Assembly (NCBI RefSeq): GCF_000303155.1
Contig: NC_018719.1
Location: 2,046,001 to 2,110,000 of the forward strand
DNA length: 64,000 nucleotides
From: Candidatus Nitrososphaera gargensis Ga9.2
GTDB taxonomy: Archaea > Thermoproteota > Nitrososphaeria > Nitrososphaerales > Nitrososphaeraceae
Reading direction: 5' to 3'
A model generated the notes under the pieces. It saw only the letters and a list, made by a program, of their open reading frames with translations, was not told where the DNA came from and did not search any database. How positions within the stretch are numbered: position 1 is the stretch's first letter; the number at the start of each line of letters is the position of its first letter. Below, piece after piece: positions 1 to 64,000 of the stretch. Both the position numbers and the translations under genes were made by a program.

Positions 1-479
1 TCGTCTATGCAGCTTATGAGACATAGTTCTTTGTGCTTGAGTTATGCAGGTAAAACGGACCCAGTATGTATGTCCATCTGGACCATGTCGTTTGGGTGTC
101 TCTTGCTAAAGCGCCTGTACTTTCTCTTCAGCTTGCAGCTGAGCTTGTTCAGACCGTACCTTTTCAGCACTTTGTAGACGATCCTGCTGCTCAGGGATAC
201 TCCTAGCCTCTTTAACCTGAATTTTATTCTGGCAGTACCAAACTTGCTTTCCAGACGCAGGCCGAGGATGGTCTGTTCGAGCTCAGGCGTCACCTTCTGT
301 TCTTTCGTATTGTGTGGTCTCCTAGACAGGTCCTTCAGTCCGTCGATGCCGCGTGCAAGGTACCTTTTCTTCCACTTGTAGTATGTCTTCCTTGATACGC
401 CGTACTTTCTGCAGATGTTGGTGACGCTCTCGCCGGTACGTTCGTGCTCGTGAATAAGGTTGAATCTTGTCTCTGACAC
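1..479 (-). pseudogene. IS481-like transposase remnant, frameshifted
   Basis: The N-terminal 145 codons read as an IS481/IS3-type transposase: a helix-turn-helix near residues 18-40 (GVSRKTYYKWKKRY), a second HTH-like region, and the first strand of the DDE catalytic fold (MVQMDIHTG). The frame then stops at position 42. The missing piece continues in another frame as GPFYLHNSSTKNYV, and the original frame resumes at the window edge with LISCID, the strand expected to carry a catalytic Asp. This looks like one inserted and one lost base about 45 bases apart. The element is dead as read and is cut by the window edge; no terminal inverted repeat is visible. Confidence 0.8.
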
Positions 480-482
480 TTC

Positions 483-1184
483 CTAGCCGGAAGTGTTACC
501 TATGTCGGTAATCGAATCTGTACCTATGTGTGTAAGTACAACACCTAGCAGAGGAGTACCTGGCATTATGATGCCAGCCCTGTTGTTATTCTCGCCAGCG
601 AGCCATGCACCTTCATGGCTGACTATTTCTCCATTTTCATACATGTCTACGTCTTCACCAAAGTAAAAGACGTTGTTTGTTTCCTCGCATATGGCAAAGT
701 AGTTACTTGACACTTCTACCAAACTATCGTTTTCTGTGTGTCTTTCTTCAACTATTCTTGCTTCAGTGCCATCGACATCTTTGGTTTCGTCCAGAACTGT
801 AATGGTCAATCCTACTTTTGTTGCCCCATTTTCAACTCCTTTCAGCACTAGTCGGTAGTTAGGCTCAAGTATGAAGAATGGGGTTCTGCCCGCGGAGTCG
901 AATGTACAGTTCTCTGCCATGAAAGAGGTGGTGAATTCCTTTTCTCCTTCATCATCCTTGTCTTCCGCGTCGTCCTCCGCCTGTGCGGCGTCCTCGTTTT
1001 GATCGTCCTCTTCTTCGCCGCTACCCTCACCATCATTGCTATCCCCTTGCTGCGCCGCTACGCTGTCTATCAACGGGTCCTTGTTTGGATCTTGGCCGCC
1101 TTTCTTTTGGGCTTGGGTGAATACGCCAGAGGTAGTCAGTGAGACTATGACCCCGATGAGTATCACGACTGCCACAAACGTCAA
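483..1184 (-). CDS. membrane-anchored acidic surface protein, unknown function
   Basis: A 233-residue protein with an N-terminal hydrophobic segment (about residues 2-20, then a TTSGVF turn) that would serve as signal or anchor. A low-complexity stretch extremely rich in Asp, Glu and Gln follows (about 35-85), then a compact domain with two Cys (about residues 92 and 165). The start is a TTG; in-frame upstream codons reach a stop at about 1214 without an ATG or GTG. It ends 3 bases before the transposase remnant begins. The acidic linker suggests an exposed extracytoplasmic protein. I do not recognise the family. Confidence 0.6.
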   Translation of the reverse strand: MTFVAVVILIGVIVSLTTSGVFTQAQKKGGQDPNKDPLIDSVAAQQGDSNDGEGSGEEEDDQNEDAAQAEDDAEDKDDEGEKEFTTSFMAENCTFDSAGRTPFFILEPNYRLVLKGVENGATKVGLTITVLDETKDVDGTEARIVEERHTENDSLVEVSSNYFAICEETNNVFYFGEDVDMYENGEIVSHEGAWLAGENNNRAGIIMPGTPLLGVVLTHIGTDSITDIGNTSG

Positions 1185-1450
1185 GATATTTTTGTTTACA
1201 TTTGTAATAGCGTCATGCAGGGTTAATTAAGAAATGTGATGCAGGCAACTAATCGCGTGGCAGGTTGCACATATAGAAATCTGGGCTCATTTAGGTACTT
1301 GTACCAGAATGCATTAAATCATAGGTGACATGGAGAAGGACATTGCAGATAGGAGCCTTTCACTACGATAAGGATAATAGCTATCTGTCACTGAAAAGGA
1401 GCGAGTAGGTCGGTTGTGGCAGACGAAGGCTCTCAGCAGCCTGAAGGCAC

Positions 1451-1974
1451 GCAACAGACAGGATACTTGCCTTTATACAAGAAAATCCTAGCTGCCATCT
1501 TAGGAAGATCAAAAAGGAGCTTGATCTGGCGATGGGCACTGTCCAGTACCACCTTGACAGGCTGGAGAAGGCGGGCAAGGTAACTTCCCAAAAACATGGC
1601 CTGCACAAGTACTACTTTGCCGCAGGGTTCGAGGAAAACGAAAAGCAGCTGCTTGAAGTTCTGAGACTGCGCGTGAGATCCTCATATTTATTATAGAAAA
1701 AAGGAATCCATCGCAAACTGAAATTGGCGAACATATCTGCATATCGTCAGCATCCGTGAACTGGCACATCAAGCGGCTTGAGGATTCCAAGATTGTTGAC
1801 GAGATCAGGGAAGGCAGGTTCAAGCGGTACAAATTGCACAGAGACTCCAAGCAAGTTGCTGCAATGCTGAAGAACTTTTATCCAAGCGTCTGGGACAAGT
1901 GGAGTAACAGACTTGCAGAAATGTTTCTATCCATGTCAGGCGAGGCCGCAGAAAAGAGAGGGGAAGGATCGTGA
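1451..1974 (+). pseudogene. tandem winged-helix regulator, frameshifted
   Basis: Two winged-helix domains can be read in two frames. The first runs from about 1451 (ATDRILAFIQENP, then GTVQYHLDRLEKAGKV and a wing with HKYYFA). The second runs from about 1665 (ETAREILIFIIEKRNPSQ, then NWHIKRLEDSKIVDEI) to the TGA at 1972-1974. The frame changes once near 1655-1680, as by loss of one base. Upstream, 1400-1450 looks like a third frame of an N-terminal tail. The ancestor would have been a two-domain ArsR/MarR-like DNA-binding protein. Its stop overlaps the GTG of the next gene, so the pair was probably translationally coupled. Confidence 0.7.
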
Positions 1975-2348
1975 CAGATTTCTTTTCCACGTCTATTTGG
2001 ATTGCGCTGTCTTCGCTAATACAGCAGATAGATAATGTACCTGATGAAGCAGGTCCAGTGGGAGCCGAGGTCTACGAACCGATTGTATAGGTAATCAAGA
2101 TAGGCATTGCGGCATTCTCCCTATTGCTACTTGGACTCTCAATTTCTGCTTACAAGAAAACTGCCTTAAAGAGCACAATATACGCATCTGTGGCATTTGG
2201 ATTGTTCGCGGCGCAGTTGTTTTTTGACTACCTGGAAGATGCAGTGAAATCATTCGAGCAGCCATACAACGATGTCATATTCTACGCAATGACTCTTGCC
2301 ATACTCGTGTTGTTCTTTTTGGCAGTGGTAAGGCGGAATAAAACCTAG
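1971..2348 (+). pseudogene. small multi-span membrane protein with in-frame amber stop
   Basis: Reading from GTG 1971, which overlaps the regulator stop as GTGA, gives 39 sensible codons (VTDFFSTSIWIALSS... EVYEPIV), then TAG at 2088-2090. The same frame continues for 85 more codons to 2348 with three hydrophobic segments (KIGIAAFSLLLLGLSIS, TIYASVAFGLFAAQLFF, DVIFYAMTLAILVLFFLAVV). Codon character is the same on both sides of the TAG, so this is one gene with a nonsense codon. A helix-turn-helix gene followed by a 3-4 TM protein is a common archaeal pairing. Restart at TTG 2124 could still make a 74-residue fragment. Confidence 0.65.
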
Positions 2349-3955
2349 AGCTTCTTTCTCAGCGTGACGGCAACTGCAGCCGCCGCAGCAGCAAAGCCGC
2401 CGTACGCCAGGTACGGGCTGTAAGGCAGCATCACAGCCGATCCAACGAACAGTGCTGATGCAAGTATGCTTGCTGCAAGTGCGGCGTTGTCGCTTCTATC
2501 CTGCCTGTCATAAGGTCCCATTGTCTCCAAGTATGTTTTTAGCAAGGGAGCAACGTTCACCGAATCCTGTATGCCCTTTGCAAACCTCTTTGCAGAGACC
2601 TTTACTTCCTCGATGTAGGCGTCTCTTACCAAGCCTTCCTCTTCGAGCAGGTTTGCTAGCACCTTGACAAACTGGAACGGCACCTTGTGGTGGTGGTAGA
2701 TGCCTTCGAGGATAGAGGCCATGCGCATGTAGAGCGCAAGGTTCTTTGGCAGCCGGAATGGAAAGCGGCTCATTGTCTTGTTTGCAAGGTCGACAAGCGC
2801 CTTCACTTCCATCCTGTCCACCTGCTTGCCGTGCATCGACTGGATTGAAAGCTCGATGCCCCGCTCGACGACGTAGCGGTTGACTGTGGGCTCAAGCGCC
2901 CCAAGCTCTATTAACACGTTGACGGTCCTCTCCGGGTCCTTATCAAGAAGGCCGAGGTAGAGTCGAATGAGCCTGATGCGGGTCTCGCTGTCCAGCCTGC
3001 CGACCATGCCAAAGTCATACAGTATCAGCCGGCCATCATCGGCAACTGAAATGTTGCCGGGGTGCGGGTCGGCGTGGAAGATGTTGTGGCGCAGGAGCAT
3101 CTTAAAGAACAACCAGTGCGCGCGCACCACCAGCCTTTCCCTATCGATCCCCTTTTCCTCCAACCTTGCAATGTCGGTTATCTTTGTGCCTGGCACGTAT
3201 TCCATCGTAAGCACATGCCTGCTGGTCCTTTCCATGAATACGTCAGGTATTATGACTGACGGGTCGTCCGCCAGATTTTCCTTGATGGCGAGCAGGTTCT
3301 GGGCTTCCACCCTGTAGTCCATCTCTTCGTGCACTGTTTCAATGAACTGTGCCAGCATGCCTTCTGCCGAGAACCGCAGGTTGGGGTCAATGAACCGGGT
3401 CGCAAGCGGCATTATTTTTTTCAGGACGTAAATGTCGTCCTCGATTATCCGCTCGATGTTGGGCCTGCCCACCTTGACAATGACCTGCCTGCCGGCATAT
3501 TTTGCGACGTAAACCTGCCCAAGCGACGCGCCGGACAGCGGAGCCGTGTCAAACTCTTCAAATGCGTCCTCTACCTTTCCAAGCTCGGCCTCGATTATCG
3601 GCTTTATTTCAGAGAATAGCGCAGGCGGCACATCATCCTGCAGTTTCGCAAGGACTTCAAGATAGGGCTGCGGCAGGATGTCAACCCGGGTTGAAAGCCA
3701 CTGACCAAGCTTGATGTACGATGGGCCAAGCTCGATGAACGTCTTGAGCGCCTTGCGGGCATGACGGCGATACTTTTCCTCATCAACGTTCTTGCCCTCC
3801 TTCTTTACCCACTCGCGCCTGTCCCTGCGCAGGCTGATGACAACCGGCAAGAGCTTGAGCACGACCTTGGCTACATGTAGCTTGGAAGGGTGCGGAAAGA
3901 CAGGCGTTTCATCGTCGATACTCCTGTCTTTTCTGATCTGGGCCGGGTGCTCCAC
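2345..3955 (-). CDS. ABC1/UbiB-family atypical protein kinase
   Basis: A 536-residue protein with the UbiB/COQ8 hallmarks: KxGQ-like motif (IKLGQWLSTR, about 81-90), Ala/Gly-rich nucleotide loop GASLGQVY (142-149), invariant Lys near 161, catalytic loop HADPHPGN (294-301) and DFG (314-316). Two hydrophobic helices close the C-terminus (about 490-530), suggesting membrane association. Bacterial and mitochondrial members support ubiquinone synthesis; the archaeal substrate is unknown, but a role in quinone or lipid homeostasis is plausible since menaquinone genes occur in this window. It lies 5 bases after the 138-residue gene on the same strand, so they are probably co-transcribed. Confidence 0.9.
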   Translation of the reverse strand: MEHPAQIRKDRSIDDETPVFPHPSKLHVAKVVLKLLPVVISLRRDRREWVKKEGKNVDEEKYRRHARKALKTFIELGPSYIKLGQWLSTRVDILPQPYLEVLAKLQDDVPPALFSEIKPIIEAELGKVEDAFEEFDTAPLSGASLGQVYVAKYAGRQVIVKVGRPNIERIIEDDIYVLKKIMPLATRFIDPNLRFSAEGMLAQFIETVHEEMDYRVEAQNLLAIKENLADDPSVIIPDVFMERTSRHVLTMEYVPGTKITDIARLEEKGIDRERLVVRAHWLFFKMLLRHNIFHADPHPGNISVADDGRLILYDFGMVGRLDSETRIRLIRLYLGLLDKDPERTVNVLIELGALEPTVNRYVVERGIELSIQSMHGKQVDRMEVKALVDLANKTMSRFPFRLPKNLALYMRMASILEGIYHHHKVPFQFVKVLANLLEEEGLVRDAYIEEVKVSAKRFAKGIQDSVNVAPLLKTYLETMGPYDRQDRSDNAALAASILASALFVGSAVMLPYSPYLAYGGFAAAAAAVAVTLRKKL

Positions 3956-3960
3956 TCCTC

Positions 3961-4377
3961 TTATTCACTCCTCTTTTTCAACAAACCGGCCGCGTTGGCA
4001 ATAATGTTCCCGGCAGACGAGCCGGCAAGGTATCCTGCCAAGGCCGCGTCAATAGCGGCGTCACTGGTGCTCTTGCCCTCCTTTTTGCACCTGCTGTAGA
4101 CGGCTGCTCCGACGCGCCTGCCTACGATTACCGCGGCTGCGGCCCCAGCAAGGTATTCCGGCGCGTCAACAAGCAGGTGGCCGAGCGGGCTTGACCGCGG
4201 GTCCACCTTGTCCATGTGGACAGTGTAATGAGTGTCATAATCGCGTATGTGGAGCTTGCCGTAGCGGTACTGCCTCTTGGCTCCCTTTTTGCTGCCAAGG
4301 ATGGTCTCCTCAAGATCGATTATAGGCCTGACGGCCTTGGGCACAATGATGTTGCCGTCACCGTCAATGAACTCCAC
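3961..4377 (-). CDS. conserved hypothetical protein upstream of the UbiB kinase
   Basis: A 138-residue protein. The N-terminal half is mixed alpha/beta with many charged residues (about 1-75). The C-terminal half (about 78-130) is rich in Ala and Gly with two amphipathic or weakly hydrophobic stretches (YLAGAAAAVIVGRRVGAAVY and AIDAALAGYLAGSSAGNII) reminiscent of glycine-zipper membrane segments. It ends 5 bases before the ATG of the kinase gene and is divergent from the Nudix gene, so it heads a two-gene operon. I cannot assign a function. Confidence 0.7.
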   Translation of the reverse strand: MEFIDGDGNIIVPKAVRPIIDLEETILGSKKGAKRQYRYGKLHIRDYDTHYTVHMDKVDPRSSPLGHLLVDAPEYLAGAAAAVIVGRRVGAAVYSRCKKEGKSTSDAAIDAALAGYLAGSSAGNIIANAAGLLKKRSE

Positions 4378-4451
4378 GGCTCAGAAAGAGCCTCGGATCG
4401 AATATAAAATTAACGAATAGGTTTAATCCCACGCCTCATGCTGTAAAGGCG

Positions 4452-4979
4452 ATGGGAAGAGGAAGCGTCAGGGCAATCAGGAGTAGCACGATCTACTCCG
4501 GCGGAATCAACCTCAGGCGCGACAGGTTCATGCTTGGGGGCAAAGTCATCGACAAAGAGATAGTCGAGCACAAAGACTCTGTCGGGATAGTGGCAATCAG
4601 CGGAAGCGACGATGTCATCCTAGTCACGCAGTACAGACGCGCCGCGGACAGAGTGCTTCTTGAGATTCCTGCTGGCAAGATGGAAAAAGGCGAGACGCCA
4701 AGGCAAGCTGCAATTCGAGAGATGGCCGAGGAGATCGGCTACTCTGGCAAGCTTGAACCGCTGACGAGATGGTACCTTGCACCTGGCTACTCTACAGAGC
4801 TGATGCACGTGTTTGTCGCCACCAACCTGAGAAAGATAGTCCGCGGCCCCTTGGACGATGACGAGAACATCAAGATCAAAAAAGTAAAGTTGAGCGCGGC
4901 CGTCAAGAAATGCCTCAGCGGCGAGATTCAGGATAGCAAGACCGTTGCCGCCCTTCTCGTCTACAGCCAGTCTGATTGA
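4452..4979 (+). CDS. Nudix hydrolase, ADP-ribose pyrophosphatase type
   Basis: A 175-residue protein with a complete Nudix box at about residues 75-97 (GKMEKGE...REMAEEIGY), fitting GX5EX7REUXEEXGU. The N-terminal beta-rich segment (IYSGGINLRRDRF, then KEIVEHKDSVGIVAI) and the IPAGKMEKGE context are typical of ADP-ribose pyrophosphatases that hydrolyse ADP-ribose to AMP and ribose 5-phosphate. A TATA-like ggtttaatcc lies about 30 bases upstream of ATG 4452. The gene converges on the ComA-like gene and overlaps its 3' end by 19 bases. Substrate identity is inferred from family resemblance only. Confidence 0.85.
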   Translation: MGRGSVRAIRSSTIYSGGINLRRDRFMLGGKVIDKEIVEHKDSVGIVAISGSDDVILVTQYRRAADRVLLEIPAGKMEKGETPRQAAIREMAEEIGYSGKLEPLTRWYLAPGYSTELMHVFVATNLRKIVRGPLDDDENIKIKKVKLSAAVKKCLSGEIQDSKTVAALLVYSQSD

Positions 4980-5947
4980 ACCGGCTGGTACACCTTCTTT
5001 CTTGCATCATCGAGGCTGTTCCTCTCGATTATTAGTCCCTGCCGCTTGAGGTCCTCAACTGCCGCCTGCACCGTCCTCCTTGGCAGGTGGCTCATCGAGA
5101 CAAGCTCGCTCTGCTCTATCGGGTGCTTTGTCCTGATCACAAAGTAGATGAACTTTGCAGCCGGCCCACCCTCGGGGTTCCTGCGCAGATAAGATACGCC
5201 AAACGCCGATTTTGAGAGAAAGCCCCGCCTTTGCGACTCGACGGACGCGATCGCGTCCGGGTGTACCTCTGCGAGGTTGACCCGCTGGCCAAACTCTGCA
5301 ATGAGCGCCGACTGTTGTGACTCTAGCGGCGCCTCAAAGATGAACGTGCTTGGCGGGTACTCGTTTGTTATCGCGCCAACAAAGCTCCACTTGACCAGAG
5401 CCTTCTCGTCATAGATGCCGACGTTTACCCCCTCGTTTGCCTCAAGCACTATCTTCTTTGAGCCCATTTTGACTGCTTCTTTTATCTTCTCAAGCGTGTC
5501 GTCGACTCCAAGCTGGTGGCGCGGGTCCTTCTTGCCTACCTTCCACTGGAACTCAAGGCCAGCCGATTGTATCAGGTCACTTATCTTTCTCTTTTGATCT
5601 ATTGACAGATCGATGCTGTTCTCGCCAACTTCAATGATGTCAAAGCCCACCTTGGCGGCCTCCTTGACGAACCTCTCTAGCGAGCTTTCCGAGATCGCAA
5701 ACTCGGTTATCGTGCTGCCAGTCGAGACGCGCACCCCAAAGTCGTGGTAGAACTTGATCTTTTTCTTAAGGCTCTCTTCTGAGATAAGCATAGGAAGCGC
5801 CCCGTAAATCTTGACCACGTCTATGAAGGGGGCTAAGGTAGAGAAGTTCTCCTTGTCAATACCCTGCAGCTTGTCTACGGTGCAGGTCAGCCCCTCCTTG
5901 CGCGGCTTTTTCGAATCCACTCTGTTCTTTACAAGGTCGTCAAGCAT
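4961..5947 (-). CDS. ComA-like phosphosulfolactate synthase domain fused to C-terminal HTH
   Basis: A 328-residue protein. Residues about 15-245 match the ComA TIM-barrel family that adds sulfite to phosphoenolpyruvate in coenzyme M synthesis: RKEGLTCTVDK, DVVKIYGALP, STGSTITEFA, GFDIIEVGENS and WKVGKKDP correspond to its conserved blocks. Residues about 250-328 are a winged helix (QSELVSMSHLPRRTVQAAVEDLKRQGLIIER) of MarR type. Ammonia-oxidising archaea are not known to use coenzyme M, so the barrel may have another sulfonate product or act as a ligand sensor for the HTH. It lies 88 bases downstream of the ABC permease gene on the same strand, probably in one transcription block. Confidence 0.8.
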   Translation of the reverse strand: MLDDLVKNRVDSKKPRKEGLTCTVDKLQGIDKENFSTLAPFIDVVKIYGALPMLISEESLKKKIKFYHDFGVRVSTGSTITEFAISESSLERFVKEAAKVGFDIIEVGENSIDLSIDQKRKISDLIQSAGLEFQWKVGKKDPRHQLGVDDTLEKIKEAVKMGSKKIVLEANEGVNVGIYDEKALVKWSFVGAITNEYPPSTFIFEAPLESQQSALIAEFGQRVNLAEVHPDAIASVESQRRGFLSKSAFGVSYLRRNPEGGPAAKFIYFVIRTKHPIEQSELVSMSHLPRRTVQAAVEDLKRQGLIIERNSLDDARKKVYQPVQSDWL

Positions 5948-6035
5948 GGCTAATTATATGATATATGCAGATTTTGCGCATATTTTAATCTGTAGATTCT
6001 CTGTTCTCAAACTAACTATATCTCAATCGAGAAGC

Positions 6036-6857
6036 TTATTCAGCGTGCTGGTCTAGGCCCCAGCGCGTCCTTACCCTTTCCTCGACTTTTGCAAAGAGGA
6101 CACGATCAAACACTATGCCTATCGCGAAAATTGTAATCATGGTTGCAATGACGTCTTCCATAAAGCCAAACTCCCTTCCAACGTTCAGCACATGGCCGAG
6201 GCCATACAGAGTAGTTATTAGTATTTCAGCTCCAATGAGCGCGTGCCAAGCAAAAGACCATGCCTGCCTTATCCCAAGGATGAGCGACGGAGTTGCCGCC
6301 GGGATCATAACATGCCGAAATAGTGTAAAGCCTTTTGCGCCCATGTTCCGGCCTGCACGGAGATAGATTGGAGGTATGTTGCGGATCGAGCTGTACGTCG
6401 TTATCATGACTGAAAACACTGAAGCCATGACAACTACAAACAATATCCCGAGGTCGTTGAATCCAATGAGCAGGATTGCAAATGGGACCCAAGCGATACT
6501 TGGGAAAGTCAGGAGGCCGACTGCAAACGAGCTCATCGTCTTGCCAAATCCGCGGAACTTGACCATCGCCAGCCCTACCGCCACGCCAATTCCAATTGAA
6601 ATTGCGAACCCTGCGACAAGCCTGAGCAGCGTTACTCCAATCCCAATCGGAAGTGAGTAATTTGCTATCAGGTTTCCTATTGCTTCCACAACCGTAGCGG
6701 GCGACGGCAGCGAGCTCTCAGGCCATATTCCAAGCAGGAATACCAGCTGCCATACTCCTACAAACGCGGCCAGGAACAGCGCGACGTTCGCAACGTCCGC
6801 TAGATCAAATCTGCCTTTGCTGCGCCGCTCCTGCGATTGTGTTTCCTTTTCTAGCAA
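6036..6857 (-). CDS. ABC transporter permease, sulfonate/nitrate/taurine type
   Basis: A 273-residue inner-membrane permease with about six TM segments and the EAA-type loop that contacts the ATPase (AATPSLILGIRQAWSFAWHALIGAE, about 190-215). It belongs to the SsuC/TauC/NrtB family. Its annotated start overlaps the upstream ATPase gene by 53 bases; the N-terminal 25 residues are polar, so a later start is possible. Together with the ATPase and the binding protein it forms a complete importer. The substrate cannot be read from sequence, but the ComA-like gene next downstream favours an organosulfonate. Confidence 0.88.
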   Translation of the reverse strand: MLEKETQSQERRSKGRFDLADVANVALFLAAFVGVWQLVFLLGIWPESSLPSPATVVEAIGNLIANYSLPIGIGVTLLRLVAGFAISIGIGVAVGLAMVKFRGFGKTMSSFAVGLLTFPSIAWVPFAILLIGFNDLGILFVVVMASVFSVMITTYSSIRNIPPIYLRAGRNMGAKGFTLFRHVMIPAATPSLILGIRQAWSFAWHALIGAEILITTLYGLGHVLNVGREFGFMEDVIATMITIFAIGIVFDRVLFAKVEERVRTRWGLDQHAE

Positions 6858-7644
6858 ATTGAAAGTCTTCCTCCAGCTCCTTCAGGATCTGCCTCTTGAT
6901 CAGAGCGATTTCTGGGCTGTCAATGTCCCTAGGTCTTGGAAGGTTTACTGTGAATTCCCGCTTGATGTTGCCAAGCCGGGGCGAGAGCACTATTACTCTG
7001 GTGCCAAGTGCCAGCGCTTCATTTATGTTATGGGTTACGAACAGAATAGTCTTTTTTGTTGCCTCGTGTATCTGCAAAAGCTCGTTGTGCAGCATGTCCC
7101 TTGTCTGCACGTCAAGCGCGGCAAAAGGCTCGTCCATCAGCAAGATGTCCGGATCTATTGCAAGGGCACGGGCTATCGCCACCCTCTGCTTCATGCCGCC
7201 GGAGAGCTGGTAAATATATGAATCTGCAAACTTCGACAGCTGCACCATGTCTATAAAGCGGCTTGCTGCCTTGCGCTGCTCGTCCTTTGGAATCCCTGCC
7301 AGCTTCAATCCAAACTCGACATTTTCAAGGACTGTGAGCCAGGGAAAGAGCGCGCCTTCTTGGAATATGACCAGCCTGCCTGGGTCAGTGGAGGTCTTGT
7401 TTTCGCCCTTCACCAGTATCTTGCCAGAATCCGGGTCTTCAAGCCCTGCAATAATGTTGAGCAATGTGCTTTTTCCGCAGCCAGACGGCCCGACGATTGT
7501 CACAAACTCACCGTCCTTGATGTCGATGCTGACCTTGTTCAGGACAGTATGGTTCTGCCTACTATCGGCATAGGAGAAGGTCTTGGACACATTCTTGATC
7601 TGCAGCAGCGCAGCATTGCTTTGCCTGTATTCAGATGATATCAA
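6805..7644 (-). CDS. ABC transporter ATPase, sulfonate/nitrate/taurine type
   Basis: A 279-residue ATPase of the SsuB/TauB/NrtD family: Walker A GPSGCGKST (about 54-62), Q-loop FQEGALFPW, signature LSGGMKQRVAIARAL, Walker B ILLMDEPFAALD and H-loop VTHNINEA are all intact. It energises the adjacent permease. It sits between the binding-protein and permease genes, with 84 bases to the former and a 53-base overlap with the latter. An A+T-rich stretch with tatatgag/catataat elements at 7660-7685 could be an internal promoter. Confidence 0.92.
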   Translation of the reverse strand: MISSEYRQSNAALLQIKNVSKTFSYADSRQNHTVLNKVSIDIKDGEFVTIVGPSGCGKSTLLNIIAGLEDPDSGKILVKGENKTSTDPGRLVIFQEGALFPWLTVLENVEFGLKLAGIPKDEQRKAASRFIDMVQLSKFADSYIYQLSGGMKQRVAIARALAIDPDILLMDEPFAALDVQTRDMLHNELLQIHEATKKTILFVTHNINEALALGTRVIVLSPRLGNIKREFTVNLPRPRDIDSPEIALIKRQILKELEEDFQFARKGNTIAGAAQQRQI

Positions 7645-7728
7645 TGTCTAATGCCTCCATTATATGAGCGCACAACATATAATCTACTTCAAAGGCGCAA
7701 TCGTTACGATGTAGGTGCATTTTTTGCG

Positions 7729-8790
7729 TCATTGTATCTCTGGCAGCCCCCTTTCGCTAAGAACTTGGTTCAAAAGATCGAGGTCATAGATCCCGGAATC
7801 CGGCCTTGCCCTTAGGAACCCTATGTCAAATGCATCGTTGGCCGACTGGAACAGCGATTCCTTTATCGGGTCCCAGGTTAGCGTCATCCTTGATAGCCCT
7901 TCTTCAAACTCGTCTTCCGGGATAGTTTTACCTGTAAGTTTTTCCAGTTCAGTGTTGAATACCTGTATCGCTTCGTCCGGGTTTTCGTTTATCCAGTTGG
8001 TTTCGTCAACGTGTGCTTCCAGCAGCTTTCTTATTGTGTCAGGGTTGTTCTGAAGATAATCTGTCCTGACAATAACATGCGCAGTCACAAACTCGCCTTC
8101 CGGCCAGAGGTCGCGTTCGTCAACAAGTATCTTGGCATTGGCTTCCTTTATCAGCTTGGCACCCCAAGGCTCCGGCACCCATGCGCCGTCGATCTCTTTC
8201 TTTACCATCAAGGTGACAATGTCTGCATTCTTTGCTGGCAATACCTCCACGTTGCCTCCATTTTCCTTTGTCTCATAGCCATGATCAAGTAGGTACTTGC
8301 GCAGTGCGACATCTTGCGTGTTGCCAAGCTGTGGGGATGCAAACTTTTTGCCGGCAAAATCGGCTTCCGAATCAATTCCTGCGTCGCCCCTGACTGCAAA
8401 CACCGCGCCACCGCTGGCTGCGCCAGCAATTATCCGGAGGTTGCAGCCATTGGATTCTACATAGCCGTTGACCGCAGGGTTGGGACCAACATACGCTACA
8501 TCTATCGCGCCGGCATTCAGCGCTTCAATGACCGCGGGACCCGCATTGAATATCTGGGTCCTTACCTCGATGCCGTCCAAAGCCTCCTGAAAGTCGCCCC
8601 GGCCAAGCCCTATGACTGCCTGGGCGTGGTTGATGTTCGGGAAATATCCTATCCTCAACACATCTGACTGGCCGAAATTGCTGAAATTGCAGCCGTCATT
8701 GCCAGAGAACCCAAAGTACGGCGTTGAGGTAAAAACCACCGCGGCGATTATCGCGCCTGCAACACCAAGTTTTACCCCGCTATGCATCAC
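7729..8790 (-). CDS. ABC transporter substrate-binding protein, sulfonate/nitrate/taurine type
   Basis: A 353-residue exported protein. Residues 6-25 form an N-terminal hydrophobic signal or anchor, and the mature part follows the SsuA/TauA/NMT1 fold: LRIGYFPNINHAQAVIGLGRGDF, then GAIDVAYVGPNPAVNGYV, FASPQLGNTQDVALRKYL and DGAWVPEPWGAKL. No lipobox cysteine follows the signal, so it is likely held by its N-terminal helix. It is the first gene of the leftward importer block. Family members bind sulfonates, nitrate, taurine or thiamine precursors; the ligand here is not determined. Confidence 0.88.
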   Translation of the reverse strand: MMHSGVKLGVAGAIIAAVVFTSTPYFGFSGNDGCNFSNFGQSDVLRIGYFPNINHAQAVIGLGRGDFQEALDGIEVRTQIFNAGPAVIEALNAGAIDVAYVGPNPAVNGYVESNGCNLRIIAGAASGGAVFAVRGDAGIDSEADFAGKKFASPQLGNTQDVALRKYLLDHGYETKENGGNVEVLPAKNADIVTLMVKKEIDGAWVPEPWGAKLIKEANAKILVDERDLWPEGEFVTAHVIVRTDYLQNNPDTIRKLLEAHVDETNWINENPDEAIQVFNTELEKLTGKTIPEDEFEEGLSRMTLTWDPIKESLFQSANDAFDIGFLRARPDSGIYDLDLLNQVLSERGLPEIQ

Positions 8791-8859
8791 TACGGTAATG
8801 ATTATGGCTACTACTTAATACTGCTTTTAATCACGCAAAAAACGGAAATTATACGCAAA

Positions 8860-9108
8860 CTAGTCCATGGCGGCTACTGCTGTCGCGTTATTGTTACTTT
8901 CTGCTGCATCGACCTTGCTTTCACGCCCAGAAGCTCGCTTTGCCGCATCGATGATCAGCTTTGCCACATAGATCTCTATGCCAAGCACTGCGGCAATGTC
9001 TGTGGGGTTTGAACGCAGCAGCGAATCAATCGACGTGAACCCGGCCGCCATAAGCGAGTCCTTAATACCTATAGCTACCTCTAACATCTGTATGCCGGGG
9101 CTTATCAT
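8860..9108 (-). CDS. small helix-hairpin-helix protein, RadA N-terminal-like
   Basis: An 82-residue protein. Residues about 10-65 (IKDSLMAAGFTSIDSLLRSNPTDIAAVLGIEIYVAKLIIDAAK) match the HhH fold seen at the N-terminus of RadA/Rad51 and related DNA-binding domains, where the pattern is L..AGY.SI..L....P.ELA...GI....A.KII.AAR. The C-terminus is a short polar tail. There is no recombinase domain, so it is a stand-alone HhH module that may bind DNA non-specifically or mediate protein contact. It is flanked by unrelated genes and seems monocistronic. Confidence 0.7.
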   Translation of the reverse strand: MISPGIQMLEVAIGIKDSLMAAGFTSIDSLLRSNPTDIAAVLGIEIYVAKLIIDAAKRASGRESKVDAAESNNNATAVAAMD

Positions 9109-9200
9109 GCCACTGTGGCGGCATTACATCTTATAATGATTGTAGTGGATTATGCTTGAGGAATCATAAGCAAATTTTCTCCTAGTTCACAGTTCGGCGG

Positions 9201-10997
9201 TCACGCAGCTTCTTCAGTGTCGTGCGAGTGGACGCCTCTCAGCGTTTCGTGCACCTGATTGCGAAAGAGCGTAAGCCCTATCCTGCGCGCGTACGGCTGC
9301 CCCCTTGCAAATGACTCTGCAAGGTTGCGGACAAAATCCATGTCCACCTTTGGAGGCATCGGGGGCTCGAACGGGTCAACATAAGCTTCTATTATCGTGG
9401 GCTCCTTCTCACCCATCGCCTGACTTATGATCGATCTCACCTCTGCCGGCTCGTTTATGGAATATCCTCTGCCCCCGCAGCTCTCCGCAAATTCTGCAAA
9501 GTCTATCGGCGTGAACTCGACCCCGTACTCAGGGTTGCCAAGGAACGCCATCTGTTCCCACCTTATCATACCAAGAATGTTGTTCTTGATTATCACTACC
9601 TTGATGGGCAGGTTGTATTGTACAGCCGTGGCAAACTCGGCCATCAGCATGGAAAAGCCGCCGTCGCCCACGAATGCGACGCATTGCCTCTCGGGGTAGG
9701 CAATCTGCGCCGCTATGGCGTAGGGCAGAGCGCAGGCCATGCTAGCAAGCGTGCCGGAAAGTGAGAACTTCATGCCCCTTCGGAGCTGGATATACTGCGC
9801 AGCCCAGATGGTATTGGTGCCGCTGTCGACAGAGATTATCGCGTCGTCCTGCAGCTCTTCAGACACTGCGGCAGCAACCACCTGCGGCTTGACCGGCCTG
9901 TCAGTTCTGCTGCTCCTCTCTCGGAGAAGGTCCATCCAGCTTCTCATAGCGTCCTGCCTTGACCGCAGGAACTCCCTGTTCTCCTTTTTCTTCAAGAGCG
10001 GCATCAGCGCGGCAAGTGTAGTCTTGGCGTCGCCTACCAAGCCCGCCTCCACAGGGAAGCGCAGGCCTATCCTCTCTGGCAGCAGGTCTATTTGGATTCC
10101 CCTTGCCCGGCCGGGCTTGGGCAGGTAATCGATGTACGGGAACGATGTCCCGACCATGAGCAGCGTGTCGGCCTGCTCCATCGCGTCTGTGGCAGGCTCT
10201 GTGCCTAGCATGCCAATGCCGCCGAGGCTGTTTGGGTGGTCGTCTGGCACCACTGCCTTGCCAAGCAGCGCCTTGACTATCGGGGCGCCCAGCATCTCTG
10301 AAACTGCCTCCACTTCGGCGCCGGCGCCAAGCGCCCCCTGACCGACGAGGAGCACCACCCTTTCGCCAGAGTTAAGGATGTCAGCCGCCTTGCGGAGAAT
10401 GGCGGGGTCTGGCATGACACAAGAGGAAAAGACATCTGACGTGTGGCCGGCCACCTTGTGGCGCGAGTACTTGCCGCTCCGCTGCTTCTCTTGGACATCT
10501 ATTGGGATCGTAAGATGGCTGACCCCGCGCTTTGAAATCGCGCTCCGGCACGCAATGTCTACCGCCATCTCGGCGTGCTCGGGGCTATTTATCATGTTGT
10601 TGTAGACTGTGACATCAGAGAACAGCTGCAGCAGGTTCACGTCTTGCTGGTAGTTCGATCCCATCATGTCCGAGTACGTACTTCCAGTTATGGCAACCAC
10701 GGGCGTGCTGTCGGCCTTAGCGTCGTACAGCCCTGTCAGGAGGTGTATCGCGCCCGGCCCCGATGTTGCGACGCACGCGCCCAGCTTGCCGGTGTACTTT
10801 GCGTACGCGCAGGCCATAAAAGCGGCAGACTCTTCGTGCCTGACCAGCACAAATTTTATCCTGTCCTTGCGCTGTCGGAGCGCCTCGATAAAGCCGTTGA
10901 TGCCGTCCCCGGGGAGGCCAAATATCACATCTACGCCCCAGTCAAGCAGCGACTCTGCCACAATCTCGGCAGTCTTTGTTCCCTGTTCTGCAACCAT
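9201..10997 (-). CDS. PoxB-like thiamine diphosphate enzyme (pyruvate oxidase/dehydrogenase family)
   Basis: About 598 residues in the three-domain ThDP layout. The N-terminal PYR domain has GLPGDGINGF and the cofactor-activating Glu in VRHEESAAFMA. The middle domain is a Rossmann-like FAD or ADP region (VVLLVGQGALGAGAE). The PP domain has GDGGFSMLMAEF...IIKNN for Mg-diphosphate binding. It most resembles pyruvate:quinone oxidoreductase (PoxB), which decarboxylates pyruvate to acetate and passes electrons to quinone; acetolactate synthase-like or other oxo-acid chemistry is possible. I chose ATG 10997 rather than an ATG 51 bases upstream because a TATA box lies between them, which fits a leaderless transcript. 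Confidence 0.85.
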   Translation of the reverse strand: MVAEQGTKTAEIVAESLLDWGVDVIFGLPGDGINGFIEALRQRKDRIKFVLVRHEESAAFMACAYAKYTGKLGACVATSGPGAIHLLTGLYDAKADSTPVVAITGSTYSDMMGSNYQQDVNLLQLFSDVTVYNNMINSPEHAEMAVDIACRSAISKRGVSHLTIPIDVQEKQRSGKYSRHKVAGHTSDVFSSCVMPDPAILRKAADILNSGERVVLLVGQGALGAGAEVEAVSEMLGAPIVKALLGKAVVPDDHPNSLGGIGMLGTEPATDAMEQADTLLMVGTSFPYIDYLPKPGRARGIQIDLLPERIGLRFPVEAGLVGDAKTTLAALMPLLKKKENREFLRSRQDAMRSWMDLLRERSSRTDRPVKPQVVAAAVSEELQDDAIISVDSGTNTIWAAQYIQLRRGMKFSLSGTLASMACALPYAIAAQIAYPERQCVAFVGDGGFSMLMAEFATAVQYNLPIKVVIIKNNILGMIRWEQMAFLGNPEYGVEFTPIDFAEFAESCGGRGYSINEPAEVRSIISQAMGEKEPTIIEAYVDPFEPPMPPKVDMDFVRNLAESFARGQPYARRIGLTLFRNQVHETLRGVHSHDTEEAA

Positions 10998-11016
10998 ATG
11001 CGATATATGTATGCCT

Positions 11017-11023
11017 AATAAAA
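11017..11023 (-). promoter_or_regulatory. TATA box of the PoxB-like gene
   Basis: On the minus strand the A+T-rich run centred here reads tttatta, about 23 bases before ATG 10997. It lies inside the longer possible ORF and therefore argues for the shorter start and a leaderless mRNA. Confidence 0.5.
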
Positions 11024-11117
11024 TATTATTAAGTTGACATGCGGGCATGGAAGGATATATGCTAACTAGCTAGGACTGCACCAGCTCTTGCCGGCTGCCC
11101 TGCGCGCCACAATGCGA

Positions 11118-11426
11118 TCAGCCCTTTGCGATCCTGTCTATGGTCTTTGCAAGCTTGATGTCATAGTTGCTGATGCCGCCGACGTCGTGCGTCACAAGGT
11201 CTATCTTGACTCGGTTGTAGACGTTGAACCATTCAGGGTGGTGGTTCATCTTTTCAGCCTCCATTGCGACCTTGGTCATAAAGCCAAACGCCTGCACGAA
11301 ATCGTCAAACTCAAACGTCTTGTTCACCTTGCCGCCGGCGACCTTCCAGCCGTCAAGCTTGCCCACTTCCTGCTGTATCTCCTTGTCTGATAGCTTGTGG
11401 TAGTCCTCTTCCTCTCCTTCAGACAT
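11118..11426 (-). CDS. pterin-4a-carbinolamine dehydratase
   Basis: About 102 residues, full length for the PhhB/DCoH family. The active-site block is clear at about residues 56-78: [19 protein letters not shown] followed by TTHD-like VTHD, giving the two catalytic histidines and the conserved Trp, Tyr-Asn and His-Asp. It dehydrates 4a-hydroxytetrahydropterins; in organisms without aromatic amino acid hydroxylases it may serve molybdopterin or other pterin metabolism. The start is set at MSEGEEED; the longer reading would overlap the neighbouring gene. Confidence 0.9.
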
Positions 11427-11448
11427 GAAATAAAGTTGCGCGACGTAT

Positions 11449-12846
11449 CTAATACGTCTTGCCGGTGGCAAAGAGCGATATTCTTTTGGCCGCTACTATT
11501 ATTCCGCCTATTGCAAGCGCCGCTGCTATCGAGGCGATTCCTACTGGGAACTCGGGCACTACCGACAGGCTCGACTGTACGGACTCGCTGCTGGCATTTA
11601 TCTTGTCGACGCGCACCGTGAACGAGCCCTGTGAAGCAAACGTCATGTCCTGCGAAGAGACTCCTTCAGGAGTGGTCACGCCGCCAGCGCGAGTCACTTC
11701 GTTGCCGTCCTTGTCCAGTATGACAAGCTCGTACGTCGCTGCAGACAGCGGCTGGTCAGACTTGTCAGTCACCCTGATGCCAAACGTCACCGGCTGTCCG
11801 GGGAATACCTGCTCCGGCCAAGTCAATGCCACCTTGTAGTTTTGCGAGTCGGTCGTGACCTGCGCCACCTTGACTTCGGTCGTCGGTGGGCTTAGGGCAA
11901 ACACCGCCTTGTCAGGCGTCAGGTTTTCCGATTTTACCTTCTCAGCAATGTTTATCAGGTTCTGCTTTGAAATCGTAAAGTGCACGATGGTGTTCTCCGG
12001 TGTGTACGTGTCTACTGCCACCGGGACGCTGATGCCATTTACGGTAGCATTGAGCGATTGCTTGTTAAAGTCGGCAAGCGCCTTTGGTATGAACACCTCG
12101 GTGTGAAGCATGCCTATCCTGCTCGGCATGTCTGACGTCCAGTCAAACGGCATCGAAAATTCGATGGTCTTTGTCTCCTCGTCATAGTTGGAGCTATCGA
12201 TCGCGCCGTAATAGTTCCTCACCTTGATCTGCTGGCCTTCTACGTCTATCACCTCTTCGCGGCCAGGAGTCACCCACACGTCGTACTGGAGCACAGGCTC
12301 TACCTGCGTTCTGGTGGTTCCAACTGTGTAAATCTCTACAAAAAGGTTGTAAAGTCCCGGATCGGTAAAGATGGGGCCTTCGACTACCACCGGCCCGCCC
12401 CTGTTCCAGATGCCGCCAAACTGGGGCTCCGCCTCACCTCTGGCCACCGCAGTCTCGCTGTCCTTTGGAACTATCTTGATCTGCAGGTCGCCTTCTGGGT
12501 CATAAAAGAATCCCTGGCCGCCAAACTGGCCGCCTTCTGTCACGATCGGGACCTCGTTGCCGTCCTTCTTGAAGTAGACCCTGTATGTCACTTCCTTAAA
12601 GTTCTCGTTGGTGTTTTCGTCAAAGAACCGGGCGTTGATGTAAACCGGGTCGGTCGAAGTGGTGACAACCAGCGGCTCAAGTGAAACAAAGAGGCTGGCC
12701 TTCTTGCCGCCGAAATCTGCAGGCGGCGGCTGGTGACCGCCGTGTGCGAACGCGCTTGGCAGCGCGAGGGCAGAGATCATCAATGTGACAAAAAATGCAA
12801 GTGTCAGAACGGAAGCGAGAATCTTTCTTCTCTCAGGCATTTCCAA
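11449..12846 (-). CDS. large secreted surface protein with PEF-CTERM-like tail
   Basis: A 465-residue exported protein. A signal peptide covers about residues 8-34 ([27 protein letters not shown]). A long beta-rich region follows with Ig-like repeats (one at about 335-425 with [21 protein letters not shown]). The C-terminus is [20 protein letters not shown], then a TM helix and a basic end AAKRISLF, the tripartite PEF-CTERM architecture recognised by archaeosortases. It is therefore likely processed and anchored in the cell surface. The TATA element ccaatatataccg is about 28 bases upstream of the ATG, and a perfect-arm palindrome overlaps the start codon. Confidence 0.8.
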
Positions 12847-12856
12847 ACTTGGAAAT
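12839..12856. promoter_or_regulatory. palindrome over the start codon of the PEF-CTERM gene
   Basis: Arms ATTTCCAA and TTGGAAAT flank a central AC. The element covers the ATG at 12846 and the presumed transcription start of a leaderless mRNA, so a repressor bound here would block initiation. No second copy was noticed. Confidence 0.35.
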
Positions 12857-12957
12857 CGTGTTTCGGTATATATTGGTTATTTTACGCGTTGCTCACTTCT
12901 TCGGTCAAAAGCACTAACGCTTGCAATTTATAGGGTTATGAAAATTGCAACTATGGC

Positions 12958-13032
12958 GGGCAGCTGGTCTAGCTCGGTTATGATACCGCTCTTACACAGC
13001 GGTGGTCGGGTGTTCAAATCACCCGCTGCCCA
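12958..13032 (+). tRNA. tRNA-Val (TAC anticodon)
   Basis: A complete cloverleaf without intron: acceptor GGGCAGC pairs with GCTGCCC, discriminator A at 13032; anticodon stem CCGCT/AGCGG around loop CTTACAC (anticodon TAC, decoding GUA and other Val codons); T-arm GGGTG/CACCC around TTCAAAT. The CCA end is not encoded. A TATA-like gcaatttatagg lies about 25 bases upstream. Confidence 0.95.
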
Positions 13033-13044
13033 CTTTCAAAATAC

Positions 13045-13060
13045 TTGATATATATATCAA
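13045..13060. repeat. perfect 16-base AT palindrome after tRNA-Val
   Basis: TTGATATATATATCAA is a perfect palindrome 12 bases past the tRNA-Val gene, at the edge of the gene-poor zinc-finger region. It may be a transcription signal or a protein site; an integration site is conceivable because tRNA 3' ends are common targets, but no repeat of the tRNA 3' end was found in the window. Confidence 0.4.
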
Positions 13061-13090
13061 ATGAATTCGACAGGCGAAAAGCTAGTTTAT

Positions 13091-13219
13091 TCAGTTCAAT
13101 GGCATGGTATGAATTTCTTTATGCCCATGCATTCATTTCTGATCTTCAATGTCGTTAGCAAATAGAAAATGCGCGCCGCATGCTTTGTATACAAATATCT
13201 TGTCCAATCTTTCAATCAA
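13091..13219 (-). pseudogene. C2H2 zinc-finger microprotein, inactivated
   Basis: From a TTG at 13219 the frame reads IERLDKIFVYKACGAHFLF, then a TGA at 13133-13135, then MHGHKEIHTMPLN and a stop. It aligns with the intact C2H2 gene at 14602-14751 (KLDKVYCCLVCIEVFLF ... ERMHGHKEM). Relative to that copy the first zinc Cys is Tyr, the first zinc His is Gln, and an Arg codon has become TGA. Its TTG start overlaps the TGA of the next upstream zinc-binding gene (TTGA), so the two were probably coupled. Confidence 0.55.
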
Positions 13220-13373
13220 ATGCCGACCCCGCCAAGACAGTGCATAAAGTGACAATCAAAGCACAGGCCGCACTTTTCTGTTACTTCTCTGACATCACAC
13301 ACATCACATTTTCAGCAGTCATGCAACGCGGCAAAAACAGCCACGAGATGTAGAACTTGTCATCTATGCTCAT
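13216..13373 (-). pseudogene. small multi-cysteine zinc-binding protein, frameshifted
   Basis: ATG 13373 opens MSIDDKFYISWLFLPRC; a one-base shift near 13310 is needed to enter the frame KCDVCDVREVTEKCGLC then FDCHFMHCLGGVGI. That C-terminal part has CxxC, CxxC, CH and HxxHC spacing, as in treble-clef or B-box-like zinc modules. As read, neither frame makes the full protein. The two halves together would give about 52 residues. Confidence 0.45.
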
Positions 13374-13423
13374 GACTAGTAAAAACTACTTATGATACAA
13401 CAGCAAAAATGTTCAACTGATTA

Positions 13424-13594
13424 TCATACTGAAAATTCTTCTGGCGAATAAACTGCTACAAAGTGGCACATCGGGCAACGTATTTTTTGCGGCGTCTTTA
13501 CTGATTGGCCATCAAGCGTTCGGCCTATGGTGGTTTCGAGTAAAGTACGACACCGCTTGCATTTTACAGAGAAATATCTAGCCAATGCAAGCAT
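13424..13594 (-). CDS. zinc-ribbon microprotein, 56 residues
   Basis: An intact reading frame of 56 codons starting at ATG 13594. It has two CxxC knuckles, KCKRC at residues 11-15 and RCPMC at 39-43, separated by 24 residues, which is a classic zinc ribbon. The N-terminus is hydrophobic-basic and the C-terminus ends VAVYSPEEFSV. A TATA-like ttttatattttt lies about 25-30 bases upstream, fitting a leaderless mRNA. No enzyme domain; a nucleic-acid or protein-contact role is likely by analogy. It is too short for usual ORF cut-offs and easy to miss. Confidence 0.65.
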   Translation of the reverse strand: MLALARYFSVKCKRCRTLLETTIGRTLDGQSVKTPQKIRCPMCHFVAVYSPEEFSV

Positions 13595-13915
13595 TAAAAA
13601 TGCATTTTCAAAAATATAAAAAATTACAAGATCTCTTATAACAGAGAGCCTTACTCACCCTTGCGGGCTTTCGGGCCCGAACTAAATCAGCTGTAAAAAA
13701 GATGAACGAATAGAAATTAAAAGTGATTGGATTCTTAATTCTGCAAAAGCCTTACTCATCGGCCCCGGTTTGTAAGCAGAGGCGACTGGCTTAATGGTTC
13801 TATCTCGCCTTCGCTGCATGGCCGTTATCGCGGACAAAACTTAAACGGCTTTTTGTCATTCTTCGAAGGTTTGTTATCATATTATCGACCAGAGTGCCAT
13901 TTATGGCATGCATAT
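13595..13915. other. gene-poor stretch with short hairpins and a shared 10-mer
   Basis: No convincing gene. Two copies of GAGTAAGGCT (minus strand, about 13646-13656 and 13749-13759) occur about 105 bases apart, each beside a G+C-rich potential hairpin such as GGGCTTTCGGGCCC. A 45-codon minus-strand frame (13682-13819) contains YKPGPMSKAF, which could be a decayed zinc finger, but the metal ligands are absent, so I do not call it. Confidence 0.4.
13895..13908 (-). terminator. hairpin downstream of the 72-residue membrane protein gene
   Basis: TGCCAT and ATGGCA arms around TT form a six-pair hairpin 8 bases past the stop of the gene ending at 13916. No T-run follows on the minus strand, so its role as a terminator is only suggested by position. 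Confidence 0.3.
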
Positions 13916-14134
13916 TTATTTTGACACAATTTGATCCTGTCTAACGCGCATTGCCCATACGCCAAGAACCACAATGGCAACGCCCAGCGGTACGATCAGG
14001 AGCATCATGAACTGACCCAGAATATGATCTGCGTTATGTATGGGCCATTTTGCATACGCGTCAGTAAATGCTATTTGCGGCAGTAAGGCAAATGAAAGTG
14101 AAGCCGCTAGAATAACTAGCACACCATTTGCCAT
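13916..14134 (-). CDS. small secreted or two-TM membrane protein
   Basis: A 72-residue protein. Residues 2-27 form a signal peptide or TM helix (VLVILAASLSFALLPQIAFTDAYA), then a short exposed part with two His (KWPIHNADHILGQ), then a second TM helix (FMMLLIVPLGVAIVVLGVWAM) and a basic cytoplasmic tail. The context is the zinc-finger microprotein region. The His pair between the helices could bind metal but that is speculation. Family not recognised. Confidence 0.6.
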   Translation of the reverse strand: MANGVLVILAASLSFALLPQIAFTDAYAKWPIHNADHILGQFMMLLIVPLGVAIVVLGVWAMRVRQDQIVSK

Positions 14135-14201
14135 ATTGTGTATATAGCGGCTATCTTGTATTAGAGGCTAGTTACAGAATATTATTCTACAGACATGAAC
14201 G

Positions 14202-14330
14202 TTATTTCTCGCTGCCTATTTTGTCGCCATGCTCGTGCAGAATATAGAGCGCAAGTGAGCCGGGCCGCATAAAATGCGCGCCGCAGAACTGGCAAACGCC
14301 ATACTTTCTTCTTTTAGTTGATTCTGCCAC
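14202..14330 (-). CDS. C2H2-like zinc-finger microprotein, 42 residues
   Basis: A GTG start at 14330 gives VAESTKRRKYGVCQFCGAHF, then a helix with LHEHGDKIGSEK and a stop. CQFC is followed after 15 residues by HxH, close to the C2H2 finger pattern C-x2-C-x12-H-x3-H but with a longer helix and HEH end. The YGVCQFCGAHF strand is similar to the CGAHF of the degraded gene at 13091, so the genes are probably relatives. A basic N-terminus (STKRRK) suits nucleic acid binding. No longer start is available because a stop precedes the GTG. Confidence 0.55.
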   Translation of the reverse strand: MAESTKRRKYGVCQFCGAHFMRPGSLALYILHEHGDKIGSEK

Positions 14331-14601
14331 ACTATTACCTACATGTCATATCCGTGTGTCATGAGATAAGACAAAGTGTATATGTATGCTCGTGCCTAAA
14401 ACAAACGACATCTAATGCTACTTCTATAAGATTATTCTATTAAACATGATTTTTGCCTGTAGAGAAGAACCAGTCGTCCCACAGGCACATGAAACCCTAA
14501 CAATTTGACCCTAATTTTTGGCTCGGTTGAAAACATAAATGCAAACAAAAATTGTCGGCTCACTTCATGAAAATTGCTGCAGGAATTCGCCGCTGCAGGT
14601 T

Positions 14602-14751
14602 TTAAGACAACGGCAAGATTCGCATTTCCTTATGACCGTGCATCCGTTCATGATTTTCGACGTCTGATTTGAACAAGAAAACTTCTATGCAAACCAGACA
14701 GCAATATACCTTGTCCAGCTTTTCAACAGACCCGCCGGTTACCACAATCAT
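14602..14751 (-). CDS. C2H2 zinc-finger microprotein, 49 residues
   Basis: ATG 14751 opens an intact 49-codon frame. Residues 18-37 (CLVC, twelve residues, HERMH) match the canonical C2H2 finger C-x2-C-x12-H-x3-H exactly, with hydrophobic core positions F24, F26 and V31. The flanks are short, so this is a single-finger protein. Single C2H2 proteins of this size are known in archaea, with roles in DNA binding or biofilm and lipid control in a few studied cases; here function is unknown. It is the intact relative of the degraded copy at 13091-13219. Confidence 0.7.
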   Translation of the reverse strand: MIVVTGGSVEKLDKVYCCLVCIEVFLFKSDVENHERMHGHKEMRILPLS

Positions 14752-14854
14752 TCAGACTAGACTTTGTAGGCCAGCTATTAGACTATCTGCATGAAAAATC
14801 TAGCTACACTCTTCAATTTTACCTAGCAATGTTATATAATGTCAAATAGCTAGT

Positions 14855-14874
14855 CGTGTGCATGTAGACACACG
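14855..14874. promoter_or_regulatory. CGTGTG/CACACG hairpin in the zinc-finger region
   Basis: A perfect six-pair inverted repeat with an 8-base spacer lies between the leftward C2H2 gene (starts 14751) and the rightward coiled-coil gene (starts 14951). Its position between divergent genes suits an operator or a leader hairpin. Confidence 0.35.
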
Positions 14875-14950
14875 CTTTGCACTATAGGATTTTTCATTTT
14901 GTTGTTGTAATTATTGTCAATGTTAAATAACATAATGAACCAAATGCCCC

Positions 14951-15121
14951 ATGGCATCAGAAGTTTCTCGAAAATATCAAGAAGAAATCTTGAGGTTGCT
15001 CAGCGAAATAGTGGCCGAGCTAAAAGAGAGCAATATCCTGTTAAAAGAGCACAACAGCGCGATCGATAGCATCAAGAACAGGATTCGCAAGATAGGTTTT
15101 AGCACCACCAATTGGCGGTAG
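14951..15121 (+). CDS. coiled-coil microprotein, 56 residues
   Basis: ATG 14951 gives an intact 56-codon frame: MASEVSRKYQEEILRLL then SEIVAELKESNILLKEHNSA and IDSIKNRIRKIGF. Leu, Ile and Val recur with heptad spacing over about residues 10-48, predicting one long amphipathic helix that would form a coiled coil. TATA-like ttaaataac lies about 25 bases upstream, fitting a leaderless message. It is divergent from the C2H2 gene. No known family; a small dimerising partner or regulator is possible. Confidence 0.6.
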   Translation: MASEVSRKYQEEILRLLSEIVAELKESNILLKEHNSAIDSIKNRIRKIGFSTTNWR

Positions 15122-15245
15122 CATTGGAGCCATTAGGATGAACGTTGATTGATTGCTAAAGCGTGATATCGCGCCGCCAACATTGCAGGCAAATTTGACA
15201 CGGACGATAAACTTTTGTGCTCGGGTTGCCATTGTGTTACATAAA

Positions 15246-15410
15246 ATGATAGATAGGCGCAGACTCGATAGAGTTCTTCGGAAAAAGACGTGCATCATTT
15301 GCGGCCGGCGCCCCGCATTAGACAATGAAGAGCTATGCGCCTTGTGCTGGCCCGAAATACATCATTTTGCAAAGCATCACAAGCTAGTCAAGACCGGCAA
15401 AGAAGATTGA
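15246..15410 (+). CDS. zinc-finger microprotein with CxxC pairs, 54 residues
   Basis: From ATG 15246: a basic start MIDRRRLDRVLRKK, then CIICG (residues 16-20), ELCALC (29-34), and a His-rich C-terminus HHFAKHHK. Two CxxC pairs separated by 12 residues form a compact zinc knuckle; the later His residues may add ligands. An in-frame extension to 15153 exists but lacks zinc-finger character and is probably upstream noise. The downstream MEDS gene is about 100 bases away on the same strand. Confidence 0.6.
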   Translation: MIDRRRLDRVLRKKTCIICGRRPALDNEELCALCWPEIHHFAKHHKLVKTGKED

Positions 15411-15507
15411 AGAAGTCAGACAGATTTTCAAGCTTGGCTTTTTGTGAAATGATTGCCTGCAACATTTATAGGGTTTGTTTATTAGCGCGTTTCGCGACAT
15501 TTTTTCC

Positions 15508-16074
15508 ATGCCAAACTTGGTCAAAAGATCTTCTGGCGAGCATGTGATGTTCTTGTACGACAGCCTTGATGCTCGCAACAAGGCGGCTCTAAGATACATC
15601 AACGATGGGTTAAAGAATTCTCAACTGGTTATTTACGCCTCCGTCGATGCGGACAACGAGTCGCACATCTCCATGATATCGTCAAAGATCAGGAACTACA
15701 GGAAAAATATTGATCAGGGCAACCTGCTGATCCTAAAATTAAGGACATTTTACGAGCGTGTATTGGCCGGTGATTTGGAGGCGTTCAAGGACTTCAAGGA
15801 GCTGGTAGAAGAAATAGTACGGGAAAGAGTCGCTTCTGGCAGGACCGGCGAGGTGCTTATCGTGGCCGACTGCGCAGACGAGCTATCAAGGAACAAAATG
15901 TTTGACGAAAGCCTGTTTGTCGAGCGGTGGTGGCAGAATACATATCTTGAATGGCTGGAAGGCGATCTAAAGATCACCATCATCTGTCCACACCCCGGCT
16001 CTGTGCTTGAGAACGAGTTGTTCATGTCTCACAAACACGACATCTCTTCCCAGCATAGCATGACCTTGCGCTAG
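15508..16074 (+). CDS. MEDS-domain sensory protein
   Basis: About 188 residues matching the MEDS (methanogen/methylotroph DcmR sensory) domain: GEHVMFLYDSLDARNKAALRYINDGLKNSQLVIYASVD at the N-terminus, a RecA/KaiC-like alpha/beta core, and a C-terminal ICPHPG strand. MEDS domains sense small ligands and are found attached to histidine kinases or receivers. Here the domain stands alone, 11 bases before a receiver-domain gene. The start is set at ATG 15508 (MPNLVKRSS) because the upstream extension is unlike the family. Confidence 0.8.
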   Translation: MPNLVKRSSGEHVMFLYDSLDARNKAALRYINDGLKNSQLVIYASVDADNESHISMISSKIRNYRKNIDQGNLLILKLRTFYERVLAGDLEAFKDFKELVEEIVRERVASGRTGEVLIVADCADELSRNKMFDESLFVERWWQNTYLEWLEGDLKITIICPHPGSVLENELFMSHKHDISSQHSMTLR

Positions 16075-16085
16075 CGGTGACTTGC

Positions 16086-16475
16086 ATGATCACACAAACA
16101 TCAACAACAAGAAAATCGGTTCTTGTGGTTGACGATGAGCCCGACGTTCTTGCAATCATTAAATCATCCCTGCAAAAATCGGGCTTTGAAGTGCAAGGGT
16201 TTACCGACTCGATTCTGGCTCTTGAGCACTTTCAACAGCACTCAACCAGCTATGACATCGTTCTGTCAGACATCCGGATGCCGGGAATGAACGGCTTCAA
16301 GTTTGCGAGGAGCGTCAGAGCGGCAAATTCGGAGATCAGGATATTTCTCATGACCGCATTTGAGATGCACAAGTCCGAACTTGAGAAAGTGCTGCCCTCA
16401 GTCAGGGTCGACCAGATCATACAAAAGCCAGTGTCGATGCGCGAGATGGTCACGACGATAGAAAAGAGCCTCTGA
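16086..16475 (+). CDS. CheY-like stand-alone response regulator
   Basis: About 129 residues, a single receiver domain: acidic pair in VLVVDDEPDV, phosphoacceptor Asp in IVLSDIRMPGMNG, conserved Thr in FLMTAF and Lys in IIQKPVS. There is no output domain, so it acts by protein contact. It follows the MEDS gene closely and a GTG at 16077 would reduce the gap to 2 bases; I used ATG 16086. A MEDS-receiver pair suggests a small signalling relay, but no histidine kinase is nearby. Confidence 0.85.
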   Translation: MITQTSTTRKSVLVVDDEPDVLAIIKSSLQKSGFEVQGFTDSILALEHFQQHSTSYDIVLSDIRMPGMNGFKFARSVRAANSEIRIFLMTAFEMHKSELEKVLPSVRVDQIIQKPVSMREMVTTIEKSL

Positions 16476-16484
16476 CATTGCTGA

Positions 16485-17861
16485 CTAGCCTGCGAACTTT
16501 TCCACTATCCTGCCGATGCACTTTGTAGTCTTGTTCAAGAGATCGATCCTTGCAAACTCGTTTGGCGAGTGGATGCGGGCGAACATGTAAGTGCTGCCAA
16601 TAGATATGCAGGGTGCTTTGAGTACCTTTACAAAGGAATACATCGGGCCGGTGCCGGCTGAAGACACGCTCGTTATTGCCGAACCAAAGGTTTCTCTGGC
16701 TGCCTGCTGGACCTGCCTGACAAACGGGTCGCGTATCGGTGTCCTTGCTGCTGCTTCACCATGGATGAATTTCACTTCAATGTCTCCAAAGCCTTTCAGC
16801 TTCAGGTGCCTCTTTAGCCGCTCAAGCTGTTTTTCCGGCACCATGTCTGGTACAAGGCGAAAGTCTATCTTGACCGTCGCCTGCGCCGGCAGGACAGTCT
16901 TGGCGCCCTCTCCAGTATAACCAGAGTTGAACCCGGCAATGTTGCAGGTGGGCATTCCAACAAGGGCCTTTTTGACGTCCGCGCCCTTGGCGTTCTTTAC
17001 GAACCTATCTATGCCGTACTCCTGCTTGAACTCTTTTTCGTCAAACGGTTCCTTTGATATCACGCCTAGCTCTTCCTTTGTAAAAGCCCTGACTTCCTTG
17101 TACCAGTCCTTTATCAGGATCTTGCCGTTCTGGTCGCGCATCGTGGCAAGCGCAGAAACCAGGCGCCACGCCGGGTTTTCGATGAGCACTGCAAGGCTCG
17201 AGTGGGTGTCCCTCACCGGCCCCCTTGCTATCAGCTCCACATAGAGCAGACCTTTCATGCCGAGGCTGATTATCGGCCTGTCCTTTGCGTCAACGTAGCC
17301 AAACTCCCATATCACGCCGTCGCATAGGAGCCTGTCGCGGTATTTTGTCAGGTATTGCTCTACGTGCACGCTCCCGATCTCCTCTTCCCCTTCCACCATG
17401 AACTTGACGTTGCAGGGCACGTCCCCTGTCTTTTTCAAGAAATATTCGACTGCCTTGATGCGCGTTATCAGCTCTCCCTTGTCGTCTGCCGAGCCTCTGC
17501 CGTAGATGTAGTTTCCCTCCACCTTGCCGCTAAAGGGCTCGTCATTCCAAAGTTCAAGCGGCTCTTCAGGCTGCACGTCATAGTGGTTGTAGAACAGTAT
17601 CGTCTTGTCCGGGTTTGACTTGGACTTTACTTCGCCGTACACTATCGGCGGGATGCTCTTGTCGTCTAGGTACAGCACTTCAGAGTTGATGCCGGCCTTG
17701 TGCATAATTTCTGCAACAAGGTTGGCGCACTCTACCAAGCCCTGCTTTTTTGCAGAAACGCTTGGCTGCCGGATAAGCGCCTGAAGGTCCAAGATCAACC
17801 CTGGCATTTCAGCGTCTACGACTGCGTTTATAGCGCTCAATGGGTGGTAGAAGTTTTCCAA
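16485..17861 (-). CDS. M20-family metallopeptidase (dipeptidase/ArgE-DapE-like)
   Basis: A 458-residue cytosolic metallopeptidase. The di-zinc ligands and catalytic residues are visible: NHYDVQP (His and catalytic Asp), GRGSADDKGE (bridging Asp), VEGEEEIGS (catalytic Glu and ligand), and a C-terminal FARIHSPNEFAR (ligand His). A dimerisation lid domain lies between about 220 and 340. Members of this length hydrolyse dipeptides or acylated amino acids; the substrate is not certain. It converges on the receiver gene with a 9-base gap. Confidence 0.9.
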   Translation of the reverse strand: MENFYHPLSAINAVVDAEMPGLILDLQALIRQPSVSAKKQGLVECANLVAEIMHKAGINSEVLYLDDKSIPPIVYGEVKSKSNPDKTILFYNHYDVQPEEPLELWNDEPFSGKVEGNYIYGRGSADDKGELITRIKAVEYFLKKTGDVPCNVKFMVEGEEEIGSVHVEQYLTKYRDRLLCDGVIWEFGYVDAKDRPIISLGMKGLLYVELIARGPVRDTHSSLAVLIENPAWRLVSALATMRDQNGKILIKDWYKEVRAFTKEELGVISKEPFDEKEFKQEYGIDRFVKNAKGADVKKALVGMPTCNIAGFNSGYTGEGAKTVLPAQATVKIDFRLVPDMVPEKQLERLKRHLKLKGFGDIEVKFIHGEAAARTPIRDPFVRQVQQAARETFGSAITSVSSAGTGPMYSFVKVLKAPCISIGSTYMFARIHSPNEFARIDLLNKTTKCIGRIVEKFAG

Positions 17862-17888
17862 TTGAAAATAAAGGTTGCTTTTAAGTAG

Positions 17889-18071
17889 CTAGCGCAGACC
17901 CGGGGGCGGCGCCGCACACCCTTCGACGCACCTGCTCAGAGCAGCGTCCCCGGTATCTCGCTCTGACACGTCAATGACCATGCTGTAAAATACCCATGCG
18001 CCAAAGGCAAATGCAACGATCGCCGGTATCACCAGTAACAGCCACATGCCGATTCCTGCCATTACTGGCAT
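17889..18071 (-). CDS. small membrane protein, about 60 residues
   Basis: Start chosen at ATG 18071 (MPVMAGIGMWLLLVIPAIVAFAFG), giving one or two TM spans in residues 1-30 and a polar cytoplasmic tail with two Cys. A TATA-like gttattta lies about 25 bases upstream of this ATG; the longer reading from 18131 would place this promoter inside the gene and intrude into the promoter of the CoA ligase. Function unknown. Confidence 0.5.
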   Translation of the reverse strand: MPVMAGIGMWLLLVIPAIVAFAFGAWVFYSMVIDVSERDTGDAALSRCVEGCAAPPPGLR

Positions 18072-18116
18072 TATTGCTGCAGCAGCCGGTAAATAACCGA
18101 TCCTTCGGATGATGCA

Positions 18117-18123
18117 TTTATAA
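18117..18123 (+). promoter_or_regulatory. TATA box of the ADP-forming CoA ligase
   Basis: tttataa centred 28 bases ahead of ATG 18148, the spacing expected for a leaderless archaeal mRNA. Confidence 0.6.
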
Positions 18124-18147
18124 CCACCCAAAGGCGTTTTTCACCCC

Positions 18148-20250
18148 ATGTCCAACTCGATCTTCTTCGCTCCCAAGTCTATAGCCGTCATCGGGGCCTC
18201 GGAAAAACCCGGCGTGGGCAAGACTATCTTTAACAATATTGCAAAGCACTTTAAGGGCAAGATCTACCCTGTCACCCCGTCAAACCCGACCGTGAGCGGT
18301 CTGACTGCATACAAGAGCGTGCTTGATGTCCCAGAATCTGTGGACCTTGCGGTCGTGGCTGCCCCAAGCAGGTTCACCCCGGCGGTAATGGAAGAGGTGG
18401 GTAAGAAGGGGATCAAGGGCGCGATAATCGTTTCTGCAGGGTTCAAGGAGGTGGACGAGGCCGGCGCCAAGCTGGAAAAGGAGGTTGGCGAAATCGCCAA
18501 AAAATACGGCATCAGGGTGATAGGCCCAAACTGCCTTGGCATCATGAGCCTGTCGGCAAACAACATGATGAATTCTACTTTTCTGAAAATTACTCCAAAG
18601 CACGGGGGCATTGCGCTAGTGTCGCAGAGCGGCGCGATCTGCGCGGCCACCGTGGAGGATGCAGAGGCGCAGAACATCGGCTTTTCCAAAGTCATCAGCA
18701 TGGGCAACAAGGTGGACATGGACGAAAGCGACGTGCTAGAGTTGCTGGCAGAAGATCAGGACACACGCGTAATCGTGATGTATCTTGAGGACATACGCAA
18801 CGCAAGGCGCTTCATGGACATCGCAAGGAGGATAACGATCGAAAGGAGAAAGCCCATAATCGTGCTAAAGTCCGGCAGGACGGCGGAAGGCGCCAAGGCG
18901 GCAGCCTCCCACACCGGCGCGCTGGGCGGCTCTGACGCAAACTATGAGGCGGCGTTTGCCCAGTGCGGCGTCATCCGCGTCGACACTATGGGCGAGCTGT
19001 TCGACCTTGCCACCGCATTTTCAAAACAGCCGCTGCCAGACGGCGGAGTGGTCATTGTTTCAAACGCAGGCGGCCCCGCGATAATATCGACCGACGCCTG
19101 CTCAAGATACGGGCTAAAGATGGCCGATATTTCGTCAATCAGGGACGACATTGCCAAGGTCATACCGGCGTACGGGTCGCCTAGAAACCCGGTGGACATT
19201 GTGGGCGATGCAGACTATATAAGGTTTGAAAACGTGCTGAATCTAGTCCTTTCGCATCCAAACGTCGGCTCTGTAGTTACCATGTGCACACCTTCTGCCA
19301 CCCTGAACTACGACGACCTTGCCCGAGTCCTTGTCAAGATGTCCAAACAATTCCCAAACAAGACAATACTTGCCTCGCTGATGGGGCTTGCCGAAGGAAT
19401 AGAAAACAGGGCGATAATGTCCGAAGGCGGCGTGCCGTACTACCTATATTCAGAGCCGGCGATAAGGACACTCAAGGCGATGTACGATTTCAAACAATGG
19501 GTCGACACCGCCTCGACAAAGGCGCCGATGCTCCAGTTTGCCAAGGACAAGAACAAGGTCAAGTACATCTTTGACAATGTCCGCAAGCAGGGGAGAACCA
19601 ACCTCCTTGAGGAGGAGGGCTATGAGGTACTCAGGGCCTACGGCTTTCCTACTCCAAAGAGCATACTTGGCACCACTGAAGAAGAATGCATAAGGGCTGC
19701 AAAGGAGATAGGCTACCCTGTCGTCATGAAGATAGCATCACCGGACATTATCCACAAGTCTGACGCCGGCGGCGTCAAGGTTGGGGTCAAGAATGATGAC
19801 GAGCTGCGCCAAGCGTTCAGGTCGATAGTTGAAAGCGCGAAAAAGTACAAGGCAGACGCCAAGATAAAGGGAGTGCTCGTGCAAGAGATGGTCAAGTCAG
19901 CCAAGGAGACGATACTTGGCGCAAGTCAGGATCCGACATTTGGGCCGGTGATCATGTTCGGTCTTGGCGGCATCTATGTCGAGGTGCTCAAGGACGTGGT
20001 CTTCCGGGTCGCACCGATAGACGAGCGCGAGGCGACAAAGATGGTCGAATCGATCAAGACGATCAAGCTGCTAAAGGGCGTAAGGGGCGAGAAACCGTCA
20101 GACCTGAAGGCGATCTCGGATTCCCTCCAGCGGCTGTCCCAGCTCGTGGTCGACTTTCCAGAGATAAAAGAATTTGACATCAACCCGCTCCTTGTGCTCG
20201 AAGAGGGCAAGGGCGCGCGTGTGGTCGACGCCAGAATAATACTAAAGTAG
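18148..20250 (+). CDS. ADP-forming acyl-CoA synthetase, candidate hydroxyacid-CoA ligase of the 3HP/4HB cycle
   Basis: A 700-residue fused-subunit enzyme of the acetyl-CoA synthetase (NDP-forming) family. The alpha part has a CoA-binding Rossmann domain (SIAVIGASEKPGVGKTI) and ligase domains with GPNCLGIM, VSQSGAICA and the phosphohistidine segment SHTGALGGSD (His near 255). The beta part from about 480 is an ATP-grasp domain (GYPVVMKIASPDIIHKSDAGGVKVGV; VLVQEMV; DINPLLVL). In ammonia-oxidising archaea enzymes of exactly this form activate 3-hydroxypropionate and 4-hydroxybutyrate, saving ATP in carbon fixation. Which of the two, or acetate or another acid, cannot be decided from sequence here. 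Confidence 0.85.
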   Translation: MSNSIFFAPKSIAVIGASEKPGVGKTIFNNIAKHFKGKIYPVTPSNPTVSGLTAYKSVLDVPESVDLAVVAAPSRFTPAVMEEVGKKGIKGAIIVSAGFKEVDEAGAKLEKEVGEIAKKYGIRVIGPNCLGIMSLSANNMMNSTFLKITPKHGGIALVSQSGAICAATVEDAEAQNIGFSKVISMGNKVDMDESDVLELLAEDQDTRVIVMYLEDIRNARRFMDIARRITIERRKPIIVLKSGRTAEGAKAAASHTGALGGSDANYEAAFAQCGVIRVDTMGELFDLATAFSKQPLPDGGVVIVSNAGGPAIISTDACSRYGLKMADISSIRDDIAKVIPAYGSPRNPVDIVGDADYIRFENVLNLVLSHPNVGSVVTMCTPSATLNYDDLARVLVKMSKQFPNKTILASLMGLAEGIENRAIMSEGGVPYYLYSEPAIRTLKAMYDFKQWVDTASTKAPMLQFAKDKNKVKYIFDNVRKQGRTNLLEEEGYEVLRAYGFPTPKSILGTTEEECIRAAKEIGYPVVMKIASPDIIHKSDAGGVKVGVKNDDELRQAFRSIVESAKKYKADAKIKGVLVQEMVKSAKETILGASQDPTFGPVIMFGLGGIYVEVLKDVVFRVAPIDEREATKMVESIKTIKLLKGVRGEKPSDLKAISDSLQRLSQLVVDFPEIKEFDINPLLVLEEGKGARVVDARIILK

Positions 20251-20252
20251 AG

Positions 20253-20981
20253 TCACAGCTTGCTTCCGCACTCTGCGCAGAACGCAGAGCCCGGCTCGTT
20301 CTGGTAGCCGCACGCATGGCACCTTCCGCCTGAAGTCATTGTTGCCCTGGTCTCTGCCATCTTTAGGAGCACAATGTCGCCTATCTTTGAAACGCCGTCC
20401 CACGACACCTGCCTGTCGCCTATCTTGAGCGTAATCTTGGCGTTTCCGGCTTCCCTGCTCAGGCCGATCTGTTCCACCTTGCCTATCAGCATCGCCTCGC
20501 TGTCGTATGCAGACATACCTATGAGCGACTGTATTGGGACAAAGCTATCGTTTGCAGTCGCCGCCGCGGCGACTGCTGGAGTAACAGCGAGGTCTGGAAT
20601 AGTAGAAGTAGCCTGCTCGGCCCTTGGAGCCTGCACCTGATCTTGCTGCTGGGCGACTGCTGGCGCGTCAAATTTGCGGTACTGCGCGATGGTAGAACCA
20701 CACGTCCTGCACTTGTACTCGCCCTTTTCAATGAGCGTGACTCCCTCACCAAGGTCCTCGTTTGGGTTTTCGTACTGGACCGCCGGCGCCCCTTCGTACT
20801 CTTTTTCACACTTGTTGCAGTAGTATTTTACGAACCTGTCCTCGTCCAGCCTGCCTATGCCGGCAAGGAACAGTTCCGGGCCACCGAGGTTGCCCTTTTT
20901 CTGCTCCTCGTCAGTCACCCTTGCGATAGTGTAACCACCCGAGCCGCGCAGCTTTTTCTGCGCCATGTCTTCAGCCATCAT
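20253..20981 (-). CDS. zinc-ribbon protein with PRC-barrel-like domain
   Basis: A 242-residue protein. Residues about 54-100 hold a split zinc ribbon (YYCNKCEK ... YKCRTCGS). A Pro/Ala-rich linker follows, then at about 150-205 a beta-barrel segment (IGMSAYDSEAMLIGKVEQIGL ... KIGDIVLLK) like the PRC barrel of RimM and photosynthetic reaction centres. The C-terminus is a second ribbon CHACGYQNEPGSAFCAECG. Such proteins may act in RNA or ribosome-related assembly, but this is inference. Start may be ATG 20981 or a few codons later (MAQKKLRG). It converges on the CoA ligase with a 2-base gap. Confidence 0.7.
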   Translation of the reverse strand: MMAEDMAQKKLRGSGGYTIARVTDEEQKKGNLGGPELFLAGIGRLDEDRFVKYYCNKCEKEYEGAPAVQYENPNEDLGEGVTLIEKGEYKCRTCGSTIAQYRKFDAPAVAQQQDQVQAPRAEQATSTIPDLAVTPAVAAAATANDSFVPIQSLIGMSAYDSEAMLIGKVEQIGLSREAGNAKITLKIGDRQVSWDGVSKIGDIVLLKMAETRATMTSGGRCHACGYQNEPGSAFCAECGSKL

Positions 20982-21144
20982 ATGTAATATGCTGCCCGGT
21001 AGTTCAAGTGCAAGTTATTTAAATCATGTCAAATCGGCGCGGGATTCAGTGCATGAAAATGCTATATTACTATTATATCTGCTGGCAGGAAGAACAAGCT
21101 TTCTTATGATTAATTAATATACGCAGGGGCTGAAAAGCTGGACA

Positions 21145-21912
21145 TTGAACGCCGTCGCCATACTGCTGTACCGGAACCTTGTCGCCTCGATTGATAAGGT
21201 ATTCCTCGTGTGGCAGGTAGTCTTCCCAATAGTCTACATCTTTATCGCTGGCTACTCTTATTCCGCGCTCATTGGCGAGGGCGGCGTCCCGGTGGGCAGC
21301 GCCTTCATCGCATACCCGGCGTACCTTGCAGCTGGCATGATCGGCTTTAACATGATGAACAGCAGCACGATCGCGGGCAGCATAATATGGAACGACAAGC
21401 GAAACGGCATGTTCCAGCAGATACTGGTGATGCCTTTTGCAAGGATGGAGTACATCGCCGGTAGCATCATCACGATAATGCTCATGGGCCTTGCAAGCGC
21501 TGGCCTCATCCTAGTGGCAGGGACTCCCACGCTAGTCGGGAGCGCGGTGCCTACGCTTGTCGGGTCGATGTATGTGCTCTACGCCCTGATAACCGGCGCA
21601 ATATTCTTTGGCTCCATTGCGATAATAATATCGACGCGGCTCAAGAGCAACGAGGGCTTTAACGTCATTGTCAACAGCGTCTTTCTGTTCTTTTCGTTCG
21701 TCAGCACTGCATTCTACCCGACACAGGGGGTGCCCGGCGCGCTGAGCACGGCCTTTTACTTTAATCCTCTGACGTACATCGTGGACATCACCAGAGCAGG
21801 CATATTCAATCAGATTGACTTTTTCACAAACGTCGAAGTCGGGATCATTGCTGCGATAACTGCGGCCGCGTTCTTTCTTGCCACGCTGTCGATGTTGAGG
21901 ATGAAGATCTAG
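21145..21912 (+). CDS. ABC-2 type transporter permease
   Basis: A 255-residue integral membrane protein with six TM segments and the ABC-2 signature FVSTAFYPTQGVPGALSTAFYFNPLTYIVDITRAG near residues 190-225, as in DrrB/NodJ exporters. The TTG start at 21145 lies about 29 bases after TATA-like attaattaatat. It would pair with the ATPase encoded on the opposite strand immediately downstream; the two genes meet tail to tail and their stop codons share CTAG. Confidence 0.88.
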   Translation: MNAVAILLYRNLVASIDKVFLVWQVVFPIVYIFIAGYSYSALIGEGGVPVGSAFIAYPAYLAAGMIGFNMMNSSTIAGSIIWNDKRNGMFQQILVMPFARMEYIAGSIITIMLMGLASAGLILVAGTPTLVGSAVPTLVGSMYVLYALITGAIFFGSIAIIISTRLKSNEGFNVIVNSVFLFFSFVSTAFYPTQGVPGALSTAFYFNPLTYIVDITRAGIFNQIDFFTNVEVGIIAAITAAAFFLATLSMLRMKI

Positions 21913-22862
21913 GCTTCTTTTTCTTCCTTGTCTATAACGGCGAGGAAGACCTCTTCAAGCGTCGGCGGGTTGACTGACACGCTCTCTATCTGGACCGCGT
22001 CTTTTGAAAGCGACTCGATTATCTTCATTAGCATCTCCTGAGCGTCTGCGGAGCTTATCCTAATCATGCTTTCCGCCGGCGTCTCGATAATCGAGCTGCT
22101 GCCTGCTATCGGTCTGATTATGTGCATGACAGATTGTGCCGATGAATCCCTTAGTTTTATCTCCACTGCCTTAACGCCCCCGTACTTTTGCTTCAGGCCG
22201 GCCGGCGTGTCGGTGGCGATTATCTTGCCGCGGTTGATTATCGCTATCTCGTCGCAGAGGTACTCTGCCTCCTCCATGATATGGGTCGTGAAAAACACGG
22301 TCAGCCCACCCTTCACGTGCTTTTTGACATAGTCGAGCAGTATGCGCCTTGCCGCCGGGTCGAGCCCGACCGTCGGCTCGTCAAGGAAGAGCAGATCCAT
22401 GTCGTGCATGAACTCCCTTGCCACCTGCACCCGCCTCCTCTGGCCTATGGATAGCTCGTCGTTTTTCATGCCCTTGAAGGACGCAAGGTCGAACTTGTCC
22501 AAGAGCTCCCGCGCCCTATCGCGCCTCTTTTCGCTCGGCACTCCCCACATTAAGCCATACAGCTCAAGCGCCCGCTCGACAGTCAGGTTCGCTTCAAAGC
22601 TCGGCTCCTGCAGCACCACTCCTATCTTTTTCTTGATCTCTTTCTGGTGCTTGACGATGTCCTTGCCAAATATCTTGACCGTGCCGGATGTCGGGTGGAC
22701 AAGCGTGGTCAGCACCTTTATCGTAGTGGTCTTGCCAGCTCCGTTTGGGCCGAGGAAGCCAAATACCCTGCCATACTCTATGTCAAAGGACACGCCGTCT
22801 ACAGCTTGCACCGAGCCGTAGCTCTTACGCAGGTCAGAGACGTGAACGCATGGCTCTTCCAT
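21909..22862 (-). CDS. ABC-2 exporter ATPase, DrrA-like
   Basis: A 317-residue ATPase: Walker A GPNGAGKTT (about 35-43), signature LSIGQRRRVQVAREF, Walker B LLFLDEPTVGLD and H-loop TTHIMEEAEYL, followed by the approximately 100-residue C-terminal domain typical of DrrA/NatA drug, lipid or sodium exporters (NPPTLEEVFLAV at the end). It should energise the convergent ABC-2 permease. The two genes having separate promoters on opposite strands is unusual for subunits of one complex. Confidence 0.9.
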   Translation of the reverse strand: MEEPCVHVSDLRKSYGSVQAVDGVSFDIEYGRVFGFLGPNGAGKTTTIKVLTTLVHPTSGTVKIFGKDIVKHQKEIKKKIGVVLQEPSFEANLTVERALELYGLMWGVPSEKRRDRARELLDKFDLASFKGMKNDELSIGQRRRVQVAREFMHDMDLLFLDEPTVGLDPAARRILLDYVKKHVKGGLTVFFTTHIMEEAEYLCDEIAIINRGKIIATDTPAGLKQKYGGVKAVEIKLRDSSAQSVMHIIRPIAGSSSIIETPAESMIRISSADAQEMLMKIIESLSKDAVQIESVSVNPPTLEEVFLAVIDKEEKEA

Positions 22863-22910
22863 ACCTATAGCCCTGTATCGGGGGCGGGTCTAATTTCTGC
22901 ATTTATATCT

Positions 22911-24272
22911 CTATCCAAAGGCGTAGGCAGCCCGGGCAACCACCTCCGAAAGCGCGGGGTGGATGTGCACCGTCCTTGAAATGGCATCGATGCCAGCGCC
23001 AAGCTTCATCGCCACAAGCACTTCATGGATCAGAATCGACGCGTGACTCCCGATTATGTGGCAGCCAAGAATCTTGCCCTCGCTTGAAGCAAGCAGCTTT
23101 ACAAACCCATCCCTGTCTTCTATGGCCTCGCCCATCGCAGTCCGGATGTACGGGTAGATTGCCTTGGTGTACTTGATGCCCTTGGATCTCAGCTCCTGCT
23201 CGGTGTAGCCGGCACCGGCGATCTGAGGCGAGCTGAATATTGCATGCGGCATGGCCGTATAGTCTACTGCGACCTTCTTATTTTCATGCATCAGGTTGTG
23301 GAATGCGTACTGTGCCTCATGATTTGCGGCATGCTTGAACAGGTAGCGCCCAACGGCGTCGCCCAGCGCAAATATCCCCTTGGCGCTTGTCTCTAGGTGC
23401 TCGTCAACGACAATAAAGCCAGCGCTGTCTATCTTGACTCCTGTCTTTTCAAGGTCAAGCGTGTCCGAGTTGGGCACCCTGCCTGTAGCCACTAGCAGCT
23501 GGTCGGACTCTATTTCGATCTTTTTGCCTGAAGAATTTTTTGCAACGACGGCGAACGTGCCATTGCTTTTGCTCACCGACTGGGTGTTGTAGCCAAGGTG
23601 GACATTGTATTTCTTGGAAAATAGGTCAGTGAATTTTCTTGCGACTTCTTCATCCTCATCGGGCACCAGCATGTCCCGGCGCTGTATGATGTTTATCTTT
23701 GTCCCAAGCGAGCCGAAAAAGTGTGCCAGCTCTGCCGCGATGTATCCTCCGCCGATTATCGTAAGCACGCGGGGCTGCTTTTTGAGCCTCAGCGCCTCGT
23801 CGCTTGTGATAAAGCCGCTCCCCTCAAGCCCCTTTATCTTTGGGATCGCCGGGCGTGTTCCTGACGCTATCAGTATCTTGTCGGCCTTGATCGTCTGGCC
23901 TCCGACAGAAATTGTCTTTTTGTCGACGAACCTGCATTCGTGCGGGAATAGCTTTGGGTTGTCTATTTCAGAGAAAGCCTGCCGGATCCTGTCAGAGTCG
24001 GAATCTACGATGCTGTTTGTCCTATTGATTATTTTTTCAAAATCTACCGTAAAGCCATCGACATTGATGCCAAATTGTCCGGCGCTCCTGATCATTTCGG
24101 CGACATCTGCGCTGTGTATTAGCAGCTTTGATGGTATGCAGCCCCGGTTAAGGCATGTGCCTCCCATCCTGCCCTTTTCGATCACCGCGACGCGGAGGCC
24201 AGACTCTGCGGCCGCGTTTGCTACATCGAGCCCTGAGCCGCTCCCAATTACTATCAGGTCGAATTCCTCCAT
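22911..24272 (-). CDS. dihydrolipoamide dehydrogenase-like flavoprotein disulfide reductase
   Basis: A 453-residue class I pyridine nucleotide-disulfide oxidoreductase: FAD motif VIGSGSGLDVANAA at the N-terminus, redox pair GGTCLNRGCIPSK (about 38-50), NAD(P) motif IGGGYIAAELA (about 173-183), second FAD motif GIFALGDAVG, and the C-terminal base HIHPALSE. It resembles dihydrolipoyl dehydrogenase and mercuric-reductase-like enzymes without a heavy-metal domain. No lipoyl or 2-oxoacid dehydrogenase genes are near, so its disulfide substrate is open. Confidence 0.88.
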   Translation of the reverse strand: MEEFDLIVIGSGSGLDVANAAAESGLRVAVIEKGRMGGTCLNRGCIPSKLLIHSADVAEMIRSAGQFGINVDGFTVDFEKIINRTNSIVDSDSDRIRQAFSEIDNPKLFPHECRFVDKKTISVGGQTIKADKILIASGTRPAIPKIKGLEGSGFITSDEALRLKKQPRVLTIIGGGYIAAELAHFFGSLGTKINIIQRRDMLVPDEDEEVARKFTDLFSKKYNVHLGYNTQSVSKSNGTFAVVAKNSSGKKIEIESDQLLVATGRVPNSDTLDLEKTGVKIDSAGFIVVDEHLETSAKGIFALGDAVGRYLFKHAANHEAQYAFHNLMHENKKVAVDYTAMPHAIFSSPQIAGAGYTEQELRSKGIKYTKAIYPYIRTAMGEAIEDRDGFVKLLASSEGKILGCHIIGSHASILIHEVLVAMKLGAGIDAISRTVHIHPALSEVVARAAYAFG

Positions 24273-24328
24273 GACTGATGATCGAAAGCAGCTCAGATAA
24301 ACGTGGCGTTCTCAAGATATATTAGCAA

Positions 24329-25837
24329 GTGATTGGTAATGGTTTTTTCAGAACTGGAGGCTTTGGGAAAAGCTTGTCGTCATCATCGTCACCACCGTCG
24401 CATGATTTTAAGGGGATGCTTGAAACCATGCTCCGGCAAAGGCCCGAGCTCAGCCCCGAGCAAATAAGGGATTTGATCGATGAAAAAAAGCGCAAGGTGG
24501 GCGCAGGCTACCTTACAGATCAGGGCGCACTATTTCTGGTCGCTGCAGACCTCGGCATCTCGTTTGACAACGTGCCCAAGGTACAGGCGGGCCTCAAGGA
24601 CATTTACGTCGGGGCAAAGGACGTGACGGTCACCGGCAGGATAATGAACATCTACCCTGTCCACACGTTCACGAAAAGGGACAGCAACGAGCAGGCCGCC
24701 ACCCGCACCATAGTTGTTTACGACAAGGACGCAAGGGTGAAGGTCAAGCTGTGGGACAAGCAGGTTAACTTGCCGGACGAAATGGGCTTGCAGGCCGGCG
24801 ACATCATCAAGATAATCAAGGGTTACGTCAGGTCAGGGCTTGATGGCAAGCCGGTGATAAACCTTGGCAGCTACAGCGCTATCGAGACGGTGCGGGGCGA
24901 CGACCCGGCGATCCCTAGCATCGACTCGCTCAACTCCACCATAGACACAATAACTGGGCCGCAGGACAGTGCGGTCATTACCGGCACGATAAGCGCCAAC
25001 CCACGCCTTAGCGAGTTTGTCAATGCAAGGGGCGAGGCGAGCAAATCGCTCCAGATGCAGGTATCAAACGATGCCGGCACCCGCACGCTCAGGGCAGTCA
25101 TCTGGAATGTCGACGAAACGAGGCTGCCAAAGGTCTTCAAGACCGGCGCCAAGGTGCGCATGATTGGGGTCAAGGTAAAGCAGGGCAACCCCCAGTATGG
25201 CAATGGCGACTTTGAGATCCACGGCGACGAGGGCACGATACTGCAGTTTTCCAATTCGCAGGAGGACGTAGAGGTCATGCCACTGCGGATCGTTTCTGTG
25301 GGCGAGGAGACGGGCAGGGGAAGCTTTCTCTGCCTTGCGGCTGATAGAGCGGGCAGGACATTTGTGCTGACGGTCGACAACTCGCTTGCCAGCTCAGATC
25401 AGCTGAGCGCCGGAGCCATGATCGAGTGCGTTCCTTCGCGCATCTTTGGAAATTCTGTGGTGCTATCAAAGGACGATTCATACATCCGGGTGACTGACGA
25501 CGATGCCTCCTTTCCCAAATTGACAAAATTTGAGAAAAAGATCAAGGACATACAGGTGTCGCAGGACCCGTGCATAGTTGAAGCCATCGTATTGCAGGTG
25601 CCAGAGACCGCGGACGTCACCACCAAGATGGGCGAGACGGTGCCAGTGACTTCCACGCTCTTGGGGGACGACACGGGGGAGATAAGGCTGGTTGGCTGGC
25701 GCAACCAGAGCGCCAGCGTCAACAAATTGAGCGTAGGCGATAGGGTGAGGCTCGCAGGGGTCACGACAGGCGCAGGGCGAGAAGGCAAGGCAGAACTGAC
25801 GCTCAGGCCGTACTCGTCGGTGACAAGGCTAAGCTAA
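24329..25837 (+). CDS. RPA-like single-stranded DNA-binding protein with several OB folds
   Basis: A 502-residue protein of the archaeal RPA/SSB large-subunit type. OB-fold-like segments occur at about 95-190 (DVTVTGRIMNIYPVHTF ... VKVKLWDKQ), 205-310 (VITGTISANPRLSEF ... LRAVIWNVDE), and 405-500 (CIVEAIVLQVPE ... IRLVGWRNQ), with helical N-terminal residues 30-80. It would coat ssDNA in replication and repair. The start is uncertain: GTG 24329 lies only about 10 bases after TATA-like gatatatta, so ATG 24416 (MLETMLRQRPEL) may be the true start. No zinc finger was seen. Confidence 0.8.
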   Translation: MIGNGFFRTGGFGKSLSSSSSPPSHDFKGMLETMLRQRPELSPEQIRDLIDEKKRKVGAGYLTDQGALFLVAADLGISFDNVPKVQAGLKDIYVGAKDVTVTGRIMNIYPVHTFTKRDSNEQAATRTIVVYDKDARVKVKLWDKQVNLPDEMGLQAGDIIKIIKGYVRSGLDGKPVINLGSYSAIETVRGDDPAIPSIDSLNSTIDTITGPQDSAVITGTISANPRLSEFVNARGEASKSLQMQVSNDAGTRTLRAVIWNVDETRLPKVFKTGAKVRMIGVKVKQGNPQYGNGDFEIHGDEGTILQFSNSQEDVEVMPLRIVSVGEETGRGSFLCLAADRAGRTFVLTVDNSLASSDQLSAGAMIECVPSRIFGNSVVLSKDDSYIRVTDDDASFPKLTKFEKKIKDIQVSQDPCIVEAIVLQVPETADVTTKMGETVPVTSTLLGDDTGEIRLVGWRNQSASVNKLSVGDRVRLAGVTTGAGREGKAELTLRPYSSVTRLS

Positions 25838-25864
25838 TTAAAAACATCAGGCGGTTGTTTTTAC

Positions 25865-27121
25865 GTGGGCAGGTCATCTGCAGCAGCTGCCGCGCGCATT
25901 GCAAGGCAGGCAAGCAAGCTCAAGGCGATGGTGCGCAGCCACTCTTCCCGGACCGATGAAAATTTCAAGGTCGGAGTCGAGATCGAGCTCTGCCTCATTG
26001 ATGCCAAGGGAGAGCCGGTCAACGCAAAGCCGGCCATCGAGCGCCTGCGCAGGTACCACGACATCGACTATGAGTACGGCAAGTGCCAACTGGAATACAA
26101 GACCGAGCCCGTATCTTTTGATCGCCTGATCCGGTTGAACTCGCAGTTTGAGGAGTTCATAGAGCACCTTGACATGGTGGTCAACCGAGTCTTCAAGCGC
26201 GATGTGTTCCCTGTGTTTCTTGGAGCAAACCCGTCGCCCCACGTCCTGAAGGGTGGTCTCGTTACAAGAAAGCCGCGCTATTTGCAATTGGCAAGGTGGC
26301 AGCGCAGGCTCCCTGATATAGAGATCGACGGGCAAAAGATCAAGGCGCTTCACGCAGCGGCCGCTATACAGGGCTTTCACCTCCACCTGCAGGGCAAGAA
26401 CCCTAACTTTACAGCACAGATGTTCAACCACATTCTGAACCTCATTCCGGCGGCAATCCTGCTTGGCGCCAATAGCAGGCTCTTTGCCGGCAGGGTGTTT
26501 TCGCTGCATGAGCCCCGGATCTACCTGTACGACCAGACAGAGCAGCAGAACTCGGGGTTCCCCGGCATCCCGCGGTACCTCGCTGGCGTAGAGGATTATA
26601 TCGACTACATTGTTTCAAGAAAGCCAGTGATCGCAAAGGACTATTTTGGGCTTGTCAAGGAAAGGCACGACGATGCCCGCATACGCCTCAACACCGGCTT
26701 TTACAGGGTCGAGACCCGGGTCATGTCAGTCCAGCCCACGCCAAAGACAATGATGGCTCTGACAGAATTTTTTGCTGGCTACCTCCATAAGGCGATCCAT
26801 GAAGAAAGGGCACTCCGGCCTCTTGCGTCGATAAGGGAGGAGCGGCAGGCAGTTGTAAGGTCTGGATTTAACGCAAGGACGCATTTCAACATCATCGAGA
26901 CTGTCAGGAGCCAGCTTGACTATGCAAGAAAAGGGCTTGCCAACCTGGGGGTCAAGCCGGACTTTTTGGGCATCCTTGAAAAGCGCCTTGAAAACAGGAC
27001 CACCGCCGGCGAATACGTCGCCAACATGTGGCAGTCGAAATACGGCGACCGCGAGCATGCCCTGCAGGAAGTCGTCTGGAACGTGTGGCAAAAGACAAAG
27101 AGCAATAGCCCCATCGCCTAG
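25865..27121 (+). CDS. glutamate-cysteine ligase GCS2-like carboxylate-amine ligase
   Basis: A 418-residue enzyme resembling the GCS2/YbdK family: VGVEIELCLIDAKGEPV (about 36-52) supplies metal-binding Glu residues, CQLEYKTEP (about 76-84) the next Glu block, and FHLHLQG and RVETRV later acidic/His blocks. Family enzymes join an amino acid to glutamate with ATP; activity in archaea could give gamma-glutamyl compounds or another thiol, but the product is unproven. It follows the RPA gene by 27 bases on the same strand and may share its transcript. Confidence 0.75.
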   Translation: MGRSSAAAAARIARQASKLKAMVRSHSSRTDENFKVGVEIELCLIDAKGEPVNAKPAIERLRRYHDIDYEYGKCQLEYKTEPVSFDRLIRLNSQFEEFIEHLDMVVNRVFKRDVFPVFLGANPSPHVLKGGLVTRKPRYLQLARWQRRLPDIEIDGQKIKALHAAAAIQGFHLHLQGKNPNFTAQMFNHILNLIPAAILLGANSRLFAGRVFSLHEPRIYLYDQTEQQNSGFPGIPRYLAGVEDYIDYIVSRKPVIAKDYFGLVKERHDDARIRLNTGFYRVETRVMSVQPTPKTMMALTEFFAGYLHKAIHEERALRPLASIREERQAVVRSGFNARTHFNIIETVRSQLDYARKGLANLGVKPDFLGILEKRLENRTTAGEYVANMWQSKYGDREHALQEVVWNVWQKTKSNSPIA

Positions 27122-27167
27122 ACATTGCATACATAACGCTCAAGTAACGCTTCATCTTCTATTGTGA

Positions 27168-27302
27168 ATGCACATGGAAGAGGTGGCACCGGTTGCAGCC
27201 GGACTGGCTATCGGTACTGCGTTTGTAGTTGCATTTGCATGGGCTGCTAGCCTTGGCATGCTACCACCATCAAGCAAGAAGACGCCCACAATTTTGCAAT
27301 AA
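27168..27302 (+). CDS. small single-TM protein, 44 residues (possible N-terminus of the following broken gene)
   Basis: ATG 27168 (or 27174) opens MHMEEVAPVAAGLAIG, then a TM helix TAFVVAFAWAASLG and a short basic tail ending at TAA 27300-27302. It could be a true small membrane protein. More likely it is the signal anchor of the adjacent broken gene: from 27251 another frame continues with protein-like sequence, so one frameshift near 27255-27290 would join them. Confidence 0.5.
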   Translation: MHMEEVAPVAAGLAIGTAFVVAFAWAASLGMLPPSSKKTPTILQ

Positions 27303-27632
27303 AAATAACAAGGGATCTGAACGAGGTAAGAGTTCTTCAGCACCTATCCAAATGCAAATACAACAGCATATATTTTATCACAACATGCACCAATGAGTTT
27401 TGCTCATCTTTATGGCGAATACCTAGTGTCGTTGAATATTGGCACAAAGACAACACTGGTAAATACGCCGATCTAAGTATAGGGGATAAACTATGGTGAA
27501 GGCAAGGCGGTATCTTTTCAGACAAGATGTAAAATCTATGATGCTGAAGAGGTTGGTATTGTAATGCATAGAATATCTTTGGAAGGCATCACAGAATTCT
27601 TGCAGGACAGCCACTGTCCAAAACCACTATAG
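27251..27632 (+). pseudogene. frameshifted soluble-domain gene, unknown family
   Basis: Two open segments in different frames read as one protein: 27251-27494 (TTIKQEDAHNFAIKITRDL, KCKYNSIYFITTCTNEFC, SVVEYWHKDNTGKYADLS) and about 27490-27632 (YGEGKAVSFQTRCKIYDAEE, VGIVMHRISLEGITEFLQ, DSHCPKPL then TAG). The junction at about 27491 needs a one-base shift. There is no start codon in the first frame, which supports joining to the TM segment at 27168. The domain has five Cys and mixed alpha/beta character; I do not recognise it. Confidence 0.5.
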
Positions 27633-27633
27633 T

Positions 27634-30447
27634 TTAATCAGCCCAAAAGCCGCGGGTGATCACGTACTGCCTCTCTGCTTCGTAGATGCTCTTGTACACC
27701 TGCTCTTCGTCGATGTAGTTGCGCAGTATCCTTGCTGCGGTGTCGGCACCAACCCCGTGACCTGACAGCACTATTATCGCCTTCTTGCCAAAGTTGTTGA
27801 CAAGCGACGCCACTTTCCACGCCCGCTCGAACTTGTGGTTCTGCTCGGCAGTCAGCTTGCCGCCTGCAAGCCTTGTCCTGATCACCCTTGACATCTCGTC
27901 GTCCGACCAGAAAGTCGCGGTGATGAGGCGCGACCGGCAGTAGGGGCACGATATCTCTTCAGGCACATACTTGGTCTCCATCACGCGCTCCCACTTGCCG
28001 CAGCGGATGCACACCAGCCGGTGCTTTGTCTTTTCCAGCCGCTCCTTTATGAGCTCGATCACCCCTTTTTCCACACTCAGCGGCATCGCGCCGGCCATCT
28101 TGCCAGAGTGTTCTATTATCGTCTTGGCAAGGTCTGAAAACTCGGTCACTTCCAGCCAGTGGATCTTGATCTTTTTCTGCTTGATGTCATCAAGCACCTT
28201 TTGCGTCCGTGCTATGTCGTACTTGTCATGCACCAGCTCGCGTATCGACTCAGCGCTCACTGGCGTCTTTGAATACCTGTCGTAGATCATGCGCGCCACC
28301 TTCTTGTCATAGACTGCTTCGCGGCTTATCATGCCAAAGCGCTTTGCGACCATCCACACCTTCCAGTTGATGTTGTGAGTGCCTGTCAGGGCTGCAATGA
28401 TCACTGGCTCTAGGTCGTAGACGTCGCTCAGCACGGCTTCAAGCTTGCCCTGCACGATCCTTGCGCTTGAGGTGAGCATTATCCTGTAGGCGTCAGACCT
28501 CGACTCGACAATGTAGCCCAGCTGCGACGACAGGATGGTTGATAACAATGATGCGAGCGTGTTGTTCACCTTTGATCCAAAAACGGAATGTATGACCAGC
28601 ATGTTGCGCGCACCGTAACTTTCAACAACAATGTTCTTTGAATCCGGGATTACTTTTAGCGCCTTTTTTGTCTCGTCCATTATTGGAGTCGACAGCTTTA
28701 TCGCGTCATTTGCAGCCTGGTTGCGTATTTCGCCCACCTCTTCGGCAGTCTTGTAGTCGACAGGGATCATTTCGCCGACCCAGTAGGGGATGTTGATTGC
28801 AGCGCCACGCAGAGGTTCGACATTAACTACCAATCGACCTTCGTCCACCGACAGAACGCGCCACTGCGATCCCTTGAGCACAAAGACGTTGCCCTTTTCA
28901 CCATAGTCGCCCACGAACTGCTGGTCAAGCGTGCCTATCCTGCGCTTGCTTATCGAGTCAATGACCTCGAATTTCAGGACATGGGGTATCATGGAGAGGT
29001 TCTCAAAGTAATACTTGTACGCCTTTATCCTGCGGACGTAGGTGCGGTTGTCCCGGTCGTATTTTATGACGTTGTGGCTTGCCAGAATGTCAAGGCAGCT
29101 TTCGACATCAAACAAGCTGACGTTTCTAAAGGGGTAGGCGCGGGTCATAAGGTCGTACGCATAGTCCACTTTTACCGGATCACGAGTCTGCATTGCCAGT
29201 CCAACCAAGTGGTGGGCCATGACATCGAGCGCGCCTTCATGCATCTTTTGCTCCTCGATGGAGCCTTTTTTCATACGCCGGATTATCGCAAGCGCTTCTA
29301 TCTCGTCGTCAGCGTTGTTGGTAACCACCAGACCCTTGGCAAAGCTCCTTTGCCGGTGCCTGCTCCGGCCGATCCTCTGCATCAATTTTGATACCTGCCG
29401 GGGCGACCCGTAGTGGATAACCAGATCTACCGAGCCGATATCAAGGCCAAGCTCGAGCGAGCTCGTGCATACCACTATGCCTGCTTCTCCTGATCTCAAA
29501 GTATGCTCTGTCTCTTCCCGCATCTCCTTTGAGAGCGACCCGTGGTGGACATCCACCTTGATGTCGCCTTGGTTCTTCAGGATGGTGCCTAGGTACTCGG
29601 CCTCGTCGCGGGTGTTTGTGAAAAGTAGGATCGAGCCTTCAACCTTCTCCTTCTTTACGTATTCGATCACAAAATGCGCGACGTTGTTGAGCGAGCCCTT
29701 GACGAACCTGACATCGATGTCGTAGCCGCGGCTTGTCGTGTCCACTAACACCGCGTGGCGCCTGCCCGTGCCCGAAACAAACTGCGCGGTCTGCTTTAGG
29801 TTGCCAACCGTGGCAGAAAGCCCGATCCTTGCGACGTGCTGTGACGATGACGCGGCCTGCAGACGCTCAAGACTCAATGAAAGGTGGGCGCCCCGCTCGT
29901 TTGCCACCAGCTCGTGCACTTCGTCGACAATGACCCATTGCAAGCCTTTCAGGGCCGCCAGCATCTTTTCGCTTGTCAGGACCACCGCAAGCGACTCTGG
30001 CGTGGTTATTAAGACATCCGGCGGGTCTTTGACTATTTTCTTCCTTGCCAGAACCGTGGTGTCGCCGTGCCGGATTTCGACCCGCAAGCCTTCGGACTGT
30101 GCATAGCGCACGACACGTCGGAGAACGTCGTTGTTGAGGGCGCGCAGCGGAGTGATGTAAATCGCCCTTATGGTCTTGGCCGGGACCTCCCTCTGGTGGG
30201 CAAGCATCGTGAAAACGGGCATGACTGCAGCCTCGGTCTTGCCGGAGCCGGTGGGCGCGACAAGCAGGCAGTTCACTTTTCTGGCAATGACTGGCAGAGC
30301 CTTGCGCTGGATCGTGGTTAAAGATGTAAAGCCTTCTTTTCGAAATTTTTCTATGGTAAGCTGTTCTTCTGCGTGGTCACTTTTCAGTGTCTGCAGCTGT
30401 TCCGGGGCGCTGCTGTTCTCGTTTTTGTTTCTGGCTTGATCTTTCAT
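27634..30447 (-). CDS. Lhr-type superfamily 2 DNA/RNA helicase
   Basis: A 937-residue helicase. Core motifs: Q-motif FTSLTTIQRKALP (about 40-52), Walker A APTGSGKT (64-71), DEVH box (175-178), SAT (211-213), and motif VI QRIGRSRHRQ. A winged-helix plus domain-4 region follows (about 430-830) as in Lhr-core, and a distal zinc knuckle CIRCGKWE ... CPYCRSRL lies at about 835-860. Lhr proteins translocate 3' to 5' on ssDNA and act in repair of replication damage. The gene start overlaps a small membrane protein gene by 71 bases; no alternative ATG, GTG or TTG was found before the helicase core. Confidence 0.9.
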   Translation of the reverse strand: MKDQARNKNENSSAPEQLQTLKSDHAEEQLTIEKFRKEGFTSLTTIQRKALPVIARKVNCLLVAPTGSGKTEAAVMPVFTMLAHQREVPAKTIRAIYITPLRALNNDVLRRVVRYAQSEGLRVEIRHGDTTVLARKKIVKDPPDVLITTPESLAVVLTSEKMLAALKGLQWVIVDEVHELVANERGAHLSLSLERLQAASSSQHVARIGLSATVGNLKQTAQFVSGTGRRHAVLVDTTSRGYDIDVRFVKGSLNNVAHFVIEYVKKEKVEGSILLFTNTRDEAEYLGTILKNQGDIKVDVHHGSLSKEMREETEHTLRSGEAGIVVCTSSLELGLDIGSVDLVIHYGSPRQVSKLMQRIGRSRHRQRSFAKGLVVTNNADDEIEALAIIRRMKKGSIEEQKMHEGALDVMAHHLVGLAMQTRDPVKVDYAYDLMTRAYPFRNVSLFDVESCLDILASHNVIKYDRDNRTYVRRIKAYKYYFENLSMIPHVLKFEVIDSISKRRIGTLDQQFVGDYGEKGNVFVLKGSQWRVLSVDEGRLVVNVEPLRGAAINIPYWVGEMIPVDYKTAEEVGEIRNQAANDAIKLSTPIMDETKKALKVIPDSKNIVVESYGARNMLVIHSVFGSKVNNTLASLLSTILSSQLGYIVESRSDAYRIMLTSSARIVQGKLEAVLSDVYDLEPVIIAALTGTHNINWKVWMVAKRFGMISREAVYDKKVARMIYDRYSKTPVSAESIRELVHDKYDIARTQKVLDDIKQKKIKIHWLEVTEFSDLAKTIIEHSGKMAGAMPLSVEKGVIELIKERLEKTKHRLVCIRCGKWERVMETKYVPEEISCPYCRSRLITATFWSDDEMSRVIRTRLAGGKLTAEQNHKFERAWKVASLVNNFGKKAIIVLSGHGVGADTAARILRNYIDEEQVYKSIYEAERQYVITRGFWAD

Positions 30448-30532
30448 AAACCATTACTGCAAACAGGCCGGCGACGAATAGCCCGACGGCGACCAGCGCG
30501 TATGAGTCAAAGTTTGCAATTTCTCCTGCCAT
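30377..30532 (-). CDS. single-TM microprotein overlapping the Lhr start
   Basis: ATG 30532 gives an intact 51-codon frame: MAGEIANFDSYALVAVG, TM helix to about residue 29 (LFVAGLFAVMVYE), then a strongly polar Lys/Gln/Arg tail ending RPGTAADTEK. The topology is N-out with a basic cytoplasmic tail. The last 71 bases are shared in another frame with the first codons of the helicase gene, whose N-terminal 24 residues are low complexity. A TATA-like aatatatatcc lies upstream at about 30560. The overlap suggests translational coupling. Confidence 0.6.
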   Translation of the reverse strand: MAGEIANFDSYALVAVGLFVAGLFAVMVYERSSQKQKREQQRPGTAADTEK

Positions 30533-30588
30533 CGGCAGCTAGTCATTGTACGTCCAATAAATATATATCCTTACACTAAGCGCCGGCG

Positions 30589-30718
30589 TCAGAGCTGTAG
30601 TGTCGTTCCGTTATATGGTAGGTAGCCAAAGCACGTTGATATGTAAGACCGACCACAAGATTTACAGTGCTCCTCTTCTTTCTGTATGATAGCCTTGTAA
30701 CTCTGAGATCACTGGCTT
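30589..30718 (-). pseudogene. zinc-knuckle gene remnant
   Basis: A minus-strand frame open from a TGA at 30719-30721 to TGA 30589-30591 encodes SYKAIIQKEEEHCKSCGRSY then ISTCFGYLPYNG and a short end. CKSCG is a zinc knuckle and two aromatic strands flank it, but there is no start codon and only one CxxC. It looks like a broken member of the zinc-finger microprotein group of this window. An overlapping 66-codon frame is less protein-like. Confidence 0.35.
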
Positions 30719-31427
30719 TCATTGTCACATATATGAGCCTGATGGGCCGTCTTAGATAATTCATATTTTCTATCATTATGTTCTTATGCTCCTAAATTTA
30801 ATATCACAATAAAATGCACTCGCGCCATAATCCAATGTCGCATATGTATGTAAGAATTGTGATAAGAGATATCCATTGGGATTGAGTGCACAGCTTGTGG
30901 CGATCCCTTGACTCTGCACGAATATGGGGAAAGCTAAGAAAAGAATATGCCAGTGTAAGACGGTAGTAGCCTTCATGTTCTTTTTAGAAAAAAGGGAAAA
31001 TACCATTTTATCGTCGATTAGTAACAACCTATGACAGATCGAAGGTAAGAAAAGCCTTACTCGCCAGACAGAAGCAGATGAACCGGCTTTCAGGCTTGGC
31101 AATACGTTGGCCCTTTGTACAGTTTTGATACTGATCTCGTTGTTATGTGGTTCCCCACACTGTTACATTAGAAAGTTAAAAACTGAAAATACGAATTAGA
31201 AAAATGTATTCTAAATGTTGTTTGCTTCAGCACTGATATATTTCCCGAGTCCTGCAAAGTTCAAGATAGCGAAGAAGTCCTTATTCAGTAGCAAAAGGTA
31301 TGCATACGAGTTCCCTTATCAAATTTCAAAAGATCACATTTGATAACTAATCCTGAAGGATAAAAAAGAAAGAAAACGACTAGCTTCTACTGTCTTTCTC
31401 TGCTCTATATGATGCCAGCAGGATATA
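30719..31427. other. gene-poor A+T-rich stretch with one zinc-finger-like fossil
   Basis: A minus-strand ORF (30776-31102) exists but its composition and lack of conserved features do not convince. In another minus frame near 31045-31090, RFICFCLASKAFLTF resembles a C2H2 strand-helix start and stops soon after; it contains the third copy of the 10-mer GAGTAAGGCT. No promoter or intact gene was identified in the rest. Confidence 0.4.
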
Positions 31428-31697
31428 TCAACCAGAACCAAGTTCGGACAGAACTTCCCGCAACCTGCGCCTTCGCTCTTCCTCTCCTTTTCTCCATTCC
31501 GCAGCACGAGCTTCAATTTCCTTTCTCCTTCTATAGCTGACAAGGGATATGATGATGGCAAAGTACACAAATATGATTGAGGCAATTACTATCGCGACCA
31601 ATTCCACAGTATCGATTGGATTCATACCTGCGGCGCTGCCAGCTCCTGTTGCAGGGTTGCCTATGATCATGGACACCAGTTCTATTATTACGACCAT
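31428..31697 (-). CDS. small membrane protein with charged helical tail
   Basis: An 89-residue protein. Residues 1-12 are hydrophobic, residues 30-55 form a clear TM helix (TVELVAIVIASIIFVYFAII then ISLVSY), and the C-terminal third is a long Arg/Glu helix (RRRKEIEARAAEWRKGEEER). It has the look of a membrane-tethered coiled-coil or adaptor. TATA-like cttaagtattac lies upstream. Function unknown. Confidence 0.6.
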   Translation of the reverse strand: MVVIIELVSMIIGNPATGAGSAAGMNPIDTVELVAIVIASIIFVYFAIIISLVSYRRRKEIEARAAEWRKGEEERRRRLREVLSELGSG

Positions 31698-31790
31698 GCC
31701 CTTATCTCCTTGCTTTTCCTTTGTATTTTGTAATACTTAAGCAGTCTGTGTGCTGTATATGCATATATACAGCAAGCAAAGAGAAATCGG

Positions 31791-31864
31791 TCCTGCCAGA
31801 GCGTGGCTCTTGCACGGTAGCAGGAACGACTGTATGTTCGTTCGTATAGGGATACGAAAGTCGG
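31791..31864. ncRNA. candidate structured RNA with two nested hairpins
   Basis: Hairpin 1: CCTGC (31792-31796) pairs with GCAGG (31820-31824), enclosing GAGC/GCTC around GTG. Hairpin 2: CGACT (31827-31831) pairs with AGTCG (31859-31863), enclosing TCGTAT (31842-31847) and ATACGA (31852-31857) around a short loop. There is no ORF across it. Structure is seen by inspection; strand and function are not known. An imperfect TA-rich palindrome at 31752-31772 lies just upstream. Confidence 0.4.
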
Positions 31865-31940
31865 TCTGGCCTTCGACTTGTTTATAGATGGCAGGATTCG
31901 ACGTTAAAAGGCTCGTGGAACTTTTGTCTAGCTGGAAACT

Positions 31941-32099
31941 CTATCCCACGTCACGGATGTCTTCTTTGGTCAAACGCTGGGGCCACTTTGAATCTGCTAT
32001 CTGTTTCAGCTTCTGGCTCCGTGCCATGATAAATATCACTATGCCCATCAAGAACATGGACACTGCAAGGACCAAGAGCTCAATTACGAGAGTTTGCAA
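31941..32099 (-). CDS. single-TM microprotein, 52 residues
   Basis: A TTG start at 32099 gives MQTLVIELLVLAVSMFLMG, TM helix to about residue 25 (IVIFIMA), then a polar tail RSQKLKQIADSKWPQRLTKE ending DVG. A stop lies a few codons upstream so no longer start is possible; ATG at residue 15 is an alternative. TATA-like ctaaatag is about 30 bases upstream. It resembles the other one-TM microproteins of this region (30377, 31428) in layout: short helix, then a basic amphipathic tail. Confidence 0.55.
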   Translation of the reverse strand: MQTLVIELLVLAVSMFLMGIVIFIMARSQKLKQIADSKWPQRLTKEDIRDVG

Positions 32100-32210
32100 G
32101 CTGTACCATAGACGGCGTCATTCTATTTAGCAAGTCCGCTAAATGTTAAAATTAAAACTGACCCATAGGTCAGTCATATATTTATTAGGAATTTCTAGCA
32201 TCCACGCCAT

Positions 32211-32681
32211 ATGCGCCAAAGAACGCTGGTCATCGCCGGCCTGGCAGCTGTAGGCGTGGCGATTGCAGTAGCCGTGCCGATGGCGATACTCGCCATGCAG
32301 GAGTCACATGAGCTGAAATTCGAGTACGTCAAGTCAGGCGGCATAGCGGGCATCAACGAGAAGCTAGTGTTTGATTCCAAGACCGGCGTTATCACGTTCT
32401 ACCGCAGCACTCTAGGCTCAACGGAAGAGAGACAGCTGTCAGACGCAAAGGTGCAGGAGCTTCGGCAGGCAATAGCCGGCAGCGGGTTCTTCGCGATGGA
32501 CAGCGTCTACCCGCCAAGGCAGGGCCCGGCTGATTACTTTTCTTACTCGCTGACCATCACGATGGACGGCGTGACCCATTCAGTGTCGTGGATCGATGAC
32601 TTTGCTTCATCTGAGCCGGTTCCTGCAGGGCTGAAGAGCATTGTCAGCGAAATAGAAGTCGCATACGCTAACGCTAGCTGA
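32211..32681 (+). CDS. membrane-anchored emfourin-like protein
   Basis: A 156-residue protein. Residues 7-29 form a signal anchor (VIAGLAAVGVAIAVAVPMAIL). The rest matches the small emfourin (protealysin inhibitor) fold by its landmarks: KFEYVKSGGIAGIN, then LSDAKVQELRQAIAGSGFFAM, YPPRQGPADYFSYSLTITMDG and SVSWID. Bacterial emfourins inhibit M4 metallopeptidases. A surface-tethered version could protect the cell from extracellular proteases, but no M4 gene is in this window. A broken secreted-protein gene follows. Confidence 0.6.
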   Translation: MRQRTLVIAGLAAVGVAIAVAVPMAILAMQESHELKFEYVKSGGIAGINEKLVFDSKTGVITFYRSTLGSTEERQLSDAKVQELRQAIAGSGFFAMDSVYPPRQGPADYFSYSLTITMDGVTHSVSWIDDFASSEPVPAGLKSIVSEIEVAYANAS

Positions 32682-32843
32682 AAGGGTTATTTGACCAAGA
32701 AGACTTGGTGTGAAATCCGTGATATATTGAGTGCAGAGATTCAACTAGCTGGAAAATGGAAGAGATATAGTTGTTGGATAGAGATATACAATGATCCACA
32801 ATTGCAGAAGGTTCAAGTATACAAGAATAGCGATTGTTGAACT

Positions 32844-33334
32844 GTGTCACAAAGTTCAACGCTGGCAGTAATAGTGGGTTTGGCTACAGGCATAGCCTTT
32901 GTGGCTTTGGTTGCTCACTCTTTAGACCACCAACACCTGTAGAACACTCTGCAAGCGTAGACATAAGCGACTTTGGGCTTACAACGTATTTTCTGTTTTC
33001 AGATGTAGAATCAAAGGTGCTCAACTTCACAGTTGATTGGGACACATCTTTGATACTGATGAATGTGGACGTGCCCCAGAACACCGAATTAAGAATCCGA
33101 TTCCACGAGCATTTATTTGAACAGCTGGAACACCAACAGCGTCCAGAATGATATTGCTACGGAGATACGCTTATTATGTTTATGAATGAAGTGCAGGAAC
33201 AACAGGTAACGTGGGAATATACCGAGCTTGAAGTAATAGCAACTATGCCACTCGAAGCTGGCACAAAGACCATCGAGATTGTTAGTACTGTTCCGATAGA
33301 GGAAACTCTCTCAAGTGAACAATTCACTGCTTGA
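32844..33334 (+). pseudogene. signal-anchored secreted protein gene, multiply frameshifted
   Basis: GTG 32844 reads VSQSSTLAVIVGLATGIAFV ALVAHSL, a signal anchor, until a stop near 32940. Another frame continues TPVEHSASVDISDFGLTTYF, VDWDTSLILMNVDVPQNTEL. A third frame from about 33099 gives STSIYLNSWNTNSVQNDIAT, and the second frame resumes at 33164 with EYTELEVIATMPLEAGTKTI to TGA 33332-33334. At least three shifts separate these pieces. The ancestor was a beta-rich exported protein of about 160 residues. Confidence 0.6.
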
Positions 33335-33635
33335 CCTCAATAGAACCCAAACCCCCACAATGCAGCAAAAACAACCGAAATGCAGCACTATAACAAACCA
33401 TCTTTGCAGCGGAACTCTAAAACTAGTTCTTTAATAATAATCCACGCAGCTATTGCCCAATGCCGGCGATAATGGCAGTGAACAAAGCGTCGTCTTTCAC
33501 CCGTCATGGATGATGTATAATGTTATTTTGCAATTGTGCATGGCCGTGCTCAAATTATGCATCATTTATGCACGCTTGAAAAAGGTCGGTTATGCATGCC
33601 TGAGCATGCCGCTTACAAAAATACGAGCAAAATGC
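33335..33635. other. gene-free stretch with TTATGCA repeats
   Basis: No supported gene. ATGCA-type words recur between 33535 and 33610: gtgcatggcc, ttatgcatca, ttatgcacgc, ttatgcatgc, with an inverted CATGC...GCATG near 33595-33610. It lies downstream of the leftward L15e gene. The repeats may be protein-binding sites or a decayed element; I see nothing else. Confidence 0.4.
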
Positions 33636-34094
33636 CTACTTTGCAAACGCTTTTAGCTTACCGCGCATTTCTCTGTCTTTGGAGATAGCAGGGTGCGATG
33701 GGTCTGCCAGTACGACCTCGTACCAGATGTTCATGCCATCCTTGTACAGGTAGTATGATCCGAGCACTTCGAGGTTGGGAAACTTCTCACTCACTCTCCG
33801 CTCTGCGACCTTGCGCATATTGATACCTTGCTTGATGTGGACGACGCCGATGTGCTTTGGTCTCCTGCCTGCCACTGGGCGCTGCTTCCTCATACCGCCC
33901 CTGCCCACGCGGGCTCTCACAACTACGATGCCCTGCTTTGCCTTGTAGCCCAGTCTTCTGGCCCTGTCGAGCCTGCTTGGCCTCTCTATCCTGTGAATGG
34001 TCGGCTCTGTCCTCCAAGCAATTGCCTTTGACTTGAGCTCGTCTGAATTCTCCTTCCACATTCGAAGCCAAGTCTGGGTCATGTAGCTGTGCAT
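33636..34094 (-). CDS. rpl15e: large-subunit ribosomal protein L15e
   Basis: A 152-residue protein matching archaeal/eukaryal L15e over its length: WLRMWKENSDELKSKAIAWR, RPSRLDRARRLGYKAKQG, VVRARVGRGGMRKQRPVAGR and FPNLEVLGSYYLYKDG are family blocks. Highly basic, as expected for a 50S rRNA-binding protein. The start may be ATG 34094 or ATG 34082 (MTQTWLRMW). It lies 41 bases downstream of serA on the same strand and could be co-transcribed. Confidence 0.95.
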   Translation of the reverse strand: MHSYMTQTWLRMWKENSDELKSKAIAWRTEPTIHRIERPSRLDRARRLGYKAKQGIVVVRARVGRGGMRKQRPVAGRRPKHIGVVHIKQGINMRKVAERRVSEKFPNLEVLGSYYLYKDGMNIWYEVVLADPSHPAISKDREMRGKLKAFAK

Positions 34095-34135
34095 GTTATT
34101 ATACTACACTCTCCTGTCTGGCACCCTTTTATAAT

Positions 34136-35071
34136 CTATATTACGCCGCGCAGGATCTGGATCACCTTTTCGGCAATCACGGTCGAAGCCAGCTCCTGCG
34201 CCTCTTTTGTCTGCGCGCCAATGTGGGGCGTGCATATCAGGTTCGGCAGGCTGAGCAGCTGTTTGTTAGTTGGCGGCTCGATTTCAAAGACGTCCAAGGC
34301 CGCGCCGGCTATCTTGCCGTTCTTTAGCGCCTCGTACAGCGCGTTTTCGTCTATTATCTCGCCCCTTGACGTGTTGACAAGGTATGCAGTGGGCTTCATC
34401 TTTGCCAGGCGCTCGGCGTTGAACATATGCCTTGTCTCTGGGGTCGCCGGCACGTGGCACGTGACAAAGTCAGAGCTTTCAAGCAGCGTGTTAAGGTCGG
34501 TGACTATCATGCCAGTTTCAGAGATAAACTCGCGGTTAATAGGGTACGGATCATAGCCGATCAGGTTCATCCGCAGCGCCTTTGCCATCCTGCCGATGTT
34601 CCGGCCAATGTTGCCCACGCCGACAATGCCGAGATACTTGCCTGACAGCTGCGTGCCCATAAGCTCTTTCTTGATCCAGTTGCCGCGCTTGCCCTCTGCA
34701 TCAGCCCTCGGTATGCTTCTTGCAAGCGATATCATCAACCCGATTGCAAGCTCGGCCACCGCGACAGAAGCTGCCTCGGGTGCGTTTATGACTCTGATCT
34801 TTTTTGCTTCGGCGGCCCTTACGTCGACGTTGTCAAGCCCGACGCCTACGCGGGCGATTATCTTGGCGTTTGCAGCAGCGTCGATTACCTCCTTTGTGAT
34901 CTTGGTCCTGCTTCGCACGATGATGACATCATAATCCTTGACAGAAGAAGATGTGAGCTCGGCCGGCTTTATCTCTGGCTTGTAGTCGACAGTGAGCCCC
35001 GCGCGCTTCATGCTGTCGATGCCTGCCTGGTCGATAGAGTCACAGATGAGCACCTTGCCGCTGACTTGCAT
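34136..35071 (-). CDS. serA: D-3-phosphoglycerate dehydrogenase, short form
   Basis: A 311-residue D-2-hydroxyacid dehydrogenase. NAD motif GIVGVGNIGRNIGRMAKAL (about 147-165), substrate loop VRSRTKIT, NTSRGEIID, and catalytic His in CTPHIGAQT (about 284-292) are intact. It lacks the C-terminal ACT or ASB regulatory domains, so it is the short form without serine feedback. It starts the phosphorylated serine pathway by oxidising 3-phosphoglycerate; other 2-hydroxyacids are possible. Confidence 0.85.
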   Translation of the reverse strand: MQVSGKVLICDSIDQAGIDSMKRAGLTVDYKPEIKPAELTSSSVKDYDVIIVRSRTKITKEVIDAAANAKIIARVGVGLDNVDVRAAEAKKIRVINAPEAASVAVAELAIGLMISLARSIPRADAEGKRGNWIKKELMGTQLSGKYLGIVGVGNIGRNIGRMAKALRMNLIGYDPYPINREFISETGMIVTDLNTLLESSDFVTCHVPATPETRHMFNAERLAKMKPTAYLVNTSRGEIIDENALYEALKNGKIAGAALDVFEIEPPTNKQLLSLPNLICTPHIGAQTKEAQELASTVIAEKVIQILRGVI

Positions 35072-35103
35072 AGCGCTTGAAAAATCCAGTAGTAATATAA
35101 TGT

Positions 35104-35109
35104 TTTATA
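35104..35109 (+). promoter_or_regulatory. TATA box deciding the GTG start of the PUA-like gene
   Basis: tttata lies 25 bases before GTG 35132, supporting that start over the upstream in-frame TTG at 35111. Confidence 0.5.
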
Positions 35110-35131
35110 ATTGCCTCAAAACAAGAGCCTT

Positions 35132-35533
35132 GTGTCAGAAGAGCCTTCAAGCTTTATCTTGAAGATACAGAACGACGAGCTTGAAAGGCGGCTGTTCGTC
35201 GCACACTCCTTCTATGTCAGCATAAAGCGCGACTGGATGCGAGGAACGCATATGTTGTTTGTCAGGAAAGACGCGTTCATTGGCTCGGGCACGATCGACA
35301 GGATCGTCATGCTAGACGATCTGCAAGAAGAGGAAGAGAAAAAGATGTGTATTAAAAACAATTGGTACGCCAAGATAATATTTTCAAAACTGGCGCGCTT
35401 TCTTCCTACCGTGCCTGTGCAGGACACCCCGGCCGCGGCGCAGAACCCGCTAGCCCTGCATGGCGCAAGCATATCTGGTCCTGAAGCGCTGCAGATAGAG
35501 ATCCTTGCACGCGCCAAGATAATAATATCCTGA
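35132..35533 (+). CDS. PUA/ASCH-like protein, unknown function
   Basis: About 133 residues starting at GTG 35132 (VSEEPSSFILKIQNDELERRL). The core FYVSIKRDWMRGTHMLFVRK, FIGSGTIDRIVMLDD resembles PUA-superfamily folds: a beta strand entering a G-x-G turn that often contacts RNA. The rest has a helical EEEEKKMCIKNNWYAKI segment and a hydrophobic end. It is divergent from serA. The call rests on pattern resemblance and is tentative. Confidence 0.5.
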   Translation: MSEEPSSFILKIQNDELERRLFVAHSFYVSIKRDWMRGTHMLFVRKDAFIGSGTIDRIVMLDDLQEEEEKKMCIKNNWYAKIIFSKLARFLPTVPVQDTPAAAQNPLALHGASISGPEALQIEILARAKIIIS

Positions 35534-35581
35534 GGTTGGTCGATTAATTTATTACAGCCCCCACACTAGTGGCATCCGGCA

Positions 35582-36964
35582 ATGTCGTTCAGAACTGACA
35601 AAGATTCACTCGGCAAGATTAAGGTCCCATCTGCTGCATATTACGGCCCGTTCACTGCGCGGGCAATCAACCAGTATAAGGTGACTGGCCAGAAGGCCCA
35701 CATCAACCTGATAAGGGCTTTTGTCATGATCAAGCGCTCTGCGGCGCTGGCAAACAAGGAGCTCAAGGCGCTTGACGCTGAAAAGGCAAGGGCCATTGTC
35801 AAGGCATGTGACGAAATTCTGGCCGGCAAGCTGCTCGACCAGTTTGTAGTCGAAGCGATCAATTCCGGCGCCGGCACTGCGTTCAACATGAATACGAACG
35901 AGGTCATTGCAAACAGGGCGCTTGAAATACTTGGCAAGAGAAAGGGCAGCTACGAGATTATCAGCCCTAACGACCATGTCAACATGTCGCAATCAAGCAA
36001 CGACACGTTCCCCACCGCGATGCACGTCGCCATTCTGCTCAACATGAAAGAGACTATCGCCTCGCTTGACAAGCTGATTGCATCCCTGCAAAGGAAGGCA
36101 AAAAAGTTCTCAGGCGTTGTCAAGATAGGCAGGACGCACCTGATGGACGCGATCCCGGTGACCCTTGGTGCCGAGTTTGAGCAGTATGCTTTTGCGCTCA
36201 AGCAGGCAAGAACCATGCTAGTGCAGTCGATGGACGGCCTGCGCTATGTCGGCCTTGGCGGCACAGCCGTTGGCACGGGCGCCAACGCGCCTAAAGGCTA
36301 TCGGCAGCTCGCAATAAGGAACCTATCGAAAATTTCTGGGCTGAGCCTAGGGCCGTCTGATAACATGTTTTACTCGCTTCAGAGCAAGTTCGATGTAGCC
36401 AACTGCTCGTCGGCTCTGCGCAACCTTGCGATAGAGCTGAACAAGATGGCAAATGATATCCGGCTCATGGCTTCGGGCCCGACCGCCGGCCTTGCAGAGA
36501 TTCTCATACCGGCTGTCCATGCTGGCTCGTCCATAATGCCAGGTAAGGTCAACCCGTCACTTGCAGAGTGCCTCAACATGATCTGCTTTAACGTCATCGG
36601 CAACGACGTGTCAGTCGCGATGGCCGCGCAGGCCGGCCAGTTCGAGCTGAACGTGATGTTGCCAGGCATGCTAAAGTGCGTGCTCGACTCAACTGATATG
36701 CTAAAGAATTTCCTTCCAATATTTGCGGCCAACATGGTAGACGGCATCGAAGCAAACAGCGAAAAGCTAGAGTCATACATTGAAAAAAGCCCAGTGTTGG
36801 TCACATTGCTGAACCCATACATTGGCTACCTAAAGGCTGCAGAGATTTACAAAGAGTCGCTCAAGACGAACAAGAGCATCAGGGAACTGGTGCTTGCCAA
36901 AAAGCTGATGACAAAAGAGCAGCTTGATAGTGCGCTGTCAAAGAAAAACATCCTTGGCAGCTAG
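35582..36964 (+). CDS. class II fumarase / aspartate ammonia-lyase family enzyme
   Basis: A 460-residue homotetrameric lyase of the aspartase/fumarase superfamily: SGAGTAFNMNTNEVIANRA (about 97-115), SPNDHVNMSQSSNDTFPTA, GRTHLMDAIPVTLG with catalytic His, and signature GSSIMPGKVNP (about 317-327). GAGT..NMNTNEV and the GTGANAPKGY loop look aspartase-like, whereas SSNDTFPTA and SIMPGKVNP look fumarase-like, so I leave the reaction open: fumarate hydration in the TCA and 4HB branches, or aspartate deamination. A TATA-like ttaatttattac lies upstream. Confidence 0.85.
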   Translation: MSFRTDKDSLGKIKVPSAAYYGPFTARAINQYKVTGQKAHINLIRAFVMIKRSAALANKELKALDAEKARAIVKACDEILAGKLLDQFVVEAINSGAGTAFNMNTNEVIANRALEILGKRKGSYEIISPNDHVNMSQSSNDTFPTAMHVAILLNMKETIASLDKLIASLQRKAKKFSGVVKIGRTHLMDAIPVTLGAEFEQYAFALKQARTMLVQSMDGLRYVGLGGTAVGTGANAPKGYRQLAIRNLSKISGLSLGPSDNMFYSLQSKFDVANCSSALRNLAIELNKMANDIRLMASGPTAGLAEILIPAVHAGSSIMPGKVNPSLAECLNMICFNVIGNDVSVAMAAQAGQFELNVMLPGMLKCVLDSTDMLKNFLPIFAANMVDGIEANSEKLESYIEKSPVLVTLLNPYIGYLKAAEIYKESLKTNKSIRELVLAKKLMTKEQLDSALSKKNILGS

Positions 36965-36966
36965 CT

Positions 36967-37326
36967 CTAGCTAGCCTTTTGCACGATCCGGCACGCCTTC
37001 AGCTCGCGGACTGCCGTCACGATCAGCGCCGTCTGCAGGACATAGCCGCCAATTATCAGCAGCATCGCATTGAACGGCTTTGAGAACGTGGTCATTATCC
37101 CGACATGGGGCGGCGCAAGCGAATTTCCAACCATCACGATGGCGGCCAAGGGAATGCAGGCGTAAAGTGCCTTCCGAAAGCCCTTGTAGGTAAGAACAGT
37201 CAACACAATGAACGCCAGCTCGAGCGCTATGGCCCTGTCGATGAACTGCGGATCACCAAATGGAATCGCGATCGCGCCAACGATGCTAATTGCGGCGAGC
37301 ACTGCCACGACCGGGCTCAACGGCAT
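36967..37326 (-). CDS. four-TM membrane protein, unknown function
   Basis: A 119-residue protein made almost entirely of hydrophobic helices: about residues 4-23, 32-50, 53-70 and 84-107, with short polar loops (FGDPQFIDRA; TYKGFRKA) and a polar tail ELKACRIVQKAS. It converges on the fumarase/aspartase gene with a 2-base gap and is divergent from the ADH gene. Family not recognised. Confidence 0.65.
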   Translation of the reverse strand: MPLSPVVAVLAAISIVGAIAIPFGDPQFIDRAIALELAFIVLTVLTYKGFRKALYACIPLAAIVMVGNSLAPPHVGIMTTFSKPFNAMLLIIGGYVLQTALIVTAVRELKACRIVQKAS

Positions 37327-37366
37327 GGCATTTTCTTTGCCACAACTTCAATTAAACATTGCTAAC

Positions 37367-37374
37367 TATTAATA
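37367..37374 (+). promoter_or_regulatory. TATA box of the zinc ADH gene
   Basis: tattaata is centred about 30 bases before ATG 37401 and lies inside the longer ORF, favouring the ATG 37401 start. Confidence 0.55.
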
Positions 37375-37400
37375 ACGAGCGCAAGATACTCTCGCGATAT

Positions 37401-38453
37401 ATGAAGGCTGCACGGATAATAAAGACAAAAGAGCCGCTTGAAATCAAGGACGTCGGCGTTCCAAAACCAAAGAACGATCAGGTTCTTGTAAGGGTTGAAA
37501 GTGCAGGCGTATGTCACAGTGATCTGCACCTGTGGGAAGGTGGGTACGCCGGACCGCAGGGCGTGTTTATGAAGGTTGAGGACCGCGGAGTAAAGTTCCC
37601 ACTCACCCCCGGCCATGAAATTGCCGGCACGATTGAAGAGATGGGCGAATCGGTCACTGGCTTTTCCAAGGGCGAGAAGGTTCTGGTCTATCCATGGATT
37701 GGCGAGGGCACATGCCCTGCATGCAGGGTGGGCGAGGAGAACGTCTGCGATGCCCCGCGCAGCCTCGGCATATACCAAGACGGGGGCTACTCTGAAATGG
37801 TGCTCGTGCCAAGCCATAAGTATCTGGTAAAGCTGCAGGGGCTCGACCCCAACTCTGCCGCGTCGCTTGCATGCTCTGGCCTGACGGCATACACTGCCGT
37901 AAAGAAGGCGGGCGCGCAGCCAGGCGACACGCTTGTCATTGTAGGGGCTGGCGGCCTTGGGCTCATGGCAGTGCAGATTGCAAAGTCGATCACAAACGCA
38001 AGGATCGCGATTGTCGACATTGACGACAAGAAGCTGGCAGAGGCAAAGAGGCTGGGAGCCCACGAAGTGATCAACTCAGGGGCCAGCGACTCTGTCAAGG
38101 GTGTCAAGGACATCACAAACAACTTTGGCGCAGAGGCTGTCATTGACTTTGTGAACAACGCCAAGACGGCGCCAAACTCGCTCAACATGCTGAGGAAGAG
38201 GGGCCGGCTGGTCATGGTCGGGCTGTTCGGCGGGTCGCTTGAGCTAAACTTACCACTCATTCCATTGCGCGCATTCACGCTGACTGGCGCCTACACCGGC
38301 AAGTTTGCAGATCTGGTAGAGCTGGTGGCGCTTGCAAGAATGGATAAGATCCAGTCGGTAGTATCGAGAAAGTTCACGCTTGATCAGGCAAACAGCGCAC
38401 TAGAAGAGCTGAAATCAGGCAAGATAATTGGAAGGGCAGTAATCAATCCCTAG
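37401..38453 (+). CDS. zinc-dependent alcohol dehydrogenase, Sulfolobus type
   Basis: About 350 residues. Catalytic zinc site GVCHSDLHLW and GHEIAG; structural zinc region GEGTCPACRVGEENVCDAPR has Glu plus three Cys, the same unusual Glu-Cys3 pattern described for Sulfolobus ADH. NAD motif VIVGAGGLGLMAVQIA follows, with Asp after strand two (IVDIDD) indicating NAD rather than NADP. It interconverts alcohols and aldehydes; a semialdehyde reductase role in the 3HP/4HB cycle is possible but unproven. Start by TATA position. Confidence 0.88.
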   Translation: MKAARIIKTKEPLEIKDVGVPKPKNDQVLVRVESAGVCHSDLHLWEGGYAGPQGVFMKVEDRGVKFPLTPGHEIAGTIEEMGESVTGFSKGEKVLVYPWIGEGTCPACRVGEENVCDAPRSLGIYQDGGYSEMVLVPSHKYLVKLQGLDPNSAASLACSGLTAYTAVKKAGAQPGDTLVIVGAGGLGLMAVQIAKSITNARIAIVDIDDKKLAEAKRLGAHEVINSGASDSVKGVKDITNNFGAEAVIDFVNNAKTAPNSLNMLRKRGRLVMVGLFGGSLELNLPLIPLRAFTLTGAYTGKFADLVELVALARMDKIQSVVSRKFTLDQANSALEELKSGKIIGRAVINP

Positions 38454-38803
38454 ATGGCTACTGCCGTTGTCCTGCTGCTAGCCATGTTATAGAATGTGTT
38501 CCAGACCCTCACGCCGTCGTTTCTCATGATGTCCTCAAGAAGCGGCATATATCCTGGGCCGGCCGCCTTTTCCAGAAGCTTCCTGACTGGCTCCTCTCCC
38601 TTGAACATCCAGACCCACTCGTCGTAGACGATCCGCGGCTCAGAGAAGAGCATCGCAAACGGGCTGTGGCCCTTCTTTTTCATAAAGTAGTACTCGGTCA
38701 TGCTGAGAAAGCCTGGTCCGAAAACAGCATCCCCTGCCTCGATGAACTTTCTCCTTGTCGCCTTGTAGACATCAAGGGCGATTTCGACGTTCTGTGCTTC
38801 CAT
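38450..38803 (-). CDS. conserved hypothetical protein, 117 residues
   Basis: A compact alpha-helical protein with many aromatics (VFGPGFLSMTEYYFMKKKG, IVYDEWVWMFKGEEPVRKLL, VWNTFYNMAS). No TM helices, metal motif or recognised family. It overlaps the 3' end of the ADH gene by 4 bases tail to tail. A divergent promoter region separates it from the next rightward gene. Confidence 0.6.
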   Translation of the reverse strand: MEAQNVEIALDVYKATRRKFIEAGDAVFGPGFLSMTEYYFMKKKGHSPFAMLFSEPRIVYDEWVWMFKGEEPVRKLLEKAAGPGYMPLLEDIMRNDGVRVWNTFYNMASSRTTAVAI

Positions 38804-38926
38804 GTCTGCAGTTGATACAGCTTTATTATTAACATGCTCGCGTGTTTTTTATTCTACATACTTCTACATGAGACGCGCATACCTCAATTATGAATCTATT
38901 ATAAGGTTTAGATGCGTTTAACTACC

Positions 38927-39424
38927 ATGGCAAGTGAGGATAAAACCGATACTTATGAGGAAACGGTAACCAGGACCACCTCAGAGCCACCAACCGAGGT
39001 CACAGTGAGAGGGGAGAGAGTAGTGACCACCTCATCGTCATCAGACGAGTTGCAGACCGCAGCCCCGAAGAAGGAAGAAGAAGAGTCGGTCTCTGTAAAG
39101 GCCAGAGAAGCAGGCAGGTCCCTCAAGGATCTTGTATATTCCCTTGGTAGAAAGACAAAAGAAGTGACGGAAGAAAAAGCGCGTGAGCTGAAGGCCCAGT
39201 CCGTGGATGTTGGCGCGACGACAGACGCGCGGGACATACAGCACCTTGGCGAGGATGTTGAAAAACTGATAACAGTTTTTGAAGATACGATGACAGAGAT
39301 ACGCAAAGAGCCGTACGACGAGCAGGAAAAGCTGCTGGTGGGCTACAAAAAACTGCTTGAAGAGCAGATAAACGTCATCAATGCAAGGATGGCCATGGCC
39401 AAGCGCCTAAAGCCGGGCGCCTGA
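38927..39424 (+). CDS. acidic, partly disordered helical protein
   Basis: About 165 residues starting at ATG 38927 (MASEDKTDTYEE), placed about 29 bases after TATA-like attataagg. The N-terminal 60 residues are Thr/Ser/Glu-rich and look disordered. The rest is helical with heptad character (AREAGRSLKDLVYSLGRKTKE and KLLVGYKKLLEEQINVINARM). No known domain. It could be a chaperone-like or stress protein, but that is only inferred from composition. Confidence 0.6.
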   Translation: MASEDKTDTYEETVTRTTSEPPTEVTVRGERVVTTSSSSDELQTAAPKKEEEESVSVKAREAGRSLKDLVYSLGRKTKEVTEEKARELKAQSVDVGATTDARDIQHLGEDVEKLITVFEDTMTEIRKEPYDEQEKLLVGYKKLLEEQINVINARMAMAKRLKPGA

Positions 39425-39448
39425 GCCTGTTTCTTTATTGCTATTATA

Positions 39449-40840
39449 TCATTCGACCAGCAGCTTACTGGTGATGTCTTTTACCACAACAGACTTGATG
39501 TTGACGAACTCTCTGATCCCAAATTCTGATAGCTCCCTGCCAATGCCGGATTTCTTGATGCCTCCAAATGGGAGCCTCGGATCGGACTTGACCATTTCGT
39601 TGACCGATACTATGCCGCTTTCGATCTGGCGAGCCAGCCTCATGCCACGCTCGATGTTGTTGGTCCATATGCTTGCGCCAAGTCCAAACTCTGAGTTGTT
39701 GGCTTCTCTTATCGCCTCCTCCTCGTTCTTTACCACTATTATTGGAGCTGCCGGGCCGAACACCTCTTCCCTGACAACGTCCATGTCATGGTTCACGTTT
39801 GAAATTATCGTCGGCTCGTAAAAGAATCCCTCGCGCTTGAGGGGCTGCCCGCCCGTAAGCACCTTTCCGCCCTTGCCCTTTGCGTCCTCTACCTGCTTTG
39901 CAAGTGCCTGCCTCTGGTTGTCCCTGACAAGCGGCCCGACTGTGGTCTTGGAGTCGAGCGGATCTCCTACGACTTCGGCCTGTGTGTTTTCTACAAACAG
40001 CTTCGTAAACTTGTCTGCGATTTCCTGTACCACTATAAAGCGCTTTGCCGCTATGCAGCTCTGACCAGTGTTCAGGAGCCTTGACTGCGTCGCCATGTAC
40101 GCGGTCTGGTTGAGGTCCGCGTCTTCAAGCACCACGAAAGGGTCGCTCCCGCCAAGCTCAAGCACGAACTTCTTGAGATCCTGCGAAGCAAGTTCTGCGA
40201 CGCGCCTGCCAGTATTGACGCTCCCGGTGATCGACACGGCGTCAACGTCTGCCTGCACCAGCGCCTCGCCGGCGCGGTAGTCGCCAATGACTGACTGGAA
40301 CACATTTTCCGGAAAGCCGGCGTCCCTGAACGCCTGCTCTAGTTTCAGCGCGCTTCCAAGGCAGATGCTGGAATGCTTGAGCACTCCAACGTTGCCGGCC
40401 GTCAGCGCCGGCACTGCAAACCTCATGACCTGCCAGAAGGGAAAGTTCCACGGCATTATGGCCGCCACAACTCCAAGTGGCTCGAACGAGACAAAGCTTT
40501 TGCGAAATTCAGTAGGAATTATCTCGTCGCGCAAAAACACTTCTGCGCGCTCGGCATAATAGTCGCAGACCCACGCACACTTTTCTATCTCTGCAAGCGC
40601 CTGCCTGATCGGCTTGCCCATCTCCTCGGTAACCAGCCGGGCATACTCTTCCCTGTTTTTCCTCATTACCCCGCCAAGCCTGCGCATACATTCTGAGCGC
40701 TCTGCAAGGTCCATCTTTTTCCACTTTGCAAAAGCGTCCCTTGCCGCCTTGACCCTTCTGCTTACTTGCTCAGGGCCTTCATTTTCATAAGCTGCGATGA
40801 CCTTGCCAGTTGAAGGGTTGATTGTCTCGATCTTGGGCAT
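39449..40840 (-). CDS. succinate-semialdehyde dehydrogenase-like aldehyde dehydrogenase
   Basis: A 463-residue ALDH. The conserved blocks are intact: PWNFPFWQVMRF near residue 125, coenzyme loop SITGSVNTGRRVA, catalytic Glu in VLELGGSDPFVV (about 231-242), catalytic Cys in NTGQSCIAAKRF (about 264-275) and EEVFGPAAPI. The GSDPFVVLEDADL and SCIAAKRF forms match NADP-dependent succinate-semialdehyde dehydrogenases of short (about 460) type. It would oxidise succinic or a related semialdehyde, connecting to the 4-hydroxybutyrate branch. It converges on the acidic helical protein gene. Confidence 0.88.
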   Translation of the reverse strand: MPKIETINPSTGKVIAAYENEGPEQVSRRVKAARDAFAKWKKMDLAERSECMRRLGGVMRKNREEYARLVTEEMGKPIRQALAEIEKCAWVCDYYAERAEVFLRDEIIPTEFRKSFVSFEPLGVVAAIMPWNFPFWQVMRFAVPALTAGNVGVLKHSSICLGSALKLEQAFRDAGFPENVFQSVIGDYRAGEALVQADVDAVSITGSVNTGRRVAELASQDLKKFVLELGGSDPFVVLEDADLNQTAYMATQSRLLNTGQSCIAAKRFIVVQEIADKFTKLFVENTQAEVVGDPLDSKTTVGPLVRDNQRQALAKQVEDAKGKGGKVLTGGQPLKREGFFYEPTIISNVNHDMDVVREEVFGPAAPIIVVKNEEEAIREANNSEFGLGASIWTNNIERGMRLARQIESGIVSVNEMVKSDPRLPFGGIKKSGIGRELSEFGIREFVNIKSVVVKDITSKLLVE

Positions 40841-40898
40841 ATGAGAGAATTACTGCACTTCCATACTAATAAGCGAAACCAAAAGAAGAAGAAAAGAG

Positions 40899-41062
40899 TC
40901 CCGCGGGCAGGATTTGCCCCAAAACGGCTTTTCGCCATTTCGTTTGAGCCTGCGACTCTTCGGTTACTGCATTGTGCGCCCGATAGGCTGCTTCACGCGG
41001 TCAGCTATTGAGAGAAGCCGACATCTACAGCCGAAAGCTCTACCAGGCTGAGCTACCGCGGG
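40899..41062 (-). tRNA. tRNA-Tyr (GTA) with two introns
   Basis: The mature arms read: acceptor CCCGCGG/CCGCGGG with C1-G72, U8-A9, D-stem GCTC/GAGC, anticodon stem TTCGG/CCGAA with loop CTGTAG-A (anticodon GTA), variable GAGTC, T-stem GCAGG/CCTGC, discriminator A at 40899. C1-G72 and A73 are archaeal tRNA-Tyr identity elements. Intron 1 (about 40965-41024, 60 bases) sits at the usual 37/38 site. Intron 2 (about 40913-40942, 30 bases) interrupts the T-loop; repeated AAA at its ends leaves the exact cut uncertain by up to three bases. TATA-like aaataacg lies about 25 bases upstream and a T-rich run follows the 3' end. Confidence 0.85.
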
Positions 41063-41102
41063 ACATTTCCGTTTGTTGCTAGAACGTTATTTAATTGTGG
41101 CG

Positions 41103-42065
41103 TCAGAGATATTTTGAGACATCAAGCGCAAAGTACGAGATGATCCTGTCAGCGCCGGCTCTTTTTATGGATGCAATGGAGCAGACCTTCCACTCCTCTT
41201 CGTCAATCAGGTTGTGCATAGCTGCCGCCTTTATCATGGCGTACTCGCCGCTGACGTTCTGGACCGCGACCGGGTGGCCACAAAACCTGTCCTTTACCAT
41301 TCTTACCAGATCAAGGTATGCTAGCGCCGGCTTTATCATCACTATGTCGGCACCCTCGCTGATGTCAGTCTCTATCTCTAACAGCACCTGCCGGGGGTTT
41401 GCATACGACACCTGGTATGACGACTTGTCTAGGCGCGGTTTCATTTTTGCAAAGGCAGCCGAGCGGAAGGGCGTGTAAAGCGACGAGGCGTGCTTGGCAG
41501 AGTAGGAGAGTATCATTGTTTTTGTAAAAAAGCCGACAAGCGCGGATTTGATTGCGCGAACCTGGCCGTCCATCATTGATGATGGCGCGACTACATCGGC
41601 GCCGGCCTCTGCGTGGCTCGCAGCAACCTGTGCCAGTATCTGCAATGTAGCGTCATTGTCAACCCTCTTGTTGCCAGATGCAACAATGCCGCAGTGCCCC
41701 GACAAATTGTACTGGCAGACGCAAATATCCGTCACAACATTTACCGAGCTGCCAAAACTAGACTTTATCGCCCTGACTGCGCGCTGCACCACGCCCTTTC
41801 TGTCAAAAGCGGACGAGCCGATTCTGTCCCTGCTTTTTGGTATGCCAAAGACAATGAGAGAGAGGATGCCGCTATCAACTATCGTCTGGACATGCTGAGT
41901 TATTTTCTCGATTGGCGTCACGGTCATGCCGGGCATCGACTCTATCATGCCCGGCCTGTCTGAAACAAACACCGGAAATATCAGATGACTTCTGCGAAGC
42001 CCCGCCGCGGCAAATATCTCCCTATACCTTTGTTCATTGTCACGCTGGAGCTGCTGCAATGTCAT
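41103..42065 (-). CDS. hemB: delta-aminolevulinic acid dehydratase (porphobilinogen synthase)
   Basis: About 320 residues starting at ATG 42065 (MTLQQLQRDNEQRYREIF). Family blocks: HLIFPVFV, zinc-type cluster DICVCQYNLSGHCGIV with three Cys/His ligands, Schiff-base lysines in FTKTMILSYSAKHAS and MIKPALAYLDLV. It condenses two 5-aminolevulinate molecules for haem, sirohaem and cobalamin. The start follows from TATA-like catatattc about 23 bases upstream; the longer ORF would run into the divergent glycosyltransferase promoter. Confidence 0.93.
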   Translation of the reverse strand: MTLQQLQRDNEQRYREIFAAAGLRRSHLIFPVFVSDRPGMIESMPGMTVTPIEKITQHVQTIVDSGILSLIVFGIPKSRDRIGSSAFDRKGVVQRAVRAIKSSFGSSVNVVTDICVCQYNLSGHCGIVASGNKRVDNDATLQILAQVAASHAEAGADVVAPSSMMDGQVRAIKSALVGFFTKTMILSYSAKHASSLYTPFRSAAFAKMKPRLDKSSYQVSYANPRQVLLEIETDISEGADIVMIKPALAYLDLVRMVKDRFCGHPVAVQNVSGEYAMIKAAAMHNLIDEEEWKVCSIASIKRAGADRIISYFALDVSKYL

Positions 42066-42084
42066 TGCTTGGCGAGCGGCTATG

Positions 42085-42092
42085 AATATATG
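42085..42092 (-). promoter_or_regulatory. TATA box of hemB
   Basis: Minus-strand catatattc element centred about 23 bases ahead of ATG 42065; it lies within the longer possible ORF, supporting the shorter start. Confidence 0.5.
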
Positions 42093-42158
42093 TTTTTCAG
42101 TACTCGAAGAATCGTCCGCAAAATTCATAAAATATTTTGGGGTCGGAACTATATTATT

Positions 42159-43058
42159 ATGCGCAGGGTAACTGTCGGCATCCCGGCCTACAATGAAGAG
42201 CGTAACATCGTCAACCTCCTGCGTTCACTTGAAGGACAACAGCCGCTGATCTCTGAAGTAATCATCTCCGATGACTCTTCCGACAGGACGCCTGATCTTG
42301 TGCGCGAATTTGCCAAGAGTTCGCCGCTTGCTATTACCCTTTTGCATCATGAAACAAGAAGGGGCGCGGCAGAGGCATGGAATGAAATACTCTACAAGGC
42401 TGCCAGCGACGTCATCGTGTTTTATGACGCAGACACCATACCGCACCCGTCATGCACGGAGCAGCTTGCGTTGCGCATTTCCGGAAATATGGCGCTGTGT
42501 GCGTCAAACTCGCAGCCCGTTCAGGCTGCAGGTGTAGCCGGCAGGGCGTCGGTGTTCATTTCAAACTGGCTCAGGTCTATCAGGCAGTCAGGTCTGTCGC
42601 AGTACACAGTGATGGGCAGGGCGCTTGCCATTAACGCGTCAACCGCTAAGAAAATCCAGATACCCTCAGATATGATCGCAATCGATCTCTACCTGCAGTG
42701 CAGGATCTTGGAAATGGGACTAGATGTCGCCTACAACGACGACGCGGTGGTTTACTTCAAACCCCCAAGCAGCATGCAGGACTTGGCCTCACAAGTGGTG
42801 CGGGCGGTCAACGGCCACAACCAGATAAAAGATATGGTGTCACGGCTAGGCATTGGCCTGCCATCTCACGTAGCAATTGCGCAGGCGCTGAAAAACGCGG
42901 CCATGGACCCAATTGGCGCCGCTTCGACAGTGATAGGATATTCGCTCATGCCCTACTATATGTCAAGGCTCAAGCACACCGACTCGGCAAAGTGGCACAC
43001 CGCGGACAGCTCAAAGACAATAGATTACCAGCAGCTAAAGGTTAGATATTCTGACTGA
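42159..43058 (+). CDS. family 2 glycosyltransferase
   Basis: About 299 residues from ATG 42159 (MRRVTVGIPAYNEERNIVNLL). GT-A fold markers: VGIPAYNEE nucleotide-binding start, SDDSSDRTPDLV, and the metal-binding DADTIPH block (about 92-98). The C-terminal part carries hydrophobic segments but no clear multi-TM synthase domain. It would add a sugar to a lipid, protein or polysaccharide acceptor at the membrane; acceptor unknown. Divergent from hemB. Confidence 0.85.
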   Translation: MRRVTVGIPAYNEERNIVNLLRSLEGQQPLISEVIISDDSSDRTPDLVREFAKSSPLAITLLHHETRRGAAEAWNEILYKAASDVIVFYDADTIPHPSCTEQLALRISGNMALCASNSQPVQAAGVAGRASVFISNWLRSIRQSGLSQYTVMGRALAINASTAKKIQIPSDMIAIDLYLQCRILEMGLDVAYNDDAVVYFKPPSSMQDLASQVVRAVNGHNQIKDMVSRLGIGLPSHVAIAQALKNAAMDPIGAASTVIGYSLMPYYMSRLKHTDSAKWHTADSSKTIDYQQLKVRYSD

Positions 43059-43112
43059 CACACTTTTTTATAACCGCATCTGCTGTAAGCAAAGCAGAAG
43101 GAAGACAGGGCC

Positions 43113-44075
43113 ATGTCAGACCCAGAAAAGCGGCTTGAGACAATAAGCAACAACGGGGTGCTGTGGATAAACTTGCAAAAGCCGAGCTTTTCGGACATGA
43201 GCACGCTTGGGCAAAAGTACCCGTTCCAGAGGCTCAACCTCGAGGATTCGCTCTCAAAGATCCAGATCCCCAAGATCGATCGCTATGCGGATCACATCTT
43301 TATCATCCTGCACTTTCCCACACCGGACAAGGAGAAGGGCTTCCTCTTTAGCCAGCTTGCGGTCTTTATGGGCCCTGACTACCTTGTGACCATACACCAA
43401 GGCGACCTGAAGCCGCTTGACGAGCTGTTCAACATGTGCAAGAACGATGAAAAGCAGCGCCAGGCGATCATGGGCAAGTCCTCAGGATATCTGCTCCACA
43501 AGATCATCGACACGCTGGTGGACGACCTGCTTCACATCCTCATGAAGGTCGTGGGCAACATCGACGACATAGAGGACAGCGTGTTTGATGAGCGGATATC
43601 GATCCCCCGCCAGATCTCGCTTTTGCGGCGGGAGATAACGACCCTCCGCAGGATTGTGATCCCGCTCCGCAGGACCGTAGTCGACCTGTCAAAGGATGTG
43701 CAGCGCTTTTCCAAGGAGGACATGTCGCTCTACTTCAAAGACGTGCTGGATCACATTGAAAAGGTGTACGAAGCGCTTGAAGAGGCAAAAGAGACCGTCG
43801 AGATTTACAAGGACACTGACTTTATGCTCAGCAACGAAAAGACCAACAAGATACTTGCAGTGCTTACGATAATATTCACGCTTTCTATTCCTGCCACGGT
43901 CATTGGCCAGTTTTATGGCATGAACATCCCGTTGCCGGGTGGCAACGAAACAGGGCCGTGGACACAGCTTGGGCCGTACACCACCCTGATATTTGTTATA
44001 GTGCTATCGTCGGTTTCTGCCCTACTTATGGTATTTTACTTCAGAAGGCTCGGATGGTTGGGACCTTCTATGTAG
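43113..44075 (+). CDS. CorA-type divalent cation transporter
   Basis: A 320-residue protein: large cytosolic N-terminal alpha/beta domain, long stalk helix (about 200-255), then two TM helices. The first ends with the CorA signature YGMNIPLPGG (about 271-280), the second ends in a basic tail. It forms pentamers that import Mg2+ or transport Ni/Co. TATA-like tttttataacc is about 45 bases upstream, leaving a short leader containing gaaggaag before the ATG. Confidence 0.93.
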   Translation: MSDPEKRLETISNNGVLWINLQKPSFSDMSTLGQKYPFQRLNLEDSLSKIQIPKIDRYADHIFIILHFPTPDKEKGFLFSQLAVFMGPDYLVTIHQGDLKPLDELFNMCKNDEKQRQAIMGKSSGYLLHKIIDTLVDDLLHILMKVVGNIDDIEDSVFDERISIPRQISLLRREITTLRRIVIPLRRTVVDLSKDVQRFSKEDMSLYFKDVLDHIEKVYEALEEAKETVEIYKDTDFMLSNEKTNKILAVLTIIFTLSIPATVIGQFYGMNIPLPGGNETGPWTQLGPYTTLIFVIVLSSVSALLMVFYFRRLGWLGPSM

Positions 44076-44143
44076 ATAGTACGATTCTCCAATGGGCATT
44101 TACCTAAGAGGATAAATACCCGTTGTATCTCCTTTTTTTAGGA

Positions 44144-44752
44144 TTGGCGGCGACAGGCAGGAGGAGTGACGTACAGGGCTACGTATGTACTCCTCATGAC
44201 AAACAGTCGAGCTCTCTTGTAGAAAACTGGAAGAAAAGCGATAATGTCGTCGACATTTACTTTGTCACCGCGACATTTTCTGACGAAAGCATCCCATACT
44301 TTCCAAACAAGGCCAACCACTACATTCTTGCATCTTTTATCAACATGGAGAGTATCCTTGACGACATCAAGAAGTACAACATGGACAGGCTATCTTTTAT
44401 GTTCAGTTTTTCAAGCCCGCTCTTTGAGCGGAGTGGCAACAAGCTCAACTATGTTTCGCTTTATTTCACGAAATACACAAGCGGCGACCCGGCGATAAGC
44501 GACCTTGCAAACACGATTGCCCGGCGCGAAAAAGTAAAGAAGGCGAGCCTTGCGCAGATGCAGCTTGTAGCGGCCGAGCAGCCAAAGTTTACCTTCCCAT
44601 ATTCTAGAAATTTGGTTATACTCGAGGTGGAAGGTGAGGCGACGCACCAGACAGACCAGAAATACTGCGAGCGCACAAGGCGCGATGTTGCAAGGAAGGG
44701 CATCGCGCTGAACAACCTTGTCAGCTTTTCCATCCTTGAAAAGCTAAAGTAA
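44144..44752 (+). CDS. hypothetical protein, about 202 residues
   Basis: A soluble mixed alpha/beta protein without a recognised domain. Segments VVDIYFVTATFSDESIPYFP, YNMDRLSFMFSFSSPLFER and SRNLVILEVEGEA look like alternating strands and helices. I set the start at TTG 44144, about 30 bases after TATA-like gataaatacc; TTG 44123 would lie upstream of the expected transcription start. It precedes aIF5A by 46 bases but that gene has its own TATA box. Confidence 0.6.
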   Translation: MAATGRRSDVQGYVCTPHDKQSSSLVENWKKSDNVVDIYFVTATFSDESIPYFPNKANHYILASFINMESILDDIKKYNMDRLSFMFSFSSPLFERSGNKLNYVSLYFTKYTSGDPAISDLANTIARREKVKKASLAQMQLVAAEQPKFTFPYSRNLVILEVEGEATHQTDQKYCERTRRDVARKGIALNNLVSFSILEKLK

Positions 44753-44764
44753 AAATCAGAAACG

Positions 44765-44773
44765 TTAAATATG
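44765..44773 (+). promoter_or_regulatory. TATA box of aIF5A
   Basis: ttaaatatg lies about 30 bases before ATG 44799, giving aIF5A and the downstream C/D RNA a promoter of their own. Confidence 0.5.
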
Positions 44774-44798
44774 CATCTTTTTCTCTAGCCTTTGATTT

Positions 44799-45203
44799 AT
44801 GAGCAAGCCGATGGATCTTGGCGCACTCAAAGTTGGTTCATACATCATCATCGACGGCGAACCGTGCAGGATTGTTTCGTATGACCACAGCAAGCCGGGC
44901 AAGCACGGTTCGGCAAAAGCAAGGATCACAGCAGTGGGAGTCTTTGACGGCAGGCCGCACCCGTTTGTAGGCCCGGTGTCAACCAAGGTTGACGTGCCGT
45001 TGATAGACAAGCGCAATGGCCAGATCATTTCAAAGCAGGGAGACACCCTCCAGATAATGGATCTTGAGACGTTCGAGACCTTTGAGACGTCTTCAGTGGA
45101 AGATGAGATCAAGGAAAAGCTTGCGCAGGGCGACATTCAGGGCCGCGAAGTAGAGTACTGGAAGGTCCTCGATAGAATCAAGATAGTAAGGGTCAAGGGC
45201 TAA
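44799..45203 (+). CDS. eif5A: translation factor aIF5A
   Basis: A 134-residue protein: SH3-like N-terminal domain with the hypusine loop SKPGKHGSAKARI (modified Lys in PGKHG, about residue 36) and a C-terminal OB domain (NGQIISKQGDTLQIMDLETFETFET). It relieves ribosome stalling at difficult peptide bonds once deoxyhypusine- or hypusine-modified. Full length, own TATA box; a box C/D RNA gene lies 33 bases downstream on the same strand. Confidence 0.97.
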   Translation: MSKPMDLGALKVGSYIIIDGEPCRIVSYDHSKPGKHGSAKARITAVGVFDGRPHPFVGPVSTKVDVPLIDKRNGQIISKQGDTLQIMDLETFETFETSSVEDEIKEKLAQGDIQGREVEYWKVLDRIKIVRVKG

Positions 45204-45236
45204 AAGTTCATACAATAGAACCACGGATCGTTTTCT

Positions 45237-45311
45237 GGATGCTGATGAGGTGAAGGAAGAGCCGGCTGATCATCGTTTTGGCTGATGAAGATTATGAGTC
45301 CTGAGGCATCC
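45237..45311 (+). ncRNA. box C/D guide sRNA, predicted to target C34 of a CAU-anticodon tRNA
   Basis: Terminal stem GGATGC (45237-45242) with GCATCC (45306-45311); box C TGATGA (45243-45248); box D' CTGA (45266-45269); box C' TGATGA (45283-45288); box D CTGA (45301-45304). The C'-D spacer is exactly 12 bases, AGATTATGAGTC. Its complement GACTCATAATCT reads as an anticodon stem-loop containing CAT, and the base opposite position 5 upstream of box D is the C of CAT (C34). This agrees with the archaeal sR-tMet guide for 2'-O-methylation of elongator tRNA-Met C34. The C-D' spacer (17 bases) is longer than usual, so its target is unclear. Confidence 0.75.
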
Positions 45312-45320
45312 GTCATTATA

Positions 45321-46709
45321 TCACATTCTTCTTGATCTTGGGTTAACGATGGCATCAAGCGCGTTCCCAATAAGCACAAACGCAAGCCCTGTTATGGCTA
45401 TCATGAGGCCGGGCGGAATTATCCACCACCAGAGGCCGCGGGAAGCTGCGCCTGCAGAGTTTGCGTCATGCAGGATCTGACCCCACGTCGGAATGGACGG
45501 GTCTCCAAGTCCCAGAAAGCTGAGCATTGCTTCGCCCAAGATTGCCCCCGGCACAGAAATGGCAATGCTGGCAAAAGTCAGTGGCAGCAGCTGCGGGATT
45601 ATGTGCTTGAATATGATCTTCCTGTCAGACTGGCCCATGAGCTTTGCCGCTTCGACGTACTGCAGGTTCTTTAGCTGGAGCGCGATACTTCTGCTTATTT
45701 TCGCCATGCCGACCCAGCCGAAAATTACAAGAAAACCGGTGATCAGGAATATGCTCTTGCCGACCGTGATCGACAATATGATGAGCAGCGGAAGTGGCGG
45801 CAGCGAGTAAAATACGTCGTTTATCCTCATCAGGCCCTCATCAGTGCGGTTTCCTTTGTAGCCTGCGATAACACCATATATCAGACCAATGATCATGCCG
45901 GCTATTGAAACGGTGAGCCCTATGAAAAGCGCCACCGGCGCTCCCCACAGGATTCCGATCGCCAAGTCATGGCGCAGCTCGTCCGTGCCCATGAGTCCAT
46001 AGACCTCGCCGCCCAATATGACCCCGGAGTTGGTCACCGAGTCGTTTGAATCAAACAGGTAAAAGGTTTCACGGATTACGTACGTGCCCTTCAACACACT
46101 GTCTTGTTGTGAGTCTGAAAATATCATTACCTGCGGCCTTGAAACATCCTGCCTGTATGCAAAATCGTCCAGATAGTTGCGCAGGTTGTCGGCGATCAGC
46201 CTGTCCGTGGAAAATACCCTTGCCGAGAACTCATTGCTACCTTGCTGTGACGAAGGAAGCGAAGCAAAGTAGATCCTGAATTCTTTGCCGTCAGGCCGCA
46301 GCACGTCTATCTGGAGAGCCGGCTGTGTGCTGCCGTACCTCGCAGAATACAGCATCATAAAGTCGCTCGGGTACGAATCATAGTTAAAGTTCACCGTGTA
46401 TGAATGCGTCACGGTGCGCACGCCTCCTTGAACCGAGCTTGATACCGCTGCATCTTTTGCTGTCATGAAGATGTGCTCCGGCACCTTTGGCCCGAACAGG
46501 TTTGTCCAAGCCGGCGCAGCAGACTTGGGGGTGTCGATCCAAAAGTTGGGGTTGTTCCACTGCCTGAATGATTCAAGCGGCACCGCGACCGCCGCATAGG
46601 TTGTCATCAGTATGAGGACAAGCAGTATCCCAGCGCCGGCAAGGCCACTCTTGGAGCGCCTGAACTCCCTTAGTAGCTCAGAGCGTGAAACAACTTTGGC
46701 TGCTGTCAT
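45321..46709 (-). CDS. peptide/nickel-type ABC permease, DppC family, with large external insert
   Basis: A 462-residue permease. TM1 is near residues 20-42. A soluble insert of about 190 residues follows (about 45-235), far longer than in typical DppC (total about 290). Then come five TM helices with the EAA loop GEAMLSFLGLGDPSIPTWGQIL near residues 395-420, the classic OppC/DppC block. The insert should face outside and could contact the large binding protein. It overlaps the DppB gene by 4 bases, so translation is coupled. Confidence 0.9.
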   Translation of the reverse strand: MTAAKVVSRSELLREFRRSKSGLAGAGILLVLILMTTYAAVAVPLESFRQWNNPNFWIDTPKSAAPAWTNLFGPKVPEHIFMTAKDAAVSSSVQGGVRTVTHSYTVNFNYDSYPSDFMMLYSARYGSTQPALQIDVLRPDGKEFRIYFASLPSSQQGSNEFSARVFSTDRLIADNLRNYLDDFAYRQDVSRPQVMIFSDSQQDSVLKGTYVIRETFYLFDSNDSVTNSGVILGGEVYGLMGTDELRHDLAIGILWGAPVALFIGLTVSIAGMIIGLIYGVIAGYKGNRTDEGLMRINDVFYSLPPLPLLIILSITVGKSIFLITGFLVIFGWVGMAKISRSIALQLKNLQYVEAAKLMGQSDRKIIFKHIIPQLLPLTFASIAISVPGAILGEAMLSFLGLGDPSIPTWGQILHDANSAGAASRGLWWWIIPPGLMIAITGLAFVLIGNALDAIVNPRSRRM

Positions 46710-47755
46710 GATGCAACCTTCACCCTCGGATCAAAGTAAGCATAGACAATGTCCGTGAGAAACACAGTGATTATGAAAATGAGCGTGGAAATGTAGGTCA
46801 GCCCGATTATGACCGGGATGTCAAGAAAGCCTATTGCCTGATAATACAGGCTGCCCATGCCCGGCCAGCCAAACACCGCCTCAATAGTTATTGCACCGCC
46901 AAACGAGCCGGCGAGGCTCAATGCAATGACCGTGATGATTGGAGGCGCAGCGTTTTTCAAGGCATGAGAGTAAAGGATCCTGTTTTCTGATATGCCTGCA
47001 GCCCTCTTTGCTGCAATATAGTCTTCCCCAAGAATTCCTATCACAAAATACCGGACAGTGTAGGCCCACGAGCCAAAGCTGACAAGCACTATTGTTATCA
47101 GTGGCAGCAGCATGTGATAGAAAAGGTCAAGCGCATAAGCCGGGTCGGACGGCGGCGTCAGGGGCGTTGCACGCGCCGGGAAAATGTGATAAGTAAATGC
47201 AAAGGCAAAGATCATGAGCATGCCAATCCACCATGTTGGAAAGCTGCCGCTAAAGACCGCAAACGCGGAGTTGAGCCTGTCCCATATCGAGCCTGCTCTA
47301 TTGGCCACATATGTGCCAAGGTAGATCCCGATGATGGTAACTATCAGAGTCGAAGTGGTAAAGAGCAGTATAGTCTTGGGCATCTTTTCAAGTATAATGT
47401 CGCGCACACTTACCGAACCGCTTTCGCTTGTCAAGTAGCTGGACTTGCCAAGGTCAAGAACCATGACCTTCAGGACGGTGTTTATAAAGCGCTTTGGGGC
47501 GTACCAAGGCTCGTCAAGGCCGATGTTTTTGACCTGCAAGTCGATCCTGTTATTGATAAATGCCTCCCGTTCTTCGGCAGTTTGGAACCTGATGTCACTA
47601 TGGTTCACCTCTTCCACGATGTAGAACCTGATCGCTTCAAGTAGCACCCTATCCATCGTGGGGCCAAGCAGCGCTAACGTAAGGACAAGTGTGGCAAAAA
47701 GCACGATAACCATGTTTATCGAGCGCTTGATGAGAAAGCGGCCAAAGCCCCCCAA
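46706..47755 (-). CDS. peptide/nickel-type ABC permease, DppB family
   Basis: A 349-residue permease with six TM helices; TM1 begins at about residue 10 (FLIKRSINMVIVLFATLVL), an external domain of about 90 residues follows, and the EAA-type loop GSFGGAITIEAVFGWPGMGSL lies near 280-300. It pairs with the DppC-like permease to form the channel. It starts 32 bases after the binding protein gene and overlaps the DppC gene by 4 bases. Confidence 0.92.
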   Translation of the reverse strand: MGGFGRFLIKRSINMVIVLFATLVLTLALLGPTMDRVLLEAIRFYIVEEVNHSDIRFQTAEEREAFINNRIDLQVKNIGLDEPWYAPKRFINTVLKVMVLDLGKSSYLTSESGSVSVRDIILEKMPKTILLFTTSTLIVTIIGIYLGTYVANRAGSIWDRLNSAFAVFSGSFPTWWIGMLMIFAFAFTYHIFPARATPLTPPSDPAYALDLFYHMLLPLITIVLVSFGSWAYTVRYFVIGILGEDYIAAKRAAGISENRILYSHALKNAAPPIITVIALSLAGSFGGAITIEAVFGWPGMGSLYYQAIGFLDIPVIIGLTYISTLIFIITVFLTDIVYAYFDPRVKVAS

Positions 47756-47787
47756 TTCTGTCTACCTCCGGATAGAGCTATTTTCTA

Positions 47788-50700
47788 TTAATATCTGCCG
47801 GTGCTAAGTTTGCTGTAGGCCACCCTGACGAGCCTGCCCGCAGCCATTGCAGAAATGCTAGCAAGTGATATCACAAAGAGCGCCGTGCTTGCCATCAAAA
47901 GCTGTACACTGCCTGCAATTATTATGCCTGCTACAGTGAACGCCACAGCAAGCGACAGAACTACAAGCGATATCTTGGTCACGGTGCCAAACCTTCTCTG
48001 AAGCTGCGTCGAAACTGCCGCCGGCCACAGGTAGACCGCCCCTATCAGAGCGCTTGCGACGGCTCCTGAAGCTAGAGCTCCTGCCTCGCCGCCGTTTGCG
48101 ACAAAGTGGGCCCGCTCGGCAGCGGTTAGTATGCCAAACAGCGGGTATAGCCCTGCTTTTACCGTTGCCTGAAGCCATGGCTGCTCCCTCTCATAGTCTG
48201 CAACCTGTGGGCTGAAAGAATAGTAGATAGAGTTGAACGTGTTCATGAAAGCTGACCCTGACACAGTTGACAGGATGTAGTGGTCGCGGAAGTTGCGCAA
48301 ATACTGCACCTGCGGCGTAAGCTCTGACCCAAATGCCGCCGTTGCGATAAGGCAACCAGAAGGCTGTTGTGGCGGCAAAGTTGGGTTGTTGTTATTGTTG
48401 CTAGTCTGGCCGTTTGTGGCCGGGTTATTATCGTTATTGGTGGCTGATATTGTCGCAAGGATGGTGTTTGTTGTAATATCCGGGCGCAGCGCTTCAGTGC
48501 TGCTCGCAAATATCCTCAGCTGATTGGGGCCGGGTGATAGCTTTGACGTTTCTTCTGCCGTCAGTTCGATCTTGAACCGGCCCGCGACTCCAGGAGCTGC
48601 CTCTCCTCTGGCCACTACGTTGCCGTCCTTATCTGAGACGAAATAACTAACGGTTGCGTCGCTGCTTGGCTGACCTGCGACTTCAACGTCTACTGCCATG
48701 GTCGTGGGCTGGCCTATTGCTATTGATTGCGGGACGTCTATCCTGCTGATGTCTGCCAGCCGTGGAGCCTCGTATTTGGACCAATGGCCCACTTCAAACG
48801 GATATGACTGGTCCCTGAACGCCTTGATTGTCATCGTTCCGCCTGCCAGGTTGACGCTGTCAAGATAAAATGCGCCATTGCCTATTACCGCATTATCGTG
48901 ATCTTCGATCCACTTGATGCTCGCGTCATAGCGCCTAATCGCATCCTTGACGGTTACTACATCTCTCAAGGCAGGAGGCACAAAATTCTCGCTCTTCATC
49001 TTTTGAAGTTCTTGCTTTATCATCTCGGTGTGGGCGGGCACTATCGGGTCATACCAGCCGACTCCCCTGACGGCTTCTTCGCTCCTTGAGTATGTGAGCT
49101 TGCCTGCAGTGACCAGCCTCTCAGAAGCAGCCATTATCTCCCAAGGCTCTACAGGGAAGAAGGTGCCAGAGTCGGCGATCTCTTTTTCGTCATAATGCCA
49201 GATGTCCACATAGACTTCAATTTTATCAGGGGCAACGTACCTGGTGCCCTTGGCAAGCTTTAGACTCTCACTTACTTGCGGCGTGTATTCGGGGTCAACC
49301 GTCAGGTCTCCAGCGCCCAAATCGGTTCCCCATTCTGTCGAAAAGTAATCCGCATACATCATGTCGGAAATGTCCATCGGTATTCCATGATGCCAGTTCG
49401 AATAGAGCGGCCTGAAGGTGACCTTGCTTATCGCCTTCACGCCTTCGCCCCTGGGCTTCCACTGCTGCGACGTCGGATCCCACATCTGCGCGTCTGCCGG
49501 CACATCAAGTGTGCCCAATGGCCCTTCAGTTGAAATGTCTGTCCACTCTGTCCTGAATGGGATTATCTCGCCTGTGTATGGGTCTCTGAAGGTGTCCAGA
49601 TCAACTACAGAATAGTAGATGTCCTTACTGTATGTGTCCTGCAGGCCAGCTATCGTATTCCATGACCCCTGATGGATCTGTTTGACTCCGATGTCAAGGG
49701 AATTACTGCCGTCCGTAGGCCTTGCGTTTAGCAGCGAATACTTGCTCGTTATTCCTGCACCAAAGTCGTTTACAAGACCGTCTATCTTGGAAGATGCGAC
49801 GAACGGATCGGTCTTTTGCGCAACGAAAATCCTGACTGATTCCTGAATTCCCATCTTTACCGCTTCCCTTACAAGCTCGTTCCTTTCCTCCTCTGAAGTA
49901 AAGTTGAAAAGCGCTATTCTCTGCGTGACTTCATCCAGCGTGGCATTCTTGTAGTTCCAGTATGCTGGGTTCAAGGCTCCGGGCATCCTGCTGAGCCATG
50001 GGCCATACATCTGAGCAGGAATTATCGGGTTGTACCTGACAAACACCGCCGTACCTGCAAAGCCTTCAGTGTAAATGTGCCACTGCAGGTCCTGCGGGTC
50101 AGAGCCGTAGACCACCGAGTTTGCCTTGTTCAGGTCTCCATACTCTTTCTGGACTGTAAATCCGATCTTTTCTAGCTCTGAAGAAATCAGTTCACCCATT
50201 GACTTTCTCGGCGCGTCGTCTTGTCTTATCAGGATCTTGACCGCGACTGGATTGCCGTTGTACATCCACTTGTTGTCCTCTTTTACAGCGCCAGCGCTGA
50301 TCATGACCTTGGAGATCATACTCTCGGCAAGCGCCGGGTTGTACCTGAACCCAAAGGACTCTACGATGTCTATGACGTTCAGGTATTCTGGAGAGTAGAC
50401 GCCAAACGGGTCAACAAGCGGGCTGCCGTATCCTTTGAGGATCTCGTTGACCACGAACTCGCGGTCTATTAGATAGTTGAGCGCGTACCTGGCCTCTCTG
50501 AACTGGAACGGGTTGAGCGTGCTTCCGTCCCTTGACGGCGCTGGGTTTACGAAAAGTCCCTGAGAGCCGGCGGTCCTATCATACACGTTCAGCCGCGGAT
50601 CGTTCTTTGCGTCGTCGGCTGCCTCAAGCGGGATCCTGAAAAAGTATAAGTCAAAGTCGCCTGCCCTGACTTCTTCAAGCGCAAGGTTCTCATCATCCCG

Positions 50701-50922
50701 CCAGATGAATGTAACCTGGTCAACATACGGGCCCTTTTCGTCAGAAGACTGTGAAAAGGCTGGGTTTACAAATCCGGTAAAGGTAGACAAGAGCAGTACA
50801 ACGATTATACCGGAAGCCAGTACTGGTGCTTTTTGCACTGGTAATGAGAAAGAATAATTACTAATATGCTTTTCAGTGAAACTGATTATCTCATACACTT
50901 GGTGGCTCAGGTATAGCACCAA
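47788..50922 (-). CDS. very long ABC substrate-binding protein with Ig-like region and multi-TM C-terminus
   Basis: A 1044-residue exported protein. Signal peptide at about 30-58 (APVLASGIIVVLLLSTFTGF). Residues about 65-740 are a family 5 (peptide/nickel/oligosaccharide) binding protein (FNPFQFREARYALNYLIDRE). About 745-840 looks like an Ig-type domain (QPTTMAVDVEVAGQPSSDATVSYFV). A Asn-rich linker leads to CLIATAAFGSEL (about 868-879), the CFIATAA-type motif, then YYSFSP and four TM helices to the end. Normal family 5 proteins are 500-600 residues. The start overlaps the ATPase gene by 32 bases; the first 28 residues may be upstream of the true start. Confidence 0.85.
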   Translation of the reverse strand: MVLYLSHQVYEIISFTEKHISNYSFSLPVQKAPVLASGIIVVLLLSTFTGFVNPAFSQSSDEKGPYVDQVTFIWRDDENLALEEVRAGDFDLYFFRIPLEAADDAKNDPRLNVYDRTAGSQGLFVNPAPSRDGSTLNPFQFREARYALNYLIDREFVVNEILKGYGSPLVDPFGVYSPEYLNVIDIVESFGFRYNPALAESMISKVMISAGAVKEDNKWMYNGNPVAVKILIRQDDAPRKSMGELISSELEKIGFTVQKEYGDLNKANSVVYGSDPQDLQWHIYTEGFAGTAVFVRYNPIIPAQMYGPWLSRMPGALNPAYWNYKNATLDEVTQRIALFNFTSEEERNELVREAVKMGIQESVRIFVAQKTDPFVASSKIDGLVNDFGAGITSKYSLLNARPTDGSNSLDIGVKQIHQGSWNTIAGLQDTYSKDIYYSVVDLDTFRDPYTGEIIPFRTEWTDISTEGPLGTLDVPADAQMWDPTSQQWKPRGEGVKAISKVTFRPLYSNWHHGIPMDISDMMYADYFSTEWGTDLGAGDLTVDPEYTPQVSESLKLAKGTRYVAPDKIEVYVDIWHYDEKEIADSGTFFPVEPWEIMAASERLVTAGKLTYSRSEEAVRGVGWYDPIVPAHTEMIKQELQKMKSENFVPPALRDVVTVKDAIRRYDASIKWIEDHDNAVIGNGAFYLDSVNLAGGTMTIKAFRDQSYPFEVGHWSKYEAPRLADISRIDVPQSIAIGQPTTMAVDVEVAGQPSSDATVSYFVSDKDGNVVARGEAAPGVAGRFKIELTAEETSKLSPGPNQLRIFASSTEALRPDITTNTILATISATNNDNNPATNGQTSNNNNNPTLPPQQPSGCLIATAAFGSELTPQVQYLRNFRDHYILSTVSGSAFMNTFNSIYYSFSPQVADYEREQPWLQATVKAGLYPLFGILTAAERAHFVANGGEAGALASGAVASALIGAVYLWPAAVSTQLQRRFGTVTKISLVVLSLAVAFTVAGIIIAGSVQLLMASTALFVISLASISAMAAGRLVRVAYSKLSTGRY

Positions 50923-51712
50923 TAAGGGCCTTAGTATAGGGATGGTATGGGTCCGAGAGGACCCTGTCTATCGGGCCCACTTCGACTATCTTGCCGGTAT
51001 TCATTATAGCTAGGATGTCACCGACATAGCGTGCAGTCGACAGATCGTGCGTTATGTAGATGTAGGAAATGTTGAACCTCTCCTTCAGGCTCTGCATCAG
51101 TTCCAGTATCTCGCCCCTGACTGACACGTCAAGCATCGACACGGGCTCGTCTGCAACGATGAGCCGCGGCCGGAGAACGAGCGCCCTTGCTATCGCGACC
51201 CTCTGCCTCTGGCCTCCTGACAGCATGTGCGGGAACCGGCCGGCTATTTCTTCTGCCGGCTCGAGCCGGACGTCGCGGAGTGCTGACAGGACCTTTTCTG
51301 CCTTTTGCTCTTTCGAGCTTGTCTTGTCGTGGATGTCAAGCGGCTCCCTGACAATATCCATTATCTTCATGCGAGGGTTGAGCGAAGCATAAGGATCCTG
51401 ATAGATCATGTGGACTGCCGTGCGGAACTCTTTGAGCTGGCTGCCAGCGTAATGGGTGACATCCTTTCCTTCAAATATTATCGAGCCGCTATCGGGGTCG
51501 GTAGCACGCATCACCAATCTTGCGACTGTTGTTTTGCCAGACCCGGATTCCCCTGCAAGCACTAGCACCTTTCCCATTTTAAGGGTAAAGCTGACGTCAT
51601 CCACGGCCTTGACGAAGTCCGGGCCAGATTTCTGCAGAAGCTGGCGGAAACTTTTCTTTACTGGAAAATACTTTCTGAGGTTTCTTGCTTCAAGCAATAC
51701 GTCCAATGGCAA
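50891..51712 (-). CDS. peptide/nickel-type ABC ATPase, DppF/OppF family
   Basis: A 273-residue ATPase: Walker A GESGSGKTT (about 55-63), Q-loop MIYQDPYASLNPRM, signature LSGGQRQRVAIARAL, Walker B LIVADEPVSMLDVS, H-loop ITHDLSTARYV and the OppF-type end PYHPYTKALIGAIPEP. It is the first gene of the leftward operon. The TTG start follows TATA-like tttatatc by about 31 bases. The usual partner ATPase (DppD/OppD) is not in the operon, so this protein may act as a homodimer or use a subunit encoded elsewhere. Confidence 0.92.
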   Translation of the reverse strand: MPLDVLLEARNLRKYFPVKKSFRQLLQKSGPDFVKAVDDVSFTLKMGKVLVLAGESGSGKTTVARLVMRATDPDSGSIIFEGKDVTHYAGSQLKEFRTAVHMIYQDPYASLNPRMKIMDIVREPLDIHDKTSSKEQKAEKVLSALRDVRLEPAEEIAGRFPHMLSGGQRQRVAIARALVLRPRLIVADEPVSMLDVSVRGEILELMQSLKERFNISYIYITHDLSTARYVGDILAIMNTGKIVEVGPIDRVLSDPYHPYTKALIGAIPEPPSV

Positions 51713-51797
51713 ATGCAGGTTATACCCCTTTGGTGATATAAACAGTTAGTTAGTCGCTAATCACAGTTAATATTGAGCGCGATTGGCAGCTTTGTAC

Positions 51798-52484
51798 GTG
51801 AAGCTGGCAGCGCTCTTTTCTGGCGGCAAGGACAGCACGTATGCGATCTATCGCGCAAAGGAAATTGGGCATCAGGTGGTGTGCCTTGTCACGATGCATC
51901 CTGTTGCTGACGACAGCCCGCTCTTCCATTATCCGAACAGCTGGGTCACCGAATACCTTGCGGACGCGATGCAGATCCCGCTGATCGGGTTCTCGGTGAG
52001 CGGCAGGGCAAAAGAGGACGAATTGAAGGCGCTTGAAGGAGCAATCGCGCAGGCCAAGTCGCTTTATGGAATTGAGGGCATTGCCTACGGCGGCATTTCC
52101 AGCAACTACCAAAAGCAGGCCTTTGAAGAAATTTGCGTACGGCTAAATGTCGCGGCGGTTGCGCCGCTATGGAACATCGAGCCGCAGAAATACATGAACG
52201 ATCTTGTCGAGTGTGGCTTTTCAATAATTGTCGTGGGGGTGTCTGTCATGGGCCTTGAAAAAGAGTGGCTGGGCAGGCAGATCGACAAGGAAGCGCTGGG
52301 CAGGCTGGCAGCACTTGCCAAAAAGTACGGCTTTAACCTGACGTTTGAGGGTGGCGAGGCCGAGACACTGGTCGTTGACTGCCCGCTGTTTCGCAAAAAG
52401 CTCCAAATAAACGCGGCCACTACGCACTGGGACGGCCAGAGGGGAATATTTGAAATACGGGATGTGTCATTAGTAGAGAAGTAA
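51798..52484 (+). CDS. dph6: diphthine-ammonia ligase
   Basis: About 228 residues of the Dph6/MJ0570 family. The PP-loop LFSGGKDSTYAIY (about 4-16) binds ATP; AYGGISSNYQKQAFEEIC and FEGGEAETLVVDCPLF are the family-specific blocks. It amidates diphthine to diphthamide on elongation factor 2. GTG 51798 is chosen because TATA-like gttaatatt lies about 28 bases before it. It precedes SRP54 by 10 bases, so a translation-related operon dph6-srp54-pus10 is likely. Confidence 0.9.
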   Translation: MKLAALFSGGKDSTYAIYRAKEIGHQVVCLVTMHPVADDSPLFHYPNSWVTEYLADAMQIPLIGFSVSGRAKEDELKALEGAIAQAKSLYGIEGIAYGGISSNYQKQAFEEICVRLNVAAVAPLWNIEPQKYMNDLVECGFSIIVVGVSVMGLEKEWLGRQIDKEALGRLAALAKKYGFNLTFEGGEAETLVVDCPLFRKKLQINAATTHWDGQRGIFEIRDVSLVEK

Positions 52485-52494
52485 AGAAAGGGAA

Positions 52495-53874
52495 ATGTTT
52501 GACAACCTGCGCGAAGGCCTCCGCGGAGCCCTGAAGAAAATAGTGGGGGCCTCTGATATCAACGAGGAGATCATCGACTCACTGTGCAAGGACGTCCAGC
52601 GGGCACTGCTCCAGTCGGATGTCAACGTGCGTCTTGTGCTCTCTATCACCCAGAATCTCAAGGAGAGGGCACTGAAGGAGCAGCCGCCAAAGGGGCTCTC
52701 CCGCAAGGATCACATTGTAACGATATTGTATGGCGAGCTTGCCAAGATGCTCGGCTACTCTGGCGAGGTCATCAAGACTATCGATAAGGCCCAAGAAGAC
52801 GAACGTTCACTTGCAACATCATTCTTCAACCCCGGTAAGCAGAATATCGTCCTCATGCTGGGCATTCAGGGCAGCGGCAAGACCACGGTGACTGCCAAGC
52901 TGGCAAGATGGCTCACAAAGCATGGCTACAGGGTAGGAGTGATCGGGGCAGACACCTGGCGCCCTGGCGCGCTGACTCAGCTGAAAATGAACTGCAGCAA
53001 GATAAACGTTGAAGTGTACGGCGAGGAGGATGCCAAGGATGCAGTGGCGATAGCCAGAAACGGCCTCAAGCACTTTGAGGATCAAAAACTCGACGTCATT
53101 ATCATAGACACCGCCGGAAGGCACAAGGAAGAAGAGGGCCTGCTGCAGGAGATGACAGAAATGCACAAGGTAGTGACCCCTGACCTTGTGTTGCTGGTCA
53201 TTGATGCAACTATAGGCCAGTCGGCGTTCAAGCAGGCAGAAGCCTTCCACAAGGCCGCCCCTGTCGGAGGCATCGTCCTTACAAAGCTCGACGGCACTGC
53301 AAAAGGTGGTGGCGCGCTTGCAGCATCTGCCGCGACAGGCGCCAAGGTAATGTTTATCGGCACCGGCGAGCGCATCGATGATCTAGAGCAATTCTCGCCA
53401 ACACGCTTTGTAGGCAGGCTGCTTGGCATGGGCGACATCAAGGCGCTGCTAGAGATGGCAAAGGGGCTTGAACTCCAAGCAGACGAGGATCAGGTAAAGC
53501 GCATAGCAAAGGGCAAGATGACTATCGAGGACTTTTACGCTCAGATGGACTCGGCAAGCAAGATGGGATTTAGGAACATCATTGAGAACCTTGGTATGGG
53601 CGGAATGATCAAGGAGGACAAGGTCGAGGAGATGCAGGTCAAGATGGAGAGGTGGCGCTTTATCATCCAGTCGATGACAAAGGAGGAAAAGAAAGACCCA
53701 AATATCATCAACGAGTCGAGAAGAAAGCGCATCGCAAGAGGCTGCGGCCTGACCGAAGGCGACATCAAGGAGATGATAAAGCAGTACAACACTTCAAAGG
53801 ACATCATCAAGCACAACAAGGGAAGGGGCGGTCTGGGCGACCTATTCAGAAGGTTTGGCGGCAATCTTGGCTGA
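52495..53874 (+). CDS. srp54: signal recognition particle protein SRP54
   Basis: A 459-residue GTPase: N-domain four-helix bundle (1-85), G-domain with GIQGSGKTTVTAKLARWL (P-loop, about 122-139), DTWRPGA, DTAGRHKEE and TKLDGTAKGGGAL, then the Met-rich M-domain (about 320-459) that binds 7S RNA and signal sequences (RNIIENLGMGGMI; RRKRIARGCG). It directs nascent membrane and secreted proteins to the FtsY receptor and translocon. Its end overlaps the Pus10 reading frame by 20 bases. Confidence 0.98.
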   Translation: MFDNLREGLRGALKKIVGASDINEEIIDSLCKDVQRALLQSDVNVRLVLSITQNLKERALKEQPPKGLSRKDHIVTILYGELAKMLGYSGEVIKTIDKAQEDERSLATSFFNPGKQNIVLMLGIQGSGKTTVTAKLARWLTKHGYRVGVIGADTWRPGALTQLKMNCSKINVEVYGEEDAKDAVAIARNGLKHFEDQKLDVIIIDTAGRHKEEEGLLQEMTEMHKVVTPDLVLLVIDATIGQSAFKQAEAFHKAAPVGGIVLTKLDGTAKGGGALAASAATGAKVMFIGTGERIDDLEQFSPTRFVGRLLGMGDIKALLEMAKGLELQADEDQVKRIAKGKMTIEDFYAQMDSASKMGFRNIIENLGMGGMIKEDKVEEMQVKMERWRFIIQSMTKEEKKDPNIINESRRKRIARGCGLTEGDIKEMIKQYNTSKDIIKHNKGRGGLGDLFRRFGGNLG

Positions 53875-54982
53875 TGCCCAGGCAATTTTGCTGTTGTTAA
53901 GGCAATACAAACTCTGCAGGCGATGTTTTGAAAGAAATAATGCTGCCGGAGGCGGCAGATCAAAGCCTGACCGCCGGCAATGCTACATCTGCCGCGGCCT
54001 GATGGACAGCATTGACTCGATAGTGGATAAGATAATTGGTGCCGTCAGGGACTACGAGTTTGAGACGTTCGTCATCGGCGCCACCCTGCCAACCCAGATT
54101 TACGAGCGGGAAGACGCCATGAGGGCGCGCCTTAAAATCCGTGGCAGGGAGAGCGTCAAGAACCAGCTGACAAAGGAGCTTGGGATGCGGCTCGCCCGTC
54201 TGATTAGAAAAAAAGCCGAGTACATGAAGCCCGACCTCACGGTAAGCCTTGTCATAGACAAGGAAAACAATGTTGATGTTGCAGTCAAGTCAAGGCCGCT
54301 TATGCTGTCTGGCCGGTACGTCAAAAAGTCAAGGGGCGTGCCGCAAAAGCAGGACAGGTGCCCAGACTGCGAAGGCCGGGGCTGCAGCTCATGCAATAAT
54401 ACCGGCGGCCTGTCGGGCAACGGTAGCGTCGAAGGTGTCATCGCAAAGGGACTTGTGGAAATGACAGGGGGGCAGGCACCGAAATTTTCGTGGATCGGAA
54501 GCGAGGACCAGAGCAGCCTTGTGCTTGGAAGCGGCAGGCCGTTTTATGCCCGCATCTATAACCCCAAAAAAAGAAAATTGAAAAGGAGCAGAATCAGTGG
54601 CAGCGGCGTCGTGGCAACGCTGTCTGTAATCGAAGAAGAGGACGAGCCGGATCTCCAGCCGCGCTTTAAGGTCAAGACAAGGATCCATGCAAAATGCGAA
54701 AAAGAGCTGACAAAAGACGACATGAAAAAACTTGGCTCGCTTGCCGGTGCAGAGGTAAGTTATGAGAACAGGTCAAAGATGGCGACAAAAAAGATCTACT
54801 CGGCCTGGGCCCGCCGGATCAATGACAACCAATTTTCACTCACCATGGTCGCAGACGGCGGCATGATGATAAAGCAATTTGTGGGCGGTGAAGAGTACAT
54901 GAAGCCAAACATTTCAGAAATTCTTGGAAAAAAGTGCGAATGCGTCGGGTTTGACATACTTGACGTATCACTTCAGCAGTAA
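53855..54982 (+). CDS. pus10: tRNA pseudouridine synthase Pus10
   Basis: A 375-residue enzyme that makes pseudouridine 54 and 55 in archaeal tRNA T-loops. N-terminal zinc module with CRRC (about 21-24) and CYIC (about 43-46), THUMP-like middle, and catalytic domain with WIGSEDQSSLVLGSGRPFYA where the GxED Asp is the expected nucleophile. An extra CPDCEGRGCSSC knuckle lies at about 169-180. The start ATG 53855 overlaps SRP54; a TTG a few codons later (at the SRP54 stop) is equally plausible. Confidence 0.9.
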   Translation: MAAILADAQAILLLLRQYKLCRRCFERNNAAGGGRSKPDRRQCYICRGLMDSIDSIVDKIIGAVRDYEFETFVIGATLPTQIYEREDAMRARLKIRGRESVKNQLTKELGMRLARLIRKKAEYMKPDLTVSLVIDKENNVDVAVKSRPLMLSGRYVKKSRGVPQKQDRCPDCEGRGCSSCNNTGGLSGNGSVEGVIAKGLVEMTGGQAPKFSWIGSEDQSSLVLGSGRPFYARIYNPKKRKLKRSRISGSGVVATLSVIEEEDEPDLQPRFKVKTRIHAKCEKELTKDDMKKLGSLAGAEVSYENRSKMATKKIYSAWARRINDNQFSLTMVADGGMMIKQFVGGEEYMKPNISEILGKKCECVGFDILDVSLQQ

Positions 54983-55025
54983 CGTTTTTGTTTCAGCAGG
55001 GCAATCAGACAACAGCAAAAGAAAG

Positions 55026-55751
55026 ATGAGCAGCAGCTTTGACCCGCTCTACAAAGTCCATGACGCCTACAAAGCTGGCCAGATCCTGCAAAGAGTCTAC
55101 GACCTTGTGATCAAAAGGTTCCCGCTTGTAACAGAGGGAATCAAGCGAGTCGAAGAGGCATCCGGCTTAAAGTATCCTTACTATTACGTCGAGCCAAGCC
55201 TTGTCGTTTCGACGTCGGCAGTCGAGTTTACCCAAATGGGAATACTGTTTGCAAGGACGATACCTGTGGTGGGCGACGACAACCTGCTCAGAGTAGTCGT
55301 GCAGATAACCGCGCCCCTGATCGCCTACGGTCTCAAGGGTACTATACACGCGATTCTGGCGCATGAGTTCATGCATTATCTGGAGCTTGTGAGCAGGATA
55401 GTCAAGATGAAGGTGATATCAGACGAGGTGTCCGGCACCCTCTTTGAAGGTACGTACGCCGACACCGGAAGGCTACTTGAAGAGCGCGCCGTGTTCAGGT
55501 CAGACCCGACTTTAATAAGGCACATCACCACCCGCTTCCCTGAAGGCTTTAGGGACTTAAAGTTGGAAGACAAGGTGATCAAGATGTGGATGGACAAGGG
55601 CCTGCCGACGACAAAGGTGCCTATCGATGCAAACGTGATAAAAATCCCAATAGAAGCAATGGCAAGGCTGCAGGTGGAGCAGGTGGTAAAGGACAAGATA
55701 GCCGAGTTTGAAAGCGTGAAGCTGAGAAAGAAAAAAACCGGCTATGTCTAG
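55026..55751 (+). CDS. HExxH-containing putative zinc metallopeptidase
   Basis: About 241 residues from ATG 55026 (MSSSFDPLYKVHDAYKAG). The helix ILAHEFMHYLEL gives HExxH at about 113-117 and a Glu pair in RLLEERAVF about 35 residues later could supply a third zinc ligand, as in gluzincins. No signal peptide or TM helix, so it is cytosolic. The C-terminus is helical and Lys-rich. It overlaps the nucleotidyltransferase-kinase gene by 8 bases, indicating coupling. Family not recognised; protease activity is inferred from the motif only. Confidence 0.7.
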   Translation: MSSSFDPLYKVHDAYKAGQILQRVYDLVIKRFPLVTEGIKRVEEASGLKYPYYYVEPSLVVSTSAVEFTQMGILFARTIPVVGDDNLLRVVVQITAPLIAYGLKGTIHAILAHEFMHYLELVSRIVKMKVISDEVSGTLFEGTYADTGRLLEERAVFRSDPTLIRHITTRFPEGFRDLKLEDKVIKMWMDKGLPTTKVPIDANVIKIPIEAMARLQVEQVVKDKIAEFESVKLRKKKTGYV

Positions 55752-57384
55752 TAGCAGTAGCGTTTCCCCGCAAGAGTTCGAAGTTATCAAGAAATGCATC
55801 GTCAAGGTCGCAAAGGGCTGCGCTGTAGTCGCCGCATGCTTTTATGGTTCCAGAGTCGCAGGTTATGCCCGGCCTGACAGCGACATTGACGTACTGGTCG
55901 TCCTTGAGAACTATCCTTACGTGGTCAAGTACGTCTATTTCAGCGAGTCCGGCGTAAAGCTGTCCGCGCTTGCAGTCGACCGCGCGGCGCTAGAGCGCGA
56001 TGCAAAAAACGCTTTTCTCGGCGAGTTTGTAGTGGGCCGTCTGCTGCACATCTACGAGCCCATTACCAACGCAGATTTTTTTGCGCAGGTCGAGCAGGCT
56101 TACAAGCGGCGCGTCATTTTGGAGGAGGTGCAGGACATTGTGTGTTTGACGGGCGTGCTGGGCACAGAGATCATTTTTCCTTTGGAGTATGTGGTATTTT
56201 CCAAGATAAGGCGCAGGATGTCGCTGTACCCAAGCGCGGCGTATAGCTACTACAAGACCTACGCTTCTTCAAACGAGCGCAATCTTGAATTTGCACTTGG
56301 AGGCTACCGCAGGGCGCTTGCAGATATTGTCTCAGAAGACAGAGAACTTTTTGCTGCAAGGCAAGACGGGCTTTTGCAGGTGTCTGGCAAACGCGTCTTT
56401 GTGGAAGGAGGCCAGACGCGTCTCAAGCTTACAAAGAGACTACAGGAATTCAGCTCGTACTTTGTGCACACCTACGCAGGAAGGAAGATCATGCACCTTG
56501 CAGTCAGCGAGGCCGAGTCCAAGATAAGGCGCCACCACACAGGCAAGGATGTAGAAATGCCCTATTTCATGGCATGCCCAAAAGGAGCATATTGGACGCT
56601 GCCAGAGGGCAGGCTAATAGTCGGCAGCAGGGACTGGCTGGGCGACCTCGGCTATTCAGTGGCGAGAAAAAAGCGCCTTGGTAATGTCAATAGCAGGACG
56701 GTGCTGTACATGCTAGAGGATGGGCGCAAGGTTGTAGTAAAAGAGCTTGCAAAATCAAAGGCGGTGAAATGGGCTGCACTGAGCCTGTGGACTGCGCCAG
56801 TGAAAAGGTTCAGGGTCGATCCGCTCTTCCGGCTTGGCTCGGAATACAAGGCAATCCGGTATATAAGGAGCCTCGGCCTGCGCACGCCAGCGATAGAGGC
56901 AGTGGTCCTTGACAGGAAGATCCTCGTAACGCAGTTTATCGAGGGTAGGACCCTTGCTAGCGTAATAAAGGACTACATCAGAGGCAGGGGCGACGACATT
57001 GCGCTTATCGGGAAAGCAGGCGCGCAGATTGCAAGGATCCACAGCGCCGGCTCTACTCTTGGCAACGTAAAGCCCAAGAACGTGATTGCCAGCAGTGGCA
57101 GCGGCGACCAATATTTCACCGACGTAGAGCAGTTTATGTTTCAGGCTGGCGACCCAGCATGGGACCTTGCCCAGTTTATAAGCTGGGGCCTAAAGGGCAC
57201 CAGCAACAGCAGCATGGCAGCGAAAATAACAAGGGAATTCCTGAAAGGATATGTCGATATTGCCGGTTATGGCAATGTCGCACGCCTTGCCAAGAGCAGG
57301 CGCTATATCGAGTCGTTCTATCCCGTGCTGGCGCCGTCGGTGGCACGTGCGATCAAAAAAGAGATTAAAGAAATTGCAAAATAG
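55744..57384 (+). CDS. nucleotidyltransferase fused to a kinase-like domain
   Basis: A 546-residue fusion. Residues about 25-130 are a minimal nucleotidyltransferase with FYGSRVAGYARPDSDIDVL: GSR at 35-37 and catalytic DxD at 47-49. A helical middle (130-300) follows. Residues about 315-520 resemble the ABC1/Bud32/aminoglycoside-kinase fold: VVVKELAK with Lys near 331, TQFIEGRTL hinge, GNVKPKNVIAS (about 439-449), and FTDVEQF (DFG-like). The usual catalytic Asp of the HGDxxxxN loop is Asn, so the kinase may be inactive or altered. It is coupled to the HExxH gene upstream. Confidence 0.75.
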   Translation: MSSSSSVSPQEFEVIKKCIVKVAKGCAVVAACFYGSRVAGYARPDSDIDVLVVLENYPYVVKYVYFSESGVKLSALAVDRAALERDAKNAFLGEFVVGRLLHIYEPITNADFFAQVEQAYKRRVILEEVQDIVCLTGVLGTEIIFPLEYVVFSKIRRRMSLYPSAAYSYYKTYASSNERNLEFALGGYRRALADIVSEDRELFAARQDGLLQVSGKRVFVEGGQTRLKLTKRLQEFSSYFVHTYAGRKIMHLAVSEAESKIRRHHTGKDVEMPYFMACPKGAYWTLPEGRLIVGSRDWLGDLGYSVARKKRLGNVNSRTVLYMLEDGRKVVVKELAKSKAVKWAALSLWTAPVKRFRVDPLFRLGSEYKAIRYIRSLGLRTPAIEAVVLDRKILVTQFIEGRTLASVIKDYIRGRGDDIALIGKAGAQIARIHSAGSTLGNVKPKNVIASSGSGDQYFTDVEQFMFQAGDPAWDLAQFISWGLKGTSNSSMAAKITREFLKGYVDIAGYGNVARLAKSRRYIESFYPVLAPSVARAIKKEIKEIAK

Positions 57385-57393
57385 ATCTTTTGC

Positions 57394-57603
57394 TTACTTT
57401 TTGCCCTTCTTGGCGGTTTCCTTGTGAGTAAATTCGGTAAAGCCGCACTTGCCGCAGGTGAACCTGTCTTTGTGCTCGGCCATGAAGGTGCCCTTGCCGC
57501 ATCTCGGGCAGTCGCGCCTGCTCCTCGTCACCTTGTCGCCTGAAACCTTGTAGAACTTGTATATTGCAACTTCTCCCTTGGCAGGAGCCTTCTTGTCAGC
57601 CAT
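57394..57603 (-). CDS. rps27ae: small-subunit ribosomal protein S27ae
   Basis: A 69-residue basic protein with a four-Cys zinc finger CPRC...CGKC (DCPRCGKGTFMAEH; RFTCGKCGFTEF) typical of archaeal S27ae. It is 2 bases downstream of the S24e gene in the same operon, the standard archaeal pair. Confidence 0.95.
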   Translation of the reverse strand: MADKKAPAKGEVAIYKFYKVSGDKVTRSRRDCPRCGKGTFMAEHKDRFTCGKCGFTEFTHKETAKKGKK

Positions 57604-57605
57604 TA

Positions 57606-57995
57606 TTACTTCTTGGCACCTCCAGCAGCGGCGCCCTTGGAAGCTGCCGCTTCCTGCTTGGCCTTGAGCTTGGTCGCCTTTTCTTCATCTATTATCTTTT
57701 TTCTCTCTTCCTTTGGCAGTGTTCGCAGTAACCTGTAGCGCGGGAGCTGCTTTGCCGCCTCCTTTTCGTCGTCATAGACATAGAATACGGCGTGAACGTC
57801 GGTCATGCCTGTGTGGCATACGAGGTTTATCGGTATGACCTGCTTTTTATCGACATTGAGCTGGCCGGCCATCTTTTCCGCCGCCTCGGTCTTTTTGAGC
57901 TTGCCGGCGGCTCCCTTGAACAGCGCCTTTACCTCGCGCCTGTTCAAAAGCGAGTTCCTGCGGTCTTCCAGCGTCACAATTTCCTGAGCAGACAA
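57606..57995 (-). CDS. rps24e: small-subunit ribosomal protein S24e
   Basis: A 129-residue protein matching S24e: NSLLNRREVKALFKG (rRNA-binding), LVCHTGMTDVHAVFYVYDDE, and a C-terminal extension rich in Lys, Ala and Glu. The start is a TTG. It heads the two-gene S24e-S27ae operon and is divergent from the hypothetical gene at 58081. Confidence 0.95.
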   Translation of the reverse strand: MSAQEIVTLEDRRNSLLNRREVKALFKGAAGKLKKTEAAEKMAGQLNVDKKQVIPINLVCHTGMTDVHAVFYVYDDEKEAAKQLPRYRLLRTLPKEERKKIIDEEKATKLKAKQEAAASKGAAAGGAKK

Positions 57996-58080
57996 ATCAG
58001 ACAGAATCCTTCCTGTAACTCATATAAGTATTTGCTTGTACGAAAATCAAATATACCCTGTCCATGGTGAGTGTGATTGG

Positions 58081-58503
58081 ATGAAACCATTCTTTCAAGA
58101 GTTTTGTGACAAGGTGATTACGCTTGACAAGTCGATCAGGTTTGCCGGCATTGCAGACGAGGACGGCAAGCTCATGGCCACTGCTGAGAGGAAGGGCCTC
58201 AAGCCCCTGCTAAACCCTGAGGAGAGGGCGCAGTACGCCATCACGGCTGCGACCCGCCAATATACCCGCCTGCGATGGGAATACCTGCTTGGCAGGATCA
58301 ACTATGCGATGTCGCACTATGCCAAACTGATAAGGGCGACCATCCCGATAGCAGACGAAAACAGCCGCCTATCCTATGTGCTCTTGCTGTCGTTTGACGT
58401 CGACGGAGAAAACGTGCACAATGTGATCATGAAAAAGATAATCCCGCTTGTGCGCAAGAACATGGGCAAGTTCCTAGAAGAGCATACCCGCACTAACCCT
58501 TGA
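58081..58503 (+). CDS. conserved archaeal hypothetical protein, 140 residues
   Basis: Soluble alpha/beta protein: KSIRFAGIADEDGKLMATAE, NPEERAQYAITAATRQYTRL, IRATIPIADENSRLSYVLLL, SFDVDGENVHNVIMKKIIPL. The pattern (strand, GIADxxGKL, long helices, strand pair, helix) resembles Roadblock/profilin-like sensors and the thaumarchaeal DUF6659-type family, but I cannot confirm. Start ATG 58081 follows TATA-like caaatatacc by about 29 bases. Its end overlaps the broken HerA-like gene by 11 bases tail to tail. Confidence 0.65.
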   Translation: MKPFFQEFCDKVITLDKSIRFAGIADEDGKLMATAERKGLKPLLNPEERAQYAITAATRQYTRLRWEYLLGRINYAMSHYAKLIRATIPIADENSRLSYVLLLSFDVDGENVHNVIMKKIIPLVRKNMGKFLEEHTRTNP

Positions 58504-59690
58504 ACTGCACCTTTGGAAATACGATCTTTACTGGGTGCCGGAACGCCAGATGCACTATCACAAGCTCGCCTCTATTGAGCCGGACGATGTTCATTTTCGT
58601 GCTTTCGTCCAGCATAGAGTAAGGCTGGGTGGCAAGCTCTGACTGCCCCAGCTTGGCCATTATGTGCATGCCAGTGCCTTCATGCAACACCGGGTCCACC
58701 ATGCTTTTTAACTGCTGCCCGAAAACAGGATCGTCCCCCTCGACCTGCCCGTTATGACCATCCTCACGATCTGTTCTGCCACCGAAGAAGACGCGCTGTT
58801 GCTGCCGCCCCGCCTCGGGACGAACCTGTTTATTTCATCGATAAATATCAGGATATACTGCGGCCTTTTGCCTTCTGCTGCCTCTTGCCTTGCAACACAG
58901 AGCTCATCGACGCTCTTTATGACGTCGCCCATGACGAACCCCTGCTCTTTCACCGTCGGGATCATGGCAATGTCAATCACGAAAACGTCGCCGGGCCTTG
59001 ATCCTGCTTATCTGCTTTACAAGGTACACGCTCGTCTTTTTCCTGTCTATGAAGAGCGGCGATCTGCAAAACTGCTGGATGTGCCCAAGGAAATGCAGCA
59101 GCGTGGACTTGTGCGCGATCATCTCCTGCGGCTATCCCTTGAATTCAAACAGGTCTGTCCGCGTATTTACCTGCCTGTGCCTGTCGCTTAGAGGCCACGC
59201 CTAGTAGACATGGTTCAGGATGGGAGGATGTAGGAAATGTCAAATGACACCGGCACCCTCTGCCCGTTTGTCATCTCTATCACGCCAGCAGGGACAGGGT
59301 TCTCCATCTCTGGTATGCCGAGGGCAAACATCACTTCCTTTTCTTTTGCAAACCTGACCGGCTTGTTTGCGCCAACAGGCATGCCTATTGGGATATTCCT
59401 GCCAAGCCTGCTCTCAATTCCCGTGTTTGCCATCACTGCCACCTTGGCCGCCGCGCCGGCTTCGTCCATAGCCCGGAGCTCCTTTGCAATCCCTACTGTC
59501 TATGTGTCAAAAACATGCTTGACCGTGACAAAGTCGAACGGGTTTAGGATGATATCTTGGCGGATCGAAAACCAAAAACCATCCATGTTGTTTGGGAATT
59601 TATCTGAGGCCAGCGTCCTACCTATCTCTTCCTGCTTGGCAAACTCTTGTATGCTAGAATAGCAAATAGGGACATCATATTTGACTATAG
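58493..59690 (-). pseudogene. HerA-like ATPase, extensively broken
   Basis: Read right to left, segments of one DUF87/HerA-type ATPase appear: EEIGRTLASDKFPNNMDGFW, FVTVKHVFDT then TAG near 59502, TVGIAKELRAMDEAGAAAKV and VPVSFDISYILPS then a stop at 59215; a scrambled region 58985-59210 where the Walker A segment should be; then GDVFVIDIAMIPTVKEQGFV, Walker B QYILIFIDEINRF, a stop at 58708 and HEGTGMHIMAKLGQSELATQ to 58493. At least one nonsense codon, one large lesion and two frame changes are needed. HerA-type ATPases move DNA in end resection or translocation; this copy is dead. Confidence 0.75.
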
Positions 59691-59695
59691 TATTA

Positions 59696-59893
59696 CTATA
59701 CTTCAGGATCTAGATCTGGGTTGTCGTCACTGTCCATGTCGTGGTCGGCAGACTTTAGCTGTTCGTATTCAACCTCGTCCTTGCTCTCTACTTCTTCAGG
59801 CTTTACTTCCATCTTGGCAGGCTTTTCATCTTCAGGCCTGACTATTGCCTCCTTTGGCACTTCCGGGAATTTCTTCTTGTTGTCGGCAGTCAT
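59696..59893 (-). CDS. small acidic hydrophilic protein, 65 residues
   Basis: MTADNKKKFPEVPKEAIVRP, then EDEKPAKMEVKPEEVESKDE and a C-terminal run rich in Asp ending NPDLDPEV. No hydrophobic core; likely intrinsically disordered. It lies 30 bases downstream of another disordered small protein gene on the same strand. Function unknown; salt or stress-related roles are only a guess. Confidence 0.5.
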   Translation of the reverse strand: MTADNKKKFPEVPKEAIVRPEDEKPAKMEVKPEEVESKDEVEYEQLKSADHDMDSDDNPDLDPEV

Positions 59894-59923
59894 GGTGGTG
59901 GTAGTGTAAAAATAAAGGGCAGC

Positions 59924-60223
59924 TTACTTGTTTGTTCCAGCAGCGCCCTGCTCGTACTGGTCGCCGGTTTCTGCAGCACCAGCTGTCCCCTTTGCCATCC
60001 CTTTGCTCCTTGCTATTTCTCTGGCCTCTTCAGGGTTTCCCCCCTCCTGTCCCTTCTCGACTATTTCCTCGGTCATTTCGCGCTTGACAGCCGTTGGCTC
60101 GTGCTCCTTAATCTTGGCCGGAGTCATTGCTTCCTTTTCTCTATACTGCTTCAGTGGATCATCTTTTCTTTCTACTTCTGTTCCTCCGGCGCCTTCCTCA
60201 TACTGTCTGTCTTGTTCTGACAT
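59924..60223 (-). CDS. small disordered protein, 99 residues
   Basis: Gln/Glu/Lys/Gly-rich sequence MSEQDRQYEEGAGGTEVERK ... GMAKGTAGAAETGDQYEQGAAGTNK without hydrophobic segments. YEEGAGGT near the N-terminus and YEQGAAGT near the C-terminus form an internal repeat of eight residues. The composition resembles stress-induced hydrophilin-like proteins. Divergent from the UbiD gene. Confidence 0.55.
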   Translation of the reverse strand: MSEQDRQYEEGAGGTEVERKDDPLKQYREKEAMTPAKIKEHEPTAVKREMTEEIVEKGQEGGNPEEAREIARSKGMAKGTAGAAETGDQYEQGAAGTNK

Positions 60224-60313
60224 GCTTCACGTGGCATCAAAGACTATTTACTGATTATGAAACAATGCAAAGGTATATTTTTCATATCCAGAGTAGCTGG
60301 CGTGTGTATATGC

Positions 60314-61768
60314 ATGCCCTTTGAAAGCCTCGGCGAATACATTGAAGCTCTGGAGCAGGCTGGACAGCTTAAGCGGGTCAAGGCGAAGGTCAGCCCGAAC
60401 TTGGAGATAGCCGAGATCATGCGCCGGCTGATGTATTCCGACGGCCCTGCGGTGCTCTTTGAGAACGTTGAGGGCTCGAGCATGCAGGTCCTTGGCAACG
60501 CGTTTGGCAACATGAAGAGGCTTGAAATTGCGCTTGAAACCCAAGACTTTACCGAGATTGGAAGGCGCATCACCGAGCTTACGAAAATGAAGATGCCATC
60601 AGGCATGCTCAACAAGCTAAAGATGTTGCCCAAGCTGTCGGAAATAAGCGAGTACGGCCCCAAGTATGTCGACAATGGGCCTGTCAATGAAGTCGTAGAA
60701 ACTGACAACAAGGCATCACTCAACTCGATGCCAGTTTTGAAATCGTTCGCCGGCGACGCCGGGCGCTTCATCACTTTTGGCCTTACTGTCACAAAGCATC
60801 CTGAGACTGAAATCCGCAATTTCGGCGTCTATAGGATTCAGATAATAGATGACAGGCACGCGATAATGCACTGGCAGACGCACAAGCGCGGCGCACAGCA
60901 CTACAAAATGATGAAGGAGCAGGGCAAAAAGATCGAAGTCGCGATTGTGGTCGGCGCGGACCCTGCAACCGTTTTCAGCGCAGTGGCGCCTGTGCCCGAA
61001 GGCATGGACAAGTACCTATTCTCCGGTATCACCAGAAAGAAGGGGGTCAAACTGGTAAAGTGCAGGACAGTCGATCTCGACGTGCCTGCAAATGCAGAGA
61101 TCGTGCTTGAAGGGTACGTCGATCCAAACGACATCAGGATGGAGGGGCCGTTTGGCGACCACACCGGCTACTACACGCCGGCAGAGCCGTTCCCCACGTT
61201 CACGCTTACAGGGATAATGAGGCGCAGCAGGCCAATCTACCTCACGACCGTGGTGGGCAAGCCGATCCTAGAAGACGCCTTCATCGGCAAGGTAATCGAG
61301 CGTTCCTTCCTCCCGCTCATCCAGATGTTCCACCCAGAGGTGGTCGACTTTGCCATGCCGGCCGCCGGCTGGTTCCAAGGCCTTGCGATAATGTCTATAA
61401 AGAAGCAGTACCCCGGGCAGGCAAAAAAAGTAATGATGGGGCTTTGGGGCATGGGGCAGCTGGCTCTGACCAAGATGTTCATAGTAGTCGACAGCGACAT
61501 CAACGTGCACGACATGAACGACGTGATATGGGCGGTGACCACCCGGGCAGACCCGGCGCGCGATACCATCATCATTAACAACACGCCTACAGACACGCTC
61601 GACCCGGCGTCGCCGCTTGTGAATCTGGGATCAAAGCTCGGCATCGACGCTACGACAAAATGGAAGGAGGAAGGCTACATGAGAGAAATCCAAGAGCTCG
61701 CAGTGGTCGACGAAGAGACAAAGGCGCTGGTCGATAGAAAGTGGCCCGAGTACTTTAATGGTACTTGA
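60314..61768 (+). CDS. UbiD-family decarboxylase, likely menaquinone pathway
   Basis: About 484 residues from ATG 60314 (MPFESLGEYIEALEQ). UbiD landmarks: GRFITFGLTVTKHP, MHWQTHKRGAQHYK, EGPFGDHTGYYTPAEPFP (catalytic Glu and prFMN/Mn contacts), and MGLWGMGQLALTK. UbiD enzymes use prenylated FMN to decarboxylate aromatic acids. With MqnC and MqnE adjacent, a role in the futalosine menaquinone pathway (decarboxylation of the naphthoate ring) is likely. The prFMN-making UbiX partner is not in this window. Tail overlaps MqnC by 14 bases. Confidence 0.88.
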   Translation: MPFESLGEYIEALEQAGQLKRVKAKVSPNLEIAEIMRRLMYSDGPAVLFENVEGSSMQVLGNAFGNMKRLEIALETQDFTEIGRRITELTKMKMPSGMLNKLKMLPKLSEISEYGPKYVDNGPVNEVVETDNKASLNSMPVLKSFAGDAGRFITFGLTVTKHPETEIRNFGVYRIQIIDDRHAIMHWQTHKRGAQHYKMMKEQGKKIEVAIVVGADPATVFSAVAPVPEGMDKYLFSGITRKKGVKLVKCRTVDLDVPANAEIVLEGYVDPNDIRMEGPFGDHTGYYTPAEPFPTFTLTGIMRRSRPIYLTTVVGKPILEDAFIGKVIERSFLPLIQMFHPEVVDFAMPAAGWFQGLAIMSIKKQYPGQAKKVMMGLWGMGQLALTKMFIVVDSDINVHDMNDVIWAVTTRADPARDTIIINNTPTDTLDPASPLVNLGSKLGIDATTKWKEEGYMREIQELAVVDEETKALVDRKWPEYFNGT

Positions 61769-62879
61769 TGATCTTGTACGAATTGTCGCGCTCGGCGACC
61801 CTGAACCCTGCCTGCTTGATAGCGGCAATTATCCTGTCTGACGTCAGCTCTGTCGAGCGGGCGCCCGTCGCGCTTACCACTTCCTCGCCAATGAGTGTGC
61901 CGCCAAAGTCGTCTGCACCGTGATTGAGTGCTAGCTGTGCCATCCCGATGCCGTTTGTGAGCCAAGACGACTGCAAGTGCGGGATAAGGCCGTAATACAT
62001 TATCCTTGCAATTGCGATCATTTTCAATAATAACAACCCACCAGCAGGATACTTGATCTTGCCCTCTGCCTGGATCTCTGTCCTGTTGGGCTCAAAGCTC
62101 CATGGGATAAACACCAGAAAACCGCCTGTCTTTTCCTGCAGCTGCGCTATCTTCATGATGTGTCTTGCGCGGTCCTCTTCCGTGTCCACAGTGCCGTACA
62201 TCATTGTGGCTACCGACTTGAAGCCCAGCTGGTGGGCCTCCTCCATTATTCGCAGCCACTCGTGGCTCTTTATCTTGAGCGGGCTGATCTCCTGCTTGAC
62301 TCTGTCTTCCAATATCTCTGCGCCTCCTCCAGCAAAAGTGTCCATGCCAGCTGCCTTTAGCCGGGCAAGCACCTCTTTTGTGCTGCTCCGCTCGACTCTG
62401 GCTATCATGTCTACCTCTGAAGGCGAGAGGCCGTTTATCCCGACCTCGGGGCACTTTTGCTTGATCGCCCTGAACGCGTCTTCATAGTATTCCAGCTTCA
62501 GGTTCGGGTTGTGGCCGCCCTGTATCAGGACCTGCGTTATGCCAAACATCTCGCGTGATGTAGCCACGCGCTTTACAATGTCTTCCACCGGCACCGTGTA
62601 CGACTCTTCGTGCCCCGGCGGGCGGTAGAACGCGCAGAACTTGCAGAATGTGATGCAAACATTGGTATAGTTCAAGATGATGTTGTTGATGAACGTGATG
62701 GTGTCGCCGTAAAGCCTTTGTCTCAGAGTGTTTGCGACAAGGCCCATCGAGTAAACATCGTCAGATTTAATCAGCCTGATGCAGTCGTTGAGGCCAAGTC
62801 TGCGCCCTTGCAGGGCGCTGTCAAGAATGTCGCTAATGTCTGACTTTTTCAGAAAGTCAGAGAGCAGTCTATTTTGCAA
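61755..62879 (-). CDS. mqnC: radical SAM dehypoxanthinyl futalosine cyclase (MqnC)
   Basis: A 374-residue radical SAM enzyme. Cluster motif CITFCKFCAFYRPPGHEESYT (about 75-95) is the MqnC form of CxxxCxxC; QGGHNPNLKLEYYED and GLSPSEVDMIARVE are further family blocks. It cyclises dehypoxanthinyl futalosine in the menaquinone route. The TTG start at 62879 gives a sensible N-terminus; MqnE starts about 100 bases away on the other strand, so the two share a divergent promoter region. Confidence 0.88.
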   Translation of the reverse strand: MQNRLLSDFLKKSDISDILDSALQGRRLGLNDCIRLIKSDDVYSMGLVANTLRQRLYGDTITFINNIILNYTNVCITFCKFCAFYRPPGHEESYTVPVEDIVKRVATSREMFGITQVLIQGGHNPNLKLEYYEDAFRAIKQKCPEVGINGLSPSEVDMIARVERSSTKEVLARLKAAGMDTFAGGGAEILEDRVKQEISPLKIKSHEWLRIMEEAHQLGFKSVATMMYGTVDTEEDRARHIMKIAQLQEKTGGFLVFIPWSFEPNRTEIQAEGKIKYPAGGLLLLKMIAIARIMYYGLIPHLQSSWLTNGIGMAQLALNHGADDFGGTLIGEEVVSATGARSTELTSDRIIAAIKQAGFRVAERDNSYKIIKYH

Positions 62880-62979
62880 ATGCGGACATGGCTTACGGGC
62901 TTTGATTGATATTTATTCTTTGACTACAATTTATAACCAACTCTGGTGCAGACAGTCACGGTTGCAAAAGAGCGATACC

Positions 62980-64000
62980 GTGGCAGGCGGGACGCCGGCG
63001 CTAGAGAAGGCTCTGGCCGGAGAGGAGCTGTCGTACAGCGATGGCGTCCAGCTAATGAAGGAGGAGAACCTATTCCTCCTTGGAGCGGCTGCGGACAAGG
63101 CCCGACAAAAGCTTTGCGGCGATGTTGTCACATTTGTTGCGTCTTACTACCTGAACTATACCAATGTTTGCGCGGCCAGCTGCCCGCTCTGCGCGTTCTA
63201 CAGAAAGGGCAACGAAAACGATGCCTATACGCTGTCGACTGAGCAGATAGTTGCCCGCTCCAAGATAGCGGTAGGGCAGCTTGGCGCTACTGAACTGCAC
63301 ATAGTTGGAGGATTCCACCCAAAGCTGGGGCTTGACTATTATGAAAAGATGATGAAGGCCATAAAAGCGGAATTTCCAAAGGTCACGATAAAGGCGTTCA
63401 CACCAGCAGAGATATTCTTTATCGCACGACTTACAAAGAACTCTGTCAAGGAAGTGCTCTCCCGGCTCAAGGCAGCCGGTCTCGATTCGCTTCCCGGTGG
63501 CGGCGCGGAGATCTTTCACAAGGACACCCGGAAGCAGATAGTGATAGGCAAGTGCTCCGGCGAAGAATGGCTTGATACCGCGCGCCAAGCTCATGAGCTT
63601 GGGTTAAGGAGCAACTGCACTATGCTCTTTGGACACGTGGAAAAGCCAGAGCACATCATTGACCATGTCATAAGGATAAGGGACCTCCACAAAAAGACAA
63701 AGGGCTTTACCACTTTTATCCCACTGAAATTCAGTCTTGAAAACACTGAGCTTGAGCAAAAGGGGCTTGTCACTGCCGAAAGCCCATCAACCTACGATCT
63801 TCGCGTGGTAGCAGTGTCGCGATTGTTGCTAGCAAACGTGCTGAACAACATTTCGGTGTACTGGGTGGCGCTTGGCAAAAAAGTCGCCCAAGTGGCGCTC
63901 TCATACGGCGGGAACGACATGGTCGGCACTGCGTTCTCTGAGGAGATATTCAAAGCGGCAGGCAAGGAGACAGGCACATCGACACAGGAGCTGGCAAGCC
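62980..64000 (+). CDS. mqnE: radical SAM aminofutalosine synthase (MqnE), 3' end beyond the window
   Basis: An open frame of 340 codons runs off the window end. N-terminus VAGGTPALEKALAGEELSYS; cluster motif CAASCPLCAFYR (about 65-76) with CxxxCxxC; HIVGGFHPKLGLDYYEKMM and TIKAFTPAEIFF match aminofutalosine synthase, which joins SAM-derived adenosyl to 3-enolpyruvylbenzoate. GTG 62980 was chosen; TTG 62962 lies nearer the expected transcription start after TATA-like tttataacc and is also possible. Divergent from MqnC. Confidence 0.82.
   Translation, partial: MAGGTPALEKALAGEELSYSDGVQLMKEENLFLLGAAADKARQKLCGDVVTFVASYYLNYTNVCAASCPLCAFYRKGNENDAYTLSTEQIVARSKIAVGQLGATELHIVGGFHPKLGLDYYEKMMKAIKAEFPKVTIKAFTPAEIFFIARLTKNSVKEVLSRLKAAGLDSLPGGGAEIFHKDTRKQIVIGKCSGEEWLDTARQAHELGLRSNCTMLFGHVEKPEHIIDHVIRIRDLHKKTKGFTTFIPLKFSLENTELEQKGLVTAESPSTYDLRVVAVSRLLLANVLNNISVYWVALGKKVAQVALSYGGNDMVGTAFSEEIFKAAGKETGTSTQELAS

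Follow-up and report, generated by a model that had tools for sequence, protein, structure and literature searches.

A conserved archaeal box C/D sRNA with predicted guides for C34 of elongator tRNA-Met and C2510 of 23S rRNA

The window, the whole stretch of 64,000 nucleotides that was analysed (G000:C1:2046001-2110000), belongs to a single-contig archaeal genome of 2,833,868 bp. Between the gene for aIF5A and an oligopeptide-type ABC permease gene on the opposite strand lies a short element in which boxes C, D', C' and D follow one another in order within a terminal stem, the arrangement expected of a box C/D sRNA (Table 1). This anatomy, including the 12 nt guide between boxes C' and D, had been described in the initial annotation and was confirmed by direct reading of positions 45237-45311; the identity of the upstream gene, also named there, was supported by a match to NF003076 (E 2e-51). 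The guides adjacent to boxes D and D' are each complementary to a stable RNA, with the fifth base from the box opposite C34 of tRNA-Met and C2510 of 23S rRNA respectively. With a C-D' spacer of 17 nt and a D'-C' loop of 13 nt the layout is longer than is usual in archaea. A scan for bacterial-type promoters and terminators yielded nothing.

Table 1. Features of the sRNA and its flanks (window positions)
Feature	Position	Strand	Remarks
aIF5A gene	44799..45203	+	Upstream of sRNA; stop codon 33 nt before sRNA; NF003076, E 2e-51
Candidate TATA-like element TTCATAC	45207..45213	+	Predicted from upstream sequences of congeners
Terminal stem, 5' strand, GGATGC	45237..45242	+	Pairs with 45306-45311; two-sided changes among relatives
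Box C, TGATGA	45243..45248	+	Read directly; conserved in A1
C-D' spacer, 17 nt, with D' guide; core GGAAGAGCCG at 45255-45264	45249..45265	+	Core pairs with 23S rRNA CGGCUCUUCC; D'+5 = C2510 (E. coli numbering)
Box D', CTGA	45266..45269	+	Read directly; alignment of relatives
D'-C' loop, variable, 13 nt here	45270..45282	+	Alignment; length very different among relatives
Box C', TGATGA	45283..45288	+	Read directly; alignment of relatives
D guide AGATTATGAGTC, 12 nt	45289..45300	+	Complementary to elongator pre-tRNA-Met GACTCATAATCT; D+5 = C34
Box D, CTGA	45301..45304	+	Read directly; alignment of relatives
Terminal stem, 3' strand, GCATCC	45306..45311	+	Pairs with 45237-45242; covaries
Oligopeptide-type ABC permease gene	ends at 45321	opposite	Downstream of sRNA

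The C'-guide-D pattern TGATGANNNTTATGAGNNCTGA, with one mismatch allowed, was detected in 228 of 400 genomes of the class and 39 of 70 of the family; the reversed control pattern gave only a handful of matches in the class genomes. A joint D' and D pattern matched at least 120 stretches in named genomes, and among the matches listed all titles were thaumarchaeon/Nitrososphaeria or archaeon. A covariance model, constructed from 38 relatives with the window's own sequence among them and giving rough E-values, scored 78 bits at 45237-45311 (E about 1e-22). The model matched every genome of the order in the phylum sample (four from family f1, 49 from f2 and three from f3, the last sharing the D' guide only). 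The next matches within the window, at about 17 bits, appear to be due to chance; two of them (3736-3792 and 18656-18702) were read and resemble coding DNA. The terminal stem was paired in 95.8% of cells, compared with 88.7% in shuffles, and two-sided changes were present in four of its six pairs. Rfam returned no match to the site at the gathering cut-off; the matches below it were almost all box C/D RNAs on the strand of the sRNA. That an intergenic stretch might resemble a C/D RNA by chance finds some agreement in a minimum free energy which is not unusual (z -1.15), yet fold energy is uninformative here, an unremarkable value being expected for C/D RNAs, and the conservation of both guides across the order, together with the model E-value, refutes this explanation and leaves it a negligible probability.

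Both 10 nt cores (guide positions 2-11) are kept across the Nitrososphaerales, with the exception of the D guide in f3. Among 54 distinct double-guide sequences positions 3-11 of the D guide and positions 3-6 and 8-10 of the D' guide were invariant, while positions 1 and 12 drifted. An invariant core with free outer positions is the pattern predicted by a guide duplex of 10 bp.

Exact matches to GACTCATAATCT were limited to the sRNA itself and a single other place in the genome, G000:C1:336081-336092, which is the anticodon loop of an intron-containing elongator tRNA-Met(CAU) gene. The fifth base from box D, G45296, falls opposite C34 of this tRNA. All 12 guide bases pair with the unspliced precursor and 11 of 12 with the spliced tRNA, the 10 nt core fitting both, and the calculated duplex energies were -15.5 and -15.3 kcal/mol respectively, against -10.0 kcal/mol for tRNA-Ile2(CAU). 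The initial annotation had proposed a guide for the anticodon loop of a CAU tRNA with D+5 at C34, to be checked by alignment to elongator tRNA-Met and tRNA-Ile2. Because the elongator gene matches at 12 of 12 positions, the objection that the genome might lack a matching CAU tRNA falls away, and the proposal is supported, with a core conserved together with its target.

It was considered whether another CAU tRNA, either tRNA-Ile2 or the initiator, could be the main target of the D guide, since CUCAUAA is common to all three CAU tRNAs and GACTCATAATC also occurs in the tRNA-Ile2 of one other genome (G089). However, in the genome of the window tRNA-Ile2 (L002) is mismatched to the guide at position 10 and forms a G-U pair at position 2, and the initiator tRNA (L037) carries C39, hence the same mismatch, again with G-U at position 2. 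Full complementarity around C34 was found with elongator tRNA-Met and with neither of the others. In addition, C34 of Ile2 in archaea is normally agmatidine (PMC7668247), and we regard a different CAU tRNA as a very improbable main target.

The elongator tRNA-Met gene of this genome contains a 17 nt intron, ATCTCATGCAATAAGAA, between ...GTACGA CTCATA and ATCGTA... of the exons. Within the genus Nitrososphaera six genomes have the intron, with ATCT as its first bases after CTCATA, and four lack it, the intronless congeners still carrying the sRNA; the first intron bases in this genus repeat the ATC of the 3' exon. In the Nitrosopumilaceae-like family f2 the tRNA-Met intron lies at 30/31, directly 5' of the guide target, and in f21 and f6 it lies slightly farther upstream. 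The f2 introns (L243-L264) fall inside the anticodon stem and are very variable in length, and conventional tRNA patterns miss these genes. The 10 nt target ACTCATAATC was unbroken in every tRNA-Met precursor read, so that base pairing alone cannot tell the precursor from the spliced tRNA as substrate. Guide position 12 is A in the six intron-containing congeners and G in the four intronless ones. Selection on this position for pairing with the intron was considered and rejected, as the difference probably arose once in the phylogeny and position 12 varies freely in other lineages.

The core of the D' guide, GGAAGAGCCG, has a perfect 10 nt match to CGGCUCUUCC in the large subunit rRNA gene. 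The D'+5 base is the C of GGC in CGAUGUCGGC followed by UC, which corresponds to C2510 in E. coli numbering (counted on MG1655 rrlH). The initial annotation had recognized one half of the RNA, the tRNA-Met C34 guide, and had missed a conserved D' guide with a 23S target of its own. Position 7 of the D' guide and its partner in 23S rRNA switch jointly, being G-C in f1, f9, f21 and f22 and A-U in f2; this compensatory change (AGAGCC/GGCUCU to AAAGCC/GGCUUU) was present in every f2 genome in which both partners were read, and it represents one lineage event. No other sequence evidence speaks as strongly for an action of the D' guide on 23S rRNA. A candidate alternative target, tRNA-Lys(CUU), was rejected, as it offers approximately nine pairs with wobble against the perfect 10 nt in 23S. 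No report of a methylation site at 23S C2510 was found in the literature searched. As a separate observation, Plasmodium snoR28 (Rfam RF01604, compared with window 45233-45311) has a D' guide, GGAAGUGCCG, like the C2510 guide; the match is sub-threshold and may be chance.

The sRNA could also be a single-function tRNA-Met guide in which the D guide alone works, the conserved D' guide being an rRNA chaperone or inactive. A precedent exists in the tRNA-targeting sRNAs of Pyrobaculum, which are said to have a second guide without a target in the part of PMC7994747 that reports Lui et al. 2018. Yet the D' core pairs with 23S rRNA without a mismatch and covaries with it, and it is retained in f3 and f25 despite a different D guide, all of which makes a single function improbable. 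Two active guides are the preferred reading. The f25 sRNAs, which come from outside the class (L299-L310), have GAAGAGCCG before D', a GAAGCC/GGCTTC stem and another D guide, variable and G-rich. Those of f3, inside the order (L311-L313), share the D' guide GAAGAGCCG, the boxes and a similar stem, and their D guide (e.g. ATACCAGTTCAAT) is not the tRNA-Met guide. Since f3 and f25 keep the 23S guide and carry another D guide, guide modules appear to have been exchanged. The 23S guide is thus the more widespread, with the tRNA-Met guide coupled to it in the Nitrososphaeria, and the sRNA genes of f25 and the Nitrososphaeria may share descent, judging by layout and D' guide.

Several other variants were observed. 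In genera g3 and g4 (L319 and L320) the C'-D spacer is 13 nt rather than 12 nt, so that D+5 would fall on U33. One f9 locus (L049, genome G268) keeps the tRNA-Met D guide and has its D' guide replaced by ATGGATGTATAT; aIF5A is divergent there, about 200 bp away. More distant archaea (L315 in G539 and L314 in G500) possess C/D sRNAs with TTATGAG or CTATGAG guides resembling that for tRNA-Met C34, and their D' guides are unrelated.

The aIF5A gene lies upstream of the sRNA in the genus Nitrososphaera and at many f2 loci; in genera g2 and g6 the sRNA is present and aIF5A was not found in the DNA fetched. In ten congeners an element TT(C)(A)ATAC starts 29-32 nt before the sRNA, whatever the distance to the aIF5A stop codon, and loci from named Nitrososphaera MAGs share their upstream sequence with congeners (e.g. 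L116 and L096). At f2-like loci the corresponding element is TAAAAT; relative to the beginning of the sRNA it starts at -28 at 77 of 93 loci and, across all aIF5A arrangements, between -30 and -26 at 84 of 92. The latter spacing was found at 38 of the 43 loci with aIF5A ending 0-15 nt before the sRNA, at 19/20 where it is 61-250 nt off, at 5/5 where it is farther and at 21/23 without aIF5A in the fetched DNA. At the most closely packed loci TAAAAT is situated inside the last aIF5A codons (RTKIMRIK-stop). If transcription starts at the first base of the sRNA, a position of about -28 to -30 is where an archaeal TATA box would be expected. Ahead of the sRNA at L073, L129 and comparable f2 loci stands the 3' terminal sequence of aIF5A, ACTAAAATAATGCGTATTAAAAGCTAA, without the reading frame itself, and it is apparently a relic retained as promoter.

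The initial annotation had suggested possible expression from the aIF5A promoter, in which case the sRNA would be the processed 3' end of a co-transcribed aIF5A mRNA. The two are on the same strand, with the sRNA 33 nt past the aIF5A stop codon in the genus Nitrososphaera and 0-15 nt past the gene at 43 f2-like loci. Against this, the spacing of the TATA-like element is fixed with respect to the sRNA wherever aIF5A lies, including the loci where aIF5A is distant or was not found, and g2 and g6 have the sRNA without aIF5A in the fetched DNA. The fixed distance makes transcription of the sRNA in its own right likelier than co-transcription, which we consider unlikely. The sRNA probably has its own predicted promoter, overlapping the 3' end of aIF5A in many relatives.

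The haloarchaeal sR-tMet is reportedly a trans-acting box C/D RNA guiding Cm34 on elongator tRNA-Met. The present sRNA would likewise act in trans with a predicted Cm34 guide for elongator tRNA-Met, and here too the full complementarity is with the intron-containing precursor. It differs in a conserved second guide targeting 23S C2510, in genomic context and in the C'/D' loop. The likeness to sR-tMet as described in the part of PMC4033218 that cites Joardar et al. 2011 is thus one of function, and neither the D' guide nor the genomic context points to the common descent implied by the initial annotation, which had suggested an orthologue. As predicted here, the sRNA unites a thaumarchaeal equivalent of sR-tMet with an rRNA guide in one molecule.

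A tRNA-Met wobble guide has been reported in Pyrococcus (PMC7994747), and Rfam sR41 (RF01126) looks like this guide by sequence. In our reading of its alignment the D guide of sR41 (...CUAUGAG..CUGA) is likewise directed at the C34 position in a CAU anticodon, and sR41 gave the best Rfam E-value at the site (21.4 bits, E 0.0026, below the gathering cut-off of 54 bits), but its D' guide is unrelated to GGAAGAGCCG. In the double-guide C/D sRNAs described from archaea both guides address rRNA, at sites no more than about 100 nt apart (Dennis et al. 2015, PMC4644070). The present RNA resembles these in having two guides of 10-12 nt, and differs in pairing with one rRNA site and one tRNA site. Unlike the Pyrobaculum tRNA guides, as that part of PMC7994747 presents them, it has a conserved rRNA partner guide. 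Pairing of an rRNA guide with a tRNA guide was not described for archaeal tRNA guides in the literature surveyed, and the C/D sRNA reviews and surveys in the literature searched made no mention of thaumarchaea.

The anatomy, the unique full complementarity, the conservation, the compensatory guide/target change and the promoter-like element at a fixed distance were all seen in the sequences. We hold with high confidence that the locus encodes an archaeal double-guide box C/D sRNA for 2'-O-methylation of tRNA-Met C34 and 23S C2510, probably with its own promoter. The transcript, probably made from that promoter, would act with the L7Ae-Nop5-fibrillarin complex. Through its D guide it would bind the anticodon loop of elongator tRNA-Met, or of the precursor, and direct a methyl group to C34; through its D' guide it would bind domain V of 23S rRNA and direct one to C2510. 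Methylation is known to concentrate in domain V near the peptidyl transferase centre (Dennis et al. 2015, PMC4644070), and Cm34 is thought to stop C34 reading AUA (PMC7668247); the benefit may be that decoding is restricted to AUG. A wider reading, which we put forward as speculative and rather doubtful, is that in ammonia-oxidising archaea the tRNA-Met wobble mark and the peptidyl-transferase-domain mark, both dependent on one RNA, would rise and fall together, that the promoter in the coding end of aIF5A would tie decoding mark, ribosome mark and translation factor into one unit, and that the tRNA-Met introns are placed so that the 10 nt target is never broken before splicing.

One RNA, kept throughout an order of very abundant archaea, is thus predicted to guide methylation both in rRNA and at the wobble base of a tRNA. 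The comparison of f25 and f3, in which one guide was kept and the other swapped, makes exchange of guide modules directly testable, and the two predicted modified sites, Cm34 and Cm2510, can be looked for in ammonia oxidisers that grow in culture.
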